This document shows positions 1-64,000 of a stretch of 64,000 bases of DNA, piece by piece. Position 1 is the stretch's first letter; each line of letters begins with the position of its first letter. The notes beneath the pieces were generated by a model that did not search any database, was not told the DNA's origin, and saw nothing but the letters and a program-made list of their open reading frames with translations. The DNA comes from Arthrobacter crystallopoietes (GTDB lineage: Bacteria; Actinomycetota; Actinomycetes; Actinomycetales; Micrococcaceae): the NCBI RefSeq assembly GCF_002849715.1, contig NZ_CP018863.1, positions 558,001 to 622,000 of the forward strand. Reading direction: 5' to 3'. The position numbers and the translations under genes were made by a program.

Positions 1-658
1 ACTGGTCCCATGGGATTGTCCAGCCCAGATCGTCGAAAAGATGACTTAGCAGTATCGCGGTGAAGCCCCAGACAATGACGTTATGGACCAGGAAGCCGGG
101 GCTCTTGAAAACCTGTCCTTCCCGCCGGACAACTGTCGTACGCCGGTTGGCGGGATTAAGCAGGTCGGCCACGGGCACCCGGAAGACCTGGGCAGACTCG
201 GCGAAGTCGACCACGGCTACCGGCGACGGCGCGGACCACCAGGCCACTACTGGGGTGACCAGAAAATTGCTGACCGACAGCGGAATCTCCGGCAGCACAC
301 CAAGCACTTCCACTCCGGTGGCATCGAGCCCCGTTTCCTCCACTGCTTCACGCAGGGCCGCGGCAATCGGCCCGTCGTCTTCGGGGTCGATTCCGCCGCC
401 GGGAAACGCTACCTGTCCGGGGTGGGAGGACAAGGTGGTTGCCCGTTCCACGAACAGTACGTCCAGGTCATCGGGGACAGCCGACTCATGGAATTGGGAT
501 GGCGTGCTGTCCAGCGCCCCGAACAACAGCAGGACCGCTGCCGCCCGGGATTCCTCGTCGTCGAGCTCGACGTTGTACCAGCCCTCACGGTCCCGTACGG
601 ACAGCCGCTCTTCCATGGGGACGTTCAGAAGCTGCTGCAGATCGGACTTCGCGCTCAT
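1..658 (-). CDS. Nudix hydrolase, CoA pyrophosphatase type (C-terminus cut by window edge)
   Basis: Predicted to cleave the pyrophosphate of CoA or its oxidised derivatives. About 219 codons are present and the frame is still open at base 1, so the C-terminus is missing. Around residues 78-112 it carries the CoA-Nudix signature [13 protein letters not shown], followed directly by a Nudix box ending REAVEETGL, whose glutamates bind the catalytic metal. The ATG overlaps the TGA of nth by 4 bases (ATGA), so the two are translationally coupled. M. tuberculosis has a similar MarP/Nudix/nth/crp neighbourhood. The family call is firm; the substrate is inferred from the signature. Confidence 0.88.
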
Positions 659-1455
659 GCATCCAGCTTAAAGCCGGCCGCGCGCAGTTCCGCACGGCTC
701 TCGCCGGCCCGCATCCTGGCCAGCAGCTCCTCGCGCCCGGGGGCAAGTTCATATTTGAGCAGCTTGGCCGCCTTGTCCGGGTCGACTTCGCCTTCCCCGA
801 AGGACGGACAAAGCGCCGCTACCGGGCAGACACCGCAGGCTGGCTTGCGTGCATGGCAGATCCGCCGGCCGTGGAAAATGACGCGATGCGAAACCATCGT
901 CCAGTCTTTGGGTTCGAAAAGCTCTGCAACATCGAACTCGACCTTGACCGCGTCGGTGGCATCGGTCCAGCCGAAACGGCGGGCCAGCCGGCCGAAGTGA
1001 GTGTCCACGCTGATGCCGGGAACGCCGAAGGCATTGGCCAGCACGACGTTTGCCGTTTTCCTCCCGACACCTGGAAGTGTGACCAGGTCTTCCAGCCGGC
1101 CGGGGACTTCGCCGTCGAACTCGTCGACGATCCTGTTGGACAACGCCAGAACGCTGGCCGTCTTGGCCCTGAAGAATCCGGTGGGCCGGAGCATCTCCTG
1201 CAACTCGGCTTCATCAGCTTCGGCCATGGCCCGGGCATCCGGATAACGGGCGAACAACGCGGGCGTCGTGGCATTGATCCGGACGTCAGTCGTCTGGGCC
1301 GAGAGCACCGTGGCAACGAGCAGTTCGAAGGGGTTACGGAAATCCAGTTCCGCAACCGCGTAGGGGTACTGCTCTGCCAGTATCTTGTTGATGCGGCGCG
1401 CGCGGCGTTTGAGGGCCAGCGGGGACTCATCCGGACTGATCTTGCGTCGCGCCAC
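655..1455 (-). CDS. nth: Endonuclease III (DNA glycosylase/AP lyase)
   Basis: Base-excision repair enzyme that removes oxidised pyrimidines and nicks the abasic site. The 266-residue protein has the helix-hairpin-helix LPGVGRKTA containing the catalytic lysine, the catalytic aspartate in SVDTH, and a C-terminal [4Fe-4S] cluster motif C-x6-C-x2-C-x5-C ([17 protein letters not shown]). I chose the GTG giving [11 protein letters not shown] because it lies just downstream of the previous gene's stop. A longer ATG form of 295 residues would overlap that gene by 74 bases and adds a Ser-rich stretch unlike the family. It probably forms one transcript with the membrane protein upstream and the Nudix gene downstream. 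Confidence 0.95.
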
Positions 1456-1468
1456 GGGCCGCTGGCCC

Positions 1469-3178
1469 TTAAGCGCGTTCAATGTTGGTGAGATCCCTGA
1501 GCACGCCAACCCGGCCGTCGGTGTGCTGGACGAGGAACTCATCCCCGCGGTCCTGCAGCGCCAAAATCCAGGCGCCCGGTTCCAGCATGAAGGCTACTTC
1601 ACCCGTGTTTTCGTCGTATGTCGGCCGGGTACGGCCGACGGCGAACCAGAAGGCTTCATAAGTGACATCCTCGTCGGATTCCTCGATGTGATCCCGGGTG
1701 GCGCTGATCGGTTCAGCGGCGTCAAGCCTGGTCCCTTCGGTGCTTGCGCCCGCTACCGAACCCATGGCCGCAGTTTTCGGCATTTCGGACTCGGACCGTC
1801 CTTCGGCCCGGTCTTCGGAGCGTCCGGTCTCGACTGTCTGGGCGGCAGGAGCAGTTTGTGATGCGCTGGGCTGCTCGCCGGCGGATTCGCCGGAAGCAGC
1901 TACCCCGGCGTCCGGCTGCTCCTTGCCGGCATCCGGTCCTCTGGATCCCGCACCGGCGATGCTGTCCGCCTCGGTCACTTCCCCGCGGTCCTGCGGCCGT
2001 GCCGCGTCCTTCGCCGCCCGGGCCGACGAAGCCGCACTCGACTCCTTGGCCGATTGCTTGGCGTCGGCTTCAGCCGTCACCTCGTCGTCGGACATCGGAA
2101 TGCCCACTGCCTCGCCATCGGCGGCGCCGGGGGCCGTGAGATCCTCGTTCCCCGCTGCCTCACCGTTTCGCGCCGATGAAGTTTCTTTCTTCGAGTCTGC
2201 CTTGCCCGCTTCCGCCGCAGCGGCCACACCGGCCACGCCCGCGGCGCCTGTCCCGGCAGGCGCCGCGAAATCAGCGGCGGAACCGGACGGTGCTGCAGCA
2301 CCGGTGCCATGGGGCTGGGAACCGGTCCTCGCCTCACCCGAAACGCCCGTCGGCCCGGCAGCCTCATGCGAGCGGCCCTGCGGCGCAACGCCGGAACGGC
2401 CCTGATCACGAGTTCCCTTGTCTTTGCCTGGAGCACCGGCCCCTGCGTTGGATGCCGTTGCGAATGCTCCGTGGGTGCCGGGGCCGGAAAGGCCGGCAGC
2501 GGCGCCGGACGCGGCACCGGTTGCAGCTGCTGCACCGCCCTTGGTGCCGAGCCCCGTTGAATTGGTGGCCTTCGCCCCCCTTGTCGAAGAACCGGCTGCA
2601 CCCGCCTTCACTGCTGAGCCATTTGTTGCCTGTTCCGTCCCCTGTCCGGCTTCTGCCGTGACCGGTTTGGGCGCTTTGGCCCGGGCCGGAATCGCATCCC
2701 GCGCAATCGGATGTGCCGGCGTTTCGAGCCGCCCTGCAAAATCTGCCCGGAACTGTGGAATCCAGCGTGCGCAAACGGTGGCGGCGAGCAGACCGAGACT
2801 GCCGATGAAGCCGATCGCGGCGCTAAGGCTGAATGCGCTGACCAGCGTCAGGAAGAAGTATCCGGTAGTAAACGAAGCCACTACCGAGGCGAACTGGTCC
2901 ACGGACAGTGAGCCGATGCGCAGCTTTGTCTTCGGTGCCAGCCGGCGGATGATAAACAGCGCCAACACCATGGCCGGCAGCAGAATACTCAGACCAAGGC
3001 GGAAGAGGTTGGAGGAATTCCACTGGTTCAGCCCGATTCCCTGAATGACAGCGGTGGGCAGCACTGAGGCCAGGAACAGCAGCACCACGGACAGTGCCAC
3101 GGCAACGTCCCGCACAGTGAACGGCCCGGCTACTGCCTCGCTGACGCCGTCCGAAGTGGTTACTGCGTGATCTGTCAT
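1469..3178 (-). CDS. Membrane protein with long Ala/Gly/Ser-rich disordered region
   Basis: I recognise no named function. The 569-residue protein starts at the second of two close ATGs, which has GGAG at 7-base spacing. Residues about 20-155 hold four hydrophobic segments. About 300 residues of Ala/Gly/Ser/Thr/Glu-rich low-complexity sequence follow, then a compact C-terminal segment of about 60 residues rich in aromatic and acidic residues (containing YEAFWFAV and [12 protein letters not shown]). That conserved-looking tail suggests a folded cytoplasmic module at the end of a flexible tether. It lies 13 bases upstream of nth on the same strand. A role in envelope or stress biology is only a guess. 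Confidence 0.75.
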
Positions 3179-3383
3179 AGTCATTCTCCGATCGTCGCGG
3201 CCAAAGCAGGCCTTGGCAGAGCTTGCGCTGGTCTCAGCGTAGTCAAGGAAGTAAGCCATCACTAGCCGAACCGCGGTGTCCGCAGGAGCCGTTCGACACC
3301 CTTTTTCACCGCTCACCGCAGAATTACGTCCTTTTACATCCGAACCTGTGACCCGTGCCACGATGACTAAGCGCAGGGACTAA

Positions 3384-3399
3384 TGTGATGATCAGCACG
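3384..3399 (+). promoter_or_regulatory. Candidate Crp/GlxR box upstream of acsA
   Basis: TGTGA-N6-GCACG, matching the left half of the Crp/GlxR consensus TGTGA-N6-TCACA exactly and three of five bases on the right. It lies about 65 bases before the acsA start, and acetate activation is a known cAMP-receptor target in actinobacteria. The match is imperfect, so this is only a candidate. Confidence 0.35.
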
Positions 3400-3462
3400 A
3401 GTGGCCGCCCGTCCTGGCGGAATGTGCCACGCACAGCCGCAACACCACGAAAGGGTCTTCAT

Positions 3463-5436
<1,974 letters not shown>

Positions 5437-5457
5437 AACCTGCGCACCAGATGCGGC

Positions 5458-5493
5458 GGCGGCGGCCGGCAGGACATCCTGCCGGCCGCCGCC
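5458..5493 (+). terminator. Rho-independent-type hairpin after acsA
   Basis: A perfect 17-bp inverted repeat (arms 5458-5474 and 5477-5493, very GC-rich) 21 bases after the acsA stop, followed by CTTCGTTT rather than a pure T-run. Confidence 0.8.
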
Positions 5494-5571
5494 CTTCGTT
5501 TCGGGGCAGGTCCCGTCGGGAGGCCGTAACGCGGCTCGGGGGCGCGTCCGCCGCTGAGGCATAGTTAAGCC

Positions 5572-6030
5572 ATGACTTCGCAATCCGCCGGTACGGCAGA
5601 CAAGAAAATCCTGGTTCTCAACGGCCCCAACCTGAACCTGCTGGGGACCAGGGAACCCGCCATCTACGGCTCGGCCACACTGGCAGACGTAGAGCAGCTC
5701 GCCGCGCAGACAGCCAAGGCCCACGGACTAGGCACTACCTGCTTCCAGTCCAACCATGAGGGCGAACTCATCGACGCCATCCACGGGGCCCGCGGCACCG
5801 CAGCCGGCATCGTGATCAATCCCGGCGCGTACACCCACACCTCCGTGGCACTACGGGATGCGCTCTCCGGCGTCGAGCTTCCCGTGGTGGAAGTGCACAT
5901 CAGCAACATCCACCGTCGCGAGGAGTTCCGCCACCACTCCTACATCTCCGGTATTGCCCAGGCCGTTATTGCCGGCGCGGGCATCAGCGGCTACAAGTTC
6001 GCGATCGATCTGCTCGCCGAAGCCCTCTAG
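5572..6030 (+). CDS. aroQ: 3-dehydroquinate dehydratase, type II
   Basis: Third step of the shikimate pathway: dehydrates 3-dehydroquinate to 3-dehydroshikimate as a cytoplasmic dodecamer. The 152-residue protein has the family N-terminus [15 protein letters not shown], including the catalytic loop arginine. It also has YGSATL with the loop tyrosine, [20 protein letters not shown], and [18 protein letters not shown] with the catalytic histidine region. There is no clear Shine-Dalgarno; CATAGT lies 6 bases before the ATG, so leaderless translation is possible. A DUF2332 gene follows 8 bases later. Confidence 0.96.
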
Positions 6031-6038
6031 CCGGCCTG

Positions 6039-7094
6039 ATGGACGCGGGCAGCGGTGCCGGACCGGGAGCTGGCCGGAGTTCCGGAGGCGGCAGCGGCGC
6101 AGTTTCAGGGACGGGTTCGAGTACGGCGGACTGGTACCGCAATTTCAGTCTGTTCGAGGCGCGCGGGCAGTCCGACTGCTATGCGGAGTGGACGCTGGCC
6201 ATCAGCAAGGATCGGCAGCTACTGGCCCTGATCGACGCGCTGCCTTATGCCAAGCGCCAGCCGAACCTTGTCCTCGCCGCGGCCAGGTTCGCCGGTGCCG
6301 GCATCACCCCCTATACGGCATTCCGGCAGTTCATGTTCTCCCGCTGGCCGCAGGTACGCCGGGTCATCCTGAACCGCTCCACGCAGACCAATGAACCGGG
6401 CCGCTGCGCGGTCTTCCTTCCCTCGCTGGCCGGCATCGCCGCGGCCGAAGGCAGACCGCTGGCGCTGCTGGAGGTCGGCGCTTCCGCGGGACTGGTGCTG
6501 TTTCCGGACCGCTACCGTTACCAGTACAACGGCGGCCCTGTCCTTGCGGGGCCGGCCTCGGCCCCGGACTCGCCGGTGCTGAGCTGTGCCGTCACCGGAC
6601 CTGCACCGCTTCCGTCCGAGCTGCCGACGATCAGCTGGCGGGCCGGCATCGACCTGAATCCATTGGACAGCGCGAACGACGACGACGTCGCGTGGCTCCA
6701 AGCGCTGGTCTGGCCGGAACAGGAGTTCAGGCAGCAGCGGCTGCGGTCGGCCCTGGCGATAGCCCGGCAGGATCCCCCGCGGCTGGTCGCCGGCGACCTT
6801 AACCAGCGCCTTGCGGAAGTGGTTGCCGAGGCACCTGCGGAAGCGGCCGTCGTCGTACTTCATTCAGCAGTGCTGGCCTACCTGGCTCCGCCCGAACGGC
6901 GGAAGTTCGCGCAGACAGTGCGGGAGCTTGGCGTGCACTGGCTGTCCAACGAAGGCGCACAGGTGCTGCCGCAACCCGGCGACGGGCCCGAAGGTATCGA
7001 CGCCGACCATGTGCGCGGCAGATTCGTGCTCCGGCACAACGGCCGTCCCGTTGCGCTCACGGGCCCGCACGGCCAGTCATTGGACTGGCTCTAA
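6039..7094 (+). CDS. DUF2332 family protein
   Basis: A 351-residue protein of uncharacterised family DUF2332, recognised from DWYRNFSLFEARGQSDCYAEW near residue 28, LLEVGASAGLVL near 145 and VVVLHSAVLAYL near 275. The glycine-rich LEVGASAG motif resembles the nucleotide-binding loop of Rossmann-type methyltransferases, so an AdoMet- or nucleotide-binding role is possible but unproven. The first 30 residues are Gly/Ser-rich and probably disordered. It is 8 bases after aroQ and probably co-transcribed with it, though no metabolic link is evident. Confidence 0.85.
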   Translation: MDAGSGAGPGAGRSSGGGSGAVSGTGSSTADWYRNFSLFEARGQSDCYAEWTLAISKDRQLLALIDALPYAKRQPNLVLAAARFAGAGITPYTAFRQFMFSRWPQVRRVILNRSTQTNEPGRCAVFLPSLAGIAAAEGRPLALLEVGASAGLVLFPDRYRYQYNGGPVLAGPASAPDSPVLSCAVTGPAPLPSELPTISWRAGIDLNPLDSANDDDVAWLQALVWPEQEFRQQRLRSALAIARQDPPRLVAGDLNQRLAEVVAEAPAEAAVVVLHSAVLAYLAPPERRKFAQTVRELGVHWLSNEGAQVLPQPGDGPEGIDADHVRGRFVLRHNGRPVALTGPHGQSLDWL

Positions 7095-7121
7095 TACCGC
7101 CGGCAGCTTGGGATCCTGGCG

Positions 7122-8309
7122 CTACTTCCGGATGCATTGCCCGGCGGACACCGTCTCCTGGTAGACCATGGCGTTATCGATGACCGGCCGGATTTCGTCC
7201 AGGGACAGCGCGTAGCCTACCGGCACGTCGTCGGTGGCTTTGGCGAAAACGAGACCGGCGATGCGCCCGTCCTGGTCCAGCAGCGGGCCGCCGGAGTTCC
7301 CCTGCTCCACGTCGGCGGCCAGCGTGTAGACCTCCAGTTCCTCCGGGTCAGCGCCATAGATGTTCTGCACCAGTACGGTGGACAGGCCCTGCACTGTGGC
7401 GGGCTGGCTCTGGAAGGGACCGCCGGCCGGGTAGCCCTGGAAGGCGGCCAGCGTGCCGTCGGCCAACTCCTCCCCTACCGGCAGCGGGCGCACGTCCAGG
7501 CCTTCCACGGCCAGCACGGCGATATCGTGGACCGGATCGAAATGCACCACGCGGCCCGGCAGGACCCGGCCGTCCGGGATCTCCACCACGGGCTCGTTCA
7601 CGGACGCCACCACATGGGCGTTGGTCATCACACGGTCCGGCGCGATCACGAAGCCCGAGCCGGTCTGGTTCTGGCCGCACTGGAATGCGGTGCCGGCGAT
7701 CTTCACCACGGATTCGGCGGCCTCGTTCAGTGCGGCCGTATCCGCGCCCGCGTCCGGAACCGGCACCGGGTCGGAGGGCGCCACGCCGTCGATCACCTGG
7801 GGAATGCCGTCCTGGACGGCGATGGACCGAGCCTGCGCCAGCCAGGATTTCACCGGGGCCGGCGTCAGGGAATCGATGGTCTGGATGACCTTCGAACCGG
7901 CGATCTGCTGCGAGACAAACGGCACACCCAGGGCGCTGATGCTGAAGGCCAGCATCGACATCACCAGTGCTGCGACGGCCACGTTGGCGGCTCCGCCCAG
8001 CAGCCGGTCCACCGGTCTCACCGGGGGAAAGTCGAGCCTTCGCCGGATTGCACGGCCGATACCCGAGCCCATGGCGTGGCCCAGGATCACCAGCAGGACC
8101 GCGACGGCGATGATCGCGGTCAGGCGCCAACCAGGGTCCGGTACCCACATGCTCACAAAAGGAACCGACAGGAATGCGGCGATGGCACCAAGGACAAACC
8201 CGACGATGCCGCCCAGCGTCACCAGGAAGCCCTTGCGCAGCCCCCCAACCAGATAGGCGAGCAGGATCAGGATCAGGACAATGTCCAGGATCGTCAGGCC
8301 AAAAAGCAA
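7122..8309 (-). CDS. marP: MarP-type membrane serine protease (CvpA-trypsin fusion)
   Basis: Periplasmic protease needed for acid and oxidative stress resistance in M. tuberculosis. The 395-residue protein has four membrane segments (residues 5-125, colicin V production/CvpA type) and a trypsin-like domain with the triad H232 (MTNAHVV), D262 (HDIAVL) and S339 (QGNSGGPL). C211 and C392 are 181 residues apart, the same separation as the regulatory disulfide Cys214-Cys395 of mycobacterial MarP. The start is TTG with GGAG 5 bases upstream. It is divergent from crp and convergent with the DUF2332 gene. Confidence 0.92.
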   Translation of the reverse strand: MLFGLTILDIVLILILLAYLVGGLRKGFLVTLGGIVGFVLGAIAAFLSVPFVSMWVPDPGWRLTAIIAVAVLLVILGHAMGSGIGRAIRRRLDFPPVRPVDRLLGGAANVAVAALVMSMLAFSISALGVPFVSQQIAGSKVIQTIDSLTPAPVKSWLAQARSIAVQDGIPQVIDGVAPSDPVPVPDAGADTAALNEAAESVVKIAGTAFQCGQNQTGSGFVIAPDRVMTNAHVVASVNEPVVEIPDGRVLPGRVVHFDPVHDIAVLAVEGLDVRPLPVGEELADGTLAAFQGYPAGGPFQSQPATVQGLSTVLVQNIYGADPEELEVYTLAADVEQGNSGGPLLDQDGRIAGLVFAKATDDVPVGYALSLDEIRPVIDNAMVYQETVSAGQCIRK

Positions 8310-8466
8310 GCTGTCTCCATCGGGGCCGGAAGTTTAGGCATTAGTCTAGTATCCGAGGCTGGGAATATGCCGGGCCGCTGCTACGTTCTGCGCTACGGCA
8401 CCTCAGACAACGCTGTCTTCCCATTGCACTGACCACCATTTTCCTCATCCCTAAGCGAAACGCGCC

Positions 8467-8482
8467 TGTGGAAGATGTCACA
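8467..8482 (+). promoter_or_regulatory. Crp/GlxR operator in the crp promoter
   Basis: TGTGG-N6-TCACA, one base from the consensus palindrome TGTGA-N6-TCACA. A TATATA-like -10 lies just downstream (about 8489-8495), so a bound dimer would cover the -35 region. This suggests negative autoregulation of crp, and the site could also influence the divergent marP promoter. Confidence 0.7.
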
Positions 8483-8567
8483 AGTGCTTTATATACGGCA
8501 AAATGGGACGCAGTGCCTAGCTGACGAGCAGCCGGCTGACCGCCGCAAGACTGAAACAGGAGACTCC

Positions 8568-9245
8568 ATGGACATTGAGATATTACGCCGCGCACCGCTT
8601 TTCGCTTCCCTCGACGATGATGTGTTTGCCGCACTGACCGACGAGCTGACCGAAGTGGACCTTTCCCGCGGCGCCTCAGTGTTCCGTGAAGGCGATCAGG
8701 GCGACCAGCTGTATTTCATCGTCTCCGGCAAGATCAAGCTCGGCCGCACCGCTGCCGACGGCCGCGAAAACCTGGTGGCCATCCTCGGCCCGGGCGAGCT
8801 GTTCGGCGAAATGGCACTGTTCGATCCGAGCCCGCGCAGCACCTCGGCCACCGCGGTCTCCGAGACCCGCCTGGCTGGCCTGAAGAACGAAAACCTCCGT
8901 GGCCTGCTCGAAACCCGCCCCGAGGTCTCCGCCCAGCTGCTGCAGGCATTGGCCCGCCGCCTGCGCCGCACAAATGACTCGCTGGCCGACCTGGTCTTCT
9001 CGGACGTTCCCGGCCGCGTGGCCAAGGCCCTGTTGGACCTTGCCGACCGCTTCGGCCGTCCGGCCACGGACGGTGTCCTGGTGGCCCACGAGCTGACCCA
9101 GGAAGAGCTGGCCCAGCTGGTCGGCGCTTCGCGTGAAACCGTCAACAAGGCCCTCGCCGAGTTCGTCCAGCGCGGCTGGCTGCGCCTGGAAGCCCGCGCA
9201 GTGGTCATTCTCGACATCCAGCGGCTGCGCCAGCGCTCCCGCTAA
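8568..9245 (+). CDS. crp: Crp/Fnr-family cAMP-responsive regulator (GlxR/Crp)
   Basis: Global transcription factor of 225 residues. An N-terminal cyclic-nucleotide domain (about residues 8-120) contains the phosphate-binding cassette GELFGEMALFDPSPRST, where the Glu and Arg contact cAMP. A dimerisation helix follows, then a C-terminal winged helix with recognition helix around TQEELAQLVGASRETVNKAL (about 175-195). The ATG has AGGAG at 5-base spacing; a longer upstream frame lacks support. A Crp box about 85 bases upstream points to autoregulation. Two strong hairpins follow the gene. Confidence 0.95.
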   Translation: MDIEILRRAPLFASLDDDVFAALTDELTEVDLSRGASVFREGDQGDQLYFIVSGKIKLGRTAADGRENLVAILGPGELFGEMALFDPSPRSTSATAVSETRLAGLKNENLRGLLETRPEVSAQLLQALARRLRRTNDSLADLVFSDVPGRVAKALLDLADRFGRPATDGVLVAHELTQEELAQLVGASRETVNKALAEFVQRGWLRLEARAVVILDIQRLRQRSR

Positions 9246-9268
9246 ACGCTTACATTCCGCTTCGATTG

Positions 9269-9307
9269 GGGTTTCTGCTTACGGGGGGCAGCCGTAGGCA
9301 GAAACCC
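9269..9307 (+). terminator. Hairpin terminator after crp
   Basis: A 16-bp stem with one G-U pair (9269-9284 with 9292-9307) and a 7-base loop, 23 bases after the crp stop. It is followed by an A-rich rather than T-rich tract. Confidence 0.65.
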
Positions 9308-9330
9308 AAAACGCAGCAAAGCGGAAAAAT

Positions 9331-9374
9331 AACGACGGCGACGCTCACCTTGGAAGGTAAGCGTCGCCGTCGTT
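9331..9374. terminator. Bidirectional terminator between crp and the Nudix gene
   Basis: A 20-bp inverted repeat with a single mismatch (9331-9350 and 9355-9374). On the minus strand it is followed by ATTTTT, so it should terminate the DUF4177-RidA-Nudix operon and back up the crp terminator. Confidence 0.8.
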
Positions 9375-9404
9375 ATCTCTACTGCGGAACTTGTGCTGCG
9401 GAAA

Positions 9405-10340
9405 TTACCGTCCGCGCTGCAGCGAACCGCCTTCGGGGGCGGTGAGGGTCTCGACTTCGAGCATCGGCTCGCCCTCCACCAGAACCAGTTCCGGATGATA
9501 GACGCGCAGCGGCCGCTTGTGGGACAGGTAGGCAATGCAGCCGCGGGCGGAAGCAATCTTTTCGAGAATTGTTTCCACCGCAGGTGAGGAGACCTCGCTG
9601 AGGTTCAGCCCGCGGGTGTCTTCCTGGTCCGCCAGATCCCCGAGTGCGGAGGTGTTCCGCTCTGCAATCACTTTGCCGGCGCAGACCCAGGACGCCCAGA
9701 CACCCTTGCCAGCCAGCAGGCTCGGCTGCTGGCTGACCGGCTGTGCCGCGGCGAAGTACCTTGTATCGAACCGGCGGTGGGCGAAGTCCGGGCTGAGCCA
9801 CCGCGAGAGCGGCTTCAACAGGTCGGTGCGCAGCCCCAGTCCCCAGCGGTCCAGCAGCTGCGGAAAGCTCTTTTCCTGCTCCGCGACCGCCAGGCGTGCG
9901 CGCATCCATTCCTCGCTGTCGCCGCCCTCGACCAGGGATGACTCGTCCTGCCCGGCCAGCAGGATGCCGCTCTCTTCGAACAGTTCCCTGATGGCGGCCA
10001 CCACAAGAGCCCGGGCGTGCTGATGATCTTCCAAGCCCATCAGCTGGGCCCATTTGGCCGCCGACGGCCCGTACCACGGCACCGGCTCGAAGTCCGCCTC
10101 GTCATCGATAGTTCCCCCGGGGAACGCGATGGCGCCCAGCGGCGAACTGCCGGAGCGGTACCCAAGGTAAGTCTGGGTACCCTCCGGGCTGTCGCGGATC
10201 AGGACAACGGACGACGCGTACCGCGGTTTGCGCGGCGTGCGCTCGCCATGGTCGAACCAGCTGCGGGCGGCCTCCAGCTGGTCCGGCGGAAGCCGGAACA
10301 GGCGCTTGGTCTGCCGAAGCGGACTAGCTGAACTCGGCAA
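9405..10340 (-). CDS. Nudix hydrolase, large form (NUDT19-like)
   Basis: A 311-residue hydrolase. AFPGGTIDDEAD around residue 72 begins the Nudix fold. About 40 extra residues then separate it from AIRELFEESGIL (about 117), which supplies the catalytic REx2EE glutamates. A split box of this kind is characteristic of the NUDT19/acyl-CoA Nudix group, so CoA esters are the best substrate guess. The 5' end overlaps ridA by 17 bases. It is the last gene of a DUF4177-ridA-Nudix operon. Confidence 0.85.
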   Translation of the reverse strand: MPSSASPLRQTKRLFRLPPDQLEAARSWFDHGERTPRKPRYASSVVLIRDSPEGTQTYLGYRSGSSPLGAIAFPGGTIDDEADFEPVPWYGPSAAKWAQLMGLEDHQHARALVVAAIRELFEESGILLAGQDESSLVEGGDSEEWMRARLAVAEQEKSFPQLLDRWGLGLRTDLLKPLSRWLSPDFAHRRFDTRYFAAAQPVSQQPSLLAGKGVWASWVCAGKVIAERNTSALGDLADQEDTRGLNLSEVSSPAVETILEKIASARGCIAYLSHKRPLRVYHPELVLVEGEPMLEVETLTAPEGGSLQRGR

Positions 10341-10818
10341 TCAGTTCCACCTCAACCGGAGAGTCGAGCGGCAGAACGGCAACGCCGACGGCGGAACGGG
10401 CATGTGCGCCTGCCTCGCCGAAAACCTTGCCGAGCAGCTCGGAAGCGCCGTTGATGACAGCCGGCTGGCCGGTGAAGTCCGTCTCCGAGGCCACGAACCC
10501 GACTACCTTGACGATCCGTGTGACACGGTCCAGGTCGCCGATGACGCTCTTAACGGCGGCCAGTGCGTTGATGGCGCAAGTGGCAGCGAGCTCTTTGGCC
10601 TGCTCGGCCGAGACAGAACTTGAGACGTTGCCCACTTTGCCCTTGGCGGCCAGTTCACCGTTAACCATCGGCAGCTGGCCGGAGGTGTAGACGTAGTCGC
10701 CGGACACGACGGCGGGCACGTAGGCGGCTACGGGAGCGACCACCTCGGGCAGGGTCAGGCCGAGTTCAGCCAGGCGCTCTTCTACGGCGGAAACGGCGGA
10801 CTGCTGTGGCTGCGTCAT
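10324..10818 (-). CDS. RidA/YjgF-YER057c/UK114 family protein
   Basis: Members hydrolyse reactive enamine/imine intermediates released by PLP enzymes. The 164-residue protein has VYTSGQLPMVNGEL near residue 43, matching the RidA signature, and ends in a typical VEVELIAEF strand. In this longer actinobacterial subgroup the canonical catalytic arginine of true RidA (in an R-x-C/V motif near position 105) is not clearly present, so deaminase activity is uncertain. The ATG lies one base after the TAA of the DUF4177 gene and uses GGGAG inside it as ribosome binding site. Confidence 0.88.
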   Translation of the reverse strand: MTQPQQSAVSAVEERLAELGLTLPEVVAPVAAYVPAVVSGDYVYTSGQLPMVNGELAAKGKVGNVSSSVSAEQAKELAATCAINALAAVKSVIGDLDRVTRIVKVVGFVASETDFTGQPAVINGASELLGKVFGEAGAHARSAVGVAVLPLDSPVEVELIAEFS

Positions 10819-10819
10819 G

Positions 10820-10975
10820 TTACTGCTTCTCCCTCTTCAGGTAGGCAACGAGATTGGTGGAATCGGGTCCGGGAACTACCTGCACGAGCTCCCAGCCGTC
10901 CTCTCCCCATTGGTCCAGAATCTGCTTCGTGGCGTGAATAATGAGCGGAACTGTGGCGTATTCCCATTTGGTCAT
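10820..10975 (-). CDS. DUF4177 small protein
   Basis: A 51-residue protein (MTKWEYATVPL... with WGEDGWELVQVVPG in the middle) matching the short DUF4177 family. The WELV core is its hallmark; function unknown. It has no Shine-Dalgarno and a TACGGT -10 box ends 6 bases before the ATG, so it is probably translated from a leaderless mRNA. It heads the operon with ridA (1-base gap) and the Nudix gene. Its promoter sits back to back with that of the penicillin-binding protein. Confidence 0.85.
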   Translation of the reverse strand: MTKWEYATVPLIIHATKQILDQWGEDGWELVQVVPGPDSTNLVAYLKREKQ

Positions 10976-10981
10976 AAGTCA

Positions 10982-10987
10982 ACCGTA
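10982..10987 (-). promoter_or_regulatory. -10 box for DUF4177-ridA-Nudix operon
   Basis: TACGGT on the minus strand (TANNNT pattern), 6 bases before the ATG. Predicts transcription starting at or beside the start codon. Confidence 0.5.
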
Positions 10988-10998
10988 ACGCGTGCTTG

Positions 10999-11004
10999 TA
11001 AACT
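10999..11004 (+). promoter_or_regulatory. -10 box for the penicillin-binding protein gene
   Basis: TAAACT, 7 bases before the ATG, with no Shine-Dalgarno in between. Consistent with a leaderless mRNA. Confidence 0.55.
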
Positions 11005-11011
11005 AGAGCCC

Positions 11012-13264
11012 ATGGCGGCTCGTAAATCCCCTTTTTTTGACACTGCTACAACGCTGGGCAAAATCATGGCGTTCCTTGGCATCAGTGCGCTCTGCGGCGT
11101 GCTCGCTGCCGGATTGCTGGTGCCCGCAGCGGCCGTAGCCGGTGTGGGGGCGACCTCGTCCATCGACTATTTCGACCAGCTGCCGGATGAGCTGCAGACC
11201 AGCCCGCTCTCCCAGCCCTCCAAGATCTACTCGGCGGACGGCAAGCTGATTGCCACCTTCTACGCCGAGAACCGCGTCCCGGTGACGCTGGACAAGGTCT
11301 CGGAGCACATGCAGAACGCCATCATCTCCATTGAAGATGTGCGCTACTACGAGCATGGCGGCGTGGATCCGCAGGGCATCATGCGCGCGGCCATGAGCAA
11401 CATGGCCGGCGGCGACCTGCAGGGTGCTTCCACCTTGACCATGCAGTACGTGAACAACGTGCTCATCGACGCCGGTGCTTCCGCCGGCAAGAGCGCCGAC
11501 GAACTGACCATCAGCGGCACCAAGTCCATCGGCGACAAGTTGCGCGAAGCCAAGCTGGCCATCGCCGTCGAAAAGGAATACTCCAAGGAAGAGATCCTGC
11601 AGGGCTACCTGAACATCGTGCTCTTCAGCGGCCAGACCTACGGCATTGAAGCCGCGGCGCAGACCTTCTTCGGAGTCCCGGCAGCCAAGCTGAACATCGC
11701 ACAGTCCGCCATGCTCGCGGGCATGGTGCAGTCCCCCAACTACTTCAATCCGGTGTCAAATCCGGAAGCGACCATTGAACGCCGCAACACGGTGCTGGCC
11801 GCGATGCTGAGCAACCAGAAAATCACCCAGGAAGAGTATGACAAGGCGGTGGCCTCGGACCTGGGCGTCGACCTGCAGCCGGTTCGTTCGGGCTGTGTCG
11901 CCGCGAATTTCGCCGACTACTTCTGCAGCTATGTGCAGCACGTCATCATGCAGTCTGATGCTTTCGGCGCCGACGCCACCGAGCGGTCCAAGCTGCTGGC
12001 CCGCGGCGGCCTGAAGATCCAGACCACCTTGGATTCCCGCCTCCAGAAGTCCGCCCAGGAAAACGTTGAAGAGCAGGTTCCCATGGGCGACGAGTCCGGG
12101 GCCGGTTCGGCCATGGTGACCGTGGAGCCCGGAACCGGCAAGATCCTGTCGATGGCCCAGAACACCAATTACAGTCCGGAACAAGGGGCCGAGAACACCG
12201 AGCTGAACTTCAACGTGGATGCCGACATGGGCGGCACCGCCTACGGCTTCCAGCCCGGCTCCACCATGAAGCCGTTCACCACGGTGGCGTGGCTGGAGTC
12301 CGGCCGGAAGCTGAACGATCGGATCGATGCCAGCCGCACCATGTACCCGGCCGGCTACGACTGGAACGCCAGCTGCCTGCCCGCCGGGGCCTGGTTCGAC
12401 AAGTGGGACTTCAAGAACGCAATCTCCGGCTGGGAGCGGACCATGACCGTCAGCGAAGGGCTGACGAAGTCGATCAACTCCGCCACCGCCGCGCAGGCCG
12501 CCATGCTGGATCTCTGCGATATCCGCGATGCCGCCACCCGCATGGGTGTTCATCGCGCGGTCGACGGCGAGCCGTTCGAGGTCAACAGTCCGTCGTTCGT
12601 GATCGGCGGCCAGGAAGTCGCACCGATCACCATGGCAGCGTCCTTCGCTACGTTCGCCAGCGGCGGCATCTACTGCAAGCCCATCGCGCTGACGTCGGTC
12701 AAGGATGCGCAGGGCAAGGAATACGAAGTACCCAAGGAATCCTGCGAGCGGGCCCTCTCCAAGGATGTGGCCAACGCCGTGACTATCCCGCTCGAGAACC
12801 TCGTGGCGGACAGCCCCGGCTACATGCGGCCCATGGGCTTCCCTGCCGCTGCCAAGACCGGAACCACAGACGTGTCCGAGCAGACCTGGACGGTCGGCTA
12901 CACCACCGGCCTCGCCACCGCATCGTGGGTGGGTAACTGGACCTCGTACGATTCCCTCAACAACATTCCCATCAACGGCGTTTCCCGCGACTACGTGGAC
13001 GGCGCCACCATCGCCGGCGCCCAGTGGACCGACTACATGATGGACGTTGCACCGCTTTACGAAACGAATGCGTTTGAGAACCCGCCGAACAGCATCGTGA
13101 ACCCGGCGCAGTCCCAGCCCCGGCAGTCCCAGAACAATGGCCGCGGTTCGGGCAACGGCGGATCAAACAACGACGGCGGCTCCGAGGACCGCGGCAACGG
13201 CAACAACGGCCGTGGAAACGGCGGAAACGGGAACGGTAACGGCGGCGGAAATGATGACGACTGA
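11012..13264 (+). CDS. Class A penicillin-binding protein (transglycosylase/transpeptidase)
   Basis: Bifunctional peptidoglycan synthase of 750 residues, anchored by one N-terminal membrane helix (about 18-45). The GT51 domain holds the catalytic glutamate E108 in SIEDVRYYEHGGVD and STLTMQYVNN. The transpeptidase domain holds the nucleophile S417 in GSTMK, a SIN motif near 487 and KTGT near 615. The last 70 residues are Asn/Gly-rich with no PASTA domain. The ATG was chosen because the longer frame runs back through an unrelated gene and a leaderless-type -10 box precedes this codon. A metallophosphoesterase gene follows after 2 bases. Confidence 0.95.
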   Translation: MAARKSPFFDTATTLGKIMAFLGISALCGVLAAGLLVPAAAVAGVGATSSIDYFDQLPDELQTSPLSQPSKIYSADGKLIATFYAENRVPVTLDKVSEHMQNAIISIEDVRYYEHGGVDPQGIMRAAMSNMAGGDLQGASTLTMQYVNNVLIDAGASAGKSADELTISGTKSIGDKLREAKLAIAVEKEYSKEEILQGYLNIVLFSGQTYGIEAAAQTFFGVPAAKLNIAQSAMLAGMVQSPNYFNPVSNPEATIERRNTVLAAMLSNQKITQEEYDKAVASDLGVDLQPVRSGCVAANFADYFCSYVQHVIMQSDAFGADATERSKLLARGGLKIQTTLDSRLQKSAQENVEEQVPMGDESGAGSAMVTVEPGTGKILSMAQNTNYSPEQGAENTELNFNVDADMGGTAYGFQPGSTMKPFTTVAWLESGRKLNDRIDASRTMYPAGYDWNASCLPAGAWFDKWDFKNAISGWERTMTVSEGLTKSINSATAAQAAMLDLCDIRDAATRMGVHRAVDGEPFEVNSPSFVIGGQEVAPITMAASFATFASGGIYCKPIALTSVKDAQGKEYEVPKESCERALSKDVANAVTIPLENLVADSPGYMRPMGFPAAAKTGTTDVSEQTWTVGYTTGLATASWVGNWTSYDSLNNIPINGVSRDYVDGATIAGAQWTDYMMDVAPLYETNAFENPPNSIVNPAQSQPRQSQNNGRGSGNGGSNNDGGSEDRGNGNNGRGNGGNGNGNGGGNDDD

Positions 13265-13266
13265 CC

Positions 13267-14211
13267 ATGGACGCTGAACACCTGCGCAAGCAGCTTCGCA
13301 CTGCCGGCCACGTGGCACTTGGTGTCACGGCGGCCGGCAGTGCCGCCTTTGCCTACGGCAGCCTAATTGAGCGCAACCTCTTTGGCGTCCGTGAAGAAAC
13401 CCTGGCCATCCTGCCGCCCGGACGCCGGCCGCTGAGGATCCTGCACCTTTCGGATATCCACATGACCCCCGGCCAGAAGCGGAAGCAACGGTGGCTGCGC
13501 TCCCTGTCATCCCTGGAGCCTGATCTGGTGGTCAATACCGGGGACAACCTCAGCCACCGCGAGGCCGTGGAACCGCTGCTCGAGGCACTCGCTCCCCTGC
13601 GCGACTTCCCTGGCGTCTTCGTCCCGGGCTCCAACGACTATTACGCGCCGGTACTGAAGAACCCCTTCGGCTACTTCGCAGGCCCGTCCGACCAGCCCGA
13701 GGACTACGCGGACCGGGAGCTGCCCTGGCGCCACATGCACGCCACCTTCAGCACCTCGGGCTGGATGGATCTGACCAACCGCCACCAGTCCATGGTGCTC
13801 CACGGGCTGCGGCTGGACTTCACCGGCGTCGATGACCCGCACCTTGAGCGCGACCGGTACACGGGCTATCCGCACGGTTCCTCGACCTCCGCGGAGGCAG
13901 ACCATGTGCGCATCGCCGTGGCGCATGCCCCGTACCAGCGCGTGCTGGACTACTTCACCGCCGATGATCCCGACCTCATCCTGGCCGGCCACACCCACGG
14001 CGGCCAGGTCTGCATTCCGGGCTACGGCGCCCTGGTGAGCAACTGCGACCTTCCCACGTGGCGGGCCAAGGGCCTGACGTACTGGGAGCACGCGGGCCGC
14101 AGCGTGCCGTTGAACGTCTCCGCGGGGCTGGGCACGTCCCGCATGGCGCCGGTGCGTTTTGCCTGCCGCCCGGAGGCTGTTCTGCTGACCCTCACACCCC
14201 GCTCCGCCTGA
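13267..14211 (+). CDS. Metallophosphoesterase, membrane-anchored
   Basis: A 314-residue calcineurin-like phosphoesterase with an N-terminal hydrophobic segment (about 14-34). The dimetal site motifs are in order: DIH (D63, H65), NTGDN (about 91), GSND (about 120) and GHTHGG (about 240). In the third motif the usual GNHD/E is replaced by GSND, so the metal-bridging Asn is shifted by one position, as in the YaeI/YkuE-type actinobacterial subgroup. It is almost fused to the PBP gene and probably co-transcribed. A cell-wall or lipid phosphate substrate is a guess from context. Confidence 0.9.
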   Translation: MDAEHLRKQLRTAGHVALGVTAAGSAAFAYGSLIERNLFGVREETLAILPPGRRPLRILHLSDIHMTPGQKRKQRWLRSLSSLEPDLVVNTGDNLSHREAVEPLLEALAPLRDFPGVFVPGSNDYYAPVLKNPFGYFAGPSDQPEDYADRELPWRHMHATFSTSGWMDLTNRHQSMVLHGLRLDFTGVDDPHLERDRYTGYPHGSSTSAEADHVRIAVAHAPYQRVLDYFTADDPDLILAGHTHGGQVCIPGYGALVSNCDLPTWRAKGLTYWEHAGRSVPLNVSAGLGTSRMAPVRFACRPEAVLLTLTPRSA

Positions 14212-14360
14212 CGATTACGGGAGCCGTCCAGAGGCGGCCTGACCGCCGCAGACGGTGTGTCCAGCGTCACCGGCTCCCCGATTTCAGCTTTCGGCCCTTC
14301 TCCGCTATTCTTGAACAGTTGCTTTTGCTGCTGTGGACAACGACGGCGGAGCAAAGGTTT

Positions 14361-14435
<75 letters not shown>

Positions 14436-14450
14436 GAAACCAGCAGGAAA

Positions 14451-14490
14451 GGCCTCCGGCCGGCAGCAATGCCAGGCCGGGGGCCTTTCT
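14451..14490 (+). terminator. Terminator after tRNA-Pro
   Basis: An 11-bp stem (14451-14461 with 14475-14485, one mismatch region) followed by TTTCTTCTT. Confidence 0.85.
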
Positions 14491-14536
14491 TCTTGCCAGC
14501 TTGATCTTTCGGCCAAATACACAAAGTATTGGTTGC

Positions 14537-15694
14537 ATGGGTGCAACTGAGCGCAAGGCAATCATCATCGGAGCCGGAATCGGCGGCCTGGCCACAGCCT
14601 TGGCCTTGCAGAACACGGACTGGAAGGTCCACGTGCTGGAACGCTCCGGCACCCTGTCCCCTTCGGGCACCGGCCTGTCCCTCTGGCCCAACGCCCTGGC
14701 CGCCTTGGAACGGCTCGGCGTCCTGGACGAGGTGCTGGCGGCCGCCGTTCCGGTCCGCGGCGACGTGCTGGACATGGACGGCAACCCGATCATGCTGCTA
14801 GAGCAGCTGGACGTCCGGCGCCGTTACGGTCTGCCCATCCAGATGATCCACCGCGCGGACCTCACCGCCATTCTGGCCAAGCCGCTGGCGGTCAACACGG
14901 TGCACCTGGGCCTCAACGCCGTCGGCTTCCAACCCGGATTTCCCAGAAGCACTGTCGAACTCGACAACGGCGGCCGGCAGAGCGCCGAACTGGTGGTCGG
15001 CGCGGAGGGGCTCTACTCGGTGGTCCGCCCCGCCTTGATCGGCCGGGATAAACCGCGCAGCTCGGGAACCACGGCCTTCCGCGGCGTATGCGATGCAGCG
15101 GGGCTAGACCTCGATTCCGTCCCGTGGGGCGAAATGTGGGGAGACGGCGGCGTTTTCGGTGCCACTCCCCTCTCCGGAAACCGCATCTACTGGTACGCCA
15201 CCGCGCCCAACGAAGAGCTGGCAGCCGCCGGCCAGGACGGGTGGAAGATGACGGCGATCGAAAACTTCGCCCACTGGCACCCCGGTATCGAGTCAGTCCT
15301 GGACAAAACCGAGGAAAGCGCCATCATTGCGCACGAGCTATTTGACCGGAAGCCGGAGCCAGTCTGGTCCGGGCGTTCGGCCACGCTGGTCGGCGACGCG
15401 GCCCACCCCATGCTTCCCTTCCTCGGACAGGGCGCCTGCCAGGCGCTGGAAGACGCCGTCGCGCTGGCAGACGCGCTGGCGGGCAAGGATTCCATTGCGG
15501 ACGGTTTGGTGGAATACGAATCGATCCGGGCGCCGCGCGCCAACGAAATAGTGGAACGCTCACGGTCCATGGCGCGCCTGGCCCAGCTGGACTCCGCGCC
15601 GCTACGCAAGGCACGCAACACCACCATGCGGCTGCTGCCCAAGGCCCTGCGGCTCCGGCGTCTCGACGCCGTGGTGGGCTACGAGGGGCATTGA
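14537..15694 (+). CDS. FAD-dependent monooxygenase/oxidoreductase
   Basis: Aromatic-hydroxylase-type flavoprotein of 385 residues. The N-terminal Rossmann motif is IIGAGIGGLATAL, with the acidic ribose-binding residue in VLER. The FAD-proximal motif GDAAHPMLPFLGQGACQALEDA lies near residue 290. Family members hydroxylate aromatic compounds with NAD(P)H and oxygen; the substrate is unknown. The ATG giving MGATERK begins exactly at the Rossmann fold. No Shine-Dalgarno is evident. It stands alone after the tRNA terminator. Confidence 0.9.
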   Translation: MGATERKAIIIGAGIGGLATALALQNTDWKVHVLERSGTLSPSGTGLSLWPNALAALERLGVLDEVLAAAVPVRGDVLDMDGNPIMLLEQLDVRRRYGLPIQMIHRADLTAILAKPLAVNTVHLGLNAVGFQPGFPRSTVELDNGGRQSAELVVGAEGLYSVVRPALIGRDKPRSSGTTAFRGVCDAAGLDLDSVPWGEMWGDGGVFGATPLSGNRIYWYATAPNEELAAAGQDGWKMTAIENFAHWHPGIESVLDKTEESAIIAHELFDRKPEPVWSGRSATLVGDAAHPMLPFLGQGACQALEDAVALADALAGKDSIADGLVEYESIRAPRANEIVERSRSMARLAQLDSAPLRKARNTTMRLLPKALRLRRLDAVVGYEGH

Positions 15695-15754
15695 CTTACC
15701 TGCCGGTCCGTACTGCAATGGCTTAAAGGGCTGTGCAGTTAGGAGGTCCCGGCC

Positions 15755-16432
15755 ATGAACCTGACGGACTACGGTCAACTGCTGCTTGCGGGCATGGCCG
15801 TCGTCGCCATCCTCACGGCGACCACGTGGGCTGCCGGGCGGGGAATCGACCGTCCGGATGACCTGGACAATACCTTCTGGTACGCCTTTGCCGGCCTCTC
15901 CTGCGCCCTGACGCTCGTCTTTCTGGCCTCGGCCCTCAGCGCCACCGCGGCGTCGGTCCTGATGGCCCTGCTGCTGCTGACGCTGGTGCCGGCAGGCCTG
16001 CACTTGCGCCGCCGGTGGCTGGCGGGCAGCCAGGCTGCGGGTACAAATGCCGCAGCGCCCTTGGCTGCACAGCATGATGCGCTGATCAAGCGGTGGCTGC
16101 AGTACGAGCTGGATCCGGCCGCCGCGGCCGCTGCCCCGGCTCTGAGCGACGCCGCCAATCCTGCAACTGCGGCGATGCTGCGCGGGATGCGGCGTGCCGA
16201 ACTGCTGCGGCCTGAAAGAGGGCTGCAAGGAACAGGCGGATTCGGCCGTGGCAGCGAGGAGCTGGTGGCCTATGCCAGGGCTGTAACCGAATTCGGGCGG
16301 CTGCTCGCCGCCGCCGAGCGGGAGGCCGGAGTGACGGCTGACGAGGCGGCACACGTAATTGCCCGCCCCGTCAGCGAGCCTGGACCTGCAGGCCGCGTTC
16401 TGCCTGTGGTCAGGAGAACTGCCGGCCAGTGA
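15755..16432 (+). CDS. Hypothetical membrane protein
   Basis: Not recognised. The 225-residue product has three hydrophobic segments in the first 90 residues (around 8-28, 45-63 and 65-85), then a cytoplasmic Ala/Arg-rich helical region with no motif I know. The ATG has a strong AGGAGG at 8-base spacing, which supports a real gene. Its 3' end overlaps the convergent purC by 23 bases, with no terminator between them. Confidence 0.7.
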   Translation: MNLTDYGQLLLAGMAVVAILTATTWAAGRGIDRPDDLDNTFWYAFAGLSCALTLVFLASALSATAASVLMALLLLTLVPAGLHLRRRWLAGSQAAGTNAAAPLAAQHDALIKRWLQYELDPAAAAAAPALSDAANPATAAMLRGMRRAELLRPERGLQGTGGFGRGSEELVAYARAVTEFGRLLAAAEREAGVTADEAAHVIARPVSEPGPAGRVLPVVRRTAGQ

Positions 16433-17372
16433 GCCGCTCGTACGCCTCTACATAGCGGGCCCGGGTCTTCTCCACAATGTCCTCCGGCAGGGCCGGCGGC
16501 GGTGTGTCCGATGACTTGTCCCAGCCGGATTCCTCGGAGGTGAGCCAGTCCCGGACAAACTGCTTGTCGAAGGACGGCTGGGCCTGCCCGGGCGCATAAG
16601 TGGCCGCGTCCCAGAAGCGGGAGGAATCCGGTGTCAGGACCTCGTCGCCCAGGGTGATCTCCCCGGTTTCCGGATCCATCCCGAACTCCACCTTGGTATC
16701 AGCCAGGATGATGCCCCGTTCGCGGGCGATCTCCTCGGCGCGGCGGTAGATCTCCAGCGTCTTCTTGCTCAGCTGCGCGGCGATATCGTCGCCCACCATG
16801 GACACCACGGCGTCGTATGTAATGTTCTCGTCGTGTTCGCCCACTTCGGCCTTGGCCGAGGGCGTGAAGATGGCCGGCTCCAGGCGGGAACCGTCCACCA
16901 GCCCCTCGGGCAGCCGGATGGCGCAGACCGTGCGGGACTCGCGGTACTCCGCCAGGCCGGAGCCGGTGAGGTAGCCGCGGGCGATGCATTCCACCGGGAA
17001 CATGTCCAGCTTCTTGCAGACCATCGCGCGGCCGGCAACGGCCTCGGGGACGTCGGTGGACACTACATGGTTGGCCACGCCCTGAAGCTGCTCGAACCAC
17101 CACAGGCTCAGCTGGGTCAGGACCCGTCCCTTGTCCGGAATCGGCGTACTCAGCACATGGTCGTACGCGCTGATCCGGTCGCTGGCCACGACCAGCACTG
17201 TCTGCGCATCATCCATCGGATCCGGCAGCCGGTGCCGCGCCGCGGACTTGTTGTTGTTGTTGTTCTGTGCGGAGCCCTCGGCCGGCTGCGCGGGAATATA
17301 CAGGTCGCGCACCTTGCCGGAGTACACGTGGGTCCAGCCGGGCAGCTCCAGGTGTTCGGGGTTGAAATTCAT
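16410..17372 (-). CDS. purC: SAICAR synthetase
   Basis: Phosphoribosylaminoimidazole-succinocarboxamide synthase: joins CAIR and aspartate with ATP in purine synthesis. The 320-residue protein has the opening VYSGKVRDLY, VLVVASDRISAYDHV near residue 60, PVECIARGYLTGSG near 130, and a C-terminal DKQFVRDWL. Between the first two motifs sits an unusual hydrophilic insert of about 25 residues with a run of five asparagines, encoded by an AAC repeat. The ATG overlaps the purD stop by 4 bases (ATGA), so the genes are coupled. Confidence 0.95.
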   Translation of the reverse strand: MNFNPEHLELPGWTHVYSGKVRDLYIPAQPAEGSAQNNNNNKSAARHRLPDPMDDAQTVLVVASDRISAYDHVLSTPIPDKGRVLTQLSLWWFEQLQGVANHVVSTDVPEAVAGRAMVCKKLDMFPVECIARGYLTGSGLAEYRESRTVCAIRLPEGLVDGSRLEPAIFTPSAKAEVGEHDENITYDAVVSMVGDDIAAQLSKKTLEIYRRAEEIARERGIILADTKVEFGMDPETGEITLGDEVLTPDSSRFWDAATYAPGQAQPSFDKQFVRDWLTSEESGWDKSSDTPPPALPEDIVEKTRARYVEAYERLTGRQFS

Positions 17373-18679
17373 GCCAGATCCTTTGCTGCTGTTTCGTTTC
17401 GCTGGCCGGGCAGGACGATCTCGCCGTTGGCCGCCTTAAGTCCGATGTCCGTGCGGTGCTGTGAGCCGTCCAGGTGGATCAGTTCCACTCCGTCGTAGGC
17501 TTTTTCCCTCGCCTCCACCAGGTCTTCACCCAGGGCGACGACGGCGAGCACCCGCCCGCCGGCGCTGACCACCTTGCGGTGCTCATCCAGTGCGGTGCCC
17601 GCGTGGATCACGTGCACGTCCTCGAGTGCGTTGGCCTTCTTCAGGCCGCGGACCCGGTCACCCGTCCGGGGCTTGCCCGGGTAGTTCTCCGAAGCGACAA
17701 CCACGGTCACGGCGCTGCGCTTGGACCAGTTCAGCTGTTCGGACGGGTCCAGCTCGCCCTTGGCCGCGGCGAGCAGCAGCCCGCCCAGCGGAGTGCGCAG
17801 CCTTGCCAGCACGGCCTGGGTCTCGGGGTCACCGAAGCGCGCGTTGAATTCGATCACGCGCAGGCCGCGGCTGGTCACGGCCAGGCCGCAGAACAGGACG
17901 CCGACAAAGGGCGTGCCGCGGTTGGCCATCTCGGTGATCGTCGGCATCGCCACGCGCGCCATGACCTCGTCCACGAAGCCGCGCGGCAGCCACTCCAGCG
18001 GCGTGTAGGCGCCCATGCCGCCGGTGTTCGGACCTTCGTCGCCGTCGTAAATCCGTTTGAAGTCCTGCGCCGGCACCAGCGGAACGGCCCGCTCGCCGTC
18101 GGAAATCACAAAGAGGGAGACCTCCGGGCCATCCAGGTATTCCTCGATCACCACTTCCCCGCCGGCGTCGAAGCAGGACTGCGCATGGGCCAGGGCCTCG
18201 TCGCGGTCCTCGGTGACCACCACGCCCTTGCCCGCGGCCAGACCGTCATCCTTAACCACATAGGGGGCGCCGAAGATGTCGAGCGCCGCGGCGGCTTCCT
18301 CCGCGTTGACGGCTACCCTGGCCATCGCGGTGGGCACGTTGGCCGCGGCCATGATCTGCTTGGCGAACGCCTTGGAGCCCTCAAGCCGGGCCGCTTCCTT
18401 ACTCGGCCCGAAGACCGGAATGCCGGCTTCCCGCAACGGATCCGCCACGCCGGCCGCCAGCGGGGCCTCCGGTCCGATGACCACCAGGTCCGACTCCAGC
18501 CGCTGCGCGAGCGCCAGCACTGCTGCCGGGTCATTGGCGTCAATGTCGTAGGTGGGCACTATCTGCGCGATGCCCGCGTTTCCGGGCGCTGCATGCACCT
18601 CGGTCACGTAGGGGTCGGTCAGCAGGGCTCGGACAATTGCGTGCTCGCGGCCGCCGGGGCCAATCACAAGTACCTTCAC
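17369..18679 (-). CDS. purD: Phosphoribosylamine-glycine ligase (GAR synthetase)
   Basis: ATP-grasp ligase joining phosphoribosylamine and glycine, second step of purine synthesis. The 436-residue protein begins with [13 protein letters not shown], has the loop [17 protein letters not shown] near 110, [13 protein letters not shown] near 190 and [12 protein letters not shown] near 285. The GTG start is set by homology of [17 protein letters not shown] -10 box ends 8 bases upstream with no Shine-Dalgarno, so translation is probably leaderless or nearly so. It is divergent from the asparaginase gene and first in a purD-purC operon. Confidence 0.96.
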
Positions 18680-18687
18680 AACGTCTA

Positions 18688-18693
18688 AGCGTA
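18688..18693 (-). promoter_or_regulatory. -10 box for purD-purC
   Basis: TACGCT on the minus strand, 8 bases before the GTG of purD. Confidence 0.45.
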
Positions 18694-18745
18694 CTGGGCG
18701 GGAGCGCGGTGCCCGAAGTTGTTTCAGCCGGCCTAAGCCGCCACC

Positions 18746-18751
18746 TAGACT
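18746..18751 (+). promoter_or_regulatory. -10 box for the asparaginase gene
   Basis: TAGACT, 7 bases before the ATG and with no Shine-Dalgarno. Leaderless-type promoter. Confidence 0.55.
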
Positions 18752-18758
18752 TAGGGGC

Positions 18759-19763
18759 ATGCCCGAAACCTTTAAAGCTGCCGACGCCGTCGAACTGGCA
18801 GTCGTGGAACGCAATGGCTTCATCGAGTCCCGCCACCTGGGCTCGGCCGTCGTGATGGCCGCGGACGGTTCCGTGGTCACCGAGCTCGGCGACATCGGCG
18901 CGCCGATCTTCCCGCGCTCCGCGCTCAAGCCCTTCCAGGCCCTTGCCTCGATGCAGTCCGGCGTCCCGCTGCGCGGCGTCCAGGTGGCCCTGGCCTGCGC
19001 GAGCCATACCGGTTCGCTGGAACATATGGACGTGGTCAACGGCATGCTCAAGGCCGCGGACCTCACGGACGAAGACCTCCAGTGCCCGGCCGCCTGGCCG
19101 CAGGACGAGACGGCGCGGGGCTGGCTGGTGCGCACCGACCGCGGCCGGCAGCGTGTCGCGTTCAACTGTTCCGGCAAGCACGCCGGGTTCCTGTGGGCCT
19201 GTGCGGAAAACGGCTGGGACACCAAGACGTACCTGGATCCGAACCACCCGCTGCAGCGCCGCGTGATGGAGATCATCGAGGAGTACACCGGCGAGCGGAT
19301 CTCCCATCTGGCCACGGACGGCTGCGGCGCCCCGGTGCCTGCCGTGTCGCTGACCGGGCTGGCGCGCGCCGTCGGCAAGCTGGCCAAGGCCCCCTCGGAC
19401 AAGAACGCGGATGCCCGCGCGGCCACGATCGCCACCGCGATGGTGGACTACCCCTGGGCGGTCCAGGGCCACGGCACGGAAAACACCGTAGTCATGGAGG
19501 ACCTGGAGATCATCGCCAAGCTCGGCGCCGAAGGCGTCATGGTGATGGGTACCGACACGGGCGTCTCCGTTGCGGTGAAGATTCTCGACGGCGGCGCCCG
19601 GGCAGCGTCGCTGATTGGGCTCACGCTGCTGGCTGCCGCCGGCGCCCTCGACGCGGAGAAGGTCGGCCCGGTCCTGGAGAAAGTGGTCAAACCCGTGCTC
19701 GGCGGCGGCGAACCGGTGGGCCGGATCCGGCTCGCTGCTCCGGTGATGGCGCTGCTGGACTAA
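18759..19763 (+). CDS. Asparaginase, Rhizobium AsnII family
   Basis: Predicted to hydrolyse L-asparagine to aspartate and ammonia. The 334-residue protein belongs to the Asparaginase_II family (R. etli thermolabile type), which is unrelated to E. coli AnsA/B. Signatures are [13 protein letters not shown] near residue 50, [13 protein letters not shown] near 80, [10 protein letters not shown] near 140 and DGCGAPVPA near 188. The SGKH and conserved Cys/Ser residues lie in the active site of the family. It heads a plus-strand group with the sterol-carrier-like gene 23 bases downstream. Confidence 0.92.
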
Positions 19764-19786
19764 ACCGGCCGGGAAGCGAAGAAAAC

Positions 19787-20173
19787 ATGGGATTACGACG
19801 GCGGATCGCAGCTGCCGAAGGCCACGTCGCCCTGAGCGCGTGGCTGGGCGGGGCAACGGACCGCAAAACGACCGCAACGGCCGTGCGGTTTTCGCTCGAG
19901 GAACTGGCGGAGCGCGCGCCGGGCAACAGCGTGGAAGTGCGCGTACCGCCGTTCGGCGTTACCCAGTGCATCGAGGGCCCGCGGCACACCCGCGGCACCC
20001 CGCCCAATGTGGTGGAATGCGACGGCGCCACCTGGCTGGGGCTGGTGACCGGCGCCGAGAACTGGAGCACCGCCGTCGAAAGTGGAAAGGTCTCTGCCTC
20101 GGGACTGCGGGCGGAACTGGCGGAGCTCCTGCCGCTCTTCGCTCCGGACCACGGCGCCACCGGCAGCCGGTAG
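19787..20173 (+). CDS. Sterol-carrier-like family protein
   Basis: A 128-residue protein matching the small actinobacterial sterol carrier (SCP-2-like) family, recognised from [19 protein letters not shown] and [11 protein letters not shown] in the middle and SASGLRAEL near the end. These proteins often lie beside purF in actinobacteria, as here, but no function is established. The start was chosen at the ATG after the asparaginase stop. Longer readings in this frame run antisense-like through that gene. Confidence 0.82.
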
Positions 20174-20176
20174 GCT
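20171..20176 (+). promoter_or_regulatory. -10 box overlapping the stop of the sterol-carrier-like gene
   Basis: TAGGCT, 6 bases before the next ATG. It includes the TAG stop codon of the upstream gene. Confidence 0.4.
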
Positions 20177-20182
20177 TGAAGC

Positions 20183-20539
20183 ATGAGTTCCGAGCACGTT
20201 CCCGCTGAACCAGCCGAGCCCCGCGAGCCGGCCGGATCCAGTACCCCCAACCGTCGCGAGGTGCGGCTGCGCCGCGCACCCAAATTCGGACCCTTCATGG
20301 GCGCCGGAATTGTCCTCGGTATCATCGTGGCCGCCATTTCCGCCTACACAGGCCCGGAAAACGCGGAGTTCACGCGCAGCTCAATTTTCGGTTTCCTGGC
20401 CGTACTCTTCGGCATCGCCGGCATGCTCCTCGGCGCCCTGGTGGTCCTGGTGGTGGACCGGATCAGCATCAAGCGCAGCGAGAAAATGATGGCCGTGGAA
20501 ACCCCGGAACAGGCCGACCCGGAACAAGAAGAGGACTGA
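20183..20539 (+). CDS. Small two-helix membrane protein
   Basis: A 118-residue protein of unknown function. A hydrophilic Pro/Glu-rich N-terminus (1-35) is followed by two membrane helices (about 38-57 and 69-91) and an acidic C-terminal tail. It resembles uncharacterised actinobacterial membrane proteins found beside purF, but I cannot name a domain. It lacks a Shine-Dalgarno and is preceded by a leaderless-type -10 box. Confidence 0.78.
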   Translation: MSSEHVPAEPAEPREPAGSSTPNRREVRLRRAPKFGPFMGAGIVLGIIVAAISAYTGPENAEFTRSSIFGFLAVLFGIAGMLLGALVVLVVDRISIKRSEKMMAVETPEQADPEQEED

Positions 20540-20681
20540 GCCGGATTTAGCGACCTGCGGGCCGAATCCACAGTTCTTCCACAGTGCCGTTGCTCACGCT
20601 GGACCGCTCCGGCCCCAAGGACGGCGCGCCCGGCCGATGGTGGTTGCCGTAATCCGTTGCCCGGGTCCGTTATTAGCGTGA

Positions 20682-20687
20682 GACAAT
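20682..20687 (+). promoter_or_regulatory. -10 box for purF-purM
   Basis: GACAAT, 6 bases before the GTG start of purF, with no Shine-Dalgarno. First base differs from TANNNT. Confidence 0.4.
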
Positions 20688-20693
20688 ACTGGG

Positions 20694-22250
20694 GTGGCAC
20701 GCGGTGACGGAAAACTTTCCCATGATCTTCTCCCCGGCGAAAAGGGACCCCAGGATGCCTGTGGCGTCTTCGGAGTCTGGGCCCCAGGCGAAGAAGTAGC
20801 AAAACTGACCTACTACGGACTGTACGCTCTGCAGCACCGCGGACAAGAGTCCGCGGGTATCGCCACGAGCGACGGCAAGCGCATCAACGTCTACAAGGAC
20901 ATGGGACTGGTGTCCCAGGTCTTCGACGAGACGACGCTGAACACGCTGAACGGCCATATCGCCGTCGGCCATTGCCGCTACTCCACTACGGGCGGCTCCA
21001 CCTGGGCAAACGCGCAGCCCACCCTAGGCGCAACCGCTACGGGCACCGTGGCGCTGGCGCACAACGGCAACCTGACCAACTCAGCGGACCTCTACGACAA
21101 AGTCATCGAGAAATTCGGCAAGCCGGAGCGCGGCGAGCTGGCCCAGGGCAACACCACGGACACCGCCCTGGTGACCGCGCTGATGGCGGGCGAGCCGGGC
21201 CAAACCCTCGAAGAGCGCTCCATGGAGCTGCTGCCGAAACTGCGCGGCGCCTTCTGCTTCACCTACATGGACGAAGGAACCCTCTACGCGGCACGGGATG
21301 AGTCCGGTGTCCGCCCGCTGGTCCTCGGCCGGCTGGAACGCGGTTGGGTGGTCGCGTCCGAAACCGCTGCCCTCGACATCGTCGGTGCCTCGTTTGTACG
21401 CGAAGTCGAGCCCGGCGAGTTTATCGCCATCGACGAGAACGGCCTGCGCTCACAGCGCTTCGCGGAGAAGAAGCCCGCTGGCTGCGTCTTCGAATACGTC
21501 TACCTGGCCCGCCCGGATACCTCCATCAACGGCCGCAGCATCCACGCCGCACGCGTCGAGATGGGCCGCCGCCTGGCCAAGGAACACCCCGTTGACGCCG
21601 ACCTGGTCATTCCGACGCCGGAATCCGGCACGCCGGCGGCCATCGGCTACGCCGAGGAATCGGGCATCCCCTACGGGCAGGGCCTGGTCAAGAACGCCTA
21701 CGTCGGCCGGACCTTCATCCAGCCGAGCCAGACGATCCGCCAGCTGGGCATCCGGCTGAAGCTGAACCCGCTCCGCAGCGTGGTGCAGGGCAAGCGCCTG
21801 GTCGTCATCGACGACTCGATAGTCCGCGGAAACACCCAGCGGGCGCTGGTACGCATGCTCCGCGAAGCCGGCGCGGCAGAGGTCCACGTCCGGATCTCCT
21901 CACCGCCCATCAAATGGCCGTGCTTCTACGGCATCGACTTCGCCAGCCGGGCAGAACTGATCGCCAACGGAATCGGCGTGTCGGAAGTCCGCGCCTCACT
22001 TGGCGCCGACTCGCTGGGCTACATCTCCGAAAACGGCATGATCGAAGCCACCGAGCAGCCGCGCGAGAAGCTGTGCACTGCCTGCTTCACCGGCGAATAC
22101 CCGATCGAGCTGCCGGATGCCAGCCGCCGCGGCAAGAACCTGCTGGAACGGCCGAATGCCGACGAACAGGAGCACGGTTCCTGCGACCCGGGCCCGGACT
22201 CGGATTTGGAAAACCTCCTGACTGACGATGACAAGAAAGAGCGAGTATGA
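20694..22250 (+). CDS. purF: Amidophosphoribosyltransferase
   Basis: First committed step of purine synthesis: transfers glutamine amide nitrogen to PRPP. The 518-residue protein starts at GTG. It has a 22-residue propeptide, then the N-terminal nucleophile C23 in DACGVFG, exposed by self-cleavage in this class. The glutaminase domain contains YYGLYALQHRGQESAGI and HCRYSTTG; the phosphoribosyltransferase domain contains the PRPP loop VVIDDSIVRGNTQRAL near residue 375. Two cysteines near the C-terminal third (KLCTACFTGEYP) fit the iron-sulfur cluster of B. subtilis-type PurF. It overlaps purM by 4 bases. Confidence 0.96.
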   Translation: MARGDGKLSHDLLPGEKGPQDACGVFGVWAPGEEVAKLTYYGLYALQHRGQESAGIATSDGKRINVYKDMGLVSQVFDETTLNTLNGHIAVGHCRYSTTGGSTWANAQPTLGATATGTVALAHNGNLTNSADLYDKVIEKFGKPERGELAQGNTTDTALVTALMAGEPGQTLEERSMELLPKLRGAFCFTYMDEGTLYAARDESGVRPLVLGRLERGWVVASETAALDIVGASFVREVEPGEFIAIDENGLRSQRFAEKKPAGCVFEYVYLARPDTSINGRSIHAARVEMGRRLAKEHPVDADLVIPTPESGTPAAIGYAEESGIPYGQGLVKNAYVGRTFIQPSQTIRQLGIRLKLNPLRSVVQGKRLVVIDDSIVRGNTQRALVRMLREAGAAEVHVRISSPPIKWPCFYGIDFASRAELIANGIGVSEVRASLGADSLGYISENGMIEATEQPREKLCTACFTGEYPIELPDASRRGKNLLERPNADEQEHGSCDPGPDSDLENLLTDDDKKERV

Positions 22251-23368
22251 CCTCCCCTGACCTGGGCGCCAGCCAGATCACCTATGCCAGCGCCGGCGTT
22301 GACGTTGAAGCCGGCGACAAAGCCGTTGAGCTGATGAAGGGTGCCATCAAGGCCACCCACAACACCAACGTCATCGGCGGGGTCGGCGGGTTCGCCGGGC
22401 TCTACGATGTCTCCGCGCTGCTGAAGTACCGCAAGCCCCTGCTGGCCACTTCCACCGACGGCGTCGGCACCAAGGTCGCCATCGCGCAGGCCATGGACAT
22501 CCATGACACGATTGGCTTTGACCTGGTCGGCATGGTCGTGGACGACATCGTCGTAGTCGGCGCCGAACCGCTGTTCATGACGGACTACATCGCCTGCGGC
22601 AAGGTTGTCCCCGAGCGCATCGCCGACATCGTCCGCGGCATCGCCGCCGCCTGCGAGGTCGCAGGTACCGCCCTGGTCGGCGGCGAAACGGCCGAGCACC
22701 CCGGCCTGCTGGGTGAACACGAGTACGACGTCGCGGGCGCCGCCACCGGCGTGGTGGAAGCAGACAACCTGCTGGGACCGGACCGGGTCAAGGACGGGGA
22801 CGTGGTCATCGCCATGGCTTCCTCGGGCATCCATTCCAATGGCTATTCGCTGGTCCGCCGCGTGATCAACCACGCCGGCTGGGCCCTTGACCGCCAGGTC
22901 TCCGAACTGGGCCGCACCCTTGGCGAGGAGCTGCTTGAGCCGACCAAGGTTTACGCAGCGGACTGCCTCGATCTGGCACGGTACGAGGCGGCCGGCGTGC
23001 ACGGCTTCAGCCACGTGACCGGCGGCGGTCTCGCTGCCAATCTGGCGCGCGTGCTGCCGCAGGGCCTGATGGCCACCGTGGACCGTTCCACCTGGGAACT
23101 GCCCGCCATCTTCAAACTGGTCGCCCAGCTGGGCAATGTCCCGCAGGCAGACCTGGAACGCACCCTGAACCTCGGGGTGGGCATGGTTGCCATCGTGGAC
23201 CCTGCCGGCGCCGATGCCGCACTCGCACGGCTGAACGAGCGCGGCATGACCGCGTGGGCCATGGGTACCGTGGGTGCTGTTGACGGCTCGCTGTCCGGGC
23301 CGGACTTCGTCCAGGGTGCCAAGGGCGTCGACGGCGGAGCCGTGCACCTCGTCGGCAACTACGCATAG
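22247..23368 (+). CDS. purM: AIR synthetase (phosphoribosylformylglycinamidine cyclo-ligase)
   Basis: Fifth purine step: closes the imidazole ring of FGAM to give AIR. The 373-residue length is normal. Motifs are ITYASAGVDVEAGDKAV at the N-terminus, STDGVGTK near 80, GFDLVGMVVDDIVVVGAEPLFMTDYIA near 95-120, GGETAEHPG near 147 and HVTGGGLAANL near 260. The ATG overlaps the purF TGA (ATGA), ensuring coupled synthesis. Confidence 0.96.
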   Translation: MTSPDLGASQITYASAGVDVEAGDKAVELMKGAIKATHNTNVIGGVGGFAGLYDVSALLKYRKPLLATSTDGVGTKVAIAQAMDIHDTIGFDLVGMVVDDIVVVGAEPLFMTDYIACGKVVPERIADIVRGIAAACEVAGTALVGGETAEHPGLLGEHEYDVAGAATGVVEADNLLGPDRVKDGDVVIAMASSGIHSNGYSLVRRVINHAGWALDRQVSELGRTLGEELLEPTKVYAADCLDLARYEAAGVHGFSHVTGGGLAANLARVLPQGLMATVDRSTWELPAIFKLVAQLGNVPQADLERTLNLGVGMVAIVDPAGADAALARLNERGMTAWAMGTVGAVDGSLSGPDFVQGAKGVDGGAVHLVGNYA

Positions 23369-23389
23369 CCTCACCTGCGTCCCGGGTGC

Positions 23390-23395
23390 CAGACT
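23390..23395 (+). promoter_or_regulatory. -10 box for the 2H phosphoesterase gene
   Basis: CAGACT, 6 bases before the ATG, no Shine-Dalgarno. First base departs from TANNNT. Confidence 0.35.
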
Positions 23396-23401
23396 GGGCA
23401 C

Positions 23402-23905
23402 ATGGGAGCATTCGTCGTCGTTGTTTTTGTGCAACCGGTTGCTGCCGGTCTCACGTTCGAGCGTTCGCGATGGCCGCTGCATATAACCTTGGCGCGCTTT
23501 GACGCGAAAGAAAACGCCGACGTCGTCATGGGCCGCCTCGGTCCGGCGCTGACCCCTCACCTGGGCTTCCGGGTGCGGATCGGCGGGGACGACTATTTCG
23601 GCCGCAACGGGACTGTGCACGTCTCGCTGGTGGAACCGGAAACCCGGCTCCAGCGCCTACATGAGGAATGTCTTGCTGCCGTTGGTTCCGATGCGCATCT
23701 GATGAGCCCGCACCACACCGGCAAACATTTCCGGCCGCATGTCAGCCATACCGTGGGCCGGCTTCAGCCCGGCGACGAGGTTGCGGTGCGGCAGGCGGCA
23801 TTGGTGGACATGCGCCCGGACTCGGACAGCCGGTTCCGCCGGGTCCTCGGAGTTTGGGATAGTGACGCGGAGGCCGGCACAAACCCGCCCTTAAACGCCT
23901 CTTAG
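23402..23905 (+). CDS. 2H phosphoesterase / 2'-5' RNA ligase-like protein
   Basis: A 167-residue member of the 2H phosphoesterase superfamily, with the two catalytic H-x-T/S motifs HIT (WPLHITLARF, about residue 30) and HVS (FRPHVSHTV, about 113). Superfamily members act on cyclic phosphates of RNA or nucleotides; the substrate here is unknown. It follows purM by 33 bases but has its own leaderless-type -10 box. A perfect hairpin overlaps its stop codon. Confidence 0.85.
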   Translation: MGAFVVVVFVQPVAAGLTFERSRWPLHITLARFDAKENADVVMGRLGPALTPHLGFRVRIGGDDYFGRNGTVHVSLVEPETRLQRLHEECLAAVGSDAHLMSPHHTGKHFRPHVSHTVGRLQPGDEVAVRQAALVDMRPDSDSRFRRVLGVWDSDAEAGTNPPLNAS

Positions 23906-23932
23906 CGGCGTGCCTTGGCACGCCGCTAAGAG
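23899..23932. terminator. Hairpin between the 2H phosphoesterase and DUF3073 genes
   Basis: A perfect 16-bp inverted repeat (23899-23914 and 23917-23932) lying across the stop codon. Its symmetry lets it serve both convergent genes, though neither side has a long T-run. Confidence 0.75.
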
Positions 23933-23976
23933 ATGAGATTCAATACTGAAAGTGCCGGCAACTGGCCCGGCGACGC

Positions 23977-24204
23977 TCAGCCGATGCGGCGAGTTTCCTC
24001 GTCCTCATCGTCGAATTGATCTGCGTATTTGTCCTCATACGCCGAATAGTCCGGCTCAGCCGGTTCCTCCGGATACCGGCTGGAGGCACTACTCTTAGAC
24101 GCTGCGAGCTCGCGCTGCAGCGCCGTGTAGTCAGTGTTCGGGGTGAAATACTTCATCTCCCGAGCCTGCTTGGTTGCTTTTGCCTTTTGACGGCCGCGCC
24201 CCAT
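23977..24204 (-). CDS. DUF3073 family protein
   Basis: A 75-residue hydrophilic protein with the family opening MGRGRQKAKATKQAREMKY and a short TDYxALQREL motif, ending in an acidic tail. DUF3073 proteins are almost universal in actinobacteria and commonly sit beside purM, as here, but have no established function. The basic head and acidic tail suggest nucleic-acid or ribosome contact, which is inference only. AAAGGGGG lies 7 bases before the ATG. Confidence 0.92.
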   Translation of the reverse strand: MGRGRQKAKATKQAREMKYFTPNTDYTALQRELAASKSSASSRYPEEPAEPDYSAYEDKYADQFDDEDEETRRIG

Positions 24205-24412
24205 GGCGTGACCCCCTTTATCGCCTCGATCCGGAGGTGGTCGCTCGGGCGACGAGCGAGGCCCCGGAATGTTTGATCAATTCTGTCGTATATCTAGGGT
24301 ACATGCTTTCTTCGGGTCCCGTTGCCGCAGCACAGGCACCGAAGTTCGCAAAATCCGGCCCGTCACAGCCCGGTCGGGTCGCGATAACCTGCATTGGCGC
24401 CTGATAGTTGGC

Positions 24413-24418
24413 TAAAGT
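24413..24418 (+). promoter_or_regulatory. Possible -10 box upstream of the septum-formation-like gene
   Basis: TAAAGT, about 60 bases before the ATG. No convincing -35 is visible. The rest of the 24205-24477 gap shows only a second possible promoter (TTGATC-N16-TAGGGT, 24273-24300). Confidence 0.25.
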
Positions 24419-24477
24419 CGGGAGTAACGGACATTTCCGCAGAGCGCGCGGCAGGTATCAGGAAGGCAAGTTTCCCC

Positions 24478-25710
24478 ATGAGCGAACAAGGCAAAAAGCC
24501 AGACGACGCCGCCCCGGCGGCCGAACCGGAGGCTGATGCCGCGCCCGTCGCGGAGCCGGAGCTGGAGACGAACCCCGAAGAGCTGAAGTTCCCGGAGCCC
24601 ACGCTCGACCATGCCCAGATCGGCGATGATGCCGCGCAGGAAGCCGAACTTGATGCCGTTGCCGCCGAAACGGAAGCTGCTGCCCAGGAAGCCGCAGCGG
24701 TCGGTCAGCAACTCGGTCGCGGCCAAAGCACGGATGTTCCGGCGACAGCGGCAGGCACCGCACCTGCCGGCGCGGCGGCCGGCGATACAGCGGCCGCGTC
24801 CGGCGGCGAAACTAACGCGGGCCTGAGCCTGGAAGCGGCCTCGCCCCAGCCGCAATGGGCCCCGGAGGCCACCGATGACAAACAATGGGACCGGATCTTC
24901 GACGCGGTCCAGGTTTCCGCCGCGGCACAGCATCCAGAAGGCGGCGCCCCTGCCTCCGAGGAAAGAGCCGCCGACGCCGGCTCACCTGTCCCGGCAGAAG
25001 GCAACGCCGAGCCGCAGCCCCGCGCAGCCACTCCCCCGCCCACGGAGAATCCCGGCGCCGTACCGCCGTCGCAATGGACTCCTGCTCTGGGAAATTCCGA
25101 CGGCGAGACTCCGCAGAACACGTGGTATTCGGTCGGTCAGCCGCCCTCCGGAAAGAAGCCGGCAGCAGCCGCCGGTCCCGCCGACAGGCCACGAGGCAAA
25201 GCTCTGCTGTTCATCGGCCTCGGCATTGTCGCCGCCATCGTGATTATCGTGGTGATCATCATCAGCCTGCTCAACAGGGGCGGCGAACCAACGAGTACCG
25301 CCACAAGCTCGTCGCCGGCCGCTGCGAAGGAGTCGCCAGGCGCGGACGGGATCATCGCCGAGGACGTTTCGCCGTTCGACTTCGAAGAGGGCCAGTGCTT
25401 CATCGACTTCGAAGCGGCCACGCAGAATGCGACCGTCGTCAGCTGCGAAACCCCGCACGCTGCGCAGCTCGTCGGCACGTACTTCTACGAGGAAGCCGAC
25501 GAGTTCCCGGGCAAGGACGAACTCAATGTTCAGGCCGAGGAATTCTGTTCAGCAATCGAACTGAATGACAATGCGGACGAGTACCAGAACCTGCGCAATT
25601 CGTACGGTATGCCGTCGGAAGGCACCTGGCAGGAAGGCGACCGCCGCATCGACTGCTTTGTCATCTCTGACGAAGGAAACAACATCTCGGCGTCGCTCAT
25701 CGGCGAATAA
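24478..25710 (+). CDS. Septum-formation-family membrane protein with acidic Ala/Pro-rich N-terminus
   Basis: A 410-residue protein. Residues 1-235 are low-complexity and rich in Ala, Pro, Glu. One membrane helix lies at about 241-263. The C-terminal 120 residues form an extracellular domain starting FDFEEGQCFIDF, with cysteines in CFID, VSCETPHAAQ, EFCSA and DCFV. The cysteine pattern and the CETPHAAQLVG motif match the Septum_form domain of actinobacteria; a direct role in septation is not proven. The ATG is preceded by GGAAGG at longish spacing. A perfect bidirectional terminator follows. Confidence 0.78.
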   Translation: MSEQGKKPDDAAPAAEPEADAAPVAEPELETNPEELKFPEPTLDHAQIGDDAAQEAELDAVAAETEAAAQEAAAVGQQLGRGQSTDVPATAAGTAPAGAAAGDTAAASGGETNAGLSLEAASPQPQWAPEATDDKQWDRIFDAVQVSAAAQHPEGGAPASEERAADAGSPVPAEGNAEPQPRAATPPPTENPGAVPPSQWTPALGNSDGETPQNTWYSVGQPPSGKKPAAAAGPADRPRGKALLFIGLGIVAAIVIIVVIIISLLNRGGEPTSTATSSSPAAAKESPGADGIIAEDVSPFDFEEGQCFIDFEAATQNATVVSCETPHAAQLVGTYFYEEADEFPGKDELNVQAEEFCSAIELNDNADEYQNLRNSYGMPSEGTWQEGDRRIDCFVISDEGNNISASLIGE

Positions 25711-25740
25711 CCTCTTCGGCGCCGAAGACAACCAGCATAG

Positions 25741-25784
25741 AAGCAGGAGAGCCTGCCCCATGACCGGGGCAGGCTCTCCTGCTT
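25741..25784. terminator. Bidirectional terminator between the septum-like gene and clpB
   Basis: A perfect 19-bp inverted repeat (25741-25759 and 25766-25784) with a 6-base loop, between two convergent genes. Confidence 0.88.
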
Positions 25785-25799
25785 TACGCAGGGGCGGTG

Positions 25800-28403
<2,604 letters not shown>

Positions 28404-28449
28404 GAGCTCCCTTCCTTAGGCTGTTAGTGCATAGCCTCAACGCAACTAA

Positions 28450-28470
28450 GTTGAGTGTAATACGCTCAAC
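28450..28470. promoter_or_regulatory. HAIR operator (HspR site) upstream of clpB
   Basis: GTTGAGT-N7-GCTCAAC, matching the HAIR consensus CTTGAGT-N7-ACTCAAG in TTGAG/CTCAA cores and exact 7-base spacing. A further CTCAAC half-site lies at 28436-28441, giving three alternating half-sites. Confidence 0.85.
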
Positions 28471-28588
28471 TTTGAAAGTAAAGTTATCCACAGCCCTCCG
28501 GGGTTCCGGCCCTTCTATCGTGGCACCGGAAAACAGGTACGTGAAGGGAACCTCTTGGATTGCTAGGACGGCACCCTGAGCACGGGGC

Positions 28589-28594
28589 TACGCT
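28589..28594 (+). promoter_or_regulatory. -10 box for the GNAT gene and its upstream mini-ORF
   Basis: TACGCT, 6 bases before an ATG at 28601 that opens a 19-codon frame different from the GNAT frame. Confidence 0.45.
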
Positions 28595-28600
28595 GGTGGC

Positions 28601-28660
28601 ATGGCAAGAATTTCGGCAAGGCCGCGGCAGGCAGGCGATGGAAACGACCCTGCAGACTGA
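28601..28660 (+). CDS. Possible leaderless upstream ORF overlapping the GNAT start
   Basis: A 19-codon frame (MARISARPRQ...) that begins where a leaderless mRNA from the TACGCT box would start. It runs through the GNAT ATG at 28638 and stops 22 bases beyond it, in another frame. It may control GNAT translation by coupling or occlusion. It could equally be fortuitous, or the relic of a frameshift at the GNAT 5' end. Confidence 0.3.
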   Translation: MARISARPRQAGDGNDPAD

Positions 28661-29165
28661 GCGCCTGATCCTCAACCGGCCGCGGGGCGAGGACGTGGAC
28701 GCCATGTTCCGGATCCTCTCCGACCGGCGGACTACCCGGCACAATCCTGGCGACACGCTGGGCTGGCGCGAGGAAGCGGAAGGATTGTTCGCGCATTGGG
28801 AGGACCAGTGGGACCGCCACGGCGTGGGGTACTTCGCCGTCCGGTTGCCTGAACGCACCGATCCGATCGGTTTCGCCGGCGTCAAGCATGTACTGCTCGA
28901 CGACCGTCCCGTCCTCGATCTGTACTACCGGCTGGAATACCGGTCCTGGGGAAAAGGCTACGGGACGGAAGCAGTCCGCGCCGTCGTCGTGCATGTGAAC
29001 GAACTGTTGGAACTGCCGCCCATCATGGCCCGAGTCAAGCCCCGCAATGTCGCCTCAGCAAAAATTGTTGCGGGTTTGGGTTTCATACGGGCACCCGGCC
29101 TGGACTTGTCCGCCGATGACGAGCATGAAGACGTCTATGTGCTGAACTGGGACAGACAGCTCTGA
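28638..29165 (+). CDS. GNAT-family N-acetyltransferase (RimJ/RimL type)
   Basis: A 175-residue acetyltransferase of the Acetyltransf_3 type that moves an acetyl group from acetyl-CoA to an amine. It opens with TERLILNRPRGEDVDAMF, typical of the subgroup. The CoA-binding loop is the segment RSWGKGYGTEAVRAVV near residue 105, and KPRNVASAKIVAGLGF near 140 completes the fold. The substrate is unknown. The ATG chosen starts at the first conserved strand and has only a weak ribosome binding site. A 19-codon frame overlaps it. It is divergent from clpB. Confidence 0.88.
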   Translation: METTLQTERLILNRPRGEDVDAMFRILSDRRTTRHNPGDTLGWREEAEGLFAHWEDQWDRHGVGYFAVRLPERTDPIGFAGVKHVLLDDRPVLDLYYRLEYRSWGKGYGTEAVRAVVVHVNELLELPPIMARVKPRNVASAKIVAGLGFIRAPGLDLSADDEHEDVYVLNWDRQL

Positions 29166-29180
29166 CCGACAAAGGAAATC

Positions 29181-29783
29181 ATGCGCATCATTGAATTCGC
29201 GTCGTTAAAAGTGCAGCCCTGGCGCAATGGCGGCGGCGTTACACGTGAGATTGCGCTGGGCGGCACGGCAACGGAACCGGCGTGGCGGCTGAGTATCGCC
29301 GACGTCACGGCGGCCGGTGCCTTCTCCGCTTTCCCCGGGATGGAGCGCACGTTCACCGTGATCGAGGGGGACGTTGTTGAACTGACGGTCGATGGCATTG
29401 CGCGTCGGCTGGAGCGATTCCGCCCCTTTAGATTCGACGGCGGCAGCACTACCTCATGTGCGCTTCCCACCGGTGACTGCCGTGCCCTGAACGTCATGAC
29501 CCGCCGGGATTCCTTCGGGGCCGGCGTCCTCATTGCAGAGCTATCCAAGAAGCAGCCCCTGCCCCTCCAGCCGGACCAGTTCCTGGTGCTGTTGCAGGGA
29601 CAGGCACAGGTCCTGGATGGGACGGTTACGCGGACCTTGGCGCCATTCGACACCGTCGCCGGCAGCAGTCTGGAGGATGAGACAGCCGCGGCGGTACCGG
29701 GCGAACCGCAAGACAATGTTCCGTCCCCGCCCGAAATCAGTGGCCGAGGCTTCGCCGCCCTGGTGTCGGTCTTCGCCCTGTAG
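29181..29783 (+). CDS. HutD/Ves family protein
   Basis: A 200-residue cupin-like protein with the family signature VQPWRNGGGVTREIA near residue 12, WRLSIADVTAAGAFSAFPG near 35 and LNVMTRRD near 110. HutD is linked to histidine utilisation in pseudomonads, but no hut gene lies nearby here, and Ves members have no firm role. AAAGGA precedes the ATG. It follows the GNAT gene by 15 bases, so they are likely one transcript, and converges on the YceI gene. Confidence 0.87.
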   Translation: MRIIEFASLKVQPWRNGGGVTREIALGGTATEPAWRLSIADVTAAGAFSAFPGMERTFTVIEGDVVELTVDGIARRLERFRPFRFDGGSTTSCALPTGDCRALNVMTRRDSFGAGVLIAELSKKQPLPLQPDQFLVLLQGQAQVLDGTVTRTLAPFDTVAGSSLEDETAAAVPGEPQDNVPSPPEISGRGFAALVSVFAL

Positions 29784-29797
29784 CGTGGCCAGGCGGC

Positions 29798-30370
29798 CTA
29801 TCCGCCGCCGTCGGAATTGTTTTCGACCTTTACCGCGGAGACCTCGAATTCAAGCACAATCCGGTCGGACACGAGTACCCCGCCGGAGTCCATGGCGGTG
29901 TTCCATTTAACGCCGAAATCCTGGCGGTTGATCCGGCGCGTTCCTTCGAAACCGGCGCGCAGTTGTCCGCCCGGATCCCGTTCGACACCGACGAACTCGA
30001 TGGGAATGGAAATCTGCTTGGTGATGCCGCGGATGGTGAGGTCCCCGTTGACGATGAAATTGCGATCGTCCACCTGGTCGATCTGTGTGCTGGCGAAGGT
30101 GATTTCGGGGTAATTCGGTGCATCGAAAAAGTCGTTGGTCCGCAGGTGTCCGTCCCGCTGTTCACTGCGCGTATCAATGCTGGCTACTTTGATGGTGAGC
30201 TGGACTGACGAATTGGACGGATTCTCCACATCCGCATGGATGACCCCGTCAAACTCGTTGAACGCACCCCGTACTTTGGTGACCATAGCGTGCCGGGTGG
30301 AAAATCCGATGCGGGTATGGGCCGGATCAAAGCGCCAGTCTCCGGACATGTCGGCCGTGAGCTCAGACAT
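29798..30370 (-). CDS. YceI family protein
   Basis: A 190-residue lipocalin-fold protein that in relatives binds polyisoprenoid or similar lipids. Motifs are WRFDPAHTRIGFSTRHAMVTKVRGAF at the N-terminus, SIDTRSEQRDGHLRTNDFFD near 70 and DLTIRGITK near 120. The start was chosen at the ATG with GGAGG 6 bases upstream. The longer frame adds 51 residues with no support. There is no clear signal peptide from this start, so it is probably cytoplasmic. Confidence 0.92.
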   Translation of the reverse strand: MSELTADMSGDWRFDPAHTRIGFSTRHAMVTKVRGAFNEFDGVIHADVENPSNSSVQLTIKVASIDTRSEQRDGHLRTNDFFDAPNYPEITFASTQIDQVDDRNFIVNGDLTIRGITKQISIPIEFVGVERDPGGQLRAGFEGTRRINRQDFGVKWNTAMDSGGVLVSDRIVLEFEVSAVKVENNSDGGG

Positions 30371-30599
30371 TGCTGCCTCCTGAATATAGGGCACAGGCAC
30401 TGCCTCCCCAGGCAGATGGACGTGTCCGGCCCATGAGTAAATAGCCTCAGCGGCTATGCAGGTAATTCCAGCACATCCGCAGGCAGATTGCACCTGTTTT
30501 CCACGATGAATGATGCTGGTCATGTCGCTGTTCCTGCATCCCCTGCAATGGCTCGCAAGATCGCGCTGACGGGGCTATCTTAGTAACCTCCAGCTCAAA

Positions 30600-30605
30600 T
30601 AGACT
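30600..30605 (+). promoter_or_regulatory. -10 box for the PPOX-family gene
   Basis: TAGACT, 6 bases before the ATG at 30612. A GTG immediately follows the box but is too close to the likely transcription start. Confidence 0.5.
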
Positions 30606-30611
30606 GTGGTT

Positions 30612-31082
30612 ATGACGGCACTAGAGGCATCCCACAGCATCGAGAACCTTTCGTCCAGCGAGTGCTGGGAAATGTTCCGCAGCACCGATTTCGGCCGGCT
30701 CGCAGTAGTTGTGGAAGGGCATCCGGAGATTTTTCCGATCAACTACGTTGTCGATCATGGCTCCCTGGTATTCCGCACCGCGCCGGGCACGAAGCTGGAT
30801 GGCGCACTGTCCGGAGTAAACGTCGCCTTTGAGACGGATGGCTACAACCCGGCGACCAATATGGCTTGGAGCGTGATCCTCAAGGGACCCGCTGAGCGCC
30901 TGAGCAGCATCGAAGATGTCCTGGCCTCGTCCATGCTGCCGCTGTTTCCTTGGCAGGGCGGCGAGAAGAACAACTTTATCCGGGTTGTCCCCTCCGACAT
31001 CACCGGTCGGCGCTTCCGCGTGCAGTCCGTGGCACGTCGCAATTCCGGGCTTAGCGATGCACGCCGGCTCAACGTCGAATAG
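30612..31082 (+). CDS. Pyridoxamine 5'-phosphate oxidase-like flavin-binding protein
   Basis: A 156-residue split-barrel protein. The core FGRLAVVVEGHPEIFPINYVVDHGSLVFRTA (about 28-60) is typical of small FMN- or F420-binding PPOX-family proteins. A region near 85, NMAWSVILKGPAERL, completes the barrel. Its reaction is unknown; relatives act as oxidoreductases or flavin/haem binders. The ATG was preferred over an in-frame GTG 6 bases earlier because the -10 box predicts a leaderless start there. Confidence 0.85.
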   Translation: MTALEASHSIENLSSSECWEMFRSTDFGRLAVVVEGHPEIFPINYVVDHGSLVFRTAPGTKLDGALSGVNVAFETDGYNPATNMAWSVILKGPAERLSSIEDVLASSMLPLFPWQGGEKNNFIRVVPSDITGRRFRVQSVARRNSGLSDARRLNVE

Positions 31083-31087
31083 TCGCT

Positions 31088-31537
31088 CTAGCGCCCGTAC
31101 CCCTGGTACTGCCTGTCGTAACCGATGACCGGGTACTGCTTGTCATAGCCGATGAACGGACGGTCCGTGGGCACGATTTCCTTGCCCAGCGGGGTCAGGG
31201 ATACCGGAATCATCTTCAGGTTGGCGATCGCCATAGGGATACCGATGATCGTCACCGCCTGCGCGATAGCGGTTGCCACGTGCCCGATGGCGATCCAGAT
31301 CCCGGCCACCAGGATCCAGATGATGTTGCCTAGCGTCGACATGACATAAGTGCGGCCGCCTTTGTCGACCACCTTTCTGCCGAACGGCCACAGCGCGTAC
31401 CCCGCAATGCGGAAGGACGCGATGCCGAAGGGAATGGTGATGATCAGCGCGCAGCAGATGATGCCGGCCAGGAAATACCCCGCAGCCAGCCAGATGCCGC
31501 CCAGCAGCAGCCAGATGATATTCAGTATTGCCCTCAT
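31088..31537 (-). CDS. YccF domain membrane protein
   Basis: A 149-residue inner-membrane protein with two copies of the YccF motif. The first begins LNIIWLLLGGIWLAAGY, the second LGNIIWILVAGIWIAIGH, each followed by an ITIPFG/ITIIGIP-like strand, giving about four membrane segments. The ATG starting MRAILNIIW is the family start; two ATGs lie further upstream in frame. The C-terminus carries a short tandem IGYDxQYP/IGYDRQYQ repeat of unknown use. Function unknown. Confidence 0.88.
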   Translation of the reverse strand: MRAILNIIWLLLGGIWLAAGYFLAGIICCALIITIPFGIASFRIAGYALWPFGRKVVDKGGRTYVMSTLGNIIWILVAGIWIAIGHVATAIAQAVTIIGIPMAIANLKMIPVSLTPLGKEIVPTDRPFIGYDKQYPVIGYDRQYQGYGR

Positions 31538-31581
31538 ACCACCCATTCTGGCGGCTGCAGCCAATATGCGCCATCAGGTAA

Positions 31582-31619
31582 GGCCCTGACCAGCCCCTCA
31601 TTCGGGGTTGGTCAGGGCC
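31582..31619. terminator. Hairpin between YccF and helicase genes
   Basis: A 16-bp stem with one G-U pair (31582-31597 and 31604-31619), downstream of the helicase stop on the minus strand and upstream of yccF. Confidence 0.7.
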
Positions 31620-31654
31620 TTGGCTGGCGCGCTGGTTGAGCGCCGCTGAAGGAT

Positions 31655-33295
31655 CTAGCGGCTGCGGCGGGCGTTGCTGGCCGGTGCCGAAGCGCGGCGA
31701 TTGCCGCGGCGCGGAGCGGACGAGGGCGCCTGACCGAGGCCGCGGCCCTCTCCGCGGGCGCTGGATGACTGCTGTCCGCCAGTAGATCCTGCGGCACGCT
31801 GTCCGGTGGCCCGCTGTCCTGTGGCCGGACGGCGCGAACGGCCCGGCTGAGCTACATCGGCGTCAGCACGGCGGCCACCCGGCGCAGCGGTATTGCGCGC
31901 TGCGGGTCCGCGGCCGGCGTTGTCCGCCGCAGTTGCGCGTCCCGTTCCGCCAGCGGATACACCGGCAGTTCGGCCGCGGCCGCCCTGCGACCGGGCAGCG
32001 CGCTTGCGCTGGGCATTGGCTCCAGTGGACTTGCCCTGCTTAGGGGCAGCACCACGGTGGGCGGCTTTGGCATCCATCGCCGCCCGGCGGGCCACCGGAT
32101 CCACCGGGGCTGCGACGTCTCCGACAAGTTTGGCCACCAGCGGAGAGGAAGCGGTCACGGATTCAAAGGCTACGTCAACGCCGGCAGCCTTCATCAGCTT
32201 GCCGACTTCGAGCTTCTGGTCCGGAATCACGATGGTGACAACCGTGCCGTCAGTGCCGGCACGAGCGGTACGGCCGGAACGGTGCAGGTAAGCCTTGTGC
32301 TCCGTGGGCGGGTCCACGTGAACGACGAGTTCGATCTCGTCAACATGCACGCCGCGGGCGGCTACGTCAGTGGCGACCAGGACCCGGACGTCGCCCGAGG
32401 AGAACTCGGCCAGGTTCCGGTCGCGCGCATTCTGCGAAAGGTTTCCGTGCAGATCTACTGCGGGAATGCCTGAATCGGTCAGGGTCTTGGCCAGCTTGCG
32501 CGCGTGGTGCTTGGTGCGGGTGAACAGGATACGGCGGCCGGCGCCGGACGCCAGCGCCTTCACCAACTGCTTCTTCACGGTCTGGTCCGGCGAGACCAGC
32601 ACATGGTGTTCCATGGTGCTGACGGCTGCCTGCGGATTGTCCACGGAATGGGTCAGGGGGTTGGACAGGTAGCGCTTCACGAGCTTGTCCACGCCGTTGT
32701 CCAAGGTGGCGGAGAACAACATGCGCTGGCCCTGGCTCGGAGTGGTGTCAAGCAGGCGCTGGACCACGGGGAGGAAACCCAGATCCGCCATGTGGTCCGC
32801 TTCGTCGAGGACGGTGATTTCTACCGACTCCAGCGTGAGGATCTTCTGCTTCATCAGGTCCTCGAGACGACCCGGGCAGGCGACCACGATATCGATGCCG
32901 GCGCGCAGCGCTTTTTCCTGCCGCTGCTGCGAGACGCCGCCGTAGATCACGGTGGTGTTCAGGCCCATTTCGCGGGCCAGCGGTTCGATAGTCGCGTTGA
33001 TCTGAGTAGCCAACTCGCGGGTGGGAGCGAGCACCAGGCCAAGCGGACGGCCGGGCTTACGGCGGTAGGCTGCTTCCTGCTCGGCCAGCCGGGAAACCAG
33101 CGGCAGGGCAAAAGCGAGCGTCTTTCCGGATCCGGTGCGGCCCCGGCCAAGGACGTCGCGTCCGGCCAGTGTGTCCGGGAGGGTTTCTACCTGGATCGGG
33201 AACGGTTCGGTGATGCCGCTGCCGGTCAACGAGGTGACGAGCGGCGAGGGAACTCCGAGCTGCTTAAAAGAGCGCACGGCAGTAGAGGTAGTCAT
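31655..33295 (-). CDS. DEAD-box RNA helicase (RhlE/cold-shock type)
   Basis: ATP-dependent RNA helicase of 546 residues. Motifs in order are a Q motif (PFPIQVETLP), Walker A GRTGSGKT near 52, PTREL near 90, DEAD within VLDEADHM near 160, FSATLD near 190, and HRSGRTARAG near 325. From about 390 the tail is basic, rich in Arg, Gly, Ala and Gln, and probably binds RNA. The ATG giving MTTSTAV was chosen by family resemblance. It lacks a Shine-Dalgarno, and a longer in-frame form exists. The upstream gap of 250 bases may encode a long leader, common for cold-shock helicases. Confidence 0.93.
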   Translation of the reverse strand: MTTSTAVRSFKQLGVPSPLVTSLTGSGITEPFPIQVETLPDTLAGRDVLGRGRTGSGKTLAFALPLVSRLAEQEAAYRRKPGRPLGLVLAPTRELATQINATIEPLAREMGLNTTVIYGGVSQQRQEKALRAGIDIVVACPGRLEDLMKQKILTLESVEITVLDEADHMADLGFLPVVQRLLDTTPSQGQRMLFSATLDNGVDKLVKRYLSNPLTHSVDNPQAAVSTMEHHVLVSPDQTVKKQLVKALASGAGRRILFTRTKHHARKLAKTLTDSGIPAVDLHGNLSQNARDRNLAEFSSGDVRVLVATDVAARGVHVDEIELVVHVDPPTEHKAYLHRSGRTARAGTDGTVVTIVIPDQKLEVGKLMKAAGVDVAFESVTASSPLVAKLVGDVAAPVDPVARRAAMDAKAAHRGAAPKQGKSTGANAQRKRAARSQGGRGRTAGVSAGGTGRATAADNAGRGPAARNTAAPGGRRADADVAQPGRSRRPATGQRATGQRAAGSTGGQQSSSARGEGRGLGQAPSSAPRRGNRRASAPASNARRSR

Positions 33296-33534
33296 GAGAG
33301 TAATCAGGTACTTTCGGTCAGTGTCCCCGGCACCGGCATGGCCCAGGGTTTCGCCGAAGAAAATCATCAGACAGAGTCAACCGCTCGGCTTCTTACCTGT
33401 TGGTCAGGACTTCTGGAGAAGCGATGGAACTGCGGGAGAAATGTGAAAGCGTTCATCGACGCAGGGAACGTACACCAATGCACGCTCCAAGTAAGTCAAG
33501 TTTACCAGCCCCACGGCAACATCCCGACCACGGC
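33296..33534. other. Divergent intergenic region, helicase/trmB
   Basis: About 240 bases with no convincing gene. On the minus strand a TTGACT hexamer near 33500 could be a -35 for the helicase, which would give a leader of over 150 bases. No riboswitch family is recognisable. Confidence 0.4.
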
Positions 33535-33540
33535 TATTCT
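33535..33540 (+). promoter_or_regulatory. -10 box for trmB
   Basis: TATTCT, 7 bases before the ATG. AGGAG is present but directly abuts the ATG, too close to act as a ribosome binding site, which favours leaderless translation. Confidence 0.55.
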
Positions 33541-33547
33541 GAAGGAG

Positions 33548-34489
33548 ATGACTCACGAGACCAGTTCTTCCCACACACCTTCGTCCGGCGGCACGGGCAA
33601 CGCCGACGGCGACACCGAAACCGCGCATGCAGCGGAGCCATTCCTGACCCGCACGGTCAGCTTTGTCCGCCGCGGCAACCGGCTGCAGGGACGCCGGCAG
33701 CAGGCCTGGAACGACTATGCGGAAAAGTACGTGATCGACGTCCCCCGGGACAAAACCGACACGTCCGTGCATCCGGACTTCGTCCTCGACGCGCACGCCG
33801 CTTTCGACCGTGAAGCACCGCTCGTCGTCGAAATCGGTTCCGGACTGGGCGAAGCCGTCTGCCATGCCGCCGAGCAGGACCCCGCGCGCAACTTCCTGGC
33901 GCTGGAGGTCTACAAGCCCGGACTGGCGCAAACGCTGCTCCGCGTCGGGCAGAAGGGTCTGCGCAACGTCCGGGTGGTCCAGGCCAACGCGCCGGAGGTG
34001 CTCGCCACCATGCTCCCGGCCGGTTCGGTCAGCGAATTGTGGGTCTTTTTCCCGGACCCGTGGCACAAGACGCGCCATCACAAGCGCCGCCTCGTACAGG
34101 AAAGCTTTGCCGGTCTGGCGGCGCGCGTATTGGAGCCGGGGGGCTTGTGGCGGCTGGCCACGGACTGGTCTTCCTATGCAATCCAGATGCGCGACGTGGC
34201 CGATGCCTCAGAGGACTTTGACAACGTCCACGCCGGCGAACGTTCAGGCGCAGACAGTCCGCTGACCAAGGTCTGGGAAAGCGGCGTCGAAAAAGTGGTC
34301 GGCGGTGCGCCTGTCCGCGAGGGCAAGCTGCCGGTCAGCACCGGCAACGCAAGCGAAGGTGAAGGCATGGACGACATCGGCGGTTGGGCACCGCGGTTCG
34401 AGGGCCGGGCGCTGACCAGCTTCGAGCAGAAGGCGCATGAGGCGGGCCGGGAGATTTTCGATCTGGCCTACCGCCGCAAGCAGCGGTAG
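33548..34489 (+). CDS. trmB: tRNA (guanine-N7)-methyltransferase
   Basis: Methylates G46 in the tRNA variable loop using AdoMet. The 313-residue protein has VEIGSGLGEAVCHAAE as the AdoMet loop (near 95), FLALEVYKPGLA, and the signature VFFPDPWHKTRHHKRRLVQ near 175. It is longer than the usual 220-250 residues, with a Ser/Thr-rich N-terminal extension of about 30 residues and an insert after residue 235. The start follows the promoter geometry, as the upstream frame has no start codon with support. It converges on the anti-sigma gene. Confidence 0.94.
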   Translation: MTHETSSSHTPSSGGTGNADGDTETAHAAEPFLTRTVSFVRRGNRLQGRRQQAWNDYAEKYVIDVPRDKTDTSVHPDFVLDAHAAFDREAPLVVEIGSGLGEAVCHAAEQDPARNFLALEVYKPGLAQTLLRVGQKGLRNVRVVQANAPEVLATMLPAGSVSELWVFFPDPWHKTRHHKRRLVQESFAGLAARVLEPGGLWRLATDWSSYAIQMRDVADASEDFDNVHAGERSGADSPLTKVWESGVEKVVGGAPVREGKLPVSTGNASEGEGMDDIGGWAPRFEGRALTSFEQKAHEAGREIFDLAYRRKQR

Positions 34490-34514
34490 GCGCTGGCGGC
34501 AGGGCACCGGGCGT

Positions 34515-35174
34515 TCAATCGCGCGTGACTACCGAGGCGACCGGGACAGCGGCGTCATTCTTGATCTCGACCCTGACGATGTCTTCGGTTCCGACGTCGG
34601 TAGCTGCCGTGAGCCGTGCCCGGCCCGCGGGCGTTGCCTTCCACGTGGCCACCTGGCGGGCCTTGCCCGTGGAATCGGTGACCCAGAGGGAGAGTACACC
34701 GCTGTCAGGCAACTGTTCGCCGTCCACAGCCAGCTCTGTGCCCCACCGCTTGTACACCAAGTCCAGATCCACTTGGAGACCGCGGGAGGAAGCCATCGTA
34801 TAGCTGTCCATTTCCTGCTCCGGCGCCGTGACCACCGGCCCCACGACCGCACCGATGACCAGCGATGCCGCGGCGACGGCGGCAACCAAGCCAGCCACCC
34901 GGCGTCGTGCTTTGCGGCGGCGCACCACCAATTCGTTCAGCAGCCGCTTGGTATTCTGCTCGATTTCTTCGACGGGCGGTTCCGCCAGCTCCAGCGCCTC
35001 GTCCCGCGGCACAGCGTCCAGCATGCCCGGGAGGCTCTCCAGCTCGGCGGCTTCCTGCCGGCAGACCGGACAATCATTGAGGTGCGCTTCGAAGGCCCGG
35101 GCCTCATCCCGCCGGAGACCGCCGAGGATGTAAAGGCCGAGCAGTTCCCGCAGCTGCTCATGGTCGCCTTTCAT
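34515..35174 (-). CDS. Zinc-binding anti-sigma factor
   Basis: A membrane-bound 219-residue regulator. The N-terminus holds the ZAS motif H-x3-C-x2-C (HLNDCPVC, about 31-38). One membrane helix lies at about 92-113, and an extracytoplasmic RskA-like C-terminal domain contains SLWVTDSTGKARQVATWKA. The family sequesters an ECF sigma factor at the membrane until a signal triggers release. Its ATG overlaps the sigma gene's TGA by 4 bases, so the two are made together. Confidence 0.92.
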   Translation of the reverse strand: MKGDHEQLRELLGLYILGGLRRDEARAFEAHLNDCPVCRQEAAELESLPGMLDAVPRDEALELAEPPVEEIEQNTKRLLNELVVRRRKARRRVAGLVAAVAAASLVIGAVVGPVVTAPEQEMDSYTMASSRGLQVDLDLVYKRWGTELAVDGEQLPDSGVLSLWVTDSTGKARQVATWKATPAGRARLTAATDVGTEDIVRVEIKNDAAVPVASVVTRD

Positions 35175-35662
35175 CGCTTGACTCCCATCTCATCGAGTAC
35201 AGACCGTAGCGCTTTCACACCGTAAAAGGCGCGCGATTTAACCGTCCCCAGCGGCAGGTGCAGTTCCTCGGCTGCTTCAGCGGCGGTCAACCGCTGGTAA
35301 TGCAGCGCCAGAATGACGTTCCTGTGGTCCACGCTGAGCCGTGTCAGGGCTTCCTCCATAATCACTTTGAGCAACAGCCGGTCCACTTGATCGGCCGTTG
35401 CCAGCTCTTCTTCCGGCATGTTCGTTACCTGCGCCCTGCTGCTGCGGCGCCGGTAGTTGTCGATAATGACGTGCCGCGCGGTCCGGTACAGGTACCCGCG
35501 CATGTTCTCAACCTCCGGGCCCAGTTTCCAGACACGCAGGATCGTCTCCTGCACCACGTCATCGGCCTGGTCCGGGTCTGAAGTGGCGGCCAGCACGAAT
35601 CGTCTCAGTGCCGCCGCATGGTCGCGGTACAACTGCGCGACCGCTTCTTCTTCCATCGACAT
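35171..35662 (-). CDS. ECF-family RNA polymerase sigma factor
   Basis: A 163-residue alternative sigma factor with region 2 (YRDHAAALRRFVLAA through QADDVVQETILRVW, about 13-60) and region 4 (ILALHYQRLTAAEAAEELHLPLGTVKSRAFYGVKALR, about 115-150) with its helix-turn-helix. The ATG has AGGAGG at 7-base spacing. A TGAACC-N16-CGTCTT promoter lies about 50 bases upstream and matches one driving the divergent lipoprotein, which suggests autoregulation. The anti-sigma gene is coupled downstream. Confidence 0.94.
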   Translation of the reverse strand: MSMEEEAVAQLYRDHAAALRRFVLAATSDPDQADDVVQETILRVWKLGPEVENMRGYLYRTARHVIIDNYRRRSSRAQVTNMPEEELATADQVDRLLLKVIMEEALTRLSVDHRNVILALHYQRLTAAEAAEELHLPLGTVKSRAFYGVKALRSVLDEMGVKR

Positions 35663-35714
35663 CGATGTTCCTCCTGACCGCACAGCCCGGGTTCCGGAGC
35701 CATCCGCAATCAGG

Positions 35715-35742
35715 AAGACGTGCCCAACAGCGGAAAGGTTCA
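35715..35742 (-). promoter_or_regulatory. ECF-type promoter of the sigma/anti-sigma operon
   Basis: On the minus strand TGAACC (35742-35737), a 16-base spacer, then CGTCTT (35720-35715). The GAAC/CGTC pair is the usual form of ECF promoters, and the same hexamers recur in the divergent promoter. Confidence 0.72.
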
Positions 35743-35773
35743 CCGGCTAGGAAGAAGAACATCCCCCAGGCGT

Positions 35774-35802
35774 TGAACCATTTTCGCCCGGCAGTACGTC
35801 TT
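35774..35802 (+). promoter_or_regulatory. ECF-type promoter of the lipoprotein gene
   Basis: TGAACC (35774-35779), a 17-base spacer, then CGTCTT (35797-35802). Both hexamers are identical to those of the sigma operon promoter. Confidence 0.72.
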
Positions 35803-35870
35803 TGCCAATAGCGGCCCGCAACCGGCGGGCCGGGACCGAGCGCAGCCCGGTTGATCGTTAGGAATTCCTC

Positions 35871-36416
35871 ATGAAAATCAAACTCAGTGGTGCTGCTGCC
35901 CTTATGACCGCAGCCCTTCTCGGCCTCACCGGATGCGGAGGCGGCGACGAATCAGGCACGGAAGCCCCGCCGCCGGCCGAAGAAACAACCGCCATGCCCG
36001 AGACCACCGAATCGGCACCGGGCGGGGCAAGTGCCCCGGCCTCCGGTGAAGCCGGGGCGATGGCTGGTTCCCAGCTCATGACTGCCGAAACCGATCTCGG
36101 CGAGATTGTGGTCGATGGCGAGGGAATGACCGTCTACTACTTCACCAAGGACGAAAAAGGCTCTGGTGTCAGCAACTGCACCGGCGACTGCCTGGTCGCG
36201 TGGCCACCTGTCTTGACCGAAGGCGATGCCCCGGAAGTTGAAGGCATCACCGCGGAAGTCGGCACCATCGACACCCCTGACGGCAAGAAGCAGGTGACCA
36301 TCGACGGCATGCCGATCTACTACTGGCAGAACGACAAGGCACCGGGAGACGTCGACGGCCAAGGCGTCAACGACGTCTGGTACGTAGTGGCCCCGGACGG
36401 CCAAATGATCCGCTGA
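35871..36416 (+). CDS. Secreted-repeat lipoprotein (COG4315 type)
   Basis: A 181-residue lipoprotein with a signal peptide and lipobox LTGC (acylated Cys about 22), a Pro/Glu/Ala-rich linker to about 65, then two copies of the secreted repeat of unknown function. The first has MTVYYFTKDEKGSG with cysteines in NCTGDCLVAWPP; the second has MPIYYWQNDKAPGD ending in VWYVVAPDG. A ribosome site AGGA precedes the ATG. Its promoter matches that of the adjacent ECF sigma factor, making it a likely regulon member at the outer face of the membrane. Confidence 0.93.
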   Translation: MKIKLSGAAALMTAALLGLTGCGGGDESGTEAPPPAEETTAMPETTESAPGGASAPASGEAGAMAGSQLMTAETDLGEIVVDGEGMTVYYFTKDEKGSGVSNCTGDCLVAWPPVLTEGDAPEVEGITAEVGTIDTPDGKKQVTIDGMPIYYWQNDKAPGDVDGQGVNDVWYVVAPDGQMIR

Positions 36417-36655
36417 AAGACTGGCGGAGGGTCCGCCGCGCGGGTGGACGAGGCCAACAGGCCTGGAGTATCGATCCGCGCGGGGCTCTCCGCCTGTCTG
36501 GCGTCCCCGGGCATCACTGTTACTGCGCCATGACTGCCAGTGAACGTGCTGCCAGGTGGTTCATTACGGCCGGGCCCCATCTCCACAGGGGCCGTTCCAC
36601 ACCTGCCGTGTCCACATTGCCTCGGCGCCGCCTTCGGATCAGTCCTGTCTGCACC

Positions 36656-36661
36656 TACTGT
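36656..36661 (+). promoter_or_regulatory. -10 box for the UPF0758-domain gene
   Basis: TACTGT, 7 bases before the ATG, no Shine-Dalgarno. The rest of the 36417-36655 gap shows nothing clear. Confidence 0.45.
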
Positions 36662-36668
36662 TGGCCGC

Positions 36669-37043
36669 ATGAAGACAAGTCACAGGAACCATCGCGCGAT
36701 TGCGCAGATGCAGGCGGAAGACCGGCCCAGGGAGCGCATGGCCCGGATGGGAATCCGCAGGTTGAGGGATGCGGAGGTGCTGGCGCTGGTCATCGGCTCC
36801 GGGACGAGGGAAGCCAGCAGCGTGGAACTGGCACAGTCAATCCTGAAAAGGCTCGGCGGTCCGGGCGGGCTGCAACTCGCCGACCCCGGGGAACTTCAGG
36901 AGGTGCCAGGGGTCGGCGCTGCGCTGGCGGCCAGGATCGCCGGCGCCATGGAACTGGCGCGGCGGGCAGCCATCAGGAGTGCGGACGCCAGACCACCAAG
37001 GCCTGGCTCCGCGGCCGCGGACGCTTCCCGCGGGCCAGCGTGA
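36669..37043 (+). CDS. RadC N-terminal (UPF0758) domain-only protein
   Basis: A 124-residue protein matching only the helix-hairpin-helix half of RadC/YicR: RPRERMARMGIRRLRDAEVLALVIGSGT, a variant of the RPRERL...LSDAELLAILLRTGT opening, then LQEVPGVGAALAARIAGAMELARR. The C-terminal JAB/MPN metalloprotease-like domain of RadC is absent, and the DNA beyond is occupied by hspR on the other strand. It may be a natural short form or a remnant. The last 71 bases overlap hspR tail to tail. Confidence 0.75.
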   Translation: MKTSHRNHRAIAQMQAEDRPRERMARMGIRRLRDAEVLALVIGSGTREASSVELAQSILKRLGGPGGLQLADPGELQEVPGVGAALAARIAGAMELARRAAIRSADARPPRPGSAAADASRGPA

Positions 37044-37398
37044 CCACGTCGCCGGCCAGCCCGGCGGCGAACACCCGGCTGGTTTCCGTTCCGCTCTGCC
37101 GGCGCGTGCCTTCGAGCTCGGCAGTCAGTTCCTGCACCCGGGATCGCAGGGCGTTCACCTGGTTCTCCAGTTCCAGGATCCGCTTGATGCCCTCCAGCGA
37201 TACGCCTTCCTGCGATAACCGCTGGACCTCACGCAAAGTGTCCACGTCGCGTTGAGAATAGCGGCGCTGGCGGCCGCGCTGGCGGGAGGGCGAGACGAGT
37301 CCCAGCCGGTCGTACTGGCGCAGGGTCTGCGGATGCATCTCTGCGAGTTCGGCCGCTACGGAGATCACAAAAATAGGGGCGTTGCGGTCAATACCCAT
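36973..37398 (-). CDS. hspR: HspR, MerR-family heat-shock repressor
   Basis: Represses the dnaK operon and clpB by binding HAIR elements, with DnaK as co-repressor. The 141-residue protein has the MerR helix-turn-helix AAELAEMHPQTLRQYDRLGLVSPSR (about 14-38), RYSQRDVDTLREVQRL, and a coiled coil about 70-95. The second ATG was chosen because GGAG lies 6 bases upstream. A hydrophobic IFVISVAAEL stretch precedes the HTH, as in the family. It is the last gene of the operon, 20 bases after dnaJ. Matching HAIR sites occur at three places in this window. Confidence 0.95.
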   Translation of the reverse strand: MGIDRNAPIFVISVAAELAEMHPQTLRQYDRLGLVSPSRQRGRQRRYSQRDVDTLREVQRLSQEGVSLEGIKRILELENQVNALRSRVQELTAELEGTRRQSGTETSRVFAAGLAGDVVTLARGKRPRPRSQALVVWRPHS

Positions 37399-37418
37399 TG
37401 CTTTCTCCATTCTTCCGG

Positions 37419-38396
37419 CTACAGCCTGGCCTTAGCCGCCAGGTTCTCACGCGGGTTTGCACCCGAAGTGGCCGCAGCGAAGGCCTTGACTGCTTCCTGA
37501 GCTTCCTTGTTCAGGTTCTGCGGAACAACGACGTCGATAGTCACCAGCAGATCCCCCGTAGCCTTGGACGTGTTCACGCCCCGGCCTTTCACGCGCAGGG
37601 TCCGTCCGGACGGAGTTCCGGCAGGTACCTTCACCTTAACCGTTTCGCCGTTCAGGGTGGGTACTTCGATCTGCGCGCCGAGCGCCGCCTCGTCGAAGGA
37701 TACGGGGACATGGATCCGGATATTGTCCCCGTCACGGGTAAAGAAACTGTGCGGCTGGACATTCACGGTCACCATCAGATCGCCGTTACCGGCAGGGCCT
37801 GGCTGGCCCTTTCCACGGACGCGGACCTTCTGGCCGTCCTTGATACCCGCAGGAATCCGGACCTCGATGACCTCGCCGGAGGGCTCGCGCAACCCGATGG
37901 TGGTCCCCTTGATGGAACCGGCGAACGAAATACTGGTTGATGCGGTCCGGTCCGCACCCTTGCGCGGGGGTGCCTGCGGAGGCTGGAAGCCGCCGCCGAA
38001 GCCGCCACCAAAGAGGTCGGCGAACTCGGGCGGAATATTGCCGTTACCGAACCCGCCGGATGAACGCCCGCGCGTGCTCTGGCCGAACATACTGCCGAAA
38101 ATGTCCTCGAATCCGCCGCCGCCCGGCGCGCCTGCCCCGCTGGCCGTAAAGCGGGCCCCGCTGCCCATCGCCCGGATGGCGTCGTATTGCTGGCGCTCCT
38201 CCGGATCGGAGAGCACCGAATACGCTTCGGAGACGTCCTTAAACATCTTTTCAGCCGCGGCGTCGGAGGAGTTGGTGTCCGGATGGTACTTCCGGGCAAG
38301 TTTGCGGTAGGCCTTCTTGATGTCGGCGTCCGACGCGTCCTTGGAGACACCAAGGATCTTGTAGAAGTCCTTCTCGACCCAATCCTGGCTAGCCAT
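37419..38396 (-). CDS. dnaJ: DnaJ-type co-chaperone without zinc fingers
   Basis: J-domain protein of 325 residues that stimulates DnaK ATPase. The J domain (10-75) contains the invariant HPD in KYHPDTN. A Gly/Phe-rich linker runs about 85-150, and two C-terminal beta domains follow. The four CxxCxGxG zinc repeats of classical DnaJ are absent, as in CbpA/DnaJ2-type proteins. This is the form usually found in actinobacterial HspR operons. A 94-base gap with a hairpin separates it from grpE. Confidence 0.95.
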
Positions 38397-38450
38397 TCAG
38401 GCGCCTCCCTTCACGTAGTTCAAAGTCTATGGTGGCCAAGAGCCCATGAG

Positions 38451-38480
38451 AGCCGGGGACGCCTTACGACGTCCCCGGCT
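38451..38480 (-). other. Intergenic hairpin between grpE and dnaJ
   Basis: A perfect 11-bp inverted repeat (38451-38461 and 38470-38480) inside an otherwise tight operon, not followed by T-residues. It could be an attenuator or an RNA-processing and stability element that sets different levels for dnaK-grpE and dnaJ-hspR. Confidence 0.5.
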
Positions 38481-38490
38481 TCATACGGTG

Positions 38491-39162
38491 CTACTCGGCC
38501 GGTACAGCCACAATCACCTGGGCAGCACGCAGGACGCGCTCCCCGGCCTTGTACCCGGTCCGCAGGATCTGGCTGACTGAATCAACCTGGACATCTGCGC
38601 TTTGCTGCTGCATCAGCGCTTCGTGGACGTTCGGGTCAAACTCCACGTCCGTCTCGGAGATTGGCTCCAGTCCGTAGACCTTCAAGACGTTTTCCAGCTT
38701 CGTCGCGATAGCGGCGAAGGGTCCGTCCTCGAGGTCTCCGTGCTGGCGTGCGGCGTCGATGTCGTCGAGTACCGGAAGCAGCGAGTTGAGGACGCCAACG
38801 ATGGCCATCTGGCCAGCCACCGCGCGGTCCCGCTCCACACGCTTGCGGTAATTCACGTACTCCGCCTGAAGGCGCAGCAGGTCATTCCTCAACTCGGCGG
38901 CCTGTTCCGAATCCACGCCCTGGGCCACCGACTCCCCTGCGGGGACGTCGGTGCTGTTCAGGATCGCCTCGGCCTGGGACAGTGCATCTCCGTCAACACC
39001 CTCGGCTGCGGGTGCCTCCGCGGCGGCAGCCTCATCGGCTGCCTCCGCATCGGCAGGTGCTTCCTGGCCACGGACCTTGCCCGTCTCCGGGTCAATCTTG
39101 CGGTTGTCGCGGAAGCTCACCGGCTCTGACTCGTGCTCGTGCTCGTTACCGTGGTTGGCCAT
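38491..39162 (-). CDS. grpE: GrpE nucleotide exchange factor
   Basis: A 223-residue thermosensing exchange factor that releases ADP from DnaK. The first 75 residues are acidic and Ala-rich. A long coiled coil (about 80-125, with LRLQAEYVNYRKRVERDR) leads to the beta domain with LPVLDDIDAARQHGDLEDGPF, LEPISETDVEFDPNVHEALMQ and a C-terminal GYKAGERVLRAAQVIVA. Its ATG is 2 bases after the dnaK stop. Confidence 0.96.
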   Translation of the reverse strand: MANHGNEHEHESEPVSFRDNRKIDPETGKVRGQEAPADAEAADEAAAAEAPAAEGVDGDALSQAEAILNSTDVPAGESVAQGVDSEQAAELRNDLLRLQAEYVNYRKRVERDRAVAGQMAIVGVLNSLLPVLDDIDAARQHGDLEDGPFAAIATKLENVLKVYGLEPISETDVEFDPNVHEALMQQQSADVQVDSVSQILRTGYKAGERVLRAAQVIVAVPAE

Positions 39163-39164
39163 AG

Positions 39165-41176
<2,012 letters not shown>

Positions 41177-41207
41177 TTTACTCAGACTCGAAAGGATGTC
41201 AATTCAA

Positions 41208-41228
41208 CCTGAGCCAATCCGACTCAAG
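41208..41228. promoter_or_regulatory. HAIR operator 2 upstream of dnaK
   Basis: CCTGAGC-N7-ACTCAAG, 52 bases (about five helical turns) upstream of operator 1, so both could lie on the same DNA face. Confidence 0.85.
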
Positions 41229-41297
41229 TTTGGCTCGTGCGGTCAAGCAGACCAGTTCACAATAAATGCCGCCATGGCGCGGCCTTGTGCCTAAAAC

Positions 41298-43430
41298 TCA
41301 GACATTGGCATCGACCGTCTCAGCCGCGGATTCAGCACTCGGCGAAGTCCGTGAGAGCTTGCTTGGCCACCAGATGCGCCGCCCCAGATCGTACGACAGC
41401 GCGGGTACCAGCAGCGAGCGCACCAGCACCGTATCCAGCAGGACTCCGAAGGCCACAATGAACGCCAACTGCCCCAGGAACAGGATCGGGATGACGCCCA
41501 GAGCGGCGAAAGTCGCTGCCAGGACGATGCCGGCCGAGGTGATGACACCACCGGTGGCCCCCAGTCCGCGCAGGATCCCGGGGCGCGTCCCGAGTCTCAG
41601 CGACTCTTCCCGCACCCGGGTCATGAGGAAAATGTTGTAATCCACGCCGAGCGCCACCAGGAAGACAAAACCGTAGAGGGGCACGGAAGCGTCGGCGCCA
41701 GGGAAACCGAAGATGTGGTTGAACACCAGCGCGGAGACGCCAAGTGCCGTCAGGTAGGACAGGGCAACACTCAGGATCAGCAGCACCGGCGCCACCACGG
41801 CCCGCAGGAGCAGCATCAGGATGACCAGGATGACCAGCAGCACGATAGGGGTGATCTTGAGCAGGTCGGCCTGGGCGGTCACGTTGGTATCCAGTGCGAC
41901 GGCGGTGACCCCGCCTACCAGCACGGATTCATCCACGGCGTCCAGATCCGCACGGAGATCGGCAATATCGTTCTCCGCGCCTTCCGAGTCCGCGGCCTTT
42001 TCCAGCGTGGCGTTGATCATCACGCGCCCGTCCAGCTCAACAACTTCGCCGTCTTCGCTGAAGAAACCGGCTTCGGCAACACCGGCATGTCCGCGCACGG
42101 CGTTGAGCACATCGTCCCGCACCGAGCTGTCCGCCACGACCACGGCCGGAGACCCGGATCCGGCGTCGAAATGGCGGGCCAGCGCCTCCTGCCCGTCCGC
42201 CGAGTCCGTCTGCACCATCACCAGTTCGGACTGCGGAACACCGTGTGCCTGCAACTGCAGGACGCCCAGGGAGCCCGCCACGAGGACCAGCAGCGAGACG
42301 AGCCACGTGGCGCGCGGACGCTTGGCAATCAGTCTGGCTACCAGGCGCCAGGTACCGCGCAGGCCCTCGGCGCCAGCCGGCACCGTTCCGATTTCCGCAC
42401 GGTGCGCGTGATGTCCGGGACGCGGAACAATCGGCCAAAAGGCAGCGCGGCCGAAGATCACCAGCAGGGCCGGCAGCAGGGAGAGTGCGGCCAGGACGGA
42501 GAAAACGATCCCGATGGCGGCGATGGGACCGAGGCTGCGGTTGGAGTTCAGATCCGAGAACAACAGGCACAGCAGCGCCAGGACCACCGTGGCTCCGGAC
42601 GCCGCAATCGGCTCCAGCGAGCCTCTGTACGCAATCTTCATCGCAGCCCATTTGGAGTCCCGCTCCCCCAGCGCCTCGCGGAAACGGGAAACCAACAGGA
42701 GCGCATAATCCGTGGCGGCGCCGATCACCAGGATGAACAGGATGCCTTGGCTCTGCCCGCTCAGCTGGATCCATCCCATCAGCGCGAACCAATAAATCAC
42801 CAAGATGGCAGCACAAAGGGCGAAGACGGAAGTCAGCAGGACCAGGAAAGGCAGCAGCAGCGCCCGGTAGACGATCAGGAGAATGACGAAGACCGCCAGC
42901 AGCGCGACTCCGAGCAGCAGGCCGTCGATCCCGGCGAAGGCCTCAACCAGATCGGCGATGAATCCTGCCGGTCCGGTGACATAAGCGGTGGCCTCCGCAG
43001 GCAGTTCAGCCTGGAGCACGGTCCTCAGTTCCTCAACCGCGTCCCCCGTATCCCCCGCGATCGGGACAATGAACTCGATCGCTTCGAAGTCTGCTGCAGG
43101 AATCGGGCCGGCGACCTGGCTCTCCGACGCCGCGGTCACGCCTGCCGCCTCGGCGAGCTTGTCAGCCAACGGGACATAGCTCCGCAGCTCCTGAGGCTCG
43201 ATCGCCTGGTCGAACTCAATAACGACGACGGCGGGCACGGCGTCGGAATCGAGGAACCTTTCCTGCCACTCGCCGGCCTCCGTGGACTCCGCGCTTTGCG
43301 GCAGGAACCCGGCCTGATCATTGGTGGAAACGTCCGAAAGTTTGCCAAAAGTAGGCCCCCCAGCGCCCGCCGCGGCGAGCCAAACGAGGACGATCAACAC
43401 AGGGAACAAGGTTCTAAGCCAGCGCTTCAT
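41298..43430 (-). CDS. MMPL/RND-family transporter
   Basis: A 710-residue membrane exporter of the MMPL type, which in actinobacteria moves lipids or other hydrophobic molecules using the proton gradient. One N-terminal helix, an extracytoplasmic domain (about 30-165), a bundle of helices (about 168-340) and a second copy of the same layout to the C-terminus are visible. GAATDYALLLVSRFRE near 235 and ALGVDYNIFLMTRVREE near 595 are the paired proton-relay motifs. The end is cytoplasmic. Its 3' end sits 70 bases from the HAIR sites of dnaK, but it is transcribed into that promoter without a visible terminator. Confidence 0.93.
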   Translation of the reverse strand: MKRWLRTLFPVLIVLVWLAAAGAGGPTFGKLSDVSTNDQAGFLPQSAESTEAGEWQERFLDSDAVPAVVVIEFDQAIEPQELRSYVPLADKLAEAAGVTAASESQVAGPIPAADFEAIEFIVPIAGDTGDAVEELRTVLQAELPAEATAYVTGPAGFIADLVEAFAGIDGLLLGVALLAVFVILLIVYRALLLPFLVLLTSVFALCAAILVIYWFALMGWIQLSGQSQGILFILVIGAATDYALLLVSRFREALGERDSKWAAMKIAYRGSLEPIAASGATVVLALLCLLFSDLNSNRSLGPIAAIGIVFSVLAALSLLPALLVIFGRAAFWPIVPRPGHHAHRAEIGTVPAGAEGLRGTWRLVARLIAKRPRATWLVSLLVLVAGSLGVLQLQAHGVPQSELVMVQTDSADGQEALARHFDAGSGSPAVVVADSSVRDDVLNAVRGHAGVAEAGFFSEDGEVVELDGRVMINATLEKAADSEGAENDIADLRADLDAVDESVLVGGVTAVALDTNVTAQADLLKITPIVLLVILVILMLLLRAVVAPVLLILSVALSYLTALGVSALVFNHIFGFPGADASVPLYGFVFLVALGVDYNIFLMTRVREESLRLGTRPGILRGLGATGGVITSAGIVLAATFAALGVIPILFLGQLAFIVAFGVLLDTVLVRSLLVPALSYDLGRRIWWPSKLSRTSPSAESAAETVDANV

Positions 43431-43555
43431 ACGTTCTTTCGAGGGGAGAAAAAGTTCTCTCCACTATAAACTATTTCCATCATCGAGACAGTTGTTTCTT
43501 CCCCACCTGGCTCTCCGGCGGGGCTTGCCGCCCGAGCTTTGATAGAAAGGAGAGC

Positions 43556-44125
43556 ATGGAACTCGATGACCTCCTTGAGGCACTGAACGCCGGACAGACC
43601 ATCACCGGGGATTCGCCGTTCCACAAGGTGATGCACCGGACCAGCCAGGACGCCCTGCGCATCACCGGTGAACTCAATGGCAGCTATCAGGAACCGGCAC
43701 ACGTACGCGAACTGTTGGCCCAGTTGACCGGAAAGCCGGTGCACGAATCTGTGACGGTTTTCCCTCCCCTCTACTCCGATTTCGGGAAGAACATCACCCT
43801 TGGGGAACGGATCTTCATCAATTCCGGATGCAGGTTCCAGGACCAGGGCGGCGTGGTCATCGGGGACGACTGCCTGATCGGGCATAACACGGTGTTTGCC
43901 ACGCTCAACCATGACCTCACGCCAAGCCGCCGCGCGGACATGCACCCGGCCCCCATCGTCGTCGGCCGCAATGTTTGGATCGGCTCCAACGCCACCATTC
44001 TGCCGGGCGTGACCATCGGCGATGATGCCGTCGTAGCGGCCGCATCCGTGGTTACAAAGGACGTACCGGCAAAGGCGATTGTTGTGGGCTCGCCTGCACG
44101 CGTGGTGCGCTCGGTTCCCAACTGA
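43556..44125 (+). CDS. Hexapeptide-repeat O-acetyltransferase (maltose/nodulation type)
   Basis: A 189-residue left-handed beta-helix acetyltransferase. An N-terminal cap (about 1-60) precedes hexapeptide repeats from VFPPLYSDFGKNITLGERIFIN. The catalytic histidine is in TLNHD (about 120), and IVVGRNVWIGSNATILPGVTIGDDAVVAAASVVTKDVP closes the helix and binds CoA. Relatives acetylate sugars or other small hydroxylated molecules; the substrate is unknown. AAAGGAG lies close upstream of the ATG. Confidence 0.92.
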   Translation: MELDDLLEALNAGQTITGDSPFHKVMHRTSQDALRITGELNGSYQEPAHVRELLAQLTGKPVHESVTVFPPLYSDFGKNITLGERIFINSGCRFQDQGGVVIGDDCLIGHNTVFATLNHDLTPSRRADMHPAPIVVGRNVWIGSNATILPGVTIGDDAVVAAASVVTKDVPAKAIVVGSPARVVRSVPN

Positions 44126-44193
44126 ACCGCGGCCCGGCGACACCTTGCGCAACAGAACGGGCACGTCGCTGTCTCGAGGAGGCCGATTCAGAG

Positions 44194-44199
44194 TAGTCT
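44194..44199 (+). promoter_or_regulatory. -10 box for the methyltransferase gene
   Basis: TAGTCT, 7 bases before the ATG, no Shine-Dalgarno. Confidence 0.5.
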
Positions 44200-44206
44200 G
44201 CCCACT

Positions 44207-45013
44207 ATGAAGGATGAGGTGTACTCCCACGGCCACCATCAGAGCGTTGTCAACGCACACGCAGTCCGCACTGCCGAGGACTGCGCAGCCTACCTGCTCC
44301 CCCATCTCAAGCCCGGCCTGAAACTGCTCGACGTCGGCTGCGGCCCGGGCAGTATCACCGCGGACCTGGCCGAGCTGGTAGCCCCGGGCGAGGTCATCGG
44401 GCTTGACCGCTCGGACGATGTACTCACGCAGGCTGCCGAGCTGGCCGCACTGCGGGGGCTGGAGAACGCCACCTTCCTCAGCGGCAACATCTACGACCTT
44501 GATTACGACGACGACACGTTCGACGTGGTCCACGCCCACCAAGTCCTCCAGCACCTGACGGATCCGGTTGCCGCCCTGTACGAGATGCGCCGCGTCACCA
44601 AACCCGGCGGACTTGTGGCCGTGCGGGACGCTGACTTCCACGGCATGAGCTGGTTCCCGCAATTACCGGAGCTGGATGACTGGATGGACACCTACCAGCA
44701 GATCGCCCGCGGTAACCATGCGGAGCCGAACGCCGGCAGGCATCTGATTTCCTGGGCCATGGCCGCCGGGTTCCGAGACATCACGCCGTCCTCGTCCAAC
44801 TGGCTCTACGCAACGGACGAGCAGCGCGCCTGGCAGGGCAACGTCTGGTCGGAGCGGGTGCTGCATTCGGCCTACGCGGAACAAGCGCTTGAACGCGGCA
44901 TCACCGACCAGGCAGGTCTGGATCGCATCGCGCAGGGCTGGCGCGAATGGGCGATGGCCGCGGACGGCTGGTTCCTGATTCCCAATGGCGAAATCCTGGC
45001 CCGCAAACCGTAA
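44207..45013 (+). CDS. UbiE-type SAM-dependent methyltransferase
   Basis: A 268-residue class I methyltransferase with AdoMet motif I LLDVGCGPGSITADLA (about 44-60), the acidic residue in VIGLDRS, motif post-II in FDVVHAHQVLQHLTDP (about 105) and RVTKPGGLVAVRD (about 128). The substrate cannot be read; homologues in actinobacteria are uncharacterised. It is followed 12 bases later by a carotenoid-dehydrogenase-like gene, so the two may be one transcript. Confidence 0.9.
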   Translation: MKDEVYSHGHHQSVVNAHAVRTAEDCAAYLLPHLKPGLKLLDVGCGPGSITADLAELVAPGEVIGLDRSDDVLTQAAELAALRGLENATFLSGNIYDLDYDDDTFDVVHAHQVLQHLTDPVAALYEMRRVTKPGGLVAVRDADFHGMSWFPQLPELDDWMDTYQQIARGNHAEPNAGRHLISWAMAAGFRDITPSSSNWLYATDEQRAWQGNVWSERVLHSAYAEQALERGITDQAGLDRIAQGWREWAMAADGWFLIPNGEILARKP

Positions 45014-45025
45014 GGGAGCAGCCAC

Positions 45026-46609
45026 ATGGCCGGGCAGCCGCCGCAGCACGAGCATTTCGACGTCGTGATCGTCGGCGGGGGCCACAACGGACTGGTCGCC
45101 GCAGCCTACCTGGCCCAGGCAGGCCGGTCCGTGCTGATCCTTGAGCGGCAGGACCATCTGGGCGGCGCAGCCGTGTCCAAGGAAGTCTTCCCCGGCACCG
45201 GCGCCAAGCTCTCCCGCTATTCCTACCTGGTCAGCCTGTTTCCGCAGCAGATCATTTCGGATCTGGGCCTGGACCTGCAGCTGATCCGCCGCCGCTACTC
45301 CTCCTACACGCCCCTGCCGGATACAGACCGCGGACTACTGGTGGACAACCAGGACGGCCAGGCCACACGGGAGTCTTTTGAATCCGTCGGGACCGTTGCG
45401 GATTTCACCGCTTTCAACGACTTCCACCGCCGCACCGGGCAGCTGGCACGGACCTTGTGGCCCACGGTGACGCAACCGCTACGCCGCCGCAGCGAGATCC
45501 GGCAGTTTGTCGCGGACAGCCAGCTCTGGTCGGATGTCTTTGAGCGTCCCATCGGCGAGGTGCTCGAACGCACTTTTTCTTCCGACCTGGTGCGCGGCAC
45601 TGTACTGACCGATGCGCTGATCAGCACCTTCGCCGGCGCGCACGACGCGAACCTGCAGCAGAACAAGTGCTTTCTCTACCACGTCATCGGCGGCGGCACC
45701 GGAGACTGGGACGTTCCGCGCGGAGGTATGGGAGCGGTCTCCGGAGCCTTGGAGCAAGCGGCGCGTGCCGCCGGGGCGCGGTTCCGCACGTTGTGCGAAG
45801 TCACGTCCGTCAGTCCCGAGGCAGTGGTGATGTACGACGGCGGCGGGCAGACCGGCGTCGTCGTCTCCGCTAACTTTGTGCTCGCCAACGTTGCGCCGGC
45901 GGTGCTGCACCGGCTGCTGGGCGACGAGCCGGACAATTCCCTCCCCGCACCTGAAGGTGCGCAGGCAAAGGTCAACCTGCTGCTGGCCCGGCTGCCAAAG
46001 CTGCTTGACCCGCAGCTTGCGCCGGAGGCGGCGTTCGGCGGGACTTTCCATATCAATGAGCTGTATTCGCAGCTCGAGGCTGCCCATGCGGCGGCCGCCG
46101 CAGGTAACGTCCCTGACCCGCTGCCGGCCGAGATCTACTGCCACACGCTCTCTGATCCGTCTATTCTGCCGGAGCAGCTGCGCGCTACCGGCGCACACAC
46201 CCTGACCGTCTTCACTCTGCAGACCCCGCACCGGCTGCTGACGGCGGGGAACAACAGCAGGATGCGCCAGCAACTGCAGGACGCGGTCCTGGCTTCGCTC
46301 AACTCCGTCCTCGCCGAACCGATCGAGGACTGCCTGCTCCGAGACGCCGACGGCCGACTGTGCATCGAAACCAAGACCACAATAGATCTGGAAGCCACCC
46401 TGAACATGCCGGGCGGCAACATTTTCCACGGCCCCTTATCTTGGCCTTTCTCGGAAGACGATGATCCGCTGGACACCCCTGCCCGCCGCTGGGGCGTGGG
46501 CACTGATCATTCCCGCATCCTGCTCTGCGGTGCCGGCACCCGCAGAGGCGGCGGCGTCAGCGGGCTCGGCGGCCACAACGCGGCCATGGCGGTACTCGAC
46601 CAGGGCTAA
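45026..46609 (+). CDS. FAD oxidoreductase of the phytoene-dehydrogenase/PYROXD2 type
   Basis: A 527-residue flavoprotein. The N-terminal dinucleotide motif VIVGGGHNGLVAAAYLAQAG is followed by VLILERQDHLGGAAVSKEVFPG, then a long substrate domain. Near the C-terminus, ILLCGAGTRRGGGVSGLGGHNAA forms the second FAD contact. It resembles the PYROXD2-like subgroup rather than true carotenoid desaturases, and no carotenoid genes lie nearby. GGGAG precedes the ATG. It probably shares a transcript with the upstream methyltransferase. Confidence 0.88.
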   Translation: MAGQPPQHEHFDVVIVGGGHNGLVAAAYLAQAGRSVLILERQDHLGGAAVSKEVFPGTGAKLSRYSYLVSLFPQQIISDLGLDLQLIRRRYSSYTPLPDTDRGLLVDNQDGQATRESFESVGTVADFTAFNDFHRRTGQLARTLWPTVTQPLRRRSEIRQFVADSQLWSDVFERPIGEVLERTFSSDLVRGTVLTDALISTFAGAHDANLQQNKCFLYHVIGGGTGDWDVPRGGMGAVSGALEQAARAAGARFRTLCEVTSVSPEAVVMYDGGGQTGVVVSANFVLANVAPAVLHRLLGDEPDNSLPAPEGAQAKVNLLLARLPKLLDPQLAPEAAFGGTFHINELYSQLEAAHAAAAAGNVPDPLPAEIYCHTLSDPSILPEQLRATGAHTLTVFTLQTPHRLLTAGNNSRMRQQLQDAVLASLNSVLAEPIEDCLLRDADGRLCIETKTTIDLEATLNMPGGNIFHGPLSWPFSEDDDPLDTPARRWGVGTDHSRILLCGAGTRRGGGVSGLGGHNAAMAVLDQG

Positions 46610-46715
46610 CGTCCAGCCACTTTTCCTGCACAGCAGCCGGGCACTGCCAATCAATCAACATCACCGCGCCGGCAGCTTACGACCTGCACCCGCCGCGCCT
46701 AGCCTCCTTGTAGGA

Positions 46716-46784
46716 ATGGGATTCACGGTCATCACCGCGGATACTGCGCTGCACGACTTCGAGCTGCTTCAGGCAGTATGGTGA
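46716..46784 (+). CDS. Possible 22-residue small ORF upstream of the LysE gene
   Basis: A short frame (MGFTVITADTALHDFELLQAVW) with a TAGCCT -10-like box ending 10 bases before its ATG, in the 205-base gap ahead of the exporter gene. Only AGGA directly abuts the start. It could be a small protein, a leader peptide or chance; nothing identifies it. Confidence 0.2.
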   Translation: MGFTVITADTALHDFELLQAVW

Positions 46785-46802
46785 AGGGTGGCCTGCGGCG
46801 CG

Positions 46803-46808
46803 TAATAT
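46803..46808 (+). promoter_or_regulatory. -10 box for the LysE-family gene
   Basis: TAATAT, 6 bases before the GTG start, no Shine-Dalgarno. It supports both the GTG and leaderless translation. Confidence 0.6.
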
Positions 46809-46814
46809 CATCTG

Positions 46815-47435
46815 GTGCAGATTTCCCTGTGGCTGGCGTTGGTAGGCGCCGGCACCGTCATCAGTTTCACCCCGGGTGCGGGTGCCATCAACACCATGAG
46901 CAATGCCCTCAACGCAGGCTTCCGCCGTTCCCTGTGGGGCATCCTCGGGCAACAAGCGGCACTGATTATCCACATCCTCATTGTGGCCCTCGGCGTTGGC
47001 TTGCTCGTGGCCAGTTCCCCGACAGCTTTCTACGTCATCAAGTACGCCGGCGCGGCCTACCTCGTCTATCTGGGCATCCGGCAGCTGCTGGCCAAACCCT
47101 CGGCCGACCAGGAACTCATCCAGGCCCAACGGAACGAGCCCGCGTGGTCGATGTTCCGGCGCGGCCTGTGGGTCAATCTGCTCAATCCGAAGGCGATCGT
47201 GTTCTTTCTGGCCTTCATGCCCGGCTTCATCCGCCCCGAGCAGCCCCTGGCCCCGCAGTACGTTGTCCTGGCCGGCACCATTGTCATCATCGACATCCTG
47301 GTCATGTGGTTCTTCTTTGCTGCAGCAGCGCGTTCCTTCCACCGGTTCACCAGAACCGAACGCGGCCAGCGCATGCTCGGTTACGTTTTTGGTGTCCTCT
47401 TCATCGGTGTCGGTCTGCTGCTGGCGTTCTTCTGA
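46815..47435 (+). CDS. LysE/RhtB-family amino acid exporter
   Basis: A 206-residue membrane protein with six hydrophobic segments and the family signature GAGTVISFTPGAGAINTMSNALNAGFRRSLWGILGQ (about 11-47). A second half contains LWVNLLNPKAIVFFLAFMPGFI (about 118-139). Relatives export amino acids such as homoserine, threonine or lysine. The GTG start is fixed by the promoter and the family N-terminus. The tyrosine phosphatase gene follows with its own promoter. Confidence 0.9.
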   Translation: MQISLWLALVGAGTVISFTPGAGAINTMSNALNAGFRRSLWGILGQQAALIIHILIVALGVGLLVASSPTAFYVIKYAGAAYLVYLGIRQLLAKPSADQELIQAQRNEPAWSMFRRGLWVNLLNPKAIVFFLAFMPGFIRPEQPLAPQYVVLAGTIVIIDILVMWFFFAAAARSFHRFTRTERGQRMLGYVFGVLFIGVGLLLAFF

Positions 47436-47436
47436 C

Positions 47437-47442
47437 TAGACT
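47437..47442 (+). promoter_or_regulatory. -10 box for the tyrosine phosphatase gene
   Basis: TAGACT, 7 bases before the ATG; no Shine-Dalgarno. Confidence 0.55.
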
Positions 47443-47449
47443 CGTGGCT

Positions 47450-47947
47450 ATGTACCGGATAATCACTGTCTGCACAGGCAATATCTGCCGCTCCCCTATG
47501 GCCCAGTACATCCTTACCAAGGCCTTCGAAGATGCCGGCCTGTCCGACGAGGTGTCCGTCGACTCGGCAGGCACTACCGGATGGGAGACCGGCCGTCCCA
47601 TCGATGAGCGCGCCGCCGCCCGCCTCAAACAAGCCGACCTGCTCACCGCAGACCATCGCGCCCGGCAGTTCGAGCCTGCCTGGTACGCGGACCGGGACCT
47701 GATCCTGGCCCTGGACGTGGACCACTATGAACAGCTGCGTGGCGACGCTCCGGACGATGGCGCCCGGAACAAGGTCCGCATGCTTCGCGCCTTCGATCCC
47801 AAAGTCGCGGACCACGGGCCTGCCGAACAGGGAATCTACGACCCGTGGTTCGGCGACGAAGCCGACTTCGATGTCAGCTGGAACCTGATCAGTGCAGCGG
47901 TGCCGGGCATTGTGGAACATGTCAGGGCGCAGCTTGCCACCCACTGA
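47450..47947 (+). CDS. Low-molecular-weight protein tyrosine phosphatase
   Basis: A 165-residue phosphatase with the catalytic loop C8-x5-R14 in VCTGNICRSPMAQ, the substrate-groove region DSAGTTGWETGRPID near 37, and the general acid aspartate in GIYDPWFGD near 130. It resembles PtpA-type enzymes. It may act on phosphotyrosine proteins, polysaccharide synthesis kinases or arginine phosphate; the target is unknown. Its 3' end overlaps the ATG of the PabB fusion by 29 bases. Confidence 0.94.
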   Translation: MYRIITVCTGNICRSPMAQYILTKAFEDAGLSDEVSVDSAGTTGWETGRPIDERAAARLKQADLLTADHRARQFEPAWYADRDLILALDVDHYEQLRGDAPDDGARNKVRMLRAFDPKVADHGPAEQGIYDPWFGDEADFDVSWNLISAAVPGIVEHVRAQLATH

Positions 47948-49979
47948 CAAACCGGTCATCATCGCCGTGGACGGACGCTCCGGGGCGGGGAAGACCACTT
48001 TGGCGGTGGAACTGGCCGCCCTCCTGCGTGAGCACCACAGCGTTACGTTGTTCCATCTGGAAGACATCTATCCGGGCTGGCACGGCCTGGCCGACGGGCA
48101 GCAGCGCTACCTGGAAACGGTGCTGCAGCCGCTTGCCCGCGGCGAGCGCGCAACCTGGACGGCATGGGACTGGGAGCAGAACGACGACGGCGAGCGCCGT
48201 TCCACGGAACCTGCCGAGATCGTGGTGGTGGAAGGGGTTGGTGCTGCCCATACCGCCGCACGGGAACTCACCGACGTCGTTATCTGGATCCAGGCCGAAG
48301 CGGTGGATCGCCGGGTCCGGGCTATTGCCCGCGACGGTGCCGGCTACGAGCCGTTCTGGGATGTTTGGGCGGCGCAGGAAGAAGCCTGGCTCGACGGCGA
48401 CGACGTCCCCAGCGCCGCAGACCTGCTGGTCCACGGGCAAACCGGCGCCACCGCTGCTGCTGGCGTGCTGAAGGCCCTGGCCTCGCTCCCGCAACTGGAC
48501 GCGCTGCTCTCGGTGGAGCGTTCCCACGGTGTTGCTCCTCAACTGCTGACCGAGCGGATTGATGCCCTGCCCGACGGAGCTGCCCTCTTCGGTGCGCTTT
48601 ATGCCGCTTCGGACCGCGCGGTTTGGCTGGACAGCTCCAATGCCGGAGCCACGGCGGTGCCGGACCGCAACGAATACAGCATCATGGCCGACGACGCCGG
48701 GGCCTTCGGCCGCTATGCCGAACATCGCTCGGGCATCACTTCGGTGGCCGACGGTGCTGTCACCACCCGGATCCGCTCGCCCTTCTTCCGCTGGCTGGAT
48801 GGAGTGTGGGGCACTCCCGCTGTCACCGACCCGGTTGAGGTTCCCGGCGGATTCGCCTTGGGCTGGCTGGGGTATCTGGGCTATGAGCTCAAGCGTGAAT
48901 GCGGTGGCAGCGACGTCGCGGCCGCCACTCCCGACGCGGCCTTGATCTATGCCGGCCGCGGTATCGTGCTCGACCACGCCCGCAGGTGCACCTATCTTCT
49001 GGCATTGGCCGGCGAGGCATCCCGAGACGAAGCCCGCGACTGGTTCGCCCTGGCCCGGGCCGCGATCGGATCTGTGGCGGGGGCCGGAGACCTTTCCGGT
49101 CCCGAAGCCGCCGGGTACGTTCCGGCGGCTTCCAGCGGCCCGGCCTTCAAGGTGCGGGACGGCAAGGATCAGTACCTGCTCAAGGTCCGCCAGGCGCAGG
49201 CGGAAATCCATGTCGGCAACTCCTACGAAATCTGCCTGACCACCGAGCTGTCCGCCACGGCAGCCGCTGGGTCGGATCCGCTGGAAACATATCTGTCCCT
49301 GCGCCGTCGTAATCCCGCACCGTTCGCCAACTACCTGCGCTTCGGCAGTTTGACCGTCGCGAGTACCTCGCCGGAGCGGTTCATGAGCTTGGCCGCCAAT
49401 GGCGCTCTGCGCGCCGAACCGATCAAGGGTACCCGGCGTCGGGTCGCGGATCCGGCGGCGGACGCGGCCCTGAAGGCAGAGCTGGCAACCAGCCTCAAGG
49501 ACCGCGCCGAGAACATCATGATCGTGGATCTGCTGCGCAATGACCTGAGCCACTTTGCCGTGCCCGGTTCGCTGCGGGTCAGCCGCTTATGCGCGATCGA
49601 AAGCTATGCCACGGTGCACCAGATGGTTTCCACGATTGACGCGAGCCTGCGTCCGGACGCGTCCCGTGCGGAGGCCGTTGCTGCGGCGTTCCCCGCCGGT
49701 TCGATGACCGGCGCCCCGAAAATCAGCACGATGGACATCCTGGACCGGCTGGAGTCCGGCGCGCGCGGCGTCTATTCGGGGGCGGTAGGCTACTTCTCGC
49801 TCAACGGTGCCGCCGACCTGTCCGTGGTGATCCGGACCCTCGTCCGGCAGGGAGACAAGCTGACGTTGGGCGTCGGCGGTGCCATCACGGCCGACTCCGA
49901 TCCGGAAGCCGAATGGGACGAGGTCCGGGCCAAAGCCTTCGGCGTGCTCTCGGCGCTCGGCAGCGTCTTTCCCGACTAA
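47919..49979 (+). CDS. pabB: P-loop kinase-PabB fusion (aminodeoxychorismate synthase component I)
   Basis: A 686-residue two-domain protein. Residues 11-180 form a uridine-kinase-like P-loop domain: Walker A DGRSGAGKT (K25), LFHLEDIYPGW near 46 and VVVEGVGA near 105. Residues about 200-686 are PabB, which aminates chorismate to aminodeoxychorismate for folate. It has HVGNSYEICLTTEL, the catalytic PIKGT (K503), IVDLLRNDLSHF and GSMTGAPKISTMDILDRLE. No PabA glutaminase domain is fused or encoded in the window, so ammonia must come from a partner elsewhere. The role of the kinase is unknown. The ATG was preferred over a GTG 27 bases earlier; both overlap the phosphatase gene. pabC lies 3.5 kb downstream. 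Confidence 0.9.
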   Translation: MSGRSLPPTDKPVIIAVDGRSGAGKTTLAVELAALLREHHSVTLFHLEDIYPGWHGLADGQQRYLETVLQPLARGERATWTAWDWEQNDDGERRSTEPAEIVVVEGVGAAHTAARELTDVVIWIQAEAVDRRVRAIARDGAGYEPFWDVWAAQEEAWLDGDDVPSAADLLVHGQTGATAAAGVLKALASLPQLDALLSVERSHGVAPQLLTERIDALPDGAALFGALYAASDRAVWLDSSNAGATAVPDRNEYSIMADDAGAFGRYAEHRSGITSVADGAVTTRIRSPFFRWLDGVWGTPAVTDPVEVPGGFALGWLGYLGYELKRECGGSDVAAATPDAALIYAGRGIVLDHARRCTYLLALAGEASRDEARDWFALARAAIGSVAGAGDLSGPEAAGYVPAASSGPAFKVRDGKDQYLLKVRQAQAEIHVGNSYEICLTTELSATAAAGSDPLETYLSLRRRNPAPFANYLRFGSLTVASTSPERFMSLAANGALRAEPIKGTRRRVADPAADAALKAELATSLKDRAENIMIVDLLRNDLSHFAVPGSLRVSRLCAIESYATVHQMVSTIDASLRPDASRAEAVAAAFPAGSMTGAPKISTMDILDRLESGARGVYSGAVGYFSLNGAADLSVVIRTLVRQGDKLTLGVGGAITADSDPEAEWDEVRAKAFGVLSALGSVFPD

Positions 49980-50070
49980 GCCGGCGCGACGCGCGCACCG
50001 GCCCCGCGACGCCTTCTGCAAAGAAACCTGCTGCAGGTCTGTTTTTTGGACAGTGGCGCGTGGTAGACCG

Positions 50071-50105
50071 GAATCGAAGTATTTGGACGAGCGTCCAAAA
50101 GATTC
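50071..50105. promoter_or_regulatory. TetR-type operator upstream of the TetR-monooxygenase operon
   Basis: A perfect palindrome TTTGGACG-AG-CGTCCAAA (50082-50099), flanked by GAATC and GATTC in inverted orientation, 18 bases before the TetR ATG. Another TTTTTGGAC half-site lies at about 50043-50051. Typical form for TetR/AcrR self-repression. Confidence 0.72.
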
Positions 50106-50117
50106 GAGGTCATTGCA

Positions 50118-50717
50118 ATGACAACCACCCATGAGAAAACTGCCAAGGGCACCCGGACGCGGGACCGGATGCTGGAGTCCGCCGTCGTACTAATCCCGCA
50201 GCTGGGCTGGTCAGCGGTCACGGCCCGCGCCCTCGCCGGGCATGCAGGTGTGCGCCCGGGCATCATCCACTACCATTTCGACTCTTTGGAAGCCCTGCTC
50301 GCCGAAGCGGCCGTGGGCGCAGTCCGTGAGGCGCTCGAGTATCCGAGCCGCCAGCTGGAGTCCGGTATCAGTCTTGATGAAGGACTGCGCATGTTCCTCG
50401 CCGCGCTGGACGGGTTCGCGCCCGACGAGCCCGTCAATCTGCTGTTCATCGAAACGTTTCTGGCGGCGGCGCGCGGCGGGGTGCTGCGGGATGAACTGGC
50501 GCAAGTGCTACTGGATTTCCGCGGCCGCACCGCCCGTTGGCTGGAGCGTGTGGATTTCGACGGCGACGCCGACGCCGCGGCTGCCGTTCTGGCTGCCGCG
50601 ATCGACGGGCTGATGCTGCACCGGGCGCTTGACCCCGGACTCACTGCCGACGTCGCGTTCCCTGTACTGCGCAGGGCCCTGGGCGCTACTGCTGCAACGG
50701 AAGGAAGTTCACCATGA
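50118..50717 (+). CDS. TetR/AcrR-family repressor
   Basis: A 199-residue regulator. The N-terminal helix-turn-helix is RDRMLESAVVLIPQLGWSAVTARALAGHAGVRPGIIHYHFDSLEALL (about 15-61). A helical ligand-binding domain follows. A palindromic operator sits in its promoter and its 3' end overlaps the monooxygenase ATG by 4 bases, so it most likely controls that enzyme and itself. The inducer is unknown but may be the monooxygenase substrate. GAGG lies about 8 bases before the ATG. Confidence 0.92.
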   Translation: MTTTHEKTAKGTRTRDRMLESAVVLIPQLGWSAVTARALAGHAGVRPGIIHYHFDSLEALLAEAAVGAVREALEYPSRQLESGISLDEGLRMFLAALDGFAPDEPVNLLFIETFLAAARGGVLRDELAQVLLDFRGRTARWLERVDFDGDADAAAAVLAAAIDGLMLHRALDPGLTADVAFPVLRRALGATAATEGSSP

Positions 50718-51889
50718 AAGCCATTATCTGCGGTGCCGGCATCACCGGTTTATCCGCCGCCAATTTCCTCAGCGCTAACGGCTGGGACGTCACCCTGGTG
50801 GAACGCTCAGCCGGGCCGCGGCCCGAAGGCTACATGATTGATTTCTTCGGCTCCGGTTGGCAGGCGGCCACCCACATGGGCGTTATCGACAGAATCCGTG
50901 AAGTGGGATACGACGTCAACCGGATCGACTACGTGGACAGCAACGGCCGAAGCACGGCCCATCTGGGCTACGAGAGCTTCACGAAGGTGGTCGGCGACCG
51001 GCTGCGCAGCATCCTGCGCCCCGATCTGGAACAGGCCATCCGCGAAGTGCTGCCGGACTCGGTGGAGCTGCTCTATTCCACCACGATCACCTCGATCCAC
51101 GACTCCTCCGCCGCCGCGACCGCATCCGGCGGGAAGGTGGACGTGGAACTCTCGGACGGCCGGCGGCTCACCGCCGACCTGCTGATCGGGGCCGACGGGA
51201 TCCACTCGGACGTCCGCAGCATGGTCTTCGGGCCTGAGGCCGACTACTTCAAATTCCTGGGGTTCCACGTCGGCGCGTATTCCTTCCGCGACAACCGGGT
51301 CAAGGACATACTGGCCAACCGTTATGCCATTACGGACACCTGCGGCGAGGCCATGTTCTTCTACCGGTTGCGGGACGGCAGCATTTCGGCACTGGGCGTG
51401 CACCGCACCGACAGGCGGGAGCGCCCGGACGATATCCAGCAGGAGTTCCGCGAGCGCTACCGGTCCCTGGGCTGGCTGTGTCCGCTGGCGTTGGAGCATT
51501 GTCCCAAATCCTTCTACTACGACCAGGTGGCGCAGATCCGGATGCCGTGCTGGCGCCGAGGCAGGGTGGTGCTGCTGGGAGATGCCGCTACGGCAGTCTC
51601 GCTGCTGGCCGGCCAGGGCGCGTCGCTGGGTATGGCCGGCGCCTACGTGCTCGCCGACGAACTGGCCAAACATGCGCAGGTTCCCGATGCCCTTGCCGCC
51701 TTCGAGGCACGCTGGCGCCCGCAGGTCGCCGAGCAGCAGAAGGCCGGGGTGTCCGCCGCCAAGTGGTTTGTTCCCGCGGACCGCCGAGCCCTGCTCATGC
51801 GGCGGCTCTCGATGCGGCTGATCAAGGTCCCGGGCGTCAGCAGGCTGGTCAGCGGCGCCGTCGTCGGTAAAATCGGGGCTGCGCTCTGA
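50714..51889 (+). CDS. FAD-dependent monooxygenase (TetX/aromatic hydroxylase type)
   Basis: A 391-residue class A flavin monooxygenase. IICGAGITGLSAANFL at the N-terminus binds ADP, VVGDRLRSILRPDLEQ (about 90-105) includes the family arginine-rich turn, DLLIGADGIHSDVRSMV lies near 155, and VVLLGDAATAVSLLAGQGASLGMAGAYVLADEL lies near 285. The PxxAV-like proline before GDA is absent in the usual HP form (GDAAT). It overlaps the TetR gene, forming a regulated detoxification or modification pair. Hydroxylation of an antibiotic or aromatic is plausible, unproven. Confidence 0.9.
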   Translation: MKAIICGAGITGLSAANFLSANGWDVTLVERSAGPRPEGYMIDFFGSGWQAATHMGVIDRIREVGYDVNRIDYVDSNGRSTAHLGYESFTKVVGDRLRSILRPDLEQAIREVLPDSVELLYSTTITSIHDSSAAATASGGKVDVELSDGRRLTADLLIGADGIHSDVRSMVFGPEADYFKFLGFHVGAYSFRDNRVKDILANRYAITDTCGEAMFFYRLRDGSISALGVHRTDRRERPDDIQQEFRERYRSLGWLCPLALEHCPKSFYYDQVAQIRMPCWRRGRVVLLGDAATAVSLLAGQGASLGMAGAYVLADELAKHAQVPDALAAFEARWRPQVAEQQKAGVSAAKWFVPADRRALLMRRLSMRLIKVPGVSRLVSGAVVGKIGAAL

Positions 51890-51919
51890 GCACCCCGTCC
51901 GGCTCCGGCAGGGCCGGAA

Positions 51920-53398
51920 TTACTGGAGGGTCGCGGTCAGACGGGCCACGTTGTCGACGTAACGCTCCCACCGGGTTCGCTGGCGCCACTCCTCCAGGGT
52001 GACCTCCCGGGAAACCTCGCGGTAGCTTTGCTGGATTTCGCGCATCTTGGCAACGATGTCCCCGCCAAGATGCATGACCGACACTTCCAGGTTCAAGGAG
52101 AAGGAGCGCATATCCATGTTGCTCGACCCCAGGACGCCGACCTCGTCGTCCACGGTGAAGTGCTTCGCGTGCAGCACCAGCGGTTTCGGATACAGGTAGA
52201 TGCGCACGCCGGCTTCCAGCAGGGCTTGGTAGTAGGAACGCTGGGCGTGGTGGACCAGGAACTGATCCCCCTGTTCCGAGACGAAAAGTTCGACGTCGAC
52301 ACCGCGCTGCGCCGCCGTCGTAATCGCATAGAGCAGCGAATCATCCGGCACGAAGTACGGGCTGCAGATGGACAGCCGTTCCACCGCCGCGTAGATCAAC
52401 GTATTGAACAGGCGCAGATTGTTCTCCGTGGCGAAGCCCGGGCCGCTCGGAACCACCTGGCAGGTCATGGGGCCCGGCTCGCGGACCGGTGGCGGCGTGA
52501 ACAGCTCGCTGCCGAGGGTGTCGTCCGTTTCGCTGGACCAGTCCGTAGCGAACACCACGTTGAGCGCAGTGACGATGGGGCCTTCATACCGGGCCATCAG
52601 CTCCACCCACTGCCGGCCGGTCCGCTCGCTGGAGGCACGGTGGTAGCCGGGTTCGATCAGGTTCTGCGATCCCGTGAAGGCCACGCGTCCGTCCACCACG
52701 AGAATCTTGCGGTGGTTGCGCAGGTCGATGCGGCGCCATTGGCCCCGCACGGGGAGCAGCGGGAGCATGCGCTGCCACTCAATCCCGCTGCCCTGCAGCC
52801 AGCGCCGGAACTGCCGGTAGCCCCTGATCCGCATGGTGCCGAGGTGGTCGAAGAGCAGACGGACCCGGACACCGCGGGCCGCGGCCTCCTGCAGGGCCAC
52901 AAAGAGCTCCTCGGTGACCTCGTCCTTGGCCATGATGTAGAACTGGATGTTGACGAATTCCTCCGCCTTGCGGACGGCGGCGGCCATCGCGGCGATGGAA
53001 CCCTCGTAGTCCGGATAAAGCTCCACGTGGTTGTTGTCCACCATCGGGAAAGAGCCGAGCGAGCGGTTCAGTTCGGCGGCCGAATGGACCCAGGCGGGTG
53101 CTTCGCGTTCGCTGCGCGGTTCTTCCATGTCCTGGGTGGCTGCCCAGACTTTGCGGTTGATCTCGGTCTGTTTGGCGATCCGGCGGTCCGAAAGCCGGAA
53201 ACTGCCGAACATGAAGAACAGCGCAATGCCGACCAGCGGAATGAAGAAGATGGCGAGCAGCCAAGCCATGGCGGTGGTGGGGCGGCGGTTGCCCGGCACA
53301 ATCCCCAGCGCCGCGATCCGGATTCCCATGTCCAGTATCGAAGCCACCACGACAACCCAGTCCGGGAACGTGCCCAGACCCGCAAGCGACCACAACAC
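51920..53398 (-). CDS. cls: Cardiolipin synthase (phospholipase D family)
   Basis: Membrane enzyme forming cardiolipin, with two N-terminal membrane helices (about 10-28 and 40-62) and two HKD catalytic motifs, HRKILVVDGRVAFTGSQN (near 250) and HAKHFTVDDEVGVLGSSN (near 425). The 492-residue form starts at a GTG with AGGAG at 9-base spacing, which places the first helix near the N-terminus as in relatives. An upstream GTG at 53431 with AAGGA (7 bases) and an ATG at 53470 are alternatives adding 11 or 24 residues. Divergent from pabC. Confidence 0.93.
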   Translation of the reverse strand: MLWSLAGLGTFPDWVVVVASILDMGIRIAALGIVPGNRRPTTAMAWLLAIFFIPLVGIALFFMFGSFRLSDRRIAKQTEINRKVWAATQDMEEPRSEREAPAWVHSAAELNRSLGSFPMVDNNHVELYPDYEGSIAAMAAAVRKAEEFVNIQFYIMAKDEVTEELFVALQEAAARGVRVRLLFDHLGTMRIRGYRQFRRWLQGSGIEWQRMLPLLPVRGQWRRIDLRNHRKILVVDGRVAFTGSQNLIEPGYHRASSERTGRQWVELMARYEGPIVTALNVVFATDWSSETDDTLGSELFTPPPVREPGPMTCQVVPSGPGFATENNLRLFNTLIYAAVERLSICSPYFVPDDSLLYAITTAAQRGVDVELFVSEQGDQFLVHHAQRSYYQALLEAGVRIYLYPKPLVLHAKHFTVDDEVGVLGSSNMDMRSFSLNLEVSVMHLGGDIVAKMREIQQSYREVSREVTLEEWRQRTRWERYVDNVARLTATLQ

Positions 53399-53472
53399 GG
53401 CAGCGAACTCCTCCCTTTCCCGCCGGTCCACGGCGCTGTCCTTGTACAGCCTAATGTGCCCGCGCGGCAATC

Positions 53473-53478
53473 TATGCT
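53473..53478 (+). promoter_or_regulatory. -10 box for pabC
   Basis: TATGCT, 6 bases before the ATG with no Shine-Dalgarno. Confidence 0.55.
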
Positions 53479-53484
53479 GATCCC

Positions 53485-54357
53485 ATGACAGTTTTGGTGT
53501 TTCTCGACCCTGCCCTGGAGAACGGGCGCATCGCCGATGCCACGAAGCCGCAGCTGATGGCGACCGATCTGGGCGCCACCCGTGGCGACGGCATTTTCGA
53601 ATCGCTCCTGGCCGTGGACGGTGTTCCCCGCAAGGTGCAGGCGCATCTGGACCGGCTGGCGTCCTCGGCGCGCATCATGGACCTGGACATTCCGCCGTCC
53701 GATGCCTGGGAGCGGGCCATCGCCACCGCCGTCGCCGAACATGCCCCGGCTGAAGAGCTGGTGCTCAAGCTGCTGGTCACGCGCGGCGTGGAGGGCGCGG
53801 AGCGTCCCACCGCGTGGGTGCAGGCCTCGCTGCCCGGTTCCCTCGGCAGGGACCAGCGGCAGGAAGGCCTCGATGTGCTGCTGCTGGACCGCGGCTACGA
53901 CAGCAACATCGCCGAGCGCGCGCCGTGGCTGCTGCTGGGCGCCAAGACCCTTTCCTACGCCGTGAACATGGCCGCACTGCGCTACGCCAAGGCCAACGGG
54001 GCGGACGATGTCATCTTCACCTCCACCGACGGACTGGTGCTGGAGGGCCCCACCTCCACGGTGCTGATGGCGACCGTGCGCGACGGCGTCCGGACGCTCA
54101 CCACGCCGCTGCTCGAAAACGGCATCCTGCCCGGCACGTCCCAGGGCGCCCTGTTCAACGCGGCCGCGGATGCCGGCTGGCAGCTGGGCTACGGGCCGCT
54201 GGAGCCGCACCACCTGCTGGCAGCCGATGCGGTGTGGCTGGTCTCCAGCATCCGGCTGCTGGCACCGGTCAAGTCGATCGACGGCCGGGCCATCCCGGTG
54301 TCACACGAGATGACGGAGGAACTGACGGCGCTGCTGGCCAAGGGCAGCCGCGAGTAG
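53485..54357 (+). CDS. pabC: 4-amino-4-deoxychorismate lyase
   Basis: PLP enzyme that splits aminodeoxychorismate into pyruvate and p-aminobenzoate, the step after PabB. The 290-residue class IV aminotransferase fold has ATRGDGIFESLLAVDG near 31, the PLP lysine in GAKTLSYAVNMAALRYA near 155, DDVIFTSTDGLVLEGPTSTVL near 180 and LLENGILPGTSQGAL near 212. Relatives also include branched-chain and D-amino acid transaminases, but the nearby pabB supports this call. Transcribed from its own leaderless-type promoter, divergent from cls. Confidence 0.87.
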   Translation: MTVLVFLDPALENGRIADATKPQLMATDLGATRGDGIFESLLAVDGVPRKVQAHLDRLASSARIMDLDIPPSDAWERAIATAVAEHAPAEELVLKLLVTRGVEGAERPTAWVQASLPGSLGRDQRQEGLDVLLLDRGYDSNIAERAPWLLLGAKTLSYAVNMAALRYAKANGADDVIFTSTDGLVLEGPTSTVLMATVRDGVRTLTTPLLENGILPGTSQGALFNAAADAGWQLGYGPLEPHHLLAADAVWLVSSIRLLAPVKSIDGRAIPVSHEMTEELTALLAKGSRE

Positions 54358-54485
54358 CCCAGCGCTTCCCACGGCGGCCAGGGCTGCGGCCTTCCGCCGT
54401 CGTAAACCTACGTAACGGTTACCAATGATGACGACGCCGACGCCCCGGCTTGGGTGCCGGGGACGGCCCCGTGCTACTTTCTTGA

Positions 54486-54570
54486 GCAGAGTAACGAGGT
54501 CCAGCGTCAAGCCCTGACTGTGCTGGCCGGCAACCCTCTTCACGGCGGGGTGCCTCAGGTGACTACTCGG
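54486..54570 (+). ncRNA. SAM-IV type riboswitch
   Basis: Ahead of DUF1737-rhodanese-metZ. P1 can form from GAGTA (54489-54493) with TACTC (54564-54568). The core has CAGCGTCAAGCC, GCTGGCCGGCAACCCTC and CGGGGTGCC, characteristic of SAM-I/SAM-IV aptamers. The loop CCTGA (54513-54517) pairs with TCAGG (54555-54559), a pseudoknot position where actinobacterial SAM-IV examples normally carry CCCGG/CCGGG, so pairing is kept by compensating changes. A TACTTT -10 box ends at 54480. It should turn the sulfhydrylase operon down when SAM is plentiful. Confidence 0.82.
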
Positions 54571-54614
54571 CAGTGTTCATTTGGTTCATTTGCAAGCGTG
54601 ATCAGGAGTGCCCC

Positions 54615-54836
54615 ATGCCCCCGTTGGAACAACCCGTCCAGTCCCCCGTTGGCAATGCAGCGGGCAGCCCCCTGCCCTACCGGTTGCTGACCGGGCCGGA
54701 CGACAGGTCCTTCTGCGCGCGGGTCAGCGCCGCGCTGGCGGAGGGCTACGAACTCTACGGCAACCCCTCGATTGCCTTCGACGGCGAACGCGTCATCGCC
54801 GCCCAGGCCGTGGTGCTGAAGGGACACAGCGCATGA
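54615..54836 (+). CDS. DUF1737 small protein
   Basis: A 73-residue protein matching DUF1737: LPYRLLTGPDDRSFCARVSAALAEGYELYGNPSIAFDGERVIAAQAVV. The function is unknown; the fold seems to be a small alpha-beta domain with one cysteine. AGGAG lies 6 bases before the ATG. It is the first gene after the SAM riboswitch and overlaps the rhodanese ATG by 4 bases, so it should be co-made with sulfur-assimilation proteins. That gives a first hint of its context. Confidence 0.88.
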   Translation: MPPLEQPVQSPVGNAAGSPLPYRLLTGPDDRSFCARVSAALAEGYELYGNPSIAFDGERVIAAQAVVLKGHSA

Positions 54837-55198
54837 GCTACGCCGGAGACCTCACCGTTCAAGAAGCCGTGGAGAAGCTGCGCGGCGGTGCCGTCCTCGT
54901 GGACGTCCGTACCGAGACCGAATGGCAGCAGGTGGGCGTGCCCGTGACGAACGACGACGGCGCTCCCGCGCGCTTCATCGAGTGGAACCGGATTGACGGC
55001 AGCCGCAATGCCGGCTTCCTCAACGGGCTGCAGTCGCTGCGCGGCAAGGAGCTGCTGTTGATCTGCCGTTCGGGGCGGCGCTCCATCGATGCCGCCATCA
55101 GCGCCACCGCCGCCGGTCATACCGCGTACAACGTGCTGGGTGGCTTCGAAGCCGCCGGCGGCTGGCAGCAGAGCGATCTGCCCTGGAAGCGGGGCTAG
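54833..55198 (+). CDS. Rhodanese-domain sulfurtransferase
   Basis: A 121-residue single rhodanese domain. VDVRTETEWQQVGVP (about 22-36) is the first signature, and the persulfide-forming cysteine is in LLICRSGRRS near 74, with active loop CRSGRR typical of thiosulfate or polysulfide sulfurtransferases. It lies between DUF1737 and metZ (3-base gap). M. tuberculosis likewise keeps a rhodanese gene next to metZ (Rv0390-Rv0391). It could supply or channel sulfide for MetZ. Confidence 0.93.
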   Translation: MSYAGDLTVQEAVEKLRGGAVLVDVRTETEWQQVGVPVTNDDGAPARFIEWNRIDGSRNAGFLNGLQSLRGKELLLICRSGRRSIDAAISATAAGHTAYNVLGGFEAAGGWQQSDLPWKRG

Positions 55199-55201
55199 CC
55201 G

Positions 55202-56446
55202 ATGGTGCCCGCGGAGCCTTCCGGCCCTGGGCCGGACCCGGCGGAGCTGCTCGCCGGCTGGGACCCGCAGACGCGGGCAGTCCGCGGCGGCCTTGACCGC
55301 ACGGGCTTCCAGGAAACCTCCGAAGCCTTGTTCCTGACCTCCGGCTACGTTTTCGATTCCGCCGAGGCAGCCGAAGCCTCCTTCAACGGCGAGGTGGAAC
55401 GCTTCGTCTATTCCCGCTACGGCAACCCCACGGTCGCTGCCTTCCAGGAACGGCTCCGGCTGCTCGAGGGAGCCGAGGCCTGCTTCGCCACCGCCAGCGG
55501 CATGAGTGCGGTTTTCACGGCCTTGGGCGCCCTGCTCGCCACCGGTGACCGGGTCGTTGCAGCCCGGAGCCTGTTCGGTTCCTGCTTTGTCATTCTCAAC
55601 GAGATCCTGCCGCGCTGGGGCGTGGAAACGGTCTTTGTGGACGGCCATGACCTGGCCCAGTGGGAGCAGGCCCTCGCCACCCCGGCCGCCGCGGTGTTCT
55701 TCGAGTCGCCGTCCAACCCGCTGCAGGAGCTGGTGGACATCCGGGCGGTCGTCGAACTGGCGCACGCCGCCGGGGCGCAGGTGGTGGTGGACAATGTCTT
55801 CGCCACCCCGCTGCTGCAGCAGGCAACGGAACTGGGGGCCGACGTCGTTGTTTATTCGGGTACCAAACACATGGACGGGCAGGGCCGTGTGCTGGGCGGT
55901 GCCGTGCTGGGGCGTGCGGATTTCATCAACGGCCCGGTCAAGCAGCTGATGCGCCACACCGGTCCCGCGCTGAGCCCGTTCAACGCCTGGACACTGCTCA
56001 AGGGGCTGGAGACGATGTCCCTGCGCGTGAACTATTCGACGGCATCCGCCCTGGAGATCGCCCGCTGGCTGCAAACCCAGCCGGCGGTGCGGCGGGTGGT
56101 CTACCCGTTCCTCGAATCGCATCCGCAGTACGAATTGGCGCGCCGCCAGATGAGCGGCGGCGGAACCGTGGTCACGTTTGAGCTTGAGCCGGATGCCGCC
56201 AGCGGCGCGGACGCCAAGGCCGCCGCGTTCCGGCTGCTCAACTCGCTGACCACGGTGGACATTTCGAACAACCTCGGCGACGCCAAGTCCCTGATCACCC
56301 ATCCGGCCACCACCACGCACCGCGCGATGGGACCGGACGGACGGGCCGCGATCGGGCTTGGCGACGGCTTCGTCCGGCTGTCCGTGGGTCTGGAAGCCAC
56401 CGGGGACCTGCTCAAGGACCTGGACCGGGCGCTCTCCAAACCGTAG
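55202..56446 (+). CDS. metZ: O-succinylhomoserine sulfhydrylase
   Basis: PLP enzyme that makes homocysteine directly from activated homoserine and sulfide for methionine synthesis. The 414-residue Cys/Met metabolism fold has RFVYSRYGNPTVAAFQERL (about 63-81), GMSAVFTALGALL near 101, and PLP lysine K222 in YSGTKHMDGQGR. LTTVDISNNLGDAKSLITHPATTTH near 345 also fits. Discrimination from cystathionine synthases rests on family resemblance and the rhodanese neighbour. Controlled by the SAM riboswitch upstream. Confidence 0.92.
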   Translation: MVPAEPSGPGPDPAELLAGWDPQTRAVRGGLDRTGFQETSEALFLTSGYVFDSAEAAEASFNGEVERFVYSRYGNPTVAAFQERLRLLEGAEACFATASGMSAVFTALGALLATGDRVVAARSLFGSCFVILNEILPRWGVETVFVDGHDLAQWEQALATPAAAVFFESPSNPLQELVDIRAVVELAHAAGAQVVVDNVFATPLLQQATELGADVVVYSGTKHMDGQGRVLGGAVLGRADFINGPVKQLMRHTGPALSPFNAWTLLKGLETMSLRVNYSTASALEIARWLQTQPAVRRVVYPFLESHPQYELARRQMSGGGTVVTFELEPDAASGADAKAAAFRLLNSLTTVDISNNLGDAKSLITHPATTTHRAMGPDGRAAIGLGDGFVRLSVGLEATGDLLKDLDRALSKP

Positions 56447-56512
56447 CCGGCCCGTAGATCCAGGGCGTTGACGAAGGCACGCGCCTTTTGCGCGCAGCCG
56501 TAATCGAGGAGG

Positions 56513-56552
56513 CAGCTGCGGCCCTTCCCAAATCTGAAAAGGGCCGCAGCTG
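56513..56552. terminator. Terminator between metZ and ecfT
   Basis: A perfect 14-bp inverted repeat (56513-56526 and 56539-56552) between two convergent operons. Confidence 0.82.
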
Positions 56553-56578
56553 ACCAGTGGATCGCGAAGGAGCCGGGG

Positions 56579-57376
56579 TCAGCCGAGGATGAAGTTCCAG
56601 GTCCCGGCGGAGACGGCGGCGGCAACGGCTGCCGCCGAGACCAGGGCACCGCCCAGGAAGACCCAGATATCCACCCTGCTGAACGTCGATTCCCGCGCCC
56701 AGGTGCGTTGTGCCCCGCCGAAACCGCGGGCCTCCATTGCCACCGCCAGGCGGGTGGCGCGCCGGATCGCCTGCACGATCAGCCCGAACGCCTGGCCAAG
56801 GAACGCGGCGAATTTGGCCAGCGGCTTGTTCTCGGCGCCGACTCCGCGGGCACGGCGGGCCAGACCCAGGGTCCGCCATTCCTCGACCAGCAGACCCACC
56901 AGCCGGAGGCCGGCCAGGGCCCCGAGCACAAACCGGTGCGGCAGCTTCAGCTTCTGCGCCAGCGCATCGGCCAGATCGGTGGGGTCAGTGGTCAGCAGCA
57001 GGAAGATTCCGGGCAGTGCCACCGCCAGGGACCGCAGCCCGATGGCGACGCCGGAGTTGATGGAATCCTCGGTGAACAGCAGCGGGCCCGCTTCGAAGAC
57101 CACCGCGCCGGTTTTCTCCGCCAGCAGCGCCGTGCCGTAGGCGCCAACCGCGGCCGCCACCACCAGCGGCCAGCCGCGCCGGAACAATGCCCAGGCGCTG
57201 ATGCCCAGTACCGGCAGCAGCAGCAGTTCCGCGGCCAGCACCACGCCGGCGCTCACCCAGTCCACGCTGAGCATCACCACTACGGTGACCATGGCAACGG
57301 CGGCGAGCTTCGAGAGCGGATTGGCACGGGTGAAGGGCGAGGCAGTCAGCCGCGGGGTCATGATGTCCAGGCTCAT
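56579..57376 (-). CDS. ECF transporter T component (YkoC/CbiQ type)
   Basis: The membrane scaffold of an energy-coupling-factor importer, 265 residues with about five hydrophobic segments. The ATPase-coupling helices carry the family Ala-Arg-Gly motifs: ARRARGVGA near 175 and AMEARGFGG near 214. GGGAGG precedes the ATG, which overlaps the ATPase stop by 4 bases. With the double ATPase and the YkoE-like S component it forms a thiamine-precursor (HMP/thiamine) uptake system. Confidence 0.93.
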   Translation of the reverse strand: MSLDIMTPRLTASPFTRANPLSKLAAVAMVTVVVMLSVDWVSAGVVLAAELLLLPVLGISAWALFRRGWPLVVAAAVGAYGTALLAEKTGAVVFEAGPLLFTEDSINSGVAIGLRSLAVALPGIFLLLTTDPTDLADALAQKLKLPHRFVLGALAGLRLVGLLVEEWRTLGLARRARGVGAENKPLAKFAAFLGQAFGLIVQAIRRATRLAVAMEARGFGGAQRTWARESTFSRVDIWVFLGGALVSAAAVAAAVSAGTWNFILG

Positions 57377-58932
57377 GCCGCCCTCCCGCTCGCGACCCGC
57401 GCCTGGACCTGTGCTGTTCCCTCCGCCACGCGCAGGACGTTGCCGCCGAGCGCCGCGGTGAAGTCGCCGTCGTGGGTCACGGACACCACGGCGTGGCCTT
57501 CGGCGATCAGTCCGCCGAGCAGCGAGACCAGTTCCGCCCAGGTGTTCGCGTCCTGCCCGAAGGTCGGTTCATCCAGGACCAGGATGTCCGGGCTGGTGGC
57601 CAGCATGGTCGCCACGGACAGCCTGCGCTTCTCCCCGCCCGAAAGGGTGAAGGGATTGGCCTGCAGGAGTTTGGTCAGCCGCAGCCTCTCGGCGATGGCA
57701 TCAACGCGGCGGCGCACCTCGTCCTCCGGGAGCCGGGCGACGCGCCGGGGACCGAATTCGAGTTCGTCGATCACCCGGTGGGTCAGGAACTGGTGCTCGG
57801 GTTCCTGGAAGACAGTGCCGATCCTAGTGACGAGTTCAGCTGATTTCCACTTGTGCACCGTACTGGCCGCACCCCGCCGGAGCTCCGGTGCGGCCTCAAG
57901 CCTGCCGCCCGCGGGGGTCAGCAGCCCGGCCAGGGTCAGCGCCAGGGTTGACTTGCCGGCGCCGTTGGGGCCGGTGATGCTCAGCGCCTCGCCCGCCGCC
58001 AGTTCCAGCGAGACCTTACTGACTACCGGCCCGGCCCTGCGGGTCCGGGCCACGGACAGCTCCGCCGCCCGGAGCAGGCCCGTGCCCGGCGTGCTGTGGC
58101 TCCCGCCGTTACCGCGGCCGCTGGGGGGCCCGGGCGTGCGCAGCCGGGGCGTGTAGCCGGGGACCCAGACACCCGCTTCGATCAGTCGTTCCCTGGTACC
58201 TGCGGCATTGAGCACCTCAGCCGGCGGACCGTCGGCGAGAACTCCACCGTCGGCCGCCAGCACGATGACCCGATCCACCACGTCCGCCCAGATGGCCACG
58301 CGGTGCTCCACCACAATCAGGGTGGCGCCGGTGCGCTCAAGCACCCCGACGACGGCGTCCCGGACCTCCAGTACGCCGTCCGGGTCCAGGTTCGCCGTGG
58401 GCTCGTCCAGCAACAGGACTCCCGGCCGCATGGCCAGGACCGATGCCAGTGCGAGCCGCTGCTTCTGTCCGCCGGAGAGTGCGGTGGTGGGGTGGTCCAG
58501 CGGGACTTCGAGGCCCACATCCGACAGGCTTTTGCGCACCCGCGACCAGATTTCGTCCCGCGGCAGGGCCATGTTCTCCGCGCCGAAGGTGACCTCGTCC
58601 CCCACCCGGGCCATGACCACCTGCGACTCCGGGTCCTGAAGCACCAGTCCCGTCCGGCCGCGGGACTGGACCGGGTGCATGCCGTCGACGGTCAGGCGGC
58701 CGGCTTCGTCCCCTTCGCCTTCGTCGCCCAGCACCCCCGCGATGGCATGCAGCAGGGTGGATTTGCCGGCACCGGAGGCGCCGAGCAGCAGCACGCGCTC
58801 CCCCGGCTCGATCCTGAAGCTCACGTCGCTGACCGCCGGATCCTTGCGGCCGGCATGGCGCCAGCCGTATCCCTCGGCGGTAACGGCGGCCGGGCGGCCG
58901 CGCTCCGCCGTCGTGCTTTGAGTGTTTGCCAT
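57373..58932 (-). CDS. ECF transporter double ATPase (YkoD type)
   Basis: A 519-residue fusion of two ABC ATPases, the A and A' subunits of an energy-coupling-factor importer. Domain 1 has Walker A GASGAGKST (about 52), signature ALSGGQKQRLALA (about 150) and LLLDEPTANLDP. Domain 2 has GPNGAGKST (about 318), TLSGGEKRRLSVA (about 430) and LVLDEPTFGQD. A Gly/Pro/Arg linker sits around 265-290. It lies between the S gene (3-base gap) and the T gene (4-base overlap). Confidence 0.94.
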   Translation of the reverse strand: MANTQSTTAERGRPAAVTAEGYGWRHAGRKDPAVSDVSFRIEPGERVLLLGASGAGKSTLLHAIAGVLGDEGEGDEAGRLTVDGMHPVQSRGRTGLVLQDPESQVVMARVGDEVTFGAENMALPRDEIWSRVRKSLSDVGLEVPLDHPTTALSGGQKQRLALASVLAMRPGVLLLDEPTANLDPDGVLEVRDAVVGVLERTGATLIVVEHRVAIWADVVDRVIVLAADGGVLADGPPAEVLNAAGTRERLIEAGVWVPGYTPRLRTPGPPSGRGNGGSHSTPGTGLLRAAELSVARTRRAGPVVSKVSLELAAGEALSITGPNGAGKSTLALTLAGLLTPAGGRLEAAPELRRGAASTVHKWKSAELVTRIGTVFQEPEHQFLTHRVIDELEFGPRRVARLPEDEVRRRVDAIAERLRLTKLLQANPFTLSGGEKRRLSVATMLATSPDILVLDEPTFGQDANTWAELVSLLGGLIAEGHAVVSVTHDGDFTAALGGNVLRVAEGTAQVQARVASGRAA

Positions 58933-58935
58933 GGC

Positions 58936-59550
58936 CTATACGTCTGCCGTCCGGCCGGCGGCAAAGGACGAGAGCGCGCCCGTCTTGGCCAGTCCCCTCA
59001 TCGCCAGCCAGGGCAGCAGGCCGGCGATGACCACGCCGGAGACTGCGGCGAACAGCGTGTACCAGAGCTTCCAGTCTGTGGCCCATTCCACGTTCCACAG
59101 GATGTTCTCGCCGATGGCCAGCGCCAGGCCTGCACCCAGCCCGGCCAGCAGCGACACGCCGAGGTTGAACTTCTTGTAGAGGAAGAGCAGGAAGACCAGT
59201 TCCGCGCCGACGCCCTGGATCAGGCCGGAGAGGAGCACGGTGAGGCCGAACTGCGTGCCCAGCAGGCTCGACACGGCGGCCGCGAGGACCTCGCAGTAGA
59301 TCGCCGCGCCGGGCTTGCGGATGAGCAGCCCACCCAGGACCCCGGCCGTGAGCCAGCCGCCGGCATAGAGCCCGCCGGCTGGCGGGAAGGCCGCGGTCAG
59401 CACCGCGATGCCCGAATAACCGGCGGACCAGGCCCAGAAGATAACGCCGATGGCTACGCCGATCACGGACGCCACGACAATATCGACAACTCGCCAGGTG
59501 TAACGGGGTTTGCGCGCAGCAGCCTGCGGGGAAGGTGTAACGGTGTTCAT
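58936..59550 (-). CDS. ykoE: ECF transporter substrate-binding component, YkoE type
   Basis: The 204-residue S component, with six hydrophobic segments, that in the YkoE family binds hydroxymethylpyrimidine or thiamine. IVVASVIGVAIGVIFWAWSAGY (about 24-45) and PPAGGLYAGGWLTAGVLGGLLIRKPGAA (about 57-84) are the family signatures. The ATG has AGGAGG at 7 bases, and this ribosome site lies inside a hairpin. A TPP riboswitch in the leader supports a thiamine-related substrate. First gene of the S-ATPase-T operon. Confidence 0.92.
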   Translation of the reverse strand: MNTVTPSPQAAARKPRYTWRVVDIVVASVIGVAIGVIFWAWSAGYSGIAVLTAAFPPAGGLYAGGWLTAGVLGGLLIRKPGAAIYCEVLAAAVSSLLGTQFGLTVLLSGLIQGVGAELVFLLFLYKKFNLGVSLLAGLGAGLALAIGENILWNVEWATDWKLWYTLFAAVSGVVIAGLLPWLAMRGLAKTGALSSFAAGRTADV

Positions 59551-59557
59551 GGAAAAT

Positions 59558-59576
59558 CCTCCTGAGGTTCAGGAGG
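59558..59576 (-). promoter_or_regulatory. Hairpin hiding the ykoE ribosome binding site
   Basis: An 8-bp inverted repeat (59558-59565 with 59569-59576) in which one arm is the AGGAGG Shine-Dalgarno of ykoE and the other its complement. A likely expression platform: translation shut off when TPP is bound. Confidence 0.65.
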
Positions 59577-59616
59577 GGAGGGCAACCCGGCTTTTCCGGG
59601 CACACCCTGAGATCTC

Positions 59617-59733
59617 GACTCCCTTCGCCGGTACTAACCGGAGCAGGTTCGAGGGTCTGCGGCTGGCCGCACTCTCAGCGTCCCGACCCGGTACCGCTGC
59701 TTGCCGTGGTTACCGTGACGGACGCTCCCCTGT
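59617..59733 (-). ncRNA. TPP riboswitch (THI element)
   Basis: On the minus strand the P1 arms GGGGAGC and GGGAGTC enclose CTGAGAGTGCGG (the TPP pyrimidine-sensor core, near 59675), GACCCTCGAACCTG and GTTAGTACCGGCGAAGGGA, which are diagnostic of THI aptamers. A CCCGG-AAAAG-CCGGG hairpin (59586-59600) and the Shine-Dalgarno hairpin follow before ykoE. Confidence 0.95.
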
Positions 59734-59762
59734 CGTCATGTGTGCTTTTTCAAGCGTCTTCC

Positions 59763-59768
59763 AGTGTA
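59763..59768 (-). promoter_or_regulatory. -10 box for the TPP riboswitch operon
   Basis: TACACT on the minus strand, about 30 bases upstream of the TPP aptamer. Confidence 0.45.
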
Positions 59769-59807
59769 CTACTGACGACGGCGGGTGGCAGCCGACCCGG
59801 AAAACGC

Positions 59808-59813
59808 TAGGCT
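59808..59813 (+). promoter_or_regulatory. -10 box for the DUF4235 gene
   Basis: TAGGCT, 9 bases before a mini-ORF ATG and about 38 bases before the DUF4235 ATG. Confidence 0.4.
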
Positions 59814-59822
59814 GGGTGGCAG

Positions 59823-59855
59823 ATGACATTACCGACGAAGGGCAGTGGCAAATGA
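59823..59855 (+). CDS. Possible 10-codon upstream ORF coupled to DUF4235
   Basis: Frame MTLPTKGSGK whose TGA overlaps the DUF4235 ATG (ATGA), and whose own start lies 9 bases after a TAGGCT box, so nearly leaderless. It contains the AAGGGC that would serve as ribosome site for the next gene. It may feed ribosomes to DUF4235 by coupling; unproven. Confidence 0.3.
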   Translation: MTLPTKGSGK

Positions 59856-60112
59856 GTATGGTTTTGAAACTTCTGGGTACGTTGGTGAGCATCGGTGCGG
59901 GCCTGGCCGGCGCCAAGCTCATCGACATCCTGTGGAAGGCCGTCACCGGGGAGGACTCCCCCAAGCATGACGACGACATGGAGAACAGCCTGCGCGCCAC
60001 CCTCGCCTTTGCCGCGATTTCCGGTACTGTCAGCGCGATCATCCGTGTGCTTTCCCAGCGCGGAACCATGCAGGCAGTCAACCGCTTCAACCGGACCCGC
60101 GACATGGTCTAG
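59852..60112 (+). CDS. DUF4235 membrane protein
   Basis: An 86-residue protein matching DUF4235, with two hydrophobic helices (about 5-28 and 50-65) separated by an acidic GEDSPKHDDDMENS turn. Members occur widely in actinobacteria, and no function is known. The ATG follows AAGGGC and overlaps a possible 10-codon upstream frame. An in-frame GTG at 59816 would add 12 residues but lies 2 bases after the -10 box. It converges on the Mnh operon. Confidence 0.87.
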   Translation: MSMVLKLLGTLVSIGAGLAGAKLIDILWKAVTGEDSPKHDDDMENSLRATLAFAAISGTVSAIIRVLSQRGTMQAVNRFNRTRDMV

Positions 60113-60126
60113 TCCCCGGGGCAGTT

Positions 60127-60672
60127 TCAGGATTCGCGGCGGCGTTTGGCGGAAGCCTTCGCCGCCGCTTCCTTTGGCTCCTTGATCCGCAACGCGCCCT
60201 TCAGCTTTCCTGCAGGCTTTTCGTCAGCCTTCCCGGCGGCGTCCAGTTCCGCCGCCAGCTCGGGATCGGCAGCCAGCGCCGCCTCTTCCGCGGCATCCGC
60301 CTTCCGGCGTTCGGCTTCTTCCGCCGCGGCTTTCTGGACCACCGCATCCAGGTCGTCCACGCTCAGTGTTTCCCGGTGCAGGTGCTTGGTGCGGTAACCA
60401 GCACGGCCCACCATGTGTGCCGACACCGGAACCGTCAGCAGCTGGAACAGCCAGGCGATAATCAGCACCGGCACCGCTGCCCAGCTGCGGAGCTGCAGGG
60501 CCAGGCCGATCAGCAGCAGCAGCAGCCCGAAAACCTGGGGCTTGGTGGCTGCGTGCATCCGCGAGAGCAGGTCCGGAAACCGGAGCAGCCCGATAGCGGC
60601 GGCCAGGGACATAAGCGCCCCGAGGACCAGGCAGAGTCCGGCGGCAATTTCCAGCACAAAATCAGTGTTCAT
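60127..60672 (-). CDS. mnhG: Mrp/Mnh antiporter subunit G
   Basis: Small membrane subunit of the multisubunit Na+(or K+)/H+ antiporter. Three helices in residues 1-80 carry the PhaG/MnhG pattern (GLLRFPDLLSRMHAATKPQVFGLLLLL). The remaining 100 residues form an unusual charged Lys/Glu/Ala-rich cytoplasmic tail, longer than typical MnhG (about 110-120 residues). It overlaps mnhF by 11 bases and is the last gene of the operon. Confidence 0.93.
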   Translation of the reverse strand: MNTDFVLEIAAGLCLVLGALMSLAAAIGLLRFPDLLSRMHAATKPQVFGLLLLLIGLALQLRSWAAVPVLIIAWLFQLLTVPVSAHMVGRAGYRTKHLHRETLSVDDLDAVVQKAAAEEAERRKADAAEEAALAADPELAAELDAAGKADEKPAGKLKGALRIKEPKEAAAKASAKRRRES

Positions 60673-60946
60673 GGGTCCGCCTGTCGATGACGAAGCGGGC
60701 TACCGTGACTGAGCCGATGAAGCCGATCAGGGAAATGATGATCACCAAGGTCAGATTGGCCTGATGCTTCCGGACGGCCATGTCAGCTATCAGGCCCGCG
60801 CAGACGATGGCCAGCAGAACGTCGATAGCGATCACCCTGTCCAAGATGGAGGGGCCTTTGACAATGCGGGAGATTGCGACGGCGGCGGAGAAGGCCAGGA
60901 CGACCGTGACGATCACCAGGACAACTTCCATGAACGGACTGTTCAA
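60662..60946 (-). CDS. mnhF: Mrp/Mnh antiporter subunit F
   Basis: A 94-residue subunit with three helices and the MnhF pattern ISRIVKGPSILDRVIAIDVLLAIV. The start is a TTG overlapping the mnhE stop (TTGA), supported by GGAGG at 6-base spacing. An in-frame ATG 15 bases later would lack it. Overlaps mnhG by 11 bases. Confidence 0.92.
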   Translation of the reverse strand: MNSPFMEVVLVIVTVVLAFSAAVAISRIVKGPSILDRVIAIDVLLAIVCAGLIADMAVRKHQANLTLVIIISLIGFIGSVTVARFVIDRRTHEH

Positions 60947-61509
60947 CTGGTTCCTCCGTTCCGCCGGTTTGCTGCCTCCGCTTTGACCATGGCGACTTCC
61001 TCTTTACTGCCGATGGCCCGGATCAGCCCGGCCTCGATCCTGCGGACCTGGTCGCGGAACCGGTCCGCCTTGTCCGGGTCCGGAATGTCCAGCACGTGCA
61101 GGTAGAGCGTCGACGTGGACCGGTCCACGTCCACCACGAGACTCCCGGGAATCAGCGAGATGGTGTGACCGGTGGCGGTAACCAGCAGGTCCGAATGGCT
61201 GCGCAGCTGGACGGCCACCACACCGTTCTTGGTCCTTGGTCCCCGGGTGAGCGCGATCCAGAAGACCTCGAAACTGGCCTTGGCCACGTTCAGTACGAAC
61301 GCCGCCACGAACACGGCTGCTGCCCACAGATTCAGCCGTCCGGCAAGTTCTACCGGCGGCAAGTAAAAGATATTGACGACGGCGAGGGCGATGAGCAGTC
61401 CGAAAATCAGGTTGCCGGCGCTGAAGTCCTGCCAGAGGGCGCCCCAGAGGATGACCAGCCAGACCAGCAGGGGAATTTCGACGAGCAGCGGAATCCGGGA
61501 ACGGGTCAT
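60943..61509 (-). CDS. mnhE: Mrp/Mnh antiporter subunit E
   Basis: A 188-residue subunit with helices about 8-28, 33-50 and 60-80, then a cytoplasmic domain with GVVAVQLRSHSDLLVTATGHTISLIPGSLVVDVD, the MnhE signature. The partner complex exchanges external protons for cytoplasmic Na+ or K+, important for pH and salt tolerance. Its ATG overlaps the mnhD stop by 4 bases. Confidence 0.94.
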   Translation of the reverse strand: MTRSRIPLLVEIPLLVWLVILWGALWQDFSAGNLIFGLLIALAVVNIFYLPPVELAGRLNLWAAAVFVAAFVLNVAKASFEVFWIALTRGPRTKNGVVAVQLRSHSDLLVTATGHTISLIPGSLVVDVDRSTSTLYLHVLDIPDPDKADRFRDQVRRIEAGLIRAIGSKEEVAMVKAEAANRRNGGTS

Positions 61510-63128
61510 TGCTCAACCCCCTGTGCCGCGCCGGTGCCGAGAACGGCTTCGATGTAGGGTGTGCGCTCGAGCATCGCCCGGGCGCCCTGATCGCTCAGCT
61601 GGAACAGCGGGCCGGCGAAGACGGTCAGTGCCACTCCGAGTGCCACCAGGCCCATGGTGGCTCCGACCATGCTCTTGGGCAGCAGGTGGATGGTCCCCCT
61701 GCCGGAGAACCGGCCGGTGGGCTTGTCGGTCACGTACTTGGAGGTGCGCAGCGTGGAACCGTCCGGCTTGCTGGCCAGCAGCACCGGATCCGGATGCTCG
61801 GCGTCCTCCGGCGTCCGCCAGAAGGCCCTGTTCCAGACGCGGGCCATGGCCATCAGGGTCAGCAGGGAGGTGACGACGCTGCCGATCACCAGCGTGTACG
61901 ACACCGGGGTGGCAAGATCGACGCCGCCTTGCAGCAGGCCCAGCTTGCCGAGGAAGCCGGAGAAGGGCGGGATGCCCGCCAGGTTCATGGCCGGCACAAA
62001 GTACAGGATCGCCAGCAGCGGCGAGAGCTTCGCCATGCCGCCCAGCCGGTCCATGTTGGAGGTGCCGCCGCGGCGTTCGATCAGACCCGCCACCAGGAAC
62101 AGGCTGGTCTGGACGGTAATGTGGTGCGCCACGTAGTACATCGTCGATCCCAGTCCGACCACTGAGCTCATCGCCAGGCCGAAAACCATGTAGCCGATGT
62201 GGCTGACCAGCGTGAACGAGAGCATGCGTTTGATGTCGATCTGGGCCAGCGCTCCGAGGATGCCGACCAGCATGGTCAGCAGCGCAACGATCATCAGGAA
62301 GGTGTTGATCCGGTCCCCCGGAAAGAGCAGCGTCTCGGTCCGGATCAGGGCGTAGACACCCACCTTGGTCAGCAGGCCGGCGAACACTGCGGTAACCGGG
62401 GCCGGTGCGGTGGGATACGAGTCGGGCAGCCAGAAGGACAGCGGGAACACCGCGGCCTTGATGCCGAACGCCACCACCAGCATCAGGTGCAGAATCATTT
62501 GCGTGGAGTCATCCAGTTCGCCCAGCTTCACGGCCAGGTCGGCCATGTTGATGGTGCCGGTCGCCGCGTAGATCATCGCAATGGAGAGCAGGAACAGCAT
62601 CGACGAAATAACGCTGACCACCACGTACGTCACGCCAGCCCGGACACGTGGCCCCGTCCCGCCCATGGTCATCAGGACATAACTGGCGGTCAGCAGAATC
62701 TCGAAACCTACGTAGAGGTTGAACAGGTCCCCGGTGAGGAAAGCGTTGGACACCCCCGCCACGAGGATCAGGTAAGTGGGATGGAAAATCGAGATGGGAC
62801 CGTCCTCGTCCCCATCTGCCATGCCTTGGCCGGATGCGTAGACCAGCACCGCCAGGCTCACGGCCGAGGAGATCACGAGCATCAGGGATGAAAGCTCGTC
62901 CACCACCAGGGAGATGCCGAACGGAGGCACCCAGCCGCCGAGGAACACGGCCTGCACGCCCTGGGTCCAGGCCGACCACAGCATGAGCAGTTCGACGGAC
63001 AGGGTCAGGGCGAGCGTGGTGATGGCCACCGTGCGTTGCGCAACCGGCCGGCGGATCAGGATGAACGCAAAAGCAGCGCCCAGGAAGGGAAGGACAACGG
63101 CCAGCGGGGCCAGGCTAGCGGCGTTCAT
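61506..63128 (-). CDS. mnhD: Mrp/Mnh antiporter subunit D
   Basis: A 540-residue homologue of complex I subunit NuoN/NuoM, with about 14 membrane helices. The proton-path segments GDLFNLYVGFEILLTASY (near 134) and FGIKAAVFPLSFWLPDSYPTAPAPVTAVFAG (near 221) contain the conserved glutamate and lysine. A C-terminal cytoplasmic stretch precedes the last helix. Overlaps mnhC by 4 bases. Confidence 0.95.
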   Translation of the reverse strand: MNAASLAPLAVVLPFLGAAFAFILIRRPVAQRTVAITTLALTLSVELLMLWSAWTQGVQAVFLGGWVPPFGISLVVDELSSLMLVISSAVSLAVLVYASGQGMADGDEDGPISIFHPTYLILVAGVSNAFLTGDLFNLYVGFEILLTASYVLMTMGGTGPRVRAGVTYVVVSVISSMLFLLSIAMIYAATGTINMADLAVKLGELDDSTQMILHLMLVVAFGIKAAVFPLSFWLPDSYPTAPAPVTAVFAGLLTKVGVYALIRTETLLFPGDRINTFLMIVALLTMLVGILGALAQIDIKRMLSFTLVSHIGYMVFGLAMSSVVGLGSTMYYVAHHITVQTSLFLVAGLIERRGGTSNMDRLGGMAKLSPLLAILYFVPAMNLAGIPPFSGFLGKLGLLQGGVDLATPVSYTLVIGSVVTSLLTLMAMARVWNRAFWRTPEDAEHPDPVLLASKPDGSTLRTSKYVTDKPTGRFSGRGTIHLLPKSMVGATMGLVALGVALTVFAGPLFQLSDQGARAMLERTPYIEAVLGTGAAQGVEQ

Positions 63129-63598
63129 TCTTGTCCCCGAACTCTGGTCTTCGGTGCTGCCGGCCGTTCATCGGCGTCTGCCGGCATGACAAACTCGGTG
63201 GTCTCTACCGGGATGGCGGTATCGTCCTCGGCGTCGAAGCTGGGCTGATTGGCCACGCGGCGGTCTTCAATATCGTCCTGCACTTCGTCCTGGCGGCCCA
63301 GTACCCAGGACCGGTAGATAATGCCGAGCATGAACGCGGTCACCGCGAAGGAAATCACGATGGAGGTCAGGATGAGCGCCTGCGGCAGCGGGTCATTGTA
63401 TTCCCCCGCAGGAATATCTGCGTCGTACAGCGGCGCCAAGCCAGCGGCGCCACCGGTAGTCAGCAACAGGATGTTGGCGCCATTGGCCAGCATCATCAGT
63501 CCGAGCATGACCCGGGTCAGGCTGCGTTCGAGGATCAGATAGACGCCCACTGCCACGAGAACGCCCATGACCACGAGCAGCGTGATGTTCACCGTCAT
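63125..63598 (-). CDS. mnhC: Mrp/Mnh antiporter subunit C
   Basis: A 157-residue homologue of NuoK, with three helices in 1-100 and LERSLTRVMLGLMMLANGANILLL as signature. The C-terminal 50 residues are an acidic extension not found in short MnhC proteins. Four-base overlaps with mnhD and with the upstream A/B gene show strict coupling across the operon. Confidence 0.94.
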   Translation of the reverse strand: MTVNITLLVVMGVLVAVGVYLILERSLTRVMLGLMMLANGANILLLTTGGAAGLAPLYDADIPAGEYNDPLPQALILTSIVISFAVTAFMLGIIYRSWVLGRQDEVQDDIEDRRVANQPSFDAEDDTAIPVETTEFVMPADADERPAAPKTRVRGQE

Positions 63599-64000
63599 CG
63601 TGCTACTCCTTCCTCGATGGAGTCCGGTGCCGGCTGCGGCACACCCTCATCCGGTTTTGGTGCCTTCTCCTGGCTGCGCTCATCTACTTCCGCGCCGAAA
63701 CTGCGCAGCACGTCGAGCACCAGGCCCACCACCACCAGGTAGACCCCGATATCGAAGAGGGTCGACGTGACGAACTTGTGGTCCCCGAAGACCGGCAGGC
63801 TGAAATGGATGATGGCGCTTTGGAAGACCTCGCCGCCAAAGAGCAGCGGTGCCATGGCGGTCAAGGAAGCGATCCCCAGTCCGGCGCCGAGCAGGAAACC
63901 CGCACTGACCGGGGTGGCCTCGGCCAGTTCTACTCGTCCGCCCGCAAGGTACCTGACCGCCAGGGCGATGCCTGCCAGCAGTCCGCCGGCGAAGCCGCCG
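63595..64000 (-). CDS. Mrp/Mnh antiporter subunit A/B fusion, C-terminal part (cut by window edge)
   Basis: The 3' 135 codons of a gene open at the window end. The reading continues past the in-frame ATG at 63864 with GGFAGGLLAGIALAVRYLAGG upstream, so that ATG is internal. The segment matches the C-terminal MnhB domain, with STLFDIGVYLVVVGLVLDVLRSFG near the end and a short acidic tail. In actinobacteria this is normally a single MnhA-MnhB fusion gene starting the operon. The rest lies outside. Confidence 0.88.
   Translation of the reverse strand, partial: GGFAGGLLAGIALAVRYLAGGRVELAEATPVSAGFLLGAGLGIASLTAMAPLLFGGEVFQSAIIHFSLPVFGDHKFVTSTLFDIGVYLVVVGLVLDVLRSFGAEVDERSQEKAPKPDEGVPQPAPDSIEEGVAR

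Follow-up and report, generated by a model that had tools for sequence, protein, structure and literature searches.

The type of circuit considered here is an ordinary one for ECF sigma factors. In the SigK-RskA system with MPT70/MPT83, an ECF sigma factor is paired with a membrane anti-sigma factor, with surface or secreted proteins as the main outputs, albeit of protein families other than those described below. A closer precedent is SigL of Mycobacterium tuberculosis, which recognizes TGAACC as its -35 element. The gene for SigL is described as part of a sigma/anti-sigma operon (PMC13002591), and the sigL promoter as itself SigL-dependent; the -10 element is given in the same work as T-G-N-C/A-A-G preceded by C-G, with Asp60 of the sigma factor conferring the G preference at position '-11' (PMC6372665). 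RslA is described as a membrane-associated zinc anti-sigma factor with an HxxxCxxC motif, in which oxidation strips zinc from the exposed Cys-x2-Cys and lowers the affinity for SigL 8-fold, and the genes controlled by SigL as those of cell-wall and polyketide synthesis (PMC2877774).

Genes and promoters of the locus

The locus described here lies in a 64,000-nucleotide stretch of the Arthrobacter crystallopoietes genome (contig NZ_CP018863.1, positions 558,001 to 622,000), hereafter the window. A gene for an ECF sigma factor of 163 aa occupies positions 35171..35662 on the minus strand, and its ATG at 35662 follows by 7 nt a Shine-Dalgarno sequence, AGGAGG (35670..35675, minus strand). The longest sigma ORF opens with a GTG at 35743, at the upstream edge of the gene's own promoter, but the ATG is the likely start; with it, the mRNA leader would be about 45 nt long. 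The protein shows the ECF (group 4) make-up, with region 2 and region 4 only, a short linker and a length within the range of about 160-190 aa: Pfam places Sigma70_r2 at 12-76 and Sigma70_r4 at 106-154 of a 164-residue translation, and the TIGR02937 sigma70-ECF model scores 78.2 bits against a cut-off of 42.9.

Among solved structures, its best match is SigL of M. tuberculosis (E 7e-28), followed by 3hug, the SigL-RslA complex, at 9e-13 and then by the next match at 1e-8; SigK is far weaker at 3e-4. The best NCBIfam model, NF007227/PRK09645, which we take to be the SigL model, gives 151.6 bits, below its cut-off of 202, and a quick tree, rooted at its midpoint, places SigL with sigmas from Microbacterium and relatives and those of the window's family elsewhere. 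In both promoters described below, the -10 element begins with CG-T as in SigL, but its fourth base, corresponding to '-11', is C rather than G, and the sigma loop is shorter, so that Asp60, described as the reader of that G (PMC6372665), falls opposite a gap in the alignment. We therefore label the sigma SigL-like rather than SigL.

The start of the next gene overlaps the sigma stop codon (ATGA) and opens a reading frame for a zinc-type anti-sigma factor of 219 aa (34515..35174, minus strand). This protein matches zf-HC2 at 34.6 bits, carries HLNDCPVC (an HxxxCxxC motif) at residue 31, and has a single hydrophobic segment long enough for a membrane span, at 93-111, with a C-terminal part following. 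Its sequence marks it as a membrane-anchored protein of the zinc type, with HxxxCxxC as in RslA and with putative zinc binding and redox response.

On the other side of the gap, a plus-strand gene (35871..36416) encodes a Lipoprotein_15 protein (COG4315, YxFxxD repeat) of 181 aa. PF03640 covers two stretches of it at E 1.6e-33 (114.4 against 24.4 bits); it has a lipobox, LTGC (Cys22), and two YxFxxD repeats, and a lipid anchor is predicted. A C-x3-C motif (103-107) and the YxFxxD features vary little or not at all among 60 aligned sequences. Its score of 129.6 bits on model NF040526 (311 positions) lies below the cut-off of 275, no second gene of the Lipoprotein_15 family was found in the genome, and the nearest public relatives are from Arthrobacter species. 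The SCO0930-family/COG4315 lipoproteins share the PF03640 domain, and to our knowledge have no known function. All three genes are thus what the initial annotation, made from the window's sequence, had taken them for.

The same annotation had placed between them a pair of ECF-type promoters facing outward, and the sequence bears this out. On the minus strand, reading from 35742 to 35715, the sigma operon has TGAACC as -35 (35737..35742), a 16-base spacer and CGTCTT as -10 (35715..35720); on the plus strand, from 35774 to 35802, the lipoprotein gene has TGAACC (35774..35779), a 17-base spacer and CGTCTT (35797..35802). Both -10 assignments also draw on family comparison. Transcription would be expected to start at about 35705-35710 for the sigma operon and about 35807-35812 for the lipoprotein gene. 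No other exact match to TGAACC-N16/17-CGTCTT occurs in the window (the mean over 100 shuffles was 0.01, and no shuffle reached 2) or, in the whole-genome scan that had been proposed as a check, anywhere in the 5,032,705 bases scanned. The reversed pattern also has 2 matches genome-wide, so a lone match is not rare; the rare feature is two matches 31 bases apart, measured between the -35 boxes, pointing outward in a sigma/lipoprotein gap.

Conservation and natural losses

In a survey of 197 genomes of the family, the sigma was found in 51 at E 1e-30, and the upstream stretch was read in all 51. A strict pattern, TGAAC[CT]-N16/17-CGTC, sought over at most 320 nt before the sigma, was present sigma-ward at 39 loci, lipoprotein-ward at 43 and in both directions at 38, where shuffling predicts 0.07, 0.09 and 0.00, respectively, and the reversed pattern gave 0. 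With the fourth -10 base left free and sigma-ward sites counted only within 140 nt of the sigma, the site was found sigma-ward at 49/51 loci, and lipoprotein-ward at 45/45 loci with a neighbouring lipoprotein and 2/6 where none was found; this looser pattern, reversed, had 0 matches in all 51 stretches. Between loci the boxes are kept while the spacers drift.

Natural losses serve as controls. The two lipoprotein-ward sites at loci where no lipoprotein was found belong to L102, where the contig ends, and to L105, whose site is an orphan; the other four such loci (L106, L183, L185 and L187) have the sigma-ward site alone. L106, which shares its genus code with L105, has neither lipoprotein nor lipoprotein-ward site. 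In a separate comparison of 33 public lipoprotein loci, with the lipoprotein-ward site sought within 330 nt, it was present in 24 of 25 loci with a sigma (the exception, L014, reads TGAACG) and in 0 of 7 without one; L007, whose contig ends before any sigma could appear, has the site. Families were assigned to the public loci by what we take to be the placement of their genus names.

The sigma-ward site is absent from two of the 51 family loci, L193 and L198 (genomes G030 and G142), both of which retain the lipoprotein-ward site. They are also the only loci of the 51 without an HxxxCxxC coding stretch within 320 nt after the sigma, and a tblastn search at E 0.01 found no anti-sigma factor in them. 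Upstream of the sigma in L198, TGAACC-N14-CGTG can be read as a relic. As far as the sequences tell, loss of the brake (the anti-sigma factor) and loss of the positive feedback (the autoregulatory site) coincide in these two loci, and this joint absence bears on why ECF sigmas autoregulate.

Further candidate targets

A looser scan of the genome with TGAACC-N16/17-CGTC returned 37 sites (15 for the reversed control). A crude codon model puts 23 of them within genes, and these look accidental; 2 are the pair itself, whose sigma-ward member falls within the over-long GTG ORF, and 12 lie outside genes. For 9 of the 12 no convincing gene was seen downstream. Another scan, TGAACN17/18CGTCT, gave 16 sites (11 reversed), 8 of them additional. 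Several sites are common to genomes of the genus, with conserved spacers and the look of coding sequence.

The first further candidate is a DUF2231-type membrane gene, 3.4 Mb further along the contig, with TGAACC-N16-CGTCTG 110 nt before it. The protein itself scores below the Pfam DUF2231 model and takes its name from relatives (for example, in L012). TGAAC[CT]-N16/17-CGT was sought within 250 nt of 26 family matches to it, and was found at all ten of the nearest copies (counting the genome's own one), in whose read stretches neither sigma nor lipoprotein occurs, at 6/6 copies that lie beside a sigma, and at 0/9 distant copies; a further copy, in L133, comes second behind a lipoprotein gene that carries the site. 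A DUF2231-like gene sits at the sigma/lipoprotein locus itself in 13 public loci from other genera; in 12 of these it has an outward TGAAC-CGT site of its own, and in L024 it is preceded by a Rieske gene. The protein has four hydrophobic segments and a helical predicted structure (the model was made for P0121), and in 53 aligned sequences His11, His16 and His80 are invariant, which would suit haem binding. Six family loci (L132, L134, L135, L136, L137 and L140) have a sigma about 40% identical to the window's, divergent from a DUF2231 gene, with twin TGAAC-CGT sites, some of them reading CGTA or CGTT. The copy in the window's genome (C1, about 3.998 Mb) lies divergently from a glycosyltransferase gene (L070:305-1537) whose product looks like MshA of mycothiol synthesis; this neighbour is present in 5/26 DUF2231 loci, the genome's own included.

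Two more candidates, picked by inspecting the site list, are a GNAT acetyltransferase and a membrane protein. The unlinked GNAT gene (PF14542) has its site 81 nt upstream, and the site recurs in 6/6 close orthologues and in 0/6 weaker matches read, 18 further matches having been left out. In three orthologues at 57-63% identity, the two boxes are among the few stretches that still align. Close orthologues are missing from three of the nine genus genomes, whose best matches lack the site. The membrane protein gene at C1:2514027 has the site in 2/2 orthologues, both close (94-95% identity), making it a weak candidate for a fifth target. In Isoptericola, a YceI-domain gene (L010:2014-2694) opens the sigma operon, separating the sigma from the twin promoters; ORFs like it were noted by eye in L011 and L013, and a comparable gap in L016.

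The initial annotation had proposed that the sigma autoregulates and drives the lipoprotein as the circuit's output. Conservation, losses and -10 variants lend both inferences strong support, but the lipoprotein is not the only predicted output: the regulon is larger, with DUF2231 and GNAT sharing the conserved predicted promoter. A guess about two sites becomes a conserved predicted regulon of at least four transcription units, and the uncharacterised Lipoprotein_15 and DUF2231 proteins gain a common predicted regulator and hence a likely common function. Among the matches listed in our literature search, no account of a lipoprotein/DUF2231 circuit was found, and an earlier mention in ECF classification work is possible.

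Promoter specificity and the proposed circuit

Natural variation at the fourth -10 base provides material on how the loops of ECF sigmas select the base at '-11'. In 69 of 78 loci a site could be read in each direction, sigma-ward and output-ward, and 68 loci were used; L015, in which lipoprotein and sigma run in one direction with the lipoprotein first, would have had its single site counted twice and was kept only in the tree. The fourth base is the same at both promoters in 55 of the 68 (C/C 41, G/G 12, T/T 1, A/A 1) and differs in 13. In 14 loci where sigma, anti-sigma and lipoprotein genes run in the same direction, the lipoprotein site reads CGTG throughout, the sigma site CGTG in 10 and CGTT in 4, and the 12 readable DUF2231 sites CGTG in 11 cases and CGTA in 1. 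The four Isoptericola/Cellulosimicrobium loci with a readable sigma (L010, L011, L013 and L016) have Arg at the Asp60 position together with CGTC; Arg-bearing paralogues in the family genomes go with A, T, C or G. In the window's family, the loop is 3-4 residues shorter and the promoters are mostly CGTC, with one sub-clade (L178-L181) reading CGTG or CGTA at both.

In the joint reading of these data, one set of clades mostly uses G and the other C, save for the C-group sub-clade in which both promoters have G or A. The fourth base seems to track the sigma loop predicted to read it, over only about four independent changes. On a tree built without the loop columns, it changed 4 times output-ward and 7 times sigma-ward. 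A co-switch test found 2 well-supported independent pairs (4 in total), in which the second promoter was concordant in 1.9/2 on average and never went the opposite way; the median p was 0.5, with far too few pairs for a test. Concerted switching is suggestive, not proven. That the whole small regulon shifts its promoter code together with the sigma loop (Asp/Glu/Gln, Arg or shortened), at the sigma's own, lipoprotein and DUF2231 promoters alike, we would put at even odds; the direction, judged from SigL alone, would be G to C. If true, it would offer a natural series in which a sigma and all its promoters change specificity while the circuit is retained.

The reading that we favour, at a probability of roughly 0.88 for the circuit as a whole, is as follows. 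The back-to-back promoters would be read by the SigL-like ECF sigma encoded beside the gap, which the membrane-anchored zinc-type anti-sigma factor, its gene overlapping that of the sigma, would keep inactive. The sigma would be freed by a signal, probably envelope stress of an oxidative or metal kind, acting on the zinc site or through regulated proteolysis; together with RNA polymerase it would then transcribe the sigma/anti-sigma operon and the genes for the lipoprotein, the DUF2231-type protein and the GNAT acetyltransferase. Comparison shows the sites, their conservation, the additional targets and the matching losses; we infer transcription by the local sigma, release by the anti-sigma factor, the signal and the functions of the outputs; release by oxidation or proteolysis is modelled on zinc loss by RslA and cleavage by Rip1. 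Very probably, as judged from the conserved sites, the sigma switches on its own gene, the lipoprotein gene and at least two others. These predicted targets (Lipoprotein_15, DUF2231 and GNAT) set the circuit apart from SigL and its cell-wall and polyketide genes. Three features lift it above the routine: a conserved predicted regulon that comprises at least four units, a promoter code that differs by clade, and the fact that anti-sigma and feedback are missing together.

Within a gap rich in G+C, two short boxes could conceivably be alike by accident, the reversed 12-base pattern being as frequent genome-wide, but with both sites at 38/51 loci against 0.00 expected, and with boxes persisting while spacers diverge, conservation contradicts this and we give it almost no credence. 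A more serious proposal is that another ECF sigma of the genome uses the sites, or several with cross-talk, and that the local sigma has other targets. A first look found 19 candidate sigma stretches in the genome (18 scored, only the local one reaching E 1e-30), and C-G just before the -10 is a common feature; in M. tuberculosis it is described for at least 8 of 10 ECF holoenzymes (PMC6372665). The lipoprotein-ward site, however, tracks the neighbouring sigma (24/25 with, 0/7 without), and which -10 variant occurs goes largely with the clade to which the local sigma belongs, which leaves this proposal improbable. Conservation in distant species, natural losses and the matching -10 variants together strongly support the view that one ECF sigma controls both its own operon and the divergent lipoprotein gene.

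The initial annotation had called the circuit envelope-sensing. Redox or metal stress at the envelope is a better guess by analogy, the anti-sigma factor being an RslA-like, membrane-anchored HxxxCxxC protein. A circuit devoted to limitation for a metal, iron or zinc, and not to oxidative or envelope damage, is possible but rather unlikely: loss of SigL is described as impairing low-iron growth of M. tuberculosis, and Rip1 as acting through RslA proteolysis (PMC10449499), and the anti-sigma factor has a zinc-type motif, yet the conserved targets include no recognisable gene for iron or zinc uptake, and the link is by analogy only. As for the outputs, our best guess is a tentative one, that they perhaps act in redox at the membrane surface; the idea comes from the Rieske (L024) and YceI (L010) genes that join the module and from the three invariant His of the DUF2231 relatives.

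The window contains further genes after the lipoprotein region. At 36540-37043, a short gene matches the RadC/UPF0758 family in the N-terminal domain only, and at 36973-41171 on the minus strand there are genes for a MerR-type regulator and for DnaJ-, GrpE- and DnaK-like proteins, named by eye from their ORFs, with a profile scan for MerR only.
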